In this document: one piece after another, positions 1 to 35,089 of the stretch
Layout: each line of letters begins with the position of its first letter
Position numbering within the stretch: position 1 is the stretch's first letter
Notes under the pieces: model-generated
What the model saw: only the letters and a program-made list of their open reading frames with translations
Told to the model about the DNA's origin: nothing
The model's database searches: none
Made by a program: the position numbers and the translations under genes
Assembly (NCBI GenBank): GCA_905235795.1
Contig: CAJOMS010000004.1
Span: forward strand, 1 to 35,089
From: an uncultured Clostridia bacterium
Lineage (GTDB): Bacteria > Bacillota > Clostridia > Christensenellales > Borkfalkiaceae
Length of the DNA: 35,089 bases
Direction: 5' to 3'

Positions 1-37
1 AAATAGCAAATAAAACGAATAAACAGGAGGAAAATTT

Positions 38-244
38 ACGAGAAAGCGGAAAGACCACACTAACGTACCGGATTATGAAATTGATTCGCTTGCGAGAGTT
101 TTGTATTCATCAATTATTACATACTGCAATTCTGAAAAAGGGAAAGCAGCCTATGACGAATGGCAGAAACAACAACTTAATAATAAAAATTTTAATGAAA
201 GTATGCCCGTTGAATCCATAGGGCAACCGCAATTAGAATTGTAA
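38..244 (+). pseudogene. small (~68 aa) integrative-element-like protein, apparent ATG->ACG start loss
   Basis: AGGAGG ribosome-binding site at 26-30 is followed by ACG AGA AAG CGG AAA GAC..., open to TAA at 244 (x-RKRKDHTNVPDYEIDSLARVLYSSIITYCNSEKGKAAYDEWQKQQLNNKNFNESMPVESIGQPQLEL). It resembles small xRKRKxxxxxPDYEIxxLAR proteins of Firmicutes integrative elements; family recalled from memory. Confidence 0.4.
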
Positions 245-275
245 GCGGCGGTTTGTCGTGAACCGATAAAACGAT

Positions 276-317
276 AATGGTCGAGTAAGGAAATAATCCT
301 TGCCCGACCATTTTTTA
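276..317 (+). terminator. Rho-independent terminator
   Basis: AATGGTCGaGtAAGGA-aataa-TCCTTgCcCGACCATTTTTT hairpin plus T tract. Confidence 0.75.
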
Positions 318-331
318 TTGCAAATTTATAA

Positions 332-358
332 GGTTCTACAATAAATGTTGGGGTATGA
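332..358 (+). repeat. left terminal inverted repeat of ISL3-like element
   Basis: GGTTCT(5 nt)AAATGTTGGGGTATGA, matched at the right end. Confidence 0.85.
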
Positions 359-467
359 GAAAAAACGTCTCAACATCTTTCGATTTTTGGACATAAAAAA
401 AGAGGCATAGTTTTGAATAACCTGTAAAAATGAATTTACCACAACACAATCTAAAGGATTCATTTCT

Positions 468-1200
468 ATGCCGTATTTAAATTATATATCAAAACTCTTA
501 GATTTGCAAGATGTTTCAGTCGATTTCGATATATTTCTGAAAATGATAAAGATATCATTATCCAGATATCAACAGAGAAGAAAGAACAAGTCTGCCCTTG
601 CTGCGGTAAAAAATCTTCTTACATTCACGATTACCGTTATCAGCATATAAGGGATCTGCCTTTCAGACGTAAACCTATCATTTTAAAGCTGAGAAAACGA
701 AGATATGTCTGCCCACATTGCGGGAAAAAGTTCTATAAACATCACGACTTCCTTCCTAGATGTTATCACTCGTCTAATCGTTTATTCGCTAATAACTTTT
801 AGATCTTAAAGATAAATCATCTTTTAAGGATATCGCCGAAAAAAACTTTGTTTACACCAATACCGTTTCGAGAGCATTAAATCTTGTCGGGTTCAGCGAT
901 AAACCGCCATTACCGGAAGTCCTCGGAATAGATGAATTCAAAGGAAATTGCGACGATCAGAAGCATCACATTCAAATCATCGATATTGCTAATCATAAGA
1001 CGTTAGCTATACTTTTATGCCGAAAAAAGTTGTTTTTGCATACATATTTCAGCAGATATTTAAGACAAGAAAGCCTTAACGTTAACTTACACAGAGGAAA
1101 AACATAACTTGATCAAGGTGTTGAGACGAACCGCATTTGGCTTCAGAAATTTCATCAATTTCAGAAAGCGAATTCTACTTTGCGCCTAACGAAAAGCTTG
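468..1200 (+). pseudogene. ISL3-family transposase remnant (frameshifted, core deleted)
   Basis: Frame-corrected reading gives MPYLNYISKLLDLQDVSVDFDIFLENDKDIIIQISTEKKEQVCPCCGKKSSYIHDYRYQHIRDLPFRRKPIILKLRKRRYVCPHCGKKF...DLKDKSSFKDIAEKNFVYTNTVSRALNLVGF...LGIDEFKG, then a C-terminal LRRTAFGFRNFINFRKRIL; typical ISL3 zinc-finger and DEFKG motifs, with much of the catalytic region missing. Confidence 0.85.
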
Positions 1201-1266
1201 CAGGCGATACCGCCTGCAAGCAAAATTTAAAATCATTTCGTTTCTTTCGCAAATTCTTTTTCAGGG

Positions 1267-1293
1267 TCATACCCCAACATTTGACAAAGAACC
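1267..1293 (-). repeat. right terminal inverted repeat of ISL3-like element
   Basis: TCATACCCCAACATTTGACAAAGAACC is the imperfect reverse complement of the left end. Confidence 0.85.
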
Positions 1294-1335
1294 TATATTT
1301 TTTGCTCTTTTTCGGTTTATCTCTTTTTTTATCAT

Positions 1336-1521
1336 TTACACACCTACGGGTGTTTCTTTAATTTTTCTCTTATCTAAATTATTCTCTTTGCATTTAGAAA
1401 AATTAATAGACTTTTCTCGCGTAGTTTTTTCACTCTCCCAAGAGCATCTAGTACACGTAACTCTACCATAATAAGCATTATATTCTGCTATAGCACCACA
1501 TTTAGGGCATATTATACACAT
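1336..1521 (-). CDS. 61-aa zinc-ribbon protein
   Basis: CPKCG...CTRC four-cysteine ribbon near the N-terminus; AAAGGAG RBS 7 nt before the ATG; 32 bp downstream of the deaminase on the same strand. Confidence 0.7.
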   Translation of the reverse strand: MCIICPKCGAIAEYNAYYGRVTCTRCSWESEKTTREKSINFSKCKENNLDKRKIKETPVGV

Positions 1522-1553
1522 TTGTTTGCTCCTTTTATATTTTAATTTTATTT

Positions 1554-2723
1554 TTATGCTTCATATTGGTAAAATCTAAAGAAAGCCCTAAAAGTAACAC
1601 CTTCAAAAGGAGTAGTTTCAACTTTTCCAATTTTTAAAATTTCCTTAGCTTCTTCTACCGGATATGGCTCAAAATAAATAACATGTTTTATACCAGCTTG
1701 CACTATTTTATTAGCACAAAGATTACAGGGATATGTTGTTACATATATACTCGAATCAGTAAGATCAATCCCTTTCCCAACTAAATTCATTATAGCGCTT
1801 TCCTCTCCATGAATAGCCCTACATAGTTCTAATAATTTGATTCTCTTTTTTATTATTGAGCCGCCATCTATTTTGTTTTTATATCCTAAATCATTACATA
1901 TATTTTGCGACAATTCATCTCGTTTAATATCACGATAACACCGTCCATGCTTTTTGTGGCACTCTTCTAAGCCATATGGCACTCCATTAAATCCTGAACT
2001 TATGATTCTATCGTATTTATCCGTTATTACTGCTCCAACCTTTCTTTTGAAACATCGAGAACGTCTTCCACTCACATAAGCAGCCGCCATAAGAGTTTCT
2101 TCAAGTTTAGGATTTGACTTAATAGGATTTTTTAAAGCGTTCAAATAAGCTTCAATTTTATAATCCATTTCTTGATAAGCTTTATTGGTGTTTTCCCCGC
2201 AATAAATATTCTCATTGTTAGATAAAATTAAATCAGCTTCAAAAAAACAGTCTGATATTTTTTGCCCATAATCAGGCTCAAAAGACCCTTTATCTTTTAT
2301 CTCGTCTAAATCAAACAAATCTTTCGAACCATGATAAGTGCTTTTTACTCGCTCCCATCTTATATTATAATCAGCGAAAATGCCTATTAAAATAAACTCA
2401 GAATATTTTTCTCTTAAAAATTTAATTTCAGCCGGATTGCGTATGCTCTCAATTACTATGTTTGCGTTTTCGTCTTCATTTTTTAAATAATTATCATAAA
2501 GCAGTTTTGCTAAGATAGCCTTATCTTCTTTGCGTAATTCATTTCCAAATTCTTGCAAATCATGTCGTTTGATTTGTTTTGACTTATTTTTTTCCTTATA
2601 TTTTTCTTTTAAAATTGTAGATAATGAAAATCTTTTATATCCTTTGTTTTCAAAAAAGTTTTCAGCGAGAAAACTTGTCCCGCTTCCAAATGCTCCAGTT
2701 AAACCGATAATTAATCTACTCAT
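1554..2723 (-). CDS. P-loop-fused deoxycytidylate deaminase (AvcD / antiphage dCTP-deaminase-like)
   Basis: N-terminal nucleotide-kinase-like domain (GLTGAFGSGTS...DLQEFGNELR...IVIESIRNPAEIKFLRE) fused to a C-terminal CMP/dCMP deaminase with HGEE and PCNLC zinc motifs; RBS-like AAGGGGATAAAAATG. Confidence 0.85.
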   Translation of the reverse strand: MSRLIIGLTGAFGSGTSFLAENFFENKGYKRFSLSTILKEKYKEKNKSKQIKRHDLQEFGNELRKEDKAILAKLLYDNYLKNEDENANIVIESIRNPAEIKFLREKYSEFILIGIFADYNIRWERVKSTYHGSKDLFDLDEIKDKGSFEPDYGQKISDCFFEADLILSNNENIYCGENTNKAYQEMDYKIEAYLNALKNPIKSNPKLEETLMAAAYVSGRRSRCFKRKVGAVITDKYDRIISSGFNGVPYGLEECHKKHGRCYRDIKRDELSQNICNDLGYKNKIDGGSIIKKRIKLLELCRAIHGEESAIMNLVGKGIDLTDSSIYVTTYPCNLCANKIVQAGIKHVIYFEPYPVEEAKEILKIGKVETTPFEGVTFRAFFRFYQYEA

Positions 2724-2756
2724 TTTTATCCCCTTGTATCTTCCCTCTACATTTAT

Positions 2757-2785
2757 ATGATAATATAATTTAAAAAATTTTACAA
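2757..2785 (-). promoter_or_regulatory. sigma70-type promoter of the deaminase gene
   Basis: TTGTAA-17 nt-TATCAT on the minus strand upstream of 2723. Confidence 0.5.
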
Positions 2786-2909
2786 GCGTTTAATAAAAAT
2801 TTCTATAAAATGTAAAAAATTTTAATTATATTTAACGCTAAAGTCAAATGGTGCCGAAAAAGCACTATTTAATTCAATATATCCTTTCAAAACTTATTTT
2901 TATGCACCG

Positions 2910-3176
2910 TCACTTCAAAACTTCTTCGACAAATCTTGGCGAGGCGTTTCTTGTTTTACCTTCAGATTCTAAAATCCAGCCAGTATAAAATGTTTTACCA
3001 GAAAGTGTTAAAGGTATGTCAACTCTTTGCCCGTTATCGTCTAAACATTTTAACAATTAATTGCTAGTCAAATAATTTTTCAAACTCTGCTTTTTGAATT
3101 CAAATTTTATTTTTTGAGAGTCATCTTCCGTAAAAACAGGTGACTCAAAAATCGATTTTGTTCCCTTTTGATTTTA
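2910..3176 (-). pseudogene. decayed ORF of unknown family
   Basis: Minus-strand reading NQKGTKSIFESPVFTEDDSQKIKFEFKKQSLKNYLTSN*LLKCLDDNGQRVDIPLTLSGKTFYTGWILESEGKTRNASPRFVEEVLK* with one in-frame stop and no clear start. Confidence 0.4.
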
Positions 3177-3233
3177 CATCATCAGAAAAAACATAGTCGG
3201 AAAATTTTTCTATGGGACAATACGCTTTTGATT

Positions 3234-3770
3234 TTGCTTCAACAACATTTAACGCGGTCTTCGGTTTTTACTATCACATCTTTCATGCAAAGAAAAAGTT
3301 GATGTGTTTCTTTTACAAAGTAACAAACGCCGTACAATTTATAAAACAACCTAAAAGTGGCAAAACAAATCATATTATTTTTGAATATTTTCAAACATAG
3401 ATTATCATATGACCTTTTAAAATGCTTAATGAAATGGATCGTTCTTTAAATTTCATTTTATCACAAATGGAAGATTTAGCAAAACAATTATCTGAATAGA
3501 TTAAGGTTACAGTTTTACAAATGAATGGTGTCGGAAGATAATTAAGTGCCTACTCATTGCCGAAATCGGCAACAATTCAAGATTCCAAAGAGACAAGTCT
3601 CTGATTGCTTATGCCGGAATATATTCTCCACCTCATAAATTTGATACGTTTAATGTAAAAAATCAACAAATATCTAAACTTAGATCAAAGTATATTCGTG
3701 ATATCGGCTATAAAGTATTGACTGTAATCAATATTAACAAAAATCCATATACTCCCCATAAAATCTAAAG
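3234..3770 (+). pseudogene. IS110-family transposase remnant
   Basis: Frame-corrected C-terminal reading NGVGR..LIAEIGNNSRFQRDKSLIAYAGIYSPPHKFDTFNVKNQQISKLRSKYIRDIGYKV matches the IS110/transposase_20 pattern; weaker N-terminal match NNI*RGLRFLLSHLSCKEKVDV; multiple stops and frameshifts. Confidence 0.7.
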
Positions 3771-3907
3771 CTGCCATAAAGACAGTCTCGTTTACTTACA
3801 TTGATTTCAGTAAAATGATTTTTCTCTTTATTTTGCTTGACTTCTTTTAGCTGGTTTGACAAAGAATCTTTATTATTGACTGTTTTTTATAATTTCAAGT
3901 ATATGAC

Positions 3908-3947
3908 AAAAGCGAATCCGCCTCCTAATGGAAACGGGTTCGCCTTT
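3908..3947 (-). terminator. possible terminator of the tRNA operon
   Basis: AAAGGCGAACCCG...CGGATTCGCTTTT hairpin (minus strand) downstream of tRNA-Glu. Confidence 0.5.
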
Positions 3948-3955
3948 AACTTGTC

Positions 3956-4031
3956 TGGTGACCCCTACGAGAATCGAACTCGTGTTACCGCCGTGAAAGG
4001 GCGATGTCTTAGACCGCTTGACCAAGGGGCC
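3956..4031 (-). tRNA. tRNA-Glu(TTC)
   Basis: 76-nt cloverleaf, anticodon loop CTTTCAC, encoded CCA. Confidence 0.95.
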
Positions 4032-4047
4032 GTTCAAGTGGCGTAAA

Positions 4048-4124
4048 TGGTAGCGGCGGTCAGATTCGAACCAACGACCTGCCGGGTATGAACCGGCCGC
4101 TCTAACCAACTAAGCTACGCCGCC
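4048..4124 (-). tRNA. tRNA-Met(CAT), elongator type
   Basis: GGCGGCG acceptor stem, anticodon loop TTCATAC, encoded CCA. Confidence 0.9.
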
Positions 4125-4158
4125 ATATAGAGCCTTTACGATTTACTCGTCAAGGCAA

Positions 4159-4235
<77 letters not shown>

Positions 4236-4357
4236 TCGTCAAATGCTATATTATTTTATAGCAAATCTGATTTTTTGTCAACTGTTTTGCTTAGTGTTTA
4301 AAGAAATTTTTTATTTTTTTATTTATTGCTGTCATTTTTGCAGCTCCGTTTAATCAA

Positions 4358-4386
4358 TTGCAAAAAAAAGAGCGATATGCTATAAT
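4358..4386 (+). promoter_or_regulatory. sigma70-type promoter of tilS
   Basis: TTGCAA-17 nt-TATAAT ending 6 nt before the ATG at 4393. Confidence 0.75.
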
Positions 4387-4392
4387 TATTTT

Positions 4393-5760
4393 ATGTTTAT
4401 CAAACGCGAGGGACTGATGTTTCCCGGTGAAAAAATTGCCGTTGCCCTTTCAGGCGGAAAAGATTCCGTCGCGTTGTTTCACGCCCTTATCGCGGCGGAG
4501 GACGCTTTCGGCATTAAGGTTTCGGCTATAAATATCGAACACGGCATCCGCGGCGAAAACTCTTTGAAGGACAGCGCCTTCGTTGAAGAACTGTGCGAAT
4601 CTTTGGGGCGACCGCTTATCTCGTATAGCGTAAATGTCCCCGATTACGCGCAAAAACGTGGCATTAGCATAGAAACCGCCGCGCGCGAATTGCGGTATTC
4701 TTGCTTTTTTAAGGCGATAGACGACGGCCTGTGCGACCGTATCGCAACCGCTCATCACGCGGGGGATAATACCGAAACCGTACTTCTCAACGTTTTCCGT
4801 GGCAGCGGCTTGCAGGGGTTGTGCGGCATACCGGAACGTGCCTACGACGGAAAGATTATCCGACCGATGCTCTCCGCCACGCGCGACGAAATCGACGCCT
4901 ACGTGCGAGAAAATTCTCTGCCGTTCGTTACGGACGACAGCAATTTTGACGACGATTATTCAAGGAATTTTTTGAGAAATAGGGTTATTCCCCTCATAAA
5001 ACAGCGATATCCCGACCTTGACTCCGCAGTTACGAGGCTCTCCGCGCTGTGCGAAAACGACCAAAATCTCCTTATGGAAATGGCGGAAAGCGCGGTTTCC
5101 GTTTCCGAAAGCGGCGTAAACGTCTCTTTAAAGAACGAACTTGCGCCCCCGCTCCTCTCGAGGGCGGTAATCGCGGCAATGAAACGCGCAGGTCTTAAAA
5201 AGGACTACGAGGCGGTTCACGTAAATGCCGTTTGTGCACTCGCAAACGCCAACACGGGCGCCGAAGTAAACTTGCCACACGGCTATTGCGCCGTTAAAGG
5301 GTACGGAAAAATCACTATTTTTCAAACGGCGAAAAAGCAAAATTTTTCGTTTGAGTTTAAAGAAGGGACTTTCAATCTTCCTCGCGGGGTATTAAAAATA
5401 AAAAAAGTCCGCCTGCCGAAAATGGATCAAAAGGCAAAAGTGGCCTTTTTCGCACAAAAACGGGCAAACGGCTCGTTGTTTGTAAACACGGAATGCGTGC
5501 GCGGCGCCTTAATAAGAACGCGCAGAGAGGGCGATATTTTCAAAAAATTCAGCGGGGGCACGAGGCCTCTTAAAGAATATTTTATAGATGAAAAAGTCGA
5601 ACGCCGCCTGAGGGACGATATTCCCGTAGGCGCGATAGACAACAAAATATTATTTATCGGCGGTATGGAAATTTCCGCCGACGCCGCCTTAGGCAAAGAC
5701 GACGCTGAGGCGTATAGCGTTACTTATGAAAAAATTTTAAAGGAGAACACGAATGTATAA
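4393..5760 (+). CDS. tilS: tRNA(Ile)-lysidine synthetase
   Basis: VALSGGKDSVALFHAL PP-loop motif, full-length TilS-like protein, followed by hpt. Confidence 0.92.
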   Translation: MFIKREGLMFPGEKIAVALSGGKDSVALFHALIAAEDAFGIKVSAINIEHGIRGENSLKDSAFVEELCESLGRPLISYSVNVPDYAQKRGISIETAARELRYSCFFKAIDDGLCDRIATAHHAGDNTETVLLNVFRGSGLQGLCGIPERAYDGKIIRPMLSATRDEIDAYVRENSLPFVTDDSNFDDDYSRNFLRNRVIPLIKQRYPDLDSAVTRLSALCENDQNLLMEMAESAVSVSESGVNVSLKNELAPPLLSRAVIAAMKRAGLKKDYEAVHVNAVCALANANTGAEVNLPHGYCAVKGYGKITIFQTAKKQNFSFEFKEGTFNLPRGVLKIKKVRLPKMDQKAKVAFFAQKRANGSLFVNTECVRGALIRTRREGDIFKKFSGGTRPLKEYFIDEKVERRLRDDIPVGAIDNKILFIGGMEISADAALGKDDAEAYSVTYEKILKENTNV

Positions 5761-6301
5761 CATGTACGACGACCTTTCTTACGTTATGATAAGCAAGGAC
5801 GAAATTCAAGCAAAAGTGGCCGAAATCGCGCAAAAACTCGATGAAATCTACGGCGACACATACCCCGTGATGGTCGGCATTTTAAAGGGTAGCACGCCTT
5901 TTTTTGCCGATTTGATAAGGGCGATGAAAATCCCCGTTCAAATCGATTTTATGGCGGCGTCGAGCTACGGAAACGCGTCAAAGTCTTCAGGGTTTATTAA
6001 CATTAAAAAGGACCTCGACGCAGATATCTCCGGCAGGCACGTCGTTTTGGTCGAAGATATTATGGATAGCGGCAGAACGCTTTCTCACCTTAAGGAAATA
6101 CTTGCCGACAGAAACGCCCTATCAGTAAAGGTCTGCGCGTTGCTTGACAAGCCCTCTCGCAGAGAGATGGATATTACCCCGGATTTTAAGGGATTTGAGA
6201 TCGAAAACGAGTTCGTTGTCGGTTACGGGTTGGATTATGCCGAAAAATACCGCAACCTGCCCGAAATAGGCGTTTTAAAGCCCGAACTCTATTCAAAATA
6301 A
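5753..6301 (+). CDS. hpt: hypoxanthine phosphoribosyltransferase
   Basis: VVLVEDIMDSGRTLSHL PRPP-binding motif; 8-bp overlap with tilS. Confidence 0.95.
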   Translation: MYNMYDDLSYVMISKDEIQAKVAEIAQKLDEIYGDTYPVMVGILKGSTPFFADLIRAMKIPVQIDFMAASSYGNASKSSGFINIKKDLDADISGRHVVLVEDIMDSGRTLSHLKEILADRNALSVKVCALLDKPSRREMDITPDFKGFEIENEFVVGYGLDYAEKYRNLPEIGVLKPELYSK

Positions 6302-6319
6302 AGCAAAAATACGTTTTAA

Positions 6320-6348
6320 AATGCCGCTTTAAACAGGCGGCATTTTTT
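6320..6348 (+). terminator. Rho-independent terminator after hpt
   Basis: AATGCCGC-tttaaacag-GCGGCATTTTTT. Confidence 0.85.
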
Positions 6349-6430
6349 GTTGCTTTTTAGATATAATTGTTCGCCCGTGGCGCACAAAACGCCCATTTTG
6401 TACAAGTTTGCAAATTTTTGCATAAATCGC

Positions 6431-6459
6431 TTGCCAAACTGAATAAATATTGATATAAT
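6431..6459 (+). promoter_or_regulatory. sigma70-type promoter
   Basis: TTGCCA-17 nt-TATAAT. Confidence 0.75.
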
Positions 6460-6465
6460 ACATAC

Positions 6466-6595
6466 ATTATTTAAACTTCCTCTCATAATTGTCAGTTTCA
6501 CGACGGAGGGTGGTGTCCTTTTTTGTGGCAGACAATTATATTTTTCGTTTTTCCAAGGCAGCGGCGCGGATATTTATCCGCGCCGTTTGTTTTTC
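6466..6595 (+). ncRNA. candidate small structured RNA, ~130 nt
   Basis: Strong promoter upstream, 9-bp perfect inverted repeat ATAATTGTC/GACAATTAT, ends in a strong terminator; no convincing ORF. Confidence 0.5.
6562..6595 (+). terminator. Rho-independent terminator
   Basis: CGGCGCGGAT-attt-ATCCGCGCCG-TTTGTTTTT, 10-bp perfect stem. Confidence 0.85.
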
Positions 6596-6691
6596 GACAG
6601 ACCTATGCTTTCTTCGTCAAAATGTCATAACCCCTTCACTTTCATAATATATATAATGATAAGCGGAAGTTCTACGCCGCACGGAGGCAAA

Positions 6692-7591
6692 GTGTTAAGA
6701 AAATTATCTGTGGTTTTGCGGGCAACCGACGGTGCCGTTAAACAAAAATTGAGAATATGCGATATATCAATACGTGAAAACTCGTGCGAAGTAACGTGCG
6801 CTCAAAATGAAACCGTAGGAATTTTTAACGGACGAAACGCGGCGTTCGGGAACCGGAAAGGAAGCATCTGCACGGTCTTTACAAACGCGGGCTCAAATTT
6901 TTGCATTGGGCTTTTTTCGGACGACAAGCTAAAATTTTACGGAGAGTACGGCAACGTTAAAAACGGAAGGGAGGAACTCGAAAACGCCTATTTTCAAAAC
7001 CGCACCAGTGAAGAAAGCCGTGAAGAATACGACGATTTCGCCATAGCCGAGGACAATTATTTTGGCGATTTTTATGAGAAAAAGGGGACTTCCGAAAAAA
7101 TTTTTGAAAATTCGGAGGGATTGGATATTGAACGGGAATCAATCGTATTTGAGAAGGATGAGGATAATGCAACAAAAGCGGACTCAGACGAAGCGGCGGA
7201 AAAAAGCGAGGATAGCGCTTTTGAAACTCCGCTCGACGCGTGCGGCGATGCAGCAAACGGACCAAACGAATCATATTTCGAATCGGTAAAAGACGTGTTG
7301 CAGTCCTTGTTATATCGTTTCCCCCACGAGGAAAATTTAGAAAGGTCTATACCGAATTCTTCCTTCGTAAAAATAGTTTACGCAGGTGAAAAATATTATA
7401 TCGTGGGCGTAATAAATAATAATTCCGCACCGGAATACGTTGTTTTCGGCGTTCCGGCGCCGCAAAATAAAACCGCGCCCGTAGAATTTAACGGCGCGGC
7501 GTACTTTATTCCTTGCAACATACCCGAAGGCGGGTATTTTATGGTTTACCGCTCTGCCGAGAGCGGCGAGATAATTCCCCCGCGGTGCTGA
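6692..7591 (+). CDS. hypothetical protein with acidic central region
   Basis: GTG start preceded by ACGGAGGCAAA; MLRKLSVVLRATDGAVKQKLRICDIS... then D/E-rich linker, conserved-looking C-terminus YYIVGVINNNSAPEYVVFGVPAP...YFIPCNIPEGGYFMVYRSAESGEII. Confidence 0.75.
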   Translation: MLRKLSVVLRATDGAVKQKLRICDISIRENSCEVTCAQNETVGIFNGRNAAFGNRKGSICTVFTNAGSNFCIGLFSDDKLKFYGEYGNVKNGREELENAYFQNRTSEESREEYDDFAIAEDNYFGDFYEKKGTSEKIFENSEGLDIERESIVFEKDEDNATKADSDEAAEKSEDSAFETPLDACGDAANGPNESYFESVKDVLQSLLYRFPHEENLERSIPNSSFVKIVYAGEKYYIVGVINNNSAPEYVVFGVPAPQNKTAPVEFNGAAYFIPCNIPEGGYFMVYRSAESGEIIPPRC

Positions 7592-7593
7592 TT

Positions 7594-8523
7594 TTACCGC
7601 GAGGTCTTTTCAACTTTTTCTATAATTTCGGCTATTCTGTCAAGGTCGTCTTTCATATAATAATCTATGTATATGCGCCCCTTGTTGTCGTTGCCGATAG
7701 CCCTCACGCGCGTGCCCAAAACGCGTTGCATCCTATCGATAAGGTCCCTTAGTTCAAGGCTCTGCTGTATCATTTTTTCGCGTTTTTGGCGCTTTATCTG
7801 CTCGGGAGGATTGAAATAATCCTTTACGAGTTGCTCTACCTCTCTCACGGAAAGCCCGTTTTTCACGACTTTTGTGGCGGTCGTCAGTTGTTCGGAATCC
7901 GGCAAAGAAATCAATGCGCGCGCGTGGCCGGCAGATAGCCGCCCGTCGGAAACCATAGCTATCACCGCAGGCGAAAGCTGCAACAGCCTTAACGTGTTGG
8001 CTACGGTAGACCTGCTTTTACCAAGGCGCACGGCAAGGTCTTCTTGCGTCATTCCGTATTCTTCCATCAAACGGCGCATCGCAAGCGCAGCTTCTACGGG
8101 GTTGAGGTCCTCGCGCTGAAGGTTTTCTATCAAAGAAACTTCCTTTATCTCTTTATCGTTATACTCCCTTATAATGGCGGGAACGGTGGCTTTACCTGCA
8201 AGGCAACTCGCGCGCCATCTGCGCTCTCCCGCGATAATCATGTATTTACCGTTTTTGGTGCGGTTTACCACTATGGGCATTATCACGCCGTGTTCGGAAA
8301 TTGAATTTGCAAGCTCGTTCAAAGCAGACTGTTCAAACGTTTTGCGGGGCTGTAAGGGGTTGGGAAATATGTCGCCCGTAGGCAACTCTATCACTTCGCC
8401 CACCCTGCTTTCGGCAAGGTCGTCGTCTTCGTCTTCGGTTATTACGGGTATAACGTTGTTTTCTTCGAGAATGGGAAAGAAAGTTTCCTGCACCATATCG
8501 TCTTTATCTGCCAAATCAATCAC
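7594..8523 (-). CDS. ParB/Spo0J/Noc-family protein
   Basis: PLQPRKTFEQSALNELANSISEHGVIMPIVV...IAGERRWRAS...SLIENLQREDLNPVEAALAMRRLMEEYGMTQEDLAVRLGKSRSTVANTLRLLQL; start codon uncertain. Confidence 0.93.
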   Translation of the reverse strand: MIDLADKDDMVQETFFPILEENNVIPVITEDEDDDLAESRVGEVIELPTGDIFPNPLQPRKTFEQSALNELANSISEHGVIMPIVVNRTKNGKYMIIAGERRWRASCLAGKATVPAIIREYNDKEIKEVSLIENLQREDLNPVEAALAMRRLMEEYGMTQEDLAVRLGKSRSTVANTLRLLQLSPAVIAMVSDGRLSAGHARALISLPDSEQLTTATKVVKNGLSVREVEQLVKDYFNPPEQIKRQKREKMIQQSLELRDLIDRMQRVLGTRVRAIGNDNKGRIYIDYYMKDDLDRIAEIIEKVEKTSR

Positions 8524-8536
8524 CGCCGATCAAGTT

Positions 8537-8571
8537 AAAAGGGCTCTTGCAAATTTACAAGTGCCCTTTTT
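8537..8571 (-). terminator. hairpin terminator/attenuator between ftsH and the parB-like gene
   Basis: AAAAGGGCaCTTG-taaattt-CAAGaGCCCTTTT, 13-bp stem with one mismatch. Confidence 0.75.
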
Positions 8572-8577
8572 CTCGCG

Positions 8578-10587
8578 TTAATTATTATTTTCACCATCAG
8601 TAGCGCCTTCCTGCGACCACTTTTCAAGCTCGTTTTTATGTCCGCCGTTTTTCTCTACTTCGTCCATATACTCGATTATTTCCTGCACGGTCTTGCCCTG
8701 AATCAACATTTCTACTTCTTCGTTATAAATCGTTTCGCGCTCGACCAAAAGCCTTGCCATATTGTGCAGAACTTGAATATTTTCGCTGAGGATCTTAGTG
8801 CCTCTATCGTGCTGTTCGTTAATGATCCGCTCAATTTCGTCGTCAATTATTTTAGCCGTTTCTTCGCTGTAATTCATAACGTGCGAACCCAATTCCCTGC
8901 CGATAAACACTTCGTTATCGCTATCGTAAAGCACAGGGCCGAGTTTTTCGCTCATGCCGAGGCGGGTGACCATTGTGCGTGCCTCATCGGTTATTTGCTT
9001 GATGTCGCCGGACGCCCCGCTTGAAATATCCTGAATTATAAGTTCTTCGGCAATACGTCCGCCTAAGCCCATACAAATCTGATCGAGATATTTATTTTTG
9101 GTAATGAACGAGTCGTCGTTTGCAGGGCGCATCAGCGTATATCCGCCAGCCATGCCTCTCGGAATAATCGTTACTTCCTGAACGGGATCGCAATACGGCA
9201 ACAACCTTGCGAGGATCGCGTGGCCGGACTCGTGATACGCGGTTATGCGCTTATCTCTTTCGGTAACGAGCCTGCTCTTTTTCTGCGGGCCCATCATAAC
9301 TTTATTTATGCCTTCGTAAATATCTTTATTCGTTATAAGTTTCCTTCCGTCGCGAGCCGCCAGAATCGCAGCCTCGTTAAGCAGATTTTCGAGGTCTGCG
9401 CCGGAAAAACCGCTCGTCAATCTTGCGATGTTGCGGAAATTTATGTCCTCCGCCATAGGTTTGTTGCGGGCGTGAACTTTCAATATAGCCTCTCTGCCGC
9501 GAACGTCGGGCATGTGGATATATATTTGTCTGTCAAATCTTCCCGGTCTCAAAAGCGCGGGATCCAAAACGTCCGCGCGGTTGGTTGCCGCCATAACTAT
9601 AATGCCGTCGTTCGCCTCAAAGCCGTCCATTTGAACGAGCAGTTGGTTAAGCGTTTGTTCTCTTTCGTCATGGCCGCCGCCCAAGCCCGTGCCGCGTTGA
9701 CGACCTACGGCGTCTATCTCGTCTATAAACACGATGCACGGCATCGTCTTCTTTGCGGTGTTGAAAAGGTCTCTTACCCTCGAAGCGCCCACGCCGACGA
9801 ACATCTCTACGAAGTCCGAACCGGAAATAGAATAAAACGGAACGCCCGCCTCACCTGCAATGGCCTTTGCAAACAAAGTTTTACCTGTACCGGGTTGACC
9901 TACGAGCAAAACGCCCTTGGGGATTCTTGCGCCGAGCTCCGAAAACTTTTTCGGGTTTTTCAAAAATTCAACTATTTCTTTTAATTCTTCTTTTTCTTCT
10001 TCGGCGCCCGCCACGTCGTTAAAGCGAATTTTGATATTCGTATTTGCCTTAGCGGTGGTTTTGCCGAAATCCATTGCGCTACGGTTTGCACCGTTCATAG
10101 AGCGCATCATCATTATAAAGATTATTACGCCGACCGCCATTATCAAAAGAGGCATTACAATAGACGACCAGCCCGCCCCCGCGTTAGGGTTCGTATTGGT
10201 TATATTTATGCCGGACGCCCTCAGGACTTCCAACATATTGTTGTCTATTTCGTCCCTCGAAAAATACGCAAATACGCGCGTACCGAGCAAATTGCCGTTT
10301 TGCAAACCGTATTTTACTTCCGTAAAATCAACCCTGAGCTGATAAACGTCCACGGTTATCAATTTTACGGCTTTAATTTTATTACCGTCAACTTTATAGT
10401 ATTTTCCGCCCATCGCGACTATATTTTCGCCTTCGCTCGTCGTTTGCTCGATACCGCAAAGTTTAAATAACTCGGTCGTCGTTACTTGTTTATACCCAAA
10501 TAGGGCGTTAGACGCATAAGCTAAAATCAGTATCAAGACCACAGCGGCTATTATACCGATAATAACGTTCCTTGTCGATTTTTTCAT
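8578..10587 (-). CDS. ftsH: ATP-dependent zinc metalloprotease FtsH
   Basis: Walker [27 protein letters not shown] zinc motif, two N-terminal TM segments. Confidence 0.97.
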
Positions 10588-10608
10588 TAAAATTCCTCCG
10601 TTTCACTC

Positions 10609-10670
10609 AACCAAAGTTTTTGCGCCCGAACTCGGCACTAAGGCGTGTTCGGATCTATAATACTTTGGTT
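10609..10670 (-). promoter_or_regulatory. structured 5' leader of ftsH
   Basis: Nested inverted repeats AACCAAAG...CTTTGGTT and CCGAAC...GTTCGG immediately upstream of the ftsH RBS. Confidence 0.5.
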
Positions 10671-10893
10671 ATGGATATAGTATATGTAATTTTTTTGGTT
10701 AATATCATTATATATAAACCCAATAACCGTAGATTCTGTTTAAGTATACCATATTTGAAGCAAAGTGTCAAAAATTTTTTTATATTATATAATCTTAATC
10801 TTAAATTTAGCTGAAAGTATCTGAAATTTTCGACTTTTCGGCACAATGCGGCAAATTAATTTGCGCTTAGCTTCTAAAGAAGAATTTTCCGGT

Positions 10894-10925
10894 TAAAAAA
10901 ACGGGCGCTCTTTAATAGAGGCCCG
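10894..10925 (-). terminator. terminator of the cvpA-like gene
   Basis: GCGGGCCTCT-attaa-AGAGcGCCCGTTTTTTT (minus strand). Confidence 0.75.
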
Positions 10926-10947
10926 CAAATTTAACCTTTAATTTAAT

Positions 10948-11676
10948 TTACTTTACGAATATCAAATTCAACAAATATCCGAACGGATTGTTTTCGTACA
11001 GCCATTTGAGGATAAACGAATTTTCAACGTAATTTATAACGCTTGACGAAATGATTCCTCCAAGCAAAATGAACAGGTACATCGCCAGACAAATAAAGAA
11101 TGCGGCAACGACACCGCTCAGAATTACTCCGAGCAATCTGTTCAACGTGCCGATAACCGGTACTTTGTTTATGCCCTTCGCCAATTTCTTTATGATGGCG
11201 AATATTATAAACAAAACTATAGCGAGTATTACCCAGGATATTACCTTAACGGTTATATCGCCGAACATATCCAAAACGAGAATTTGCAGAGTTGCCGTTT
11301 CCGGCAGAGTAGTACTTGCAATAGCCTCCAAAACGTATTTTACTACGGGGGTAACGACGAATTGCGGCAAACCCATACCGCCGACGACTTCACTTATTTG
11401 TTCCGGCGTAAGCTCTTTAACGGGTACGCTGTATATTTCAGCCGAAAAATCAAAAGCTTTGCTATACGCTTGCGAGAGTTTTGCACCAAGTCCGAAGCTA
11501 CCGTTCAATAAGTTTGCAAACGGGGCGCACAAAATCGACGCCAAAACCAAAACCAAAAGCCCACCCACGACGCCGACTATCATTGCCATAAAGCCACGGT
11601 GCATACCTATCATCATGGCTATTATCAAAATCGCAACGATGATGATATCTCCGATGTAATTAGTAAAGCTACCCAT
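10948..11676 (-). CDS. CvpA-family membrane protein
   Basis: Several TM helices, N-terminal YIGDIIIVAILIIAMMIGMHRGFMAMIVGVVGGLL pattern; AGAGGT RBS supports the start at MGSFTNY (track ORF extends to 11721). Confidence 0.75.
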   Translation of the reverse strand: MGSFTNYIGDIIIVAILIIAMMIGMHRGFMAMIVGVVGGLLVLVLASILCAPFANLLNGSFGLGAKLSQAYSKAFDFSAEIYSVPVKELTPEQISEVVGGMGLPQFVVTPVVKYVLEAIASTTLPETATLQILVLDMFGDITVKVISWVILAIVLFIIFAIIKKLAKGINKVPVIGTLNRLLGVILSGVVAAFFICLAMYLFILLGGIISSSVINYVENSFILKWLYENNPFGYLLNLIFVK

Positions 11677-11870
11677 AAAATACCTCTTATACTCCTTTTT
11701 CTGTTTGTTTAAACTAAACACACAAATATGTTTCCATTATACAGGGTTTTATTACGGCTTGTCAACTAAAAATTACAATTTTCGACAAAATGTTTCACGT
11801 TTGAATAAAACTTATACAAATATTTTATAGTTTTACGTTTAACTCGCGGGTTTTTGTTAATATTTTTAGT

Positions 11871-12365
11871 ATGGACGAATCAATTCTCGAATCACAAATA
11901 ATTACGCCGCACCCTCAAACAAAACGGCAAAAGGTTTATCTCTGTCTTGGCACGGACAAACTGGTTTTCGATAGTCTCGGACCAATCGTAGGCAGTCTTT
12001 TAAAAGCCGACGACCGCTGCGACGGATACGTTTACGGCACGATTGCCGAGCCCGTTACCGCCCTTCAAGTCGAAAAGGCAATAGAGTTCATCCGAAGATT
12101 TCACGTGGGGGCGGAAGTTATAGTCATAGATTCGGCAATCGGCAAAAAAGAGGAAGTGGGGAAAATAAAAACTTTTGACAAAGGTCTTCGCCCCGCGCTC
12201 GGCATAGATAGGCAAATGGCGCCCGTCGGCGATAAGAGCATAATGGGCATAATCACCACTAAAGACAAGGTGAAACAACCCTCCGCATGCAACGTTAAAC
12301 TCTCTCAGGTTTATGACATGGCAAAACGCATAGTAAACGTAATATTCGGCGAAGAAACCGCCTAA
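11871..12365 (+). CDS. yyaC: spore protease YyaC-like (DUF1256)
   Basis: YLCLGTDKLVFDSLGPIVGSLL...VYGTIAEPVTALQVE...VIDSAIGKKEEVGKIK...KGLRPALGI. Confidence 0.88.
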   Translation: MDESILESQIITPHPQTKRQKVYLCLGTDKLVFDSLGPIVGSLLKADDRCDGYVYGTIAEPVTALQVEKAIEFIRRFHVGAEVIVIDSAIGKKEEVGKIKTFDKGLRPALGIDRQMAPVGDKSIMGIITTKDKVKQPSACNVKLSQVYDMAKRIVNVIFGEETA

Positions 12366-12441
12366 ATCTCACGTTATTCCGATTTTTTGGATGACGACGG
12401 CATAATGCGGCAGCTCGTTTTAGCCGCGTTTGATTAAATAA

Positions 12442-12470
12442 TTGACTTTTAATTTTGCCCGTGATATAAT
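12442..12470 (+). promoter_or_regulatory. sigma70-type promoter of the lipoprotein gene
   Basis: TTGACT-17 nt-TATAAT. Confidence 0.7.
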
Positions 12471-12498
12471 TAAATAAGTTATCGGTGGGAGAAAACTT

Positions 12499-13182
12499 AT
12501 GAAAAAAATTATTGCAACTTTTTCGGCGATTATACTCGTCACGTTACTTTTCGGGTGCGCTAAAGACGCCCCGTACGAAAAAAATACCTACACGGCAACG
12601 ACTATCGTAACTAATATCGACCTCGGCGAAATTCATTCGGATATAGAAATTCGCCAAACAACCGACATGCTGTGCAAAGTAGATTATTACACCAACAAAT
12701 ACGATTCTTACGAATTTACGATAAATAATTCTACCTTATATATCAGCGCGGTTTGCGAACATAACGTTTTCAAAACGCAGATAAACAAGCACGAAAAAAC
12801 CGTGATATATCTGCCATTGGCTTTTTTCGGCAATATTAAAATAGATGCGAACGCAGGCAATATTACTTTAGATGAAAAAATATCCGCACGCGATTTGAAT
12901 ATATCCACGAACGCCGGAAACGTAAACGTACGCGGCAGTTACGATGCGGTCAGCGCATACGTTAACGCGGGGAATATTTATTTCGGCGGCCTAAAATCGG
13001 GCAATATCTCGGCTTCGACCAACGTCGGGAATATAACGGGAACGATCAACGGGAACAAGGATGACTACTCGATTACAGCGACAACCGTAGTAGGCGAAAG
13101 CAATCTGACCGACTCCACCGGTAAAAAATACACCCTCACCCTCTCCACGGATGTGGGAAATATAACCGTTTCGTTTATCTGA
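12499..13182 (+). CDS. lipoprotein with DUF4097-like beta-helix repeats
   Basis: Lipobox LLFGC; repeated N(A/V)GN(I/V) strands. Confidence 0.75.
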   Translation: MKKIIATFSAIILVTLLFGCAKDAPYEKNTYTATTIVTNIDLGEIHSDIEIRQTTDMLCKVDYYTNKYDSYEFTINNSTLYISAVCEHNVFKTQINKHEKTVIYLPLAFFGNIKIDANAGNITLDEKISARDLNISTNAGNVNVRGSYDAVSAYVNAGNIYFGGLKSGNISASTNVGNITGTINGNKDDYSITATTVVGESNLTDSTGKKYTLTLSTDVGNITVSFI

Positions 13183-13204
13183 CTTAATTAAAATTTCATT
13201 ATAA

Positions 13205-13237
13205 AAGCGGCGGCGCTTTGCATTAGCGCCGCCGCTT
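13205..13237. terminator. strong bidirectional hairpin terminator
   Basis: AAGCGGCGGCGCT-ttgcatt-AGCGCCGCCGCTT between convergent genes. Confidence 0.85.
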
Positions 13238-13266
13238 AATTATGCGTTTTTGTGCGTTTTAGGGGG

Positions 13267-14736
13267 TTATTTTGCTTCAAAGGCATATTCGGGCTCGCAC
13301 GTTATGCGTATGCCCAAGCGGCGAAACGCCTGCAATTCGCTCTCCTCGAGCATCACGGTGCTATGCGCCTCGCAATCCTTTAAAATATACATCTTATCGA
13401 CCAAGTCTCCTATCGTGGTATTCATCGGGGTGGAAACCGCAAGCGCAAGCAACGTTTCGTCGAGCGTCAATGCCGTTTCTTTGGCTCGCAAAGTCTTTTT
13501 CATCTTTATAATAGGTTCTATTACGATGGGCGAAATAAGATTAAGGTCCTGCTTAATGCCGCAATACTTTTTCATGGCGTTGATTACCACGGCGGCGGTA
13601 GCCTTCATAGACGAAGTGTTTCTGCCGCGAACGATGGAACCGTCCGGCAATTCGAGCGCGCACGCCGGAACGCCGCGCTCCTGCTGTTTTTTAAGGGCAG
13701 GTTGCACTACTTTGCGGTCATCCTTCTTTAAACCGAGATTGCTCATTAAAATTTCGCTGCGGTTTACCGCTTCTGCCGAAACCCTTCCCAACTTATAGTC
13801 GCACAGCGTTTGATAGTGGCGGCGAATAATTTCCTGATTGCTGGCTTTGCGTACGACCTCGTCGTTGCAAATTGCGTAGCCTATCATGTTCACGCCCATA
13901 TCCGTGGGAGATTGATACACGTCCTCGCCCAAAATTTTATGTAAAATATTCTTTACTACGGGAAATACCGCTACGTCTCGGTTATAATTTACCGTATTTA
14001 CGCCGTAGGCGTTCAAATGATAGGGATCTATCATATTAAAATCCTGCAAATCGACCGTCGCCGCCTCGTACGCTACGTTTACCGGGTGATTAAGCGGCAA
14101 ATTCCATACGGGGAAGGATTCGTATTTTGCGTAACCTGCCTTTACCCCGCGCTTATATTCGTGGTACAACTGCGAAAGGCATGTGGCAAGCTTTCCGCTG
14201 CCGGGACCGGGAGCGGTAACGACTACCAACGGGCGCGTGGTTTCTATATAAGGTTGCGCGCCGTAACCCTCGTCGCTGACGATCACGTCAACGTCGTTGG
14301 GATAGCCCTTGGTAAGCGTGTGCATATACACCTTTTCTCCGCGCCTTTCAAGCTTGTTTTTAAAAAGCTCTGCCGCGCGCTGACCGCTGTATTGTGTAAT
14401 GACGATACTGCTTACGTAAAGCCCTATGCCGCGCAAATTATCCACCAGTCTTATAAGATCCGCGTCGTAAGTTATGCCAAAGTCCGCACGCCTTTTGTTA
14501 TGTTCTATCGCCTTTGCGCTGATGCAAAAAATTATTTCGACCTTATCCTTTATAGACAGCAACATTTTGGTCTTAACGTTAGGATCGAAACCCGGCAAGA
14601 TTCTTGCGGCGTGCAGATCGTCAAAAATCTTTCCGCCGAATTCAAGGTAAAGTTTGTTGTTGAATTTTTCTATTCTTTTTAAAATGTTTTCCGCTTGCTT
14701 TTTCATGTAAAGCGCATTGTCAAACCCAACTTCCAT
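13267..14736 (-). CDS. DUF1846-family protein
   Basis: FDNALYMKKQAENILKRIEKFNNKLYLEFGGKIFDDLHAARILPGFDPNVK...APGPGSGKLATCLSQLYHE typical of DUF1846. Confidence 0.9.
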   Translation of the reverse strand: MEVGFDNALYMKKQAENILKRIEKFNNKLYLEFGGKIFDDLHAARILPGFDPNVKTKMLLSIKDKVEIIFCISAKAIEHNKRRADFGITYDADLIRLVDNLRGIGLYVSSIVITQYSGQRAAELFKNKLERRGEKVYMHTLTKGYPNDVDVIVSDEGYGAQPYIETTRPLVVVTAPGPGSGKLATCLSQLYHEYKRGVKAGYAKYESFPVWNLPLNHPVNVAYEAATVDLQDFNMIDPYHLNAYGVNTVNYNRDVAVFPVVKNILHKILGEDVYQSPTDMGVNMIGYAICNDEVVRKASNQEIIRRHYQTLCDYKLGRVSAEAVNRSEILMSNLGLKKDDRKVVQPALKKQQERGVPACALELPDGSIVRGRNTSSMKATAAVVINAMKKYCGIKQDLNLISPIVIEPIIKMKKTLRAKETALTLDETLLALAVSTPMNTTIGDLVDKMYILKDCEAHSTVMLEESELQAFRRLGIRITCEPEYAFEAK

Positions 14737-14844
14737 AAATTTCTCCGAAGTAAAATAATCGTTTTATATTATAACATTAATCTCTTTCATTTGCAAGGCG
14801 CGAGGCTAATATTTTTAACCTGAATATTTGCCCGCCATTCCGCA

Positions 14845-14873
14845 TTGACATTTGCCGCCCAATAAGTTAAAAT
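14845..14873 (+). promoter_or_regulatory. sigma70-type promoter immediately before the ylmH-like gene
   Basis: TTGACA-17 nt-TAAAAT ending 7 nt before the ATG. Confidence 0.8.
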
Positions 14874-14880
14874 AAGAGAC

Positions 14881-15621
14881 ATGGATTCGAATTTTACAAA
14901 CCGAATAGAAGAACTCGCTTTGCGCGCCTATACCCGCACCGCGTTTACCTTCAGCGACTTTTTAAATCCGACGGAAACGGAATACCTACGCACTATGCGC
15001 TTGCCCGTGCCGGTAGAACTTTTCGGCGGGTGCGATTTTGCTGAAAGGAAAATGGCGAGGTTCGGATGCGGTAGCGATTGGGGGTACGTCGTCGATTATC
15101 CCCTTGCCGTAATGGAAATAGCTCCGCACTCGCCCAAATTCGCGCGAGAGGTAACGCACAGAGATTTCCTCGGCGCCATTTTGAACTTGGGCATAGACCG
15201 AGCCAAATTAGGCGATATTTTCACCGACGGAAAGTGCGGGTACGCCGTCGTCTACGAGCAATTAGTGCCCTTTATCGCGCAAAATCTGCAAAAAGTAGGC
15301 CCGAACGCCGTAGATTGCAGGCTCGTAGATACCGTGCCCGAAATATTTGCCCCAAAGCTCGAGGAGAGGAAAATAAGCGTATCCGCCCCGCGAATCGACG
15401 CAGTTATATGCCGCCTGTACGGTATGTCGAGAGATGACGGCGCAAAACTCGTTGAAGACGGCAGAGTTTTTGTGAACGGCAGGCAATGTCTATCGTGCGC
15501 GTATAACGTAAAAGAGGGCGAAACGGTTGCCGTTAAAGGGTTCGGAAAGTTCGTTTTTTGTGAGAAATGCGGCACTTCTGCAAAGGGTCGCACCTATTTG
15601 AGGATAAACGTTTTTAAGTAA
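14881..15621 (+). CDS. YlmH-type RNA-binding S4-domain protein
   Basis: LGDIFTDGKCGYAVVYEQLVPFIAQNLQKVG and C-terminal S4 domain (RIDAVICRLYGMSRDDGAKLVEDGRVFVNGR). Confidence 0.87.
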   Translation: MDSNFTNRIEELALRAYTRTAFTFSDFLNPTETEYLRTMRLPVPVELFGGCDFAERKMARFGCGSDWGYVVDYPLAVMEIAPHSPKFAREVTHRDFLGAILNLGIDRAKLGDIFTDGKCGYAVVYEQLVPFIAQNLQKVGPNAVDCRLVDTVPEIFAPKLEERKISVSAPRIDAVICRLYGMSRDDGAKLVEDGRVFVNGRQCLSCAYNVKEGETVAVKGFGKFVFCEKCGTSAKGRTYLRINVFK

Positions 15622-15749
15622 AACGGCGCCCGCCGTACGAGGGAAACCCGTTGCAGACAATAGCGCGATACACGCCTTATGCGCCGCCATTACACTAAAA
15701 AACATCTTCACGTTTCTGATTTTATTAAAAAATTTAATCGCCAATTCAG

Positions 15750-16070
15750 TCAGAGTAATACGTTTTTGATAATTTTTATCAATTCTTTAAACCTATCGTC
15801 GATATCATTATCATTTTTTTGATAAGTATCATCCCTTATAATGCTATTGTTGTAAAAAATATCCCCCCGATCAATAACAAATGTTTCTACCTTGTCTGCT
15901 TTTATCAGTTTAAGAACCATATTTCCGAAAATATTAGGGTAATATTCAAAAGAGTAAATTTTATATCCATAAGGAATAATCAATTCTTCAATTTCTTTTT
16001 CCATTTGAAGTTTTTTTTCTTCATCTTTCCTATGCGATTTTCCCGATGAAAAGCAATTGCGAAATTCCAT
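15750..16070 (-). CDS. hypothetical protein, AT-rich
   Basis: ATG preceded by GGGAGGAG 9 nt upstream; 106 aa, no recognised domain. Confidence 0.55.
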   Translation of the reverse strand: MEFRNCFSSGKSHRKDEEKKLQMEKEIEELIIPYGYKIYSFEYYPNIFGNMVLKLIKADKVETFVIDRGDIFYNNSIIRDDTYQKNDNDIDDRFKELIKIIKNVLL

Positions 16071-16242
16071 AATTTAAAACTCCTCCCAAGGTATTCCTCT
16101 TAAAAATTTTAAAACTTTCAATAAAATTATACAAATAATCGCTTGTATTGTCAATAATTTACTTTGTAATTCAATAAATTTAGTATTTTTCCGCTCGTGA
16201 AAAGTATTTTTTAAAATTTGCAAACTTTTTTATATAAAACAC

Positions 16243-16271
16243 TTGACAAAAGTTTTCGTCCGTAATATAAT
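16243..16271 (+). promoter_or_regulatory. consensus sigma70-type promoter
   Basis: TTGACA-17 nt-TATAAT upstream of the RHH-protein gene and clpB. Confidence 0.88.
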
Positions 16272-16294
16272 ACAAGCACAATCGGAGGGAACTT

Positions 16295-16939
16295 ATGAAA
16301 AAGTGCATGTACAGTTTGATACTGAACGAAGATGTGGTCAACGAAATAGACCGCTTAGCGTACGAGAGAGGAACTAACCGCTCTAACCTGATAAACGGAA
16401 TCCTTGCCGAATATTGCAGAATGGTAACGCCTGAAATGCATATAAAAAATATTTTCGACCAGATATTTTCAATGTTCGAGGGGACGCAATTTCTGCCCGC
16501 CAAAGTGCCCAACTCCGGCATCATGGCGATAAAAACCTCGCTCGATTATAAGTATCACCCGACCGTTAAATACGAAGTGCAGTTGTTGCACGGGCGCGGG
16601 CGTGCCGAAGGGAACCTGCGGGTGGGACTAAGAACCCAAAATAGCGAGCTATTGCGCGTTTTAGCGGACTTTTTTAATAAACTTTCCGTTTGTGAGGCAA
16701 AATATTCCCCGCGTGAAAATTACGAGCCGTTCGTTTTTGACGGGGCAAAATTCGTTAAGCCTCTGGATTTGGGCGAACTCGGCGAGGCGGACGTAACGGA
16801 CGTTGCCGCCACTATAAACGCCTACGTTCGCGTTATAAACGATATGTTAAATTCTTACTTCGCGGGGAAATATTCGTGCGACGAAGAATTTGAAAAAGAC
16901 TACTTGAATCATATTTCGGCAATGCCGATAATCATATAG
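16295..16939 (+). CDS. protein with N-terminal ribbon-helix-helix-like DNA-binding segment
   Basis: [35 protein letters not shown] is RHH-like; GGAGGG RBS; 25 bp upstream of clpB. Confidence 0.75.
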
Positions 16940-16964
16940 GCTATACCTTAAAGGAGGTGGTTTT

Positions 16965-19559
16965 ATGGAAGCCGAAAAATTTACAAAAAAATCAATGGAA
17001 TGTCTGCAAGATTCTCAGAGAATCTGTCTGGAACGCGGACATCAGCAAATTTTACCAGAACATCTTACGCTTGCCATGTTAGCTCAGCAAGACGGATTAA
17101 TACCCACCGTTTTGGAAAAATGCGGCGTAAACATCAACGCTTTAAGCTCGAAAGTCGAAGATCTCGTCGAACAGATGCCTTCGGTTACGGGCAGCGGAGT
17201 AGGCGATAATATATACCTTTCCTCGCGCCTCAACAAGGTGCTTTCCGACGCCGAAAATATCGCAAACGGCATGAAGGACGACTACGTTTCGGTAGAGCAT
17301 CTGTTTTTAGGCTTGTTGGACAATGCGTCCGGTGGACTGAAAAGCGCGTTTACCGACTGCAAAGTGGACAGAAACGAGTTTTTAAAGCAAATCAAGGCGG
17401 TGCGCGGCGGAAATCGTGTGACGACCGACTCACCCGAGGATACTTACGACGCGCTATCCAAATACGGTACGGACCTTACCGAAAGGGCGCGCATGCACAA
17501 GCTGGACCCCGTCATCGGCAGAGATGAAGAAATAAGAAACGTCATTAGAATCCTTTCCCGAAAGACTAAAAACAACCCCGTACTGATCGGCGAACCCGGC
17601 GTTGGCAAAACGGCTATTGCCGAGGGGCTCGCGCAGAGAATCGTTCGCGGAGACGTACCCGAAGGGCTTAAAGGCAAGACGGTTTTCTCCTTGGATATGG
17701 GCTCTCTCATTGCGGGTGCAAAGTTCCGAGGAGAGTTTGAAGAAAGGTTAAAGGCAGTGCTCAACGAAGTTAAAAACGCCGAGGGCAAAATTCTGCTTTT
17801 CATAGACGAGTTGCACACCGTCGTAGGCGCGGGCAAAACCGACGGCGCCATGGACGCGGGCAATCTTTTAAAACCGATGCTCGCCCGCGGCGAACTGCAT
17901 TGCATAGGCGCAACCACGTTAGACGAATATAAAAAATATATCGAAAAAGATCCCGCTCTCGAGCGTAGATTTCAGCCCGTAACGGTAAACGAGCCGACCG
18001 TTGAAGATACCGTTTCCATCCTTCGCGGATTGAAGGAAAGGTATGAAATTTTCCACGGCGTGCGCATTCACGACAGGGCGTTAATAGCTGCGGCAACGCT
18101 TTCCGACAGGTATATTTCAGATAGATTTTTGCCCGATAAAGCCATAGACCTAATCGACGAGGCCGCCGCCATGATTAGGACGGAAATAGACTCTCTCCCC
18201 GCGGAAATGGACGGTATTTCGCGCAAAATCACGCAACTTCAAATAGAGGAAACCGCCCTCTCCAAAGAGAAAGACGAGCTTTCAAAAGAGCGTTTGGAGG
18301 CGCTTAGAAAAGAGCTTGCCGACCTCAACGAAAAATTCAATGAAATGAAAGCCCGTTTGGATAGAGAAAAGACCTCTATAAACAGAGAAAAAGAGCTGAA
18401 AGCCGCAATAGACGGCGCGCGTGCCGACGCCGAGACCGCGGAGAGAAATTCCGATTACGAAAAGGCAGCAAAACTGCGTTACAGCGAAATTCCGCGCCTC
18501 GAATCCGAGCTGGCGGAATTGCAAAAAGTCGCCCAAAACACGCAAAAAACCCTACTTCACGACGAAGTTACCGAGGAGGAAATCACCAAGATCGTATCCC
18601 GCTGGACGGGCATCCCCGTAAGCAAACTGATGGAGGGCGAACGCGAAAAGATCCTCAATCTGGAAAACATCCTGCACGGGCGCGTCGTCGGGCAAGACGA
18701 GGCGGTTACTAAGGTTTCCGAGGCGATATTGCGCTCTCGTGCGGGCATCTCCGACCCCGGCAGACCTATCGGTTCGTTTATGTTTTTGGGCCCGACGGGC
18801 GTAGGCAAAACGGAGCTTGCCAAAGCTCTTGCCGAATACCTTTTCGACGACGAGAAAAACATCGTGCGTATAGACATGAGCGAGTATATGGAAAAATTCA
18901 GCGTTTCCCGCCTAATCGGCGCTCCTCCGGGATACGTAGGTTACGATGAAGGCGGTCAGCTTACCGAGGCGGTGCGCAGAAAGCCCTATTCCGTAGTGCT
19001 GTTTGACGAGATAGAAAAAGCTCATCCGGACGTTTTCAACATCCTTCTTCAGGTGCTTGACGACGGCAGGGTAACGGACTCTCAGGGCAGAACTGTCGAT
19101 TTCAAAAATACCATAATAATAATGACTTCAAACCTCGGCGCGGACGTTATTCTTGACGGAATAACACCCTCGGGCGAAATATCCAACGAGGCGAGAGAGC
19201 AAGTAGACGCACTTTTGCACAAAACCTATCGCCCGGAATTTTTGAACAGGCTGGACGAAATAGTATTCTTCAAGCCGCTTACCAAAGAAAACGTCTTTGC
19301 TATTCTCGATCTGCTTACCGAAAAATTGAAACTTCGCTTAAAAGAGCAAGGCGTCAATATGCGCCTCTCTCCTGCGGCAAAACAATTCATTGCGGATAAC
19401 GCTTACGATCCCGCTTTCGGCGCAAGACCGCTTAAAAGATATATTCAAAGCCACGTTGAAACGCTTTTGGCAAGATACATCATCGGTCAAAACCCTTTGC
19501 CGGGCACCAACGTGGTCGTCGACGAGGAATTCGGCGATCTGGTAATAAAAACCGAATAG
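16965..19559 (+). CDS. clpB: ATP-dependent chaperone ClpB
   Basis: Two Clp_N repeats, two AAA+ domains ([16 protein letters not shown]), long coiled-coil middle domain, GAR..KRYIQ C-terminal region. Confidence 0.95.
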
Positions 19560-19593
19560 TCGCTACCATCGGTAAATTTTAGATATAAAAACA

Positions 19594-19624
19594 GGAAGGT
19601 TCTCTTAAAAGCCTTCCGTTTTTA
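19594..19624 (+). terminator. terminator after clpB
   Basis: GGAAGG...CCTTCCGTTTTTAT. Confidence 0.65.
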
Positions 19625-19675
19625 TTGGTTTTTATGCGAGAAATCAAATATTGCAGAACAATTTTTCAAAAAGTG

Positions 19676-19704
19676 TTTACAACTTGATTTTTTTATGCTA
19701 AAAT
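19676..19704 (+). promoter_or_regulatory. promoter of pckG
   Basis: TTTACA-17 nt-TAAAAT, ~160 nt upstream of the ATG. Confidence 0.7.
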
Positions 19705-19711
19705 AATATAT

Positions 19712-19820
19712 AGCAGAGGTTGGAGTTTTAAATAAAATGTAATTTTTGCACAAAAAAACACTTTTTTTGCATTATATTTATATAACTCTGCTTATTATTG
19801 CGGGTTTGCTCAGGCAAAAT
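19712..19820 (+). promoter_or_regulatory. structured pckG 5' leader
   Basis: AGCAGAG/CTCTGCT pair enclosing TGCacAAAAAAA-cac-TTTTTTTGCA, followed by TTTGC-tcag-GCAAA. Confidence 0.4.
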
Positions 19821-19869
19821 TTCGCTTTATACAAAAAATTTTATTTATACATAAATCGGAGGTAACACA

Positions 19870-21630
19870 ATGACTGACAATCAGAACGTTTTAAAGTTCG
19901 TTAACGACAGCGCCGCTCTCGTCCAGCCGAGAAGAATCGTTTGGATCACCGGCGAAGAAGACCAACTTGAAGCTTTGAGAAAAGAAGCCCTTGCTACGGG
20001 CGAGCTCATCAAACTTAACGAGGACCTTTTGCCCGGTTGCTATCTGCACCGTTCCGCAACCAACGACGTTGCGCGCGTTGAGGGCAGAACCTTTATTTGC
20101 TGCAAAAATAAGGACGACGCAGGCCCCATAAACAACTGGATGGATCCTCAGGAAGCTTATGAAAAGGTCGGCGCTATATTCGAAGGCTCTATGAAGGGCA
20201 AGACTATGTACGTCATTCCTTATTCTATGGGTGCCGTCGGTTCAAAATTCAGCAAGATCGGCATCGAGATAACCGACTCTATCTACGTCGTAGTATCTAT
20301 GGCTATCATGACTCGTATCGGCAACAAAGTTCTCGATACCCTCGGCGACAGCAACGATTTCGTTCGCGGTCTGCACGCTAAGGCCGACCTCGACGCCGAA
20401 AAGAGATATATTTTACATTTCCCCGAAGACAATACCATTTGGTCCGTTAACTCCGGTTACGGCGGAAACGTTTTGCTCGGCAAAAAGTGCTTTGCTCTGC
20501 GCATAGCTTCTTACCTCGGCAAAAACGAAGGCTGGATGGCAGAACACATGCTTATCCTCGGCGTAGAAAACCCCGAGGGCGAAATCAAGTACGTTGCGGC
20601 GGCTTTCCCGTCTGCTTGCGGAAAGACCAACCTCGCTATGCTTATCCCGCCTGAAATTTATAAACAAAAAGGTTACAAAGTTTGGTGCGTGGGCGACGAT
20701 ATCGCTTGGATACGCGTAGGCGCCGACGGCAGACTGTGGGCTATCAACCCCGAAAACGGCTTCTTCGGCGTTGCGCCCGGAACCAACATGAAGTCTAACC
20801 CGAACGCTCTCCTCTCCACGAAGAAGAACGCTATATTCACAAACGTCGTACACAACCTCGATAACAACACCGTTTGGTGGGAAGGCATGGACAAAAATCC
20901 CCCCACGAACGCGCTTGACTGGAAGGGCAACCGTTGGACTGCCGACTGCGGAGAAAAGGGCGCTCACCCGAACAGCCGCTTCACCGCACCCGCTATCAAC
21001 TGCCCCTGCATTTCCAGCGAATTCGAGGCTCCGGATGGCGTTCCTCTGTCCGCTATCATCTTCGGCGGAAGAAGGGCAAAGACCGCTCCGCTGGTATATG
21101 AAGCACGCGATTGGAACAGCGGCGTATTTATCGGCTCCGCTATGGCTTCCGAAACGACCGCAGCCGCTACCGGTGCAGTCGGCGTTGTAAGGCGCGATCC
21201 TATGGCTATGCGCCCGTTCGTCGGTTACAATATGGCTGATTACTTTGCACACTGGATCGAAATGGGCACCAAAATTTCAAATCAACCCAAGATCTTCAAC
21301 GTTAACTGGTTCAGAACCGACGACAACGGCAACTTCATTTGGCCGGGCTACGGCGACAACCTGCGCGTTCTCGAATGGATCCTCGCTCGTTGCGAAAACA
21401 AAGTTGACGCCGTCGAAACGCCTATCGGCTACGTTCCCGTTCCGGAAGACATCAATATCGAAGGTCTTGACGACGTAACCGTTGACACCATCAAAGAGCT
21501 TTTGACCGTCGATCCCGAAAACTGGAAAGAAGAAGTTAAAGGCATCGAGGAGTTCTACGCACAGTTCGGCGACAGATTGCCTAAAGAACTTTCCGAAAAA
21601 CTCGCTGAACTCAAAGCGCGTCTTAACTGA
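19870..21630 (+). CDS. pckG: phosphoenolpyruvate carboxykinase (GTP)
   Basis: FPSACGKTNLAML P-loop-like motif, GDDIAWIRVGADGRLWAINPENGFFGVAPGT, GTP-type PEPCK architecture; CGGAGG RBS. Confidence 0.96.
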   Translation: MTDNQNVLKFVNDSAALVQPRRIVWITGEEDQLEALRKEALATGELIKLNEDLLPGCYLHRSATNDVARVEGRTFICCKNKDDAGPINNWMDPQEAYEKVGAIFEGSMKGKTMYVIPYSMGAVGSKFSKIGIEITDSIYVVVSMAIMTRIGNKVLDTLGDSNDFVRGLHAKADLDAEKRYILHFPEDNTIWSVNSGYGGNVLLGKKCFALRIASYLGKNEGWMAEHMLILGVENPEGEIKYVAAAFPSACGKTNLAMLIPPEIYKQKGYKVWCVGDDIAWIRVGADGRLWAINPENGFFGVAPGTNMKSNPNALLSTKKNAIFTNVVHNLDNNTVWWEGMDKNPPTNALDWKGNRWTADCGEKGAHPNSRFTAPAINCPCISSEFEAPDGVPLSAIIFGGRRAKTAPLVYEARDWNSGVFIGSAMASETTAAATGAVGVVRRDPMAMRPFVGYNMADYFAHWIEMGTKISNQPKIFNVNWFRTDDNGNFIWPGYGDNLRVLEWILARCENKVDAVETPIGYVPVPEDINIEGLDDVTVDTIKELLTVDPENWKEEVKGIEEFYAQFGDRLPKELSEKLAELKARLN

Positions 21631-21652
21631 TTTTAATATTATTTGTATATAT

Positions 21653-21690
21653 ATTGCCGCTCGTTTTACGGGCGGCAATTTTGCTGTTTT
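21653..21690 (+). terminator. terminator after pckG
   Basis: ATTGCCGC-tcgttttacgg-GCGGCAATTTTGCTGTTTTT. Confidence 0.75.
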
Positions 21691-21784
21691 TGTGCGAAAA
21701 AGGGCACTTCCTCATTTTTTCTCGCCGACCACACGTCTATTATAAAACCGATTTTCGGCACTAAAAAACATAACAATACTCTCC

Positions 21785-21818
21785 GCGGCAGGATAAAAAA
21801 TCCTGCCGCTTTAATTTT
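21785..21818 (+). terminator. second hairpin terminator
   Basis: GCGGCAGGAT-aaaaa-ATCCTGCCGC-TTTAATTTT, 10-bp perfect stem. Confidence 0.8.
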
Positions 21819-21869
21819 AGATAATTTTTTTATTCAAAAACCGCTTCTTTGCGTATGCAGAGAAAACGT

Positions 21870-21898
21870 TTGACAAATAAATATATATAATATATAAT
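21870..21898 (+). promoter_or_regulatory. promoter of greA-lysS
   Basis: TTGACA-17 nt-TATAAT. Confidence 0.8.
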
Positions 21899-21951
21899 AA
21901 TTATTTGTAAATAATCGTGGGGGTGTATGCCTTCCGCAAAGAGGTTAAAAT

Positions 21952-22434
21952 ATGAACGATAAAGTTATTCTTACAAAACAAGGCTATGCCGATCTTGAAA
22001 AGAAATTAGACGAACTTAAACTTGTAAAACGTCCTGAAATAGTCGAAAGGATCAAAGAGGCAAGGGCTCAGGGCGACCTTTCGGAAAACGCCGAATACGA
22101 AGCCGCAAGAAACGAGCAATCTCTTATCGAGGGCGAAATTGCCGAAATCGAGGCTAAACTCAAAAACGCCACCATCATCGACGACGCCGCGCACAACGCC
22201 AACGAAGGCGTAGTTACCGGCAGTAAAGTTACCGTTAACTATCCGGAACTCGGCCGTACGGATAAGTACGTTATAGTGGGCACCACGGAAAGCGGCACTC
22301 ACGACGGCGAATATTACAGAATTTCTAACGAGTCGCCTGTAGGCAGGGCTTTGTTGTACGCTAAAGTGGGCCAAACCGTAGAAATCCACGCCCCCGGCGG
22401 AACAAAAAAAGCATATATAGTTTCTATTGATTGA
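21952..22434 (+). CDS. greA: transcription elongation factor GreA
   Basis: LTKQGYADLEKKLDELK...RIKEARAQGDLSENAEYEAARNEQSLIEGEI. Confidence 0.95.
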   Translation: MNDKVILTKQGYADLEKKLDELKLVKRPEIVERIKEARAQGDLSENAEYEAARNEQSLIEGEIAEIEAKLKNATIIDDAAHNANEGVVTGSKVTVNYPELGRTDKYVIVGTTESGTHDGEYYRISNESPVGRALLYAKVGQTVEIHAPGGTKKAYIVSID

Positions 22435-22452
22435 CAGGAGTATTGACGCATC

Positions 22453-23958
22453 ATGGTAGAAGAAGAAAAGATGACGGCAGAGGCCGAAGAAAGAGAGCTC
22501 AGCGAACAGACGCGCATCCGCAGGGAAAAACTTTCCGCCCTTATAGAAGAGGGCAGGAACCCTTTTGAAAAGGTAAAATACCCCCGCACGCACACCTCTA
22601 AACAGATTATCGACAATTTCGACGAGCTCGAAGGACAAACTGTGGCTATTGCCGGCAGAATGACCGTTCGCCGCATTATGGGCAAGGCTTCGTTTGCTAA
22701 ATTCGTTGACGGAGCAGGCATAATTCAGGTTTACGTTTCGAGAGACGACCTCGGCGAAGACGAATACGCTCGCTTTAAAAAGAGCGATTTAGGCGATATT
22801 TTCGGCATGACGGGAAAAGTTTTTAAAACCAAAACGGGCGAAGTTACCGTACACGTAACGAGTATGGAATTGCTTTCAAAGTCCCTTCTTCCGTTGCCTG
22901 AAAAATTCCACGGCCTCACCAATACCGATATGCGCTACCGCCAAAGGTACGTTGACCTTATCGTCAACCCCGAAGTAAAAAACACCTTCGTAAAGCGCAG
23001 TTTGATTTTAAAAGAAATAAGAAACTTCCTCGACGCAAGGGGATATCTTGAAGTCGATACTCCCGTTCTGCACACGTTGGAGATAGGCGCGGCGGCTCGC
23101 CCGTTCAAAACCCATCACAACACGCTGGATCTGGATATGTATTTGCGCATAGAAACGGAACTGTACCTCAAACGCCTTATCGTAGGCGGATTTGACAAAG
23201 TTTACGAAGTGGGCAGAATATTCCGCAACGAGGGTATGGACGCTTTCCACAATCCCGAATTTACTTCCATAGAGCTTTACGAGGCGTATACGGATTATAA
23301 GGGGATGATGGACCTTATTGAAGAAATGTACCGCACCGTTGCAACGAAAGTTTGTGGCAGTGCAAAAATAACCTATCAGGGCGAAGAAATAGACATGGAA
23401 TCGCCTTGGGAAAGGCTCACCATGGCAGAGGCAGTCAAAAAATATTGCGGCGCAGATTATTCCGAATGGAAGGATGACGCCGACGCTCGCCGCGTTGCAA
23501 AGGAATTGGGCGTAGAACCCGAGGAGGGCGACGCCGCAACCAAAGGGCACGTTTTGATCGCCCTGTTCGACGCGTTCGTTGAGGACAAGCTCCTTCAACC
23601 CACCATCATTTACGACTATCCGGTCGAAAACTCCCCTCTTGCCAAACGCAAGCCCGAAAATCCGGCTTTCACCGAAAGATTCGAATATTTCATTTGCCGC
23701 CACGAAATGGGCAACGCCTTTTCCGAATTAAACGATCCTATCGATCAAAAGGAAAGATTTGTAAAACAAGTAGAAGCTAAACGCGCACAAGGCGCCAACG
23801 CAGAAGTTGACGAAGATTACGTAACCGCGCTCGAATACGGTCTGCCCCCCACGGGCGGCTTGGGCTTGGGGGTTGACAGGTTGGTTATGCTCCTTACGGA
23901 CAGCGCAACCATCCGCGACGTTTTGCTCTTCCCCACTATGAAACCAATTAAAAAATAG
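22453..23958 (+). CDS. lysS: lysyl-tRNA synthetase, class II
   Basis: MRYRQRYVDLIVN, GRIFRNEGMDAFHNPEFTSIELYEAYTDY, GLPPTGGLGLGVDRLVMLLT. Confidence 0.97.
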   Translation: MVEEEKMTAEAEERELSEQTRIRREKLSALIEEGRNPFEKVKYPRTHTSKQIIDNFDELEGQTVAIAGRMTVRRIMGKASFAKFVDGAGIIQVYVSRDDLGEDEYARFKKSDLGDIFGMTGKVFKTKTGEVTVHVTSMELLSKSLLPLPEKFHGLTNTDMRYRQRYVDLIVNPEVKNTFVKRSLILKEIRNFLDARGYLEVDTPVLHTLEIGAAARPFKTHHNTLDLDMYLRIETELYLKRLIVGGFDKVYEVGRIFRNEGMDAFHNPEFTSIELYEAYTDYKGMMDLIEEMYRTVATKVCGSAKITYQGEEIDMESPWERLTMAEAVKKYCGADYSEWKDDADARRVAKELGVEPEEGDAATKGHVLIALFDAFVEDKLLQPTIIYDYPVENSPLAKRKPENPAFTERFEYFICRHEMGNAFSELNDPIDQKERFVKQVEAKRAQGANAEVDEDYVTALEYGLPPTGGLGLGVDRLVMLLTDSATIRDVLLFPTMKPIKK

Positions 23959-23969
23959 GCTGGTTTTTA

Positions 23970-24932
23970 ATGAACAACAAAATCACCAAAAAAAGGCTCG
24001 GACAGCTGCTTTCATACGATTTTTGGGCAATTATCGCTTTGATAGTTGCCGGCGTCGTCGTGTGGTCTTTGCTGTTCACTATGTTCGGCGATTCCCTTTC
24101 CGAAGGGCAAAAGATGAACGTTTACGCCTACAACGTCAACATAAACGAAAATGAGGTGTACGACCTTTTGAAAACGTACGATGAAAATCCGTATTTCTCC
24201 TACGAAATACGCGAATCTTCATTTTACAATTTCGGAGGTTACAGTTCGAGCAACACCATCGTTTCCCAACAGTTTACGGCTTGGTCGAGCGTCGGACAGT
24301 TAGACCTGTTATTCATTTCTTCTGACAAAACCATAAAATCGGGCACGGATGCTTTCGGCGAAGTCGTCTACGAAAGCCTTGCGTCAAGGTTTGCCTATTC
24401 TTTTTACGACCTCGACGCCATGATCACCGACGCTTTAGATTATTGTAAAACTTACGGCGGTTACTCCGACGACGGCACCGTAACTTCGTGGGCGGCCGAA
24501 AGCTTCTTCCGCGAAAGGAAAAAACACGACAATTTCTATCGCCACGGACTTATTAAACCCGAACAAGAGGTCGACAGGTTCCGCCTGATCTGGAAAACCG
24601 CAAAAAAGATGCAAGCCCTTCGCCAAAACGAAGAGATTGATATTTGGTACGTTGAAGAAGTTGCTGAACCGCAAGACACTAACGGCGAATACTCTTTTAC
24701 CACGAAAACCTACGGTATAGACCTCGGCAAATTGGGCGCACTCGGCGGCAATACCGAAACGGGCAAAAAACCGTTTGAGTTATGCACCGTCGGCAAAACT
24801 GACGCAAACGGCAATTCTGTTGCCGACGGAGCCGTTTTGGCAGCTTTCAACAACAGAAAATATCAGCCGGACCTGGTCTATGAAAGCCTCGCTTTTATCC
24901 TTGAGGTGATCGAAACTTATTCCGATCTTTAA
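23970..24932 (+). CDS. hypothetical single-TM protein
   Basis: N-terminal hydrophobic helix (WAIIALIVAGVVVWSLLFTMF) then a soluble domain; lies between lysS and the decarboxylase-like gene. Confidence 0.75.
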   Translation: MNNKITKKRLGQLLSYDFWAIIALIVAGVVVWSLLFTMFGDSLSEGQKMNVYAYNVNINENEVYDLLKTYDENPYFSYEIRESSFYNFGGYSSSNTIVSQQFTAWSSVGQLDLLFISSDKTIKSGTDAFGEVVYESLASRFAYSFYDLDAMITDALDYCKTYGGYSDDGTVTSWAAESFFRERKKHDNFYRHGLIKPEQEVDRFRLIWKTAKKMQALRQNEEIDIWYVEEVAEPQDTNGEYSFTTKTYGIDLGKLGALGGNTETGKKPFELCTVGKTDANGNSVADGAVLAAFNNRKYQPDLVYESLAFILEVIETYSDL

Positions 24933-24938
24933 TAACCG

Positions 24939-26291
24939 ATGAGAACGCCCCTTATTCTTACAGAACTGCAAAAATATTCCGACGCCGACGCCGCGCGCTT
25001 TCACATGCCCGGGCATAAAGGCAACGAGGATTTTTCAAAATTGTTCGGGGCGGTGGACATCGATATAACCGAACTTTCCTTTTCGGGATGCCTGTCTTCA
25101 AACGAAGGAGTAACGTTTGAGGCAGAAAAACAAATTGCGGAAATAATGGGCGCGAGCCGCTCTTTTATAGTTACCGACGGTTCGTCCGCAGCCGTTTTAG
25201 CGATGATTTACGTCGCCTCAAAATTCGGCAAAAAACTGATTATCCCCCGTGAATCTCACAAAAGCGTGTATAACGGGCTTCAACTTTTCGGTATGGAGCC
25301 GTTATTTTTGCCCGCAGAGGACGCTCCTTTCGGCAACGTTTCGGCAGTTGAAAACTTGACCGAAATTTTAAAAAACGAAAAAGACGTTGCAGGCGCTCTT
25401 TTAACTTCACCCGATTATTACGGGAGAGTGCAGAACTTAACCCGCGCGAGGGAAATACTGCACGGCTTCGGCAAACTTTTGCTTATAGACGGCGCGCACG
25501 GCGCACATTTGCGCTTTTGCTCGCCCGACCTTTATGCAGGCGAATTTGCAGATATTTGGGTGGACGGAGTGCATAAAACTCTGCCATGTCTCACTCAGGC
25601 GGCGTTGCTCCACGTGAAATGCCGCAACTTAGAACGTTTCGCCGAGGACGGTTTGAGTTTTTTCAGAACTACAAGCCCGTCCTATCCCATAATGGCGTCC
25701 GCAGAATTCGGCGTTTACTTTTCCGAAGATTTCGGCAAAGAGGGGTTTGCCCGAATTTTTGCCGAGGCTGAAAGGCTTAAAAACAAAGCGAAAAATCACG
25801 GCTACGTCTTTCCTTCGCCGGAAGACGAGGCAAAGATAATTATAGATTGTTACGCGTCGAAAGTTAACGGCGCCAACCTTTCGGCTTTTTTGGAAAAGCA
25901 CGGAATATTCTCGGAATTTTTTGACGGACGGTATATAGTCTTTATGATTTCGCCATTTACACGCAGTAAAGATTTCGACCGCTTGCTCGACGCTCTTATC
26001 GGCTACCGCGCGCAATTCGGCGTTGAAAACGTCGATAACGTGCGAAATAGGGCATTTTTTAAAATTCCTTGCAGAAAAATGCCGTACTGTGCGGCGCTGA
26101 ATTCCCCCTGCGAAGTAGTATCCGCGGAAGATGCGGCAGGTAAAATTTCGGCGGCAAACGTGGGATTTTTTCCACCGTGTTTCCCCGTCGTTACCGCGGG
26201 CGAAGTTATCGACGGCGACGTAGCGCAGGCTCTTGCCGATGCTCCAAACTCCTTCGGTCTGCAAAACAAAATGTTTAAGGTAATTAAATGA
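24939..26291 (+). CDS. Orn/Lys/Arg decarboxylase-like PLP enzyme (YaaO type)
   Basis: FHMPGHKG...DGSSAAVLAMI...DGAHGAHLRF...WVDGVHKTLPCLTQAALLH (PLP lysine context). Confidence 0.9.
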   Translation: MRTPLILTELQKYSDADAARFHMPGHKGNEDFSKLFGAVDIDITELSFSGCLSSNEGVTFEAEKQIAEIMGASRSFIVTDGSSAAVLAMIYVASKFGKKLIIPRESHKSVYNGLQLFGMEPLFLPAEDAPFGNVSAVENLTEILKNEKDVAGALLTSPDYYGRVQNLTRAREILHGFGKLLLIDGAHGAHLRFCSPDLYAGEFADIWVDGVHKTLPCLTQAALLHVKCRNLERFAEDGLSFFRTTSPSYPIMASAEFGVYFSEDFGKEGFARIFAEAERLKNKAKNHGYVFPSPEDEAKIIIDCYASKVNGANLSAFLEKHGIFSEFFDGRYIVFMISPFTRSKDFDRLLDALIGYRAQFGVENVDNVRNRAFFKIPCRKMPYCAALNSPCEVVSAEDAAGKISAANVGFFPPCFPVVTAGEVIDGDVAQALADAPNSFGLQNKMFKVIK

Positions 26292-26914
26292 AAGGTAAAT
26301 TTATAACGCTCGAAGGTTGCGAAGGTGCCGGAAAAACCCGACAGATGCAACTTTTAACGCAATATTTCGACGAACACGATATTCCTTATATAGCCACCCG
26401 CGAGCCGGGCGGCACACCTGTTGCGGAAAAAATTCGGGCTGTGATTTTAGATCAAAATAACGCAGAAATGTCTGACGAGTGTGAGGTTCTGCTCTACGCC
26501 GCCGCGCGCGCCGAACATCTTAAAAATAAGGTAATTCCTGCCCTCAACGCGGGAAATAACGTGATTTGCGACAGATTTATAGATTCTTCCTTTGCATATC
26601 AGGCCTATGCCCGCGGCGTGGGATATGCCGCCGTAGAGCAGGCAAACACTTTCGCAATCGAAAACTGCATGCCGGACATCACGCTTTTTCTTGATATTTC
26701 ACCTAAGGAAGCCTTCCTTAGAAAAGGCGGAGCGGACACGGCGGACCGCATAGAATCCGCAGGGCTTGCCTTTCACGAAAAAGTATATCAAGGCTACCTC
26801 GCCTTGGCGGAGAAATTTCCGCAAAGGTTTATAAAAATAAACTGCAGGGGCGAAAAAGCTCAAACACACGCGGCAATTATCGCGGCACTGAAAGAACACG
26901 GTATTATTCAATGA
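26288..26914 (+). CDS. tmk: thymidylate kinase
   Basis: FITLEGCEGAGKTRQMQLL, TREPGGTPVAEKIR, DRFIDSSFAYQAYARG. Confidence 0.96.
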   Translation: MKGKFITLEGCEGAGKTRQMQLLTQYFDEHDIPYIATREPGGTPVAEKIRAVILDQNNAEMSDECEVLLYAAARAEHLKNKVIPALNAGNNVICDRFIDSSFAYQAYARGVGYAAVEQANTFAIENCMPDITLFLDISPKEAFLRKGGADTADRIESAGLAFHEKVYQGYLALAEKFPQRFIKINCRGEKAQTHAAIIAALKEHGIIQ

Positions 26915-27906
26915 TGAACGTAGCGGAGATTTTCTTTTCCAAAACGGCCGCTTACCGCGCGGTCTTAAGAGAAAAACAGGCGGGTAAAATCAGCCATTCT
27001 TACCTGCTGGTTAGTTCCGACGACGACCTTTCCCGCGCTTACTTAAAGGCGTTAGCTAAGCTGATAATGTGCGAAAAAGGCGGTATTTGCGGTGATTGCA
27101 GGGCTTGCCGACTAATTGAAAAAGAGGCTTACGCCGACTGCGATATTTACCCTGCCGTCGGCGAAAAGATAACCGCGGAAGGCATAGATATAATCGTTTC
27201 CGAAAAGTGTTACGTAAAGCCCTTGGAGGCGGATTTAAAGGTATTTGCCATTTGCGGTGCGGAAAAAATGAATTTGCCGGCTCAAAACAAACTTTTAAAA
27301 ACACTTGAAGAGCCGCCCAAAAACGTTTGCATCCTGCTTGGAGCCGTAGGCGATCACGCCCTGCTCCCCACGGTAAAAAGCCGTGTAAAGCGGTTGGAAA
27401 TTCCTCTTTTTTCACCGACGGAGACTTTCAACGTCCTCAAAGACTATTACCCCGATGAAGAAAGGTTGAAAAAAGTGTGCGCACTTGCCGACGGGCGCGT
27501 GGGCGCGGTGGAAGCGCTTTACAACGACGAAAACGCATTTTCAGCCGTTTCCGAGTGCGTGGATATGTTGCTAAAAATTAAAAAAAGCCCCGATATCGCA
27601 CGTTATTCGGCAATTATCGCAAAAAAATCGAGAGAGGATCTCGCAAAGTTTATCGCGGCGATGCGCATTGTGGTGCGAGATCTGTTATTTATAAAACACG
27701 GCCTCTCTGCACAAATTATCAATGCTGATATGTTGCCTTCTTTAGAGATGATATCGGAAAAATATAAAGGAGGCGCGCTCATCGCCTTTTCGGACGTTTT
27801 AAACTCCGCGTCGGCGGCGAACGAAAATTTTTCAAACCAAACCATGCTTGCGGACAGAATGCTGTTCGCGTTGTTAGAGGAGAATTACAGATGGCAAAAA
27901 TTGTAG
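26911..27906 (+). CDS. holB: DNA polymerase III subunit delta'
   Basis: SHSYLLV..., CGDCRACR zinc module, NKLLKTLEEPPKNVCILLGA. Confidence 0.88.
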   Translation: MMNVAEIFFSKTAAYRAVLREKQAGKISHSYLLVSSDDDLSRAYLKALAKLIMCEKGGICGDCRACRLIEKEAYADCDIYPAVGEKITAEGIDIIVSEKCYVKPLEADLKVFAICGAEKMNLPAQNKLLKTLEEPPKNVCILLGAVGDHALLPTVKSRVKRLEIPLFSPTETFNVLKDYYPDEERLKKVCALADGRVGAVEALYNDENAFSAVSECVDMLLKIKKSPDIARYSAIIAKKSREDLAKFIAAMRIVVRDLLFIKHGLSAQIINADMLPSLEMISEKYKGGALIAFSDVLNSASAANENFSNQTMLADRMLFALLEENYRWQKL

Positions 27907-28766
27907 GCGTAAAATTTGCGGGTTCGCACAAAGTTTATTATTTTGACCCGCGTAACGATTTTTATAAAATGGATTCCGGCGTAATAGTGGAAACGGCGCG
28001 CGGTTTGGAATACGGCACCATCGTTATCGAACCGAAAGAAGTTCCGGACGATCAGATTGTTCAACCGTTAAAGCCCATAATCCGCCACGCAAACCAAAAG
28101 GACGAGGACCGCTTAAAAGCCAACCTTGAAAAGCGCGATGGCGCCATGAAAATTGCCACCGAAAAAATCGCCGCCCACGGGCTGGATATGAAACTCGTCA
28201 ATTGCGAATTTTCCTTTGACGGGACGAAGGTCGTCTTTTATTTTACCGCAAACGGCAGGGTGGATTTCAGAGAACTCGTCAAAGACCTTGCGGCAACCTT
28301 TCATCTGCGCATAGAATTGCACCAGATAGGTATACGTGACGAAACGAAGATTTTGGGCGGTTTCGGACCGTGCGGCAGGGAATGCTGTTGCGCGGGCTGC
28401 ATGCCTGACGTAAAAAAAGTAACCATCAAAATGGCTAAAACTCAAGGGCTTTCGCTTAACCCCGTAAAAATAAGCGGCTTGTGCGGCAGATTGATGTGCT
28501 GCCTCGCATACGAAAACGAACATTACAGCGAGACTTACAAAAAGATGCCTAAAGTGGGTAGCGAAGTAACGAGCCCCGACGGAAAGGCTACCGTCGTCGC
28601 CGTAAACATGCTAAAACTTACGGTTCACGTAAAAATGGAAAACAAGAGCGAATGGACGTACAGAGATTATCCTCTCGACCAGATTCATTTTAAGCGCAAC
28701 AACAAAGACGTTGAGCCCGAAATTGACGAAAAAGAATCCGAAGAATTGAAACAGTTGATAGATTAA
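27891..28766 (+). CDS. ricT: RicT/YaaT PSP1-domain protein
   Basis: VVGVKF-type start, GGFGPCGRECCC...GLSLNPVKISGLCGRLMCCLAYE cysteine motif. Confidence 0.93.
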   Translation: MAKIVGVKFAGSHKVYYFDPRNDFYKMDSGVIVETARGLEYGTIVIEPKEVPDDQIVQPLKPIIRHANQKDEDRLKANLEKRDGAMKIATEKIAAHGLDMKLVNCEFSFDGTKVVFYFTANGRVDFRELVKDLAATFHLRIELHQIGIRDETKILGGFGPCGRECCCAGCMPDVKKVTIKMAKTQGLSLNPVKISGLCGRLMCCLAYENEHYSETYKKMPKVGSEVTSPDGKATVVAVNMLKLTVHVKMENKSEWTYRDYPLDQIHFKRNNKDVEPEIDEKESEELKQLID

Positions 28767-28796
28767 CCCCCTAAAACGCGCATTATCAAGCTTTTT

Positions 28797-28824
28797 GGCG
28801 ACCGATTACGGTCGCCTTTTTTAC
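28797..28824 (+). terminator. terminator after ricT
   Basis: GGCGACCG-atta-CGGTCGCCTTTTTT. Confidence 0.85.
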
Positions 28825-28931
28825 TTTTAAATATAATTATTCGACAAACCTTTGCCCGATTTTACAAAACTGTTTATATATTTCTCCTTAAATCGTTATA
28901 TCATATATTTGCTCAAAAAGGAGAAAACGGC

Positions 28932-31181
28932 ATGCTTAACAAACTGAAAAAGATTTTTGAATTCGATAAAATCGTCGTTTGGGCGTTAACGTTCTGCACA
29001 ATGGTTTTTTTAAACAATGCGGGCACCCGTTGCGAGCCGTTTGCCGCCTCGCTGTACTTTGCAATACTGCTTTGCGGCGGAAATATTTTTATATATTCCG
29101 CAATATATTTGGCGTCGTTCGCCTTCACCGCGTCTGCGGAACTCCTGTTTTCCGTAATCTTAAATATGTCGGTTTTATGCGCGATTTACGGCACTTTTGG
29201 CAAACGCAAACAGCTCGGGCCGACCTCTGCCGTATTTCTCGGGTTATCATTGATTCCTTACGTTTTGCTCGGCGGCCGCTCGCTGTATATCTCACGCGCG
29301 GTCGCTTCACTAATCATTACGTTCTTGGGCGCGATATTTTATCCGTGCATTTACGCCTTAAAAATAAAAGGGATAACCCATCCGGATACTTTGTCCGCAT
29401 TTTCATTTTGCATACTTTACGTCTTTACTTTTATAGGCGGCGTAAAATATTGCGGCTTCAATATTTACAAGGCGTTTTCCGTGCTTTTATTGATGGCGGT
29501 AAGCACCGTTCTTTCGGGCAAAGAAAGCTGCTTTTTCGCACTTCTTTTGGCTATTCCTGCCGCCGTGGTATATCGCGACGCCGCAATTTTCGCACCATTT
29601 TTGATCTTCGGCGGAATTTCGTTTGTCTTTTCAAAATTCAACAGGCTGATTTACGAGGCAATGCTGCTTGCCGCCGAATTGACCTCGGCGTATATATTCG
29701 GGCTATACGGAAATTACGATTACGTCGATCTGATTTACTTTTGCGTTGCACTTCTTATTTTTGCGCCCTTGCCAAAAATATGGTTTACCAAAGCGGCAGA
29801 CTCTATTTCTTCCGCTGCGGATAAACCCTTGCCGCGCTATGAAATTAACCGCACTCGCATGCTGATATCCAGCCGTTTATATGAGATATCGGGCACTTTT
29901 AACGAAATTGCAAACCTGTTTGAAATAGTTTCTTCATCCGTTCCGGAGTACGATAGCGACGGCGTCATCGTATCTCAAATAAAGGAACTGTGCGCCGACT
30001 GCCCGTATCGCATAAAATGCCGACAGACAAATTTTCCGACGGATGCCGAAATTTTAAAACTTGTCAACATTGCGAAGAGCAGGGGCCGCATCGGAACCGC
30101 GGATCTCCCTAAAAGCTTCTTTCAAAAATGTAATCAATCGGGTAGAATTTTGCTAAAATTAAACGACAGCGTCTCCGATATCGCCGAAGCAATGGAAAAG
30201 GAAAAAGCCGCCGAGCAAACGCGCGCACTCGTCGGCATACAGGCCGCCGGGATTGCGGCGGCGTTAAAGGGCACGGCAAGGTCTCTCGCCAAAACGCTTA
30301 ATTTTCAAAAAAACAAAGAGTCAAAATTATCCGCGTTTCTTTTTAAAAAGGGCGTCAACGTACACGAGGCGATGATCTACGGCGAGGGCGAAAATACCGA
30401 GATTCACCTCGTACTTTCATACGTTTCGGACGATAAAATAACCGCTCTTTTAAACGAGTTTTTTAAAGCAAAGTTTGCAATTTCCGAAAAATTCGATCTC
30501 GGCAACGGCAAAACGGCGGTGGTTTTCGAACAAAAATGCCGATACGACTGTCTTTTCGGCGTGGCTAATGCGAAAAAAGAAGGCACCGAAGCATGCGGCG
30601 ACACGCACTCGCTCATCAAACTCTCGCGCGATAAATTTATGCTCGCCTTATCGGACGGTATGGGCAGCGGAGCCACTGCGCAGGCGACTTCTTCGGCATC
30701 CCTTTCGCTTTTAGAGTGTTTCTATCGTGCGGGACTCCCCAATGACGTCGCCCTTTCGACCGTAAACGAATTGCTCTCTTTCGTCGGCGAGGATAATTTT
30801 GCCGCGCTGGATATAGCCGTAATCGATCTTAACGGTCTTTTGTGTGATTTTATTAAGCTCGGCGCGCCGTACGGCTTTATCGTTTCGGGCGGGGCGATAA
30901 AACTTATAGAAGGCAGTTCTTTGCCCATAGGAATTCTTAAAGAGATAAAGCCTTCGGTCTGCACGGAACCCATATTGCCGGGCGACGTCATTCTTTTTAT
31001 GAGCGACGGGATTACCGACGCTTTCGGTTCTTCCACGGATCTTTCGGATTACCTTATTTCGGTACAGGCAACCAATCCGCAAAAACTTGCAGATAAAATT
31101 TTAGAGCGTGCCTTGGAATTTTACGGCGACGTAGCGCAGGACGATATGACCGTCGTCGCATGCAAAATTTTTGCAACTTAA
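28932..31181 (+). CDS. spoIIE: stage II sporulation protein E-like phosphatase
   Basis: Polytopic N-terminus plus C-terminal PP2C domain (CGDTHSLIKLSRDKFMLALSDGMGSGATAQATSSASLSLLE...DDMTVVACKI); AAAGGAG RBS. Confidence 0.9.
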   Translation: MLNKLKKIFEFDKIVVWALTFCTMVFLNNAGTRCEPFAASLYFAILLCGGNIFIYSAIYLASFAFTASAELLFSVILNMSVLCAIYGTFGKRKQLGPTSAVFLGLSLIPYVLLGGRSLYISRAVASLIITFLGAIFYPCIYALKIKGITHPDTLSAFSFCILYVFTFIGGVKYCGFNIYKAFSVLLLMAVSTVLSGKESCFFALLLAIPAAVVYRDAAIFAPFLIFGGISFVFSKFNRLIYEAMLLAAELTSAYIFGLYGNYDYVDLIYFCVALLIFAPLPKIWFTKAADSISSAADKPLPRYEINRTRMLISSRLYEISGTFNEIANLFEIVSSSVPEYDSDGVIVSQIKELCADCPYRIKCRQTNFPTDAEILKLVNIAKSRGRIGTADLPKSFFQKCNQSGRILLKLNDSVSDIAEAMEKEKAAEQTRALVGIQAAGIAAALKGTARSLAKTLNFQKNKESKLSAFLFKKGVNVHEAMIYGEGENTEIHLVLSYVSDDKITALLNEFFKAKFAISEKFDLGNGKTAVVFEQKCRYDCLFGVANAKKEGTEACGDTHSLIKLSRDKFMLALSDGMGSGATAQATSSASLSLLECFYRAGLPNDVALSTVNELLSFVGEDNFAALDIAVIDLNGLLCDFIKLGAPYGFIVSGGAIKLIEGSSLPIGILKEIKPSVCTEPILPGDVILFMSDGITDAFGSSTDLSDYLISVQATNPQKLADKILERALEFYGDVAQDDMTVVACKIFAT

Positions 31182-31199
31182 AATTTTTGCCGTTTCGGT

Positions 31200-31228
31200 T
31201 TGAAATCTTTGCCGTTTTGTGGTATAAT
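31200..31228 (+). promoter_or_regulatory. promoter of the exonuclease/SecB-like pair
   Basis: TTGAAA-17 nt-TATAAT. Confidence 0.72.
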
Positions 31229-31307
31229 AAAATTACAGGCTTTACACGCCTTATATTCGCGCGATAAAATATGCCGATAACGTGCGAAAAAGGGCACTTA
31301 TTAAAAT

Positions 31308-31925
31308 ATGATACTGTTTTTCGATACCGAGACAACCGGCCTTTCACCCGGCAGGATAATTCAACTTTCTTACGTGATGCAAGATAAAAACGAAACACTC
31401 GCCAAAAACTTCTTTTTTTACGTAGATTACGTTGAACCATCAGCCGTGGCAGTGCACGGGTTTACGCCGGAAGTATTATATAAACTTTCCGACGGGAGAA
31501 CTTTCTCTTGCAATATCGACGAAATATACGACGACTTTCTTTCAGCGGATCTGGTCGTTTCGCATAATTTCGCTTTCGACTTAAAATTTATGATTGCGGA
31601 ATTTGCGTACAACGACAGGCGATTCAGGTATAACGAAAGTTTCTGCACGATGCGCGGGTTAACGGATATTTTACGTCTTCCTCGCGCGAGCGGCAGAGGG
31701 TTTAAATACCCTAAACTTACGGAGCTGGCGGAATATTTTGAAATTTTCCCTTACGATATAAATATGACGTCGCTCAAACTTTTCGGCGCGCTTGCTCAAA
31801 GTCACGACGCGCGCTACGATACTGCGTCACTCTATCTGTCGTTTTTTGCCGCGGCAGATAAATTTGAAGAAATAGCAAAAATAAGAGATTCTTATCTTTA
31901 TCCCTCAAAAAAAGAATCTTGTTAA
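31308..31925 (+). CDS. DnaQ-like 3'-5' exonuclease
   Basis: FFDTETTGLSPGRIIQLSYV (ExoI), SHNFAFDLKFM (ExoII), SHDARYDTASLYL (ExoIII, HxAxxD). Confidence 0.9.
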   Translation: MILFFDTETTGLSPGRIIQLSYVMQDKNETLAKNFFFYVDYVEPSAVAVHGFTPEVLYKLSDGRTFSCNIDEIYDDFLSADLVVSHNFAFDLKFMIAEFAYNDRRFRYNESFCTMRGLTDILRLPRASGRGFKYPKLTELAEYFEIFPYDINMTSLKLFGALAQSHDARYDTASLYLSFFAAADKFEEIAKIRDSYLYPSKKESC

Positions 31926-31934
31926 GGAGTAGTT

Positions 31935-32345
31935 ATGTCGCTTAAATTTTTAGATTACAAAGTTCAAAACGCAAACTTTTCGTTGACGCCCAATATTGCG
32001 CCCAACAAAAATTATAAAATAACGCCTAAAATAAGTTGCAACGTTCGCCGCACGCCCGAAAGATTGTTTTGTGTATTTACCGTCGAACTCGCAAAGGGCG
32101 AAGAACCGATTCCGTTTGAGTTCAAAGTGGTAGGAATAGGCACCTTCTCTCTTGACCGCAACGAGGACGCAAAATCTTACGCCGTAAAGGCTGCGGAAAC
32201 TACCTTTCCGTTCGTAAGACAATCGGTAGCGGGGCTTACGCAATTGGCAAATATTCCGCCGTACGTTCTTCCCATAATTAATATCGAAGAAATTTTATCC
32301 GATACGAAACAGGTTCAGGCGCCGCTACCTACAAATTTAAATTAA
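31935..32345 (+). CDS. SecB-like protein
   Basis: FSLTPNIAP...C-terminal FPFVRQSVAGLTQLANIPPYVLPIINIEEIL resembles the SecB fold signature. Confidence 0.65.
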   Translation: MSLKFLDYKVQNANFSLTPNIAPNKNYKITPKISCNVRRTPERLFCVFTVELAKGEEPIPFEFKVVGIGTFSLDRNEDAKSYAVKAAETTFPFVRQSVAGLTQLANIPPYVLPIINIEEILSDTKQVQAPLPTNLN

Positions 32346-32391
32346 ACATTACCTTTAAATACTTTTTAACTAAAGATAAAAATTACCTTCC

Positions 32392-32424
32392 GAAGGCCCG
32401 TGCGATTTTGGGCCTTCTTTTTTT
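32392..32424 (+). terminator. terminator after the SecB-like gene
   Basis: GAAGGCCC-gtgcgatttt-GGGCCTTCTTTTTTT. Confidence 0.88.
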
Positions 32425-32458
32425 ACACTTTTTTATTTTATCGGCATAGAATAATATT

Positions 32459-33271
32459 ATGAAAATAAAATTTTTTAAAATGCACGGCTGCGGTAACGAT
32501 TACGTGTTTATCGACGCGCGCTCGATCTATGTAAAAAACCCAAACGAATTGGCCGTTTTTGTGAGTAAAAGGCGGTTTTCCGTTGGGAGTGACGGTTTAG
32601 TCCTGATTACCCGCTCTAACGCTAGCGACTGCGGAATGCGCATTTATAATGCAGACGGAAGCGAGGGAACGACCTGCGGCAACGCGCTGAGATGCGTGGC
32701 AAAATATTTGTATTCGTCGGATTCTTCTGTCGAAAAAAAGCGTGAGTTTAAAATAGAAACGTTAAGCGGGGTGAGGAGCGCCACCGTGATCGACGCAGTT
32801 ACCATTTCCGTAGAAATGGGTAAAGCCGTTTTTCGCGCAGATAACCTGCCGCCCTTTGGCGTATTAACCATGCCGTACAACGGGCGGGAATTTAATTTTT
32901 TCCCGGCGTCCGTCGGAAATCCGCACGCGGTCGCGTTTGTAGATGATTTTAATTTTGATCTGAATAAAGTCGCTGAAGAATTGTGCAACGGCGGAATATA
33001 TCCAGACGGGGCTAACGTAGAATTTGCCGTAAAGGATGGCGACGGCTACTTCGTGCGGGTAATAGAGCGGGGCAGCGGAGAAACTCTCTGTTGCGGTTCC
33101 GGCGCATGTGCTGTCGCCGCTACTGCGTGCCGTGTCGGTTTGCAAAAATTCGGAGAAGTGCCCGTAAGGTTTAAGGGCGGAAATTTGAAAATATCCGTCG
33201 ACGAAGAATTTAATATTTCGATGTCCGGTCCGGCAATATTCGTTTTTAAGGGGGAACTCTTTTATGAATAG
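32459..33271 (+). CDS. dapF: diaminopimelate epimerase
   Basis: FFKMHGCGNDYVFID, GTTCGNALRCVAKYL, GETLCCGSGACAVA (both catalytic cysteines). Confidence 0.97.
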   Translation: MKIKFFKMHGCGNDYVFIDARSIYVKNPNELAVFVSKRRFSVGSDGLVLITRSNASDCGMRIYNADGSEGTTCGNALRCVAKYLYSSDSSVEKKREFKIETLSGVRSATVIDAVTISVEMGKAVFRADNLPPFGVLTMPYNGREFNFFPASVGNPHAVAFVDDFNFDLNKVAEELCNGGIYPDGANVEFAVKDGDGYFVRVIERGSGETLCCGSGACAVAATACRVGLQKFGEVPVRFKGGNLKISVDEEFNISMSGPAIFVFKGELFYE

Positions 33272-34460
33272 CCGTCTTTTAAGCGAATCTCCAAACTTTA
33301 AAAAGCTCTCTCAAAATTACCTTTTTAGCGAAATACGTGAGAAAACGGGCACTTTTTTAAAAAATAACGGCGGCGAAGTTATCAATTTGGGCGTAGGAGA
33401 CGTGGCGTTTCCCATTCCGCGCGTCGCCGTAACCGCGTGCACAAACGCTATAAAAGAAATGGGCGACCCCTCTCTTTTTAAAGGGTATCCGCCTGAGGGT
33501 GGTTATGATTTTTTACGCAAGGCGATAGCCGAAAATTTTTATTCTTCCTGCGATATCTCTCCGGAAGAAATCTTTGTCAGCGACGGCTCGAAAAGCGATA
33601 CGGCTAATTTTACGGATATTTTTGATATTTGTGATCAATTGATAGCTAACCCCGTATATCCCGTATACGTCGATTCTGCAATAATGCGCGGCAATAATAT
33701 AACTTTTATCAAAGGTACGAAAGAAAATAATTTTCTGCCAACGCCAGAAGGCGTGGAAAGGAAGCCTTGGATAATAAATCTGTGTTCGCCGAATAATCCT
33801 TCCGGCGGGGCATATTCATATAAAGGATTAAAACAATGGGTGGATTTTGCACTTGAAACCGGATCTTTGATTTTATTCGACAGCGCGTATTCGGCGTTCG
33901 TTTCCGATGGCATGCCGCGCACAATTTTCAGTATCAAGGGGGCAAAGGACTGTGCGGTAGAGTTCGGCAGCTTTTCTAAATTTGCGGGATTTACCGGCAT
34001 GCGGTGTTCTTGGCTGGCGATACCTTTTGCTAATAAGTGCCGTAAAACGCGCATTATCGACCTATGGAGGCGCAGACAGTCCTCTAAATTCAACGGCGTG
34101 GCGTATCCCGTTCAGCGCGCGGCGGAAGCCGTTCTTACACAAACCGGCTTGGAGGAATGTGCCTCTGTCATACGAATTTACAAGCAAAACGCTCATGCTA
34201 TATCCGCCTTTATCAACTCAAAAGGGATATGGAATACGGGCAGTGAAAATTCTCCCTACGTGTGGCTCGAATGTCCAAAAAACTTTACTTCGTGGCAATT
34301 TTTCGATTACCTACTTGAAAATTACCGCATCGTTGGCACTCCCGGCTGCGGATTCGGAGAGGTGGGTGAAGGATTTTTCCGCATTTCTTCTTTTGCTAAA
34401 CCTCAAACCGTAAAAATGGCTTTGGAGCGCGTAGAAGGCTTAAAGTCTTTAAGAATTTAA
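33264..34460 (+). CDS. dapL: LL-diaminopimelate aminotransferase
   Basis: NYLFSEI...INLGVGDVAFPIP, FVSDGSKSDTANF, LCSPNNPSGGAY, EFGSFSKFAGFTGMRCSW; 8-bp overlap with dapF. Confidence 0.94.
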   Translation: MNSRLLSESPNFKKLSQNYLFSEIREKTGTFLKNNGGEVINLGVGDVAFPIPRVAVTACTNAIKEMGDPSLFKGYPPEGGYDFLRKAIAENFYSSCDISPEEIFVSDGSKSDTANFTDIFDICDQLIANPVYPVYVDSAIMRGNNITFIKGTKENNFLPTPEGVERKPWIINLCSPNNPSGGAYSYKGLKQWVDFALETGSLILFDSAYSAFVSDGMPRTIFSIKGAKDCAVEFGSFSKFAGFTGMRCSWLAIPFANKCRKTRIIDLWRRRQSSKFNGVAYPVQRAAEAVLTQTGLEECASVIRIYKQNAHAISAFINSKGIWNTGSENSPYVWLECPKNFTSWQFFDYLLENYRIVGTPGCGFGEVGEGFFRISSFAKPQTVKMALERVEGLKSLRI

Positions 34461-34490
34461 CAAAATCATTATATAAAAATTATTTTTTAG

Positions 34491-35089
<599 letters not shown>

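What the first reader, a model, noticed from the sequence alone, without database searches (positions are those of the whole stretch)
1336..2785. Candidate nucleotide-depletion defence cassette: P-loop/deoxycytidylate deaminase fusion plus a zinc-ribbon partner
Sequence: a 389-aa protein fuses an N-terminal nucleotide-kinase-like domain to a C-terminal dCMP/dCTP-type deaminase with intact HGEE and PCNLC motifs. It has its own promoter and is followed after 32 bp by a 61-aa CPKC/CTRC zinc-ribbon gene with a good RBS. Knowledge: this architecture is that of AvcD (AvcID system) and antiphage dCTP deaminases, which deplete dC nucleotides during infection. Inference: both ORFs remain intact between two dead transposases, suggesting selection, and the zinc ribbon may be an unrecognised regulator, antitoxin or sensor. 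The known AvcI regulator is an RNA, so a protein partner would be a new variant.
Basis: partly seen in the sequence, partly recalled or inferred. Interest (0 to 1): 0.82.

Follow-up and report, generated by a model that had tools for sequence, protein, structure and literature searches.

The report
Two-gene anti-phage deaminase variant
A short, horizontally spread relative of the known bacterial enzymes that starve phages of DNA letter C travels, in nine of ten genomes examined, with a tiny zinc-ribbon protein gene that appears to be its undescribed partner.

Summary
A 389-aa P-loop plus dCMP/dCTP-type deaminase (2723-1554, minus) is followed after 32 bp by a 61-aa zinc-ribbon gene (1521-1336). 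The deaminase matches PADLOC's anti-phage dCTP-deaminase profile (E=3.9e-98) but falls below NCBI's cut-off for that equivalog (235 versus 400 bits): a divergent member.

Among about 1,040 Bacillota genomes, ten genera carry a compact (386-407 aa) deaminase of this subfamily. Nine have the ribbon gene directly downstream (23-bp overlap to 72-bp gap), in unrelated neighbourhoods and two or more classes. None of 15 long-form relatives has it. Compact forms lack the long forms' C-terminal extension and separate from them in the tree.

The cassette is rare (4 of 396 genomes in the order), AT-rich, lies between dead ISL3 and IS110 remnants beside tRNA genes, and is not the housekeeping deaminase. 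I found no paper describing a protein partner; AvcD's published regulator is an RNA.

Most likely this is a two-gene nucleotide-depletion defence module whose zinc ribbon controls the deaminase. Gene coupling is shown; phage defence and the direction of control are inferred. New variant of a known kind.

The parts
1554..2723 (-). Compact (389 aa) P-loop plus dCMP/dCTP-type deaminase, anti-phage dCTP-deaminase superfamily; HGEE and PCNLC intact, Walker A lysine replaced by Thr
   Evidence: PADLOC dCTPase E=3.9e-98 over residues 3-386; NF041025 235 bits, below cut-off 400; Pfam dCMP_cyt_deam_1 E=9.9e-19; nine compact proteins form one side of a branch against 15 long forms
1336..1521 (-). 61-aa CPKC/CTRC zinc-ribbon protein, coupled downstream partner
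   Evidence: Present in nine of ten compact loci; eight of nine recovered by leave-one-out profiles above every unlinked ribbon; four cysteines invariant
1522..1553 (-). 32-bp intergenic gap with AAAGGAG ribosome-binding site for the zinc-ribbon gene
   Evidence: in other loci the genes overlap by 4-23 bp or are 2-72 bp apart
331..1294 (.). Decayed ISL3-type insertion sequence, inverted ends 331-358 and 1267-1294; ends about 42 bp beyond the ribbon stop codon
   Evidence: inverted repeat I1; PF14690 Zn_ribbon_ISL3 E=8.6e-15 on 455-799
3505..3765 (+). Fragment of a dead IS110-type transposase upstream of the deaminase
   Evidence: PF02371 Transposase_20 E=6.5e-5
3956..4235 (-). tRNA-Glu, tRNA-Met, tRNA-Met: tRNA array beside tilS; the cassette lies on the 3' side of tRNA-Glu
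   Evidence: the tilS/tRNA-Met/tRNA-Met/tRNA-Glu order is kept in a relative (L081, G1044), where no cassette lies in the roughly 0.8 kb seen beyond the tRNAs

Best explanation
A horizontally acquired two-gene nucleotide-depletion defence module. The compact deaminase converts dCMP and/or dCTP to the uridine form during phage infection, cutting the dC pool (inferred from its superfamily). The small zinc-ribbon protein, made by coupled translation from the same message, binds the deaminase and keeps it off in healthy cells; it is lost, or senses the infected state, when phage shuts down host gene expression. It would thus do by protein what the AvcI RNA does for AvcD. Shown: the gene pair, its conservation as a unit, the superfamily, and the mobile context. 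Inferred: phage restriction, substrate, physical binding, and that the ribbon inhibits rather than activates.
For: PADLOC dCTPase match for all seven compact proteins scanned. Ribbon linked in nine of ten compact loci and 0 of 15 long forms (Fisher p=4.9e-6, ignoring relatedness). The reverse holds: a single-sequence search of 396 genomes found small ribbons only beside the deaminase, and a profile search of 388 genomes put the four linked ribbons at 67-83 bits and everything else at 29 or less, though the profile includes the linked ones. Flanking genes differ between loci, so the pair is the unit. Overlapping or closely spaced genes with ribosome-binding sites in all nine. dN 0.24 against saturated dS for the deaminase pair window/L016. 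GC 28-33% against 42-51% in neighbouring genes. Separate dCMP-deaminase-like genes exist in the same genome. AvcD is held off by a labile partner that is lost on host transcription shut-off (PMC10511110), a precedent for a controlling partner.
Against: No phage, enzyme or binding data. One compact locus (L017/G562) has no ribbon beside it and none elsewhere in that genome, so the ribbon is not strictly required. Antitoxins are more often encoded upstream than downstream. The cassettes are not in defence islands. A regulatory RNA was not excluded: upstream folds were unremarkable (z from -2.1 to +1.2), which is weak evidence.
Confidence: 0.42

Rival explanations
1. The zinc ribbon is a required subunit, not an inhibitor: it stands in for the C-terminal extension that the long-form deaminases carry and the compact forms lack, and is needed for folding, assembly, target recognition or activation.
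For: All nine full-length compact proteins end 0-8 residues after the shared domain, while all 15 long forms have 26-85 further residues. The ribbon gene sits where that extension would be and often overlaps the deaminase stop.
Against: The long-form extensions have no cysteine motif and no visible similarity to the ribbon. L017 has neither extension nor ribbon, yet an intact catalytic core.
Confidence: 0.3
2. The deaminase acts alone, as anti-phage dCTP deaminases are listed in defence catalogues; the ribbon is a loosely coupled factor, such as a nucleic-acid-binding autoregulator of the operon.
For: PADLOC and NCBIfam describe the deaminase by one model; zinc ribbons commonly bind nucleic acid (general knowledge); L017 lacks the ribbon.
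Against: Conservation of the pair across classes with the neighbours replaced and translational coupling point to tight functional dependence.
Confidence: 0.15
3. Not defence: an accessory dCMP deaminase that feeds dUMP/dTMP synthesis for the host or for a mobile element.
For: The deaminase domain resembles dCMP deaminases; deaminases of this kind are frequent in phages.
Against: Rare and scattered (4 of 396 in the order); the host already has dCMP-deaminase-like genes; architecture and best profile are those of the anti-phage family; only two of 1,386 matching phage records cover 80% of the protein, and the viral-contig scan gave deaminase-domain matches only.
Confidence: 0.1

Closest known systems
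Anti-phage dCTP deaminases / AvcD (AvcID system of Vibrio; NCBIfam NF041025, PADLOC dCTPase PDLC02373)
   Same: P-loop domain plus C-terminal dCMP/dCTP-type deaminase in the same order; HxE and PCxxC; lysine absent from the usual Walker A position in the members of both groups that were aligned; profile match E=3.9e-98; mobile context.
   Different: 386-407 aa instead of 497-755 aa; no N-terminal or C-terminal extension; NF041025 scores of 233-262 bits against a 400-bit cut-off; a coupled zinc-ribbon gene downstream; no upstream small ORF of the kind seen in several long forms. AvcD is controlled by the RNA AvcI (PMC10511110); no RNA was found here.
Housekeeping dCMP deaminase (ComEB type; human DCTD; Streptococcus mutans 2hvw)
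   Same: Deaminase domain fold and active-site motifs.
   Different: ComEB score 61 bits against a 219-bit cut-off; those proteins are about 140-190 aa and lack the P-loop half; the genome has other deaminase genes for that role.
Small zinc ribbons (archaeal TFS, TFIIB-like, Lar, ISL3 transposase ribbon)
   Same: Four-cysteine ribbon.
   Different: Only weak matches, none above a curated cut-off; the linked ribbons form their own profile group in leave-one-out tests for eight of nine.

Membership tests
Anti-phage dCTP deaminase / AvcD superfamily | P-loop domain fused to C-terminal dCMP/dCTP-type deaminase, full-length profile match | tested here: met
   PADLOC dCTPase 3.9e-98 over residues 3-386; all seven members of A3 match
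Anti-phage dCTP deaminase / AvcD superfamily | Catalytic HxE and PCxxC zinc site | tested here: met
   H305, E307, P332, C333 and C336 invariant in compact forms
NCBIfam NF041025 equivalog (named 'anti-phage dCTP deaminase') | Score at or above the curated cut-off of 400 bits | tested here: not met
   235 bits here, 233-262 in other compact forms; three AvcD-like long forms score 459-499
AvcID type III toxin-antitoxin | RNA antitoxin AvcI encoded beside avcD | tested here: inconclusive
   No Rfam match, no consistent structured upstream RNA, no upstream small ORF like that of long forms; absence cannot be proven from sequence
AvcID / dCTP deaminase defence | Deaminates dCMP/dCTP on infection and protects from phage | not testable with these tools
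   needs expression, phage challenge and dNTP measurement
Housekeeping dCMP deaminase (ComEB) | Equivalog-level ComEB match | tested here: not met
   TIGR02571 60.8 bits against cut-off 219.45
Toxin-antitoxin-like module with a protein partner | Conserved small coupled protein gene beside the effector | tested here: met
   nine of ten compact loci
Toxin-antitoxin-like module with a protein partner | Partner neutralises the effector by binding | not testable with these tools
   needs binding and toxicity assays

The most novel reading that the evidence does not exclude
The compact deaminases are a separate, protein-controlled branch of nucleotide-depletion immunity in Bacillota: the zinc ribbon is a sensor-inhibitor that reads host transcription or translation status and replaces AvcI RNA. 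More widely, each deaminase lineage may have recruited its own small regulator (a zinc ribbon downstream here; Trp-ending microproteins upstream in several long forms; 172-179-aa proteins downstream in two alphaproteobacterial ones).
Probability: 0.3. Interest if true: 0.78.

Novelty: new variant of a known kind. Interest (0 to 1): 0.58.

Why it matters
Nucleotide-depleting deaminases are toxic and must be controlled; the only controller described in the papers I could read is an RNA. A conserved protein partner in a separate branch would give a directly testable second control mechanism, and would mean that defence catalogues that list dCTP deaminase as a lone gene, or require long-form scores, misread or miss it. 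The pair is small (about 1.4 kb) and easy to move into a laboratory strain.

Tried and rejected
Upstream regulatory RNA: 120-nt upstream folds of the ten compact loci gave z from -2.1 to +1.2 with no shared element seen, and no Rfam family matched in the window besides tRNAs.

Ribbon as a leftover of the neighbouring ISL3 transposase ribbon: rejected, because the same ribbon lies beside the deaminase in other genera with quite different neighbours.

Integration at the tRNA-Glu 3' end: no second copy of the tRNA end in the window, and the contig begins at position 1, so the test is incomplete. tRNA genes lie near five of ten compact loci, but also near 4 of 25 unrelated loci: suggestive only.

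Selenocysteine at the in-frame TGA of L008 (at a position that is Cys in most relatives): no hairpin (z +0.85) and no selA found in that genome; more likely a nonsense change or sequencing error.

Viral source: the viral-contig scan gave only deaminase-domain matches; the ribbon has no match in plasmids, and a related ribbon none in phages.

Structure: models were modest (mean pLDDT 64 and 62). The fold search only confirmed a dCMP-deaminase-like domain and an adenylate-kinase-related domain. No complex could be modelled.

The two original 2022 Nature Microbiology papers on these deaminases were not held.

Full report
What is there. The large protein matches the PADLOC profile of anti-phage dCTP deaminases from residue 3 to 386 with E=3.9e-98. 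It also matches NCBI's anti-phage dCTP deaminase model, but at 235 bits against a curated cut-off of 400. The C-terminal half is a dCMP/dCTP-type deaminase (Pfam PF00383, E=9.9e-19; T4 and human dCMP deaminase are the nearest solved relatives) with the catalytic motifs intact. The N-terminal half is a P-loop domain without the Walker A lysine. None of the aligned superfamily members has a lysine at that position (some have one a residue later), so this is a family trait rather than decay.

Relatives. I searched 396 genomes of the order, 388 of the class, and 279 of the phylum, with overlaps, about 1,040 in all. Compact homologues of 386-407 aa turned up in ten genera: the window, L005/L007, L008, L009, L016, L017, L018, L019, L029 and L030. 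L008 carries an in-frame stop and L030 an N-gap. They are rare: 4 of 396 genomes in the order. Long-form relatives of 497-755 aa were collected from the same searches, plasmids and phage records. A maximum-likelihood tree puts nine compact and 15 long forms on opposite sides of one branch in all 200 bootstrap trees inspected; the printed support of that branch is 67/99 and the outgroup branches are very long, so the root is unsure.

The partner. In nine of the ten compact loci a small ribbon gene follows the deaminase directly: the window, L005, L008, L009, L016, L018, L019, L029 and L030. The spacing runs from a 23-bp overlap to a 72-bp gap, with 4-bp overlaps in three, and there is a purine-rich ribosome-binding site in each. 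Only the four cysteines and the start methionine are invariant in all nine, around a recurrent CPxCGxxAEYNxYFGxYxCxxCGW core. Profiles built without each member in turn still recover eight of nine above every unlinked ribbon seen. L030 is the exception, and its assignment rests on position and cysteines. The single compact locus without it, L017, has none elsewhere in its genome either.

Specificity of the link. None of 15 long-form loci has a ribbon motif within 500 bp downstream or 400 bp upstream. The 9/10 against 0/15 contrast has Fisher p=4.9e-6, although related sequences are not independent. In a scan of the same loci, 2 of about 139 other genes had a ribbon-like ORF in that place, one of them probably a chance ORF. 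In the reverse direction, the ribbon as a single query found small ribbons beside the deaminase in two other genomes of the order, and otherwise only two weak hits inside large multi-ribbon proteins. A profile search of 388 genomes of the class put four linked ribbons at 67-83 bits and everything else at 29 or less, with the caveat that the profile was built from the linked ones.

The unit. The neighbours differ between loci (an argB/argC region, a recN/argR region, PTS genes, fumarate hydratase and so on, read from the translations and not all confirmed by profile), so only the pair is conserved. That is the behaviour of a mobile two-gene cassette, mostly solitary and not within defence islands. 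In the window the pair has GC 28-33% against 42-51% in the adjacent genes, and lies between a decayed ISL3 element with recognisable inverted ends and an IS110-type remnant, on the 3' side of a tRNA-Glu/Met/Met array that is kept in a relative. Both genes are intact. Between window and L016 the deaminase has dN 0.24 with dS near 2.4 (saturated), and the ribbon core has dN 0.15 with dS not calculable, in keeping with purifying selection.

What the compact forms lack. All nine compact proteins read to their end stop 0-8 residues after the shared domain, while all 15 long forms continue for 26-85 residues; the compact forms also lack the N-terminal extension. The ribbon gene sits where the C-terminal extension would be. 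This suggests, without showing it, that the ribbon stands in for something supplied in cis elsewhere.

How it probably works. From the superfamily, the deaminase should convert dCMP/dCTP and deplete the dC pool in infected cells. For AvcD, an RNA (AvcI) inhibits the enzyme and disappears when phage stops host transcription (PMC10511110; review PMC12409362). Such an enzyme needs a controller. In this branch I found no upstream RNA or small upstream ORF, but a conserved, translation-coupled small protein. I therefore favour the ribbon as a protein controller (0.42), with an essential-subunit role close behind (0.30). The binding, the direction of control and the phage phenotype are all untested.

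Literature. Full-text searches for AvcD, dCTP deaminase, zinc ribbon and related terms found no report of a protein partner. The two 2022 discovery papers were not held, so novelty is relative to what could be read.

Verdict. It is a new variant of a known kind of defence, with an undescribed, conserved partner whose role is open.

Noticed in passing
L024:1039, L027:3890, L028:3905, L044:1887, L046:1893 (deaminase starts); the small ORF ends 11-74 bp upstream of each: Five long-form deaminases have an upstream 56-61-aa ORF with a similar basic C-terminus that always ends in Trp-stop (for example ...KVIAASKKITW*...NLKIAASKLDW*), where the AvcI RNA is reported in Vibrio. It may be a conserved microprotein.
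   Followed up: partly
L041:3533-4072 and L047:3232-3750: Two alphaproteobacterial long-form deaminases are followed by overlapping 179- and 172-aa ORFs sharing a (V/I)(L/I)DTR motif, with no Pfam match: possibly another lineage-specific partner.
   Followed up: partly
L008:1501-2610, in-frame TGA near 1546: A compact deaminase with an in-frame TGA at the P-loop position that is Cys in most relatives. No hairpin and no selA were found, so a nonsense change or sequencing error is likelier than recoding.
   Followed up: yes
Compact deaminases, residue 16 of the window protein: The Walker A lysine position is Cys in six of the eight compact proteins readable there in the alignment (Thr or Val in the other two): GLTGxFGSGC(S/T).
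   Followed up: no
L016:2945-3021, L017:2753-2826, L018:857-932, L019:1951-2027, window:3956-4235: Five of ten compact cassettes lie within about 1.3 kb of a tRNA gene; unrelated loci of similar size had one in 4 of 25, so this is suggestive only.
   Followed up: partly
L052 and L053: Two class genomes have a 108-128-aa double-ribbon protein near a tRNA-Met that is the nearest unlinked relative of the ribbon partner (up to 37 bits).
   Followed up: no
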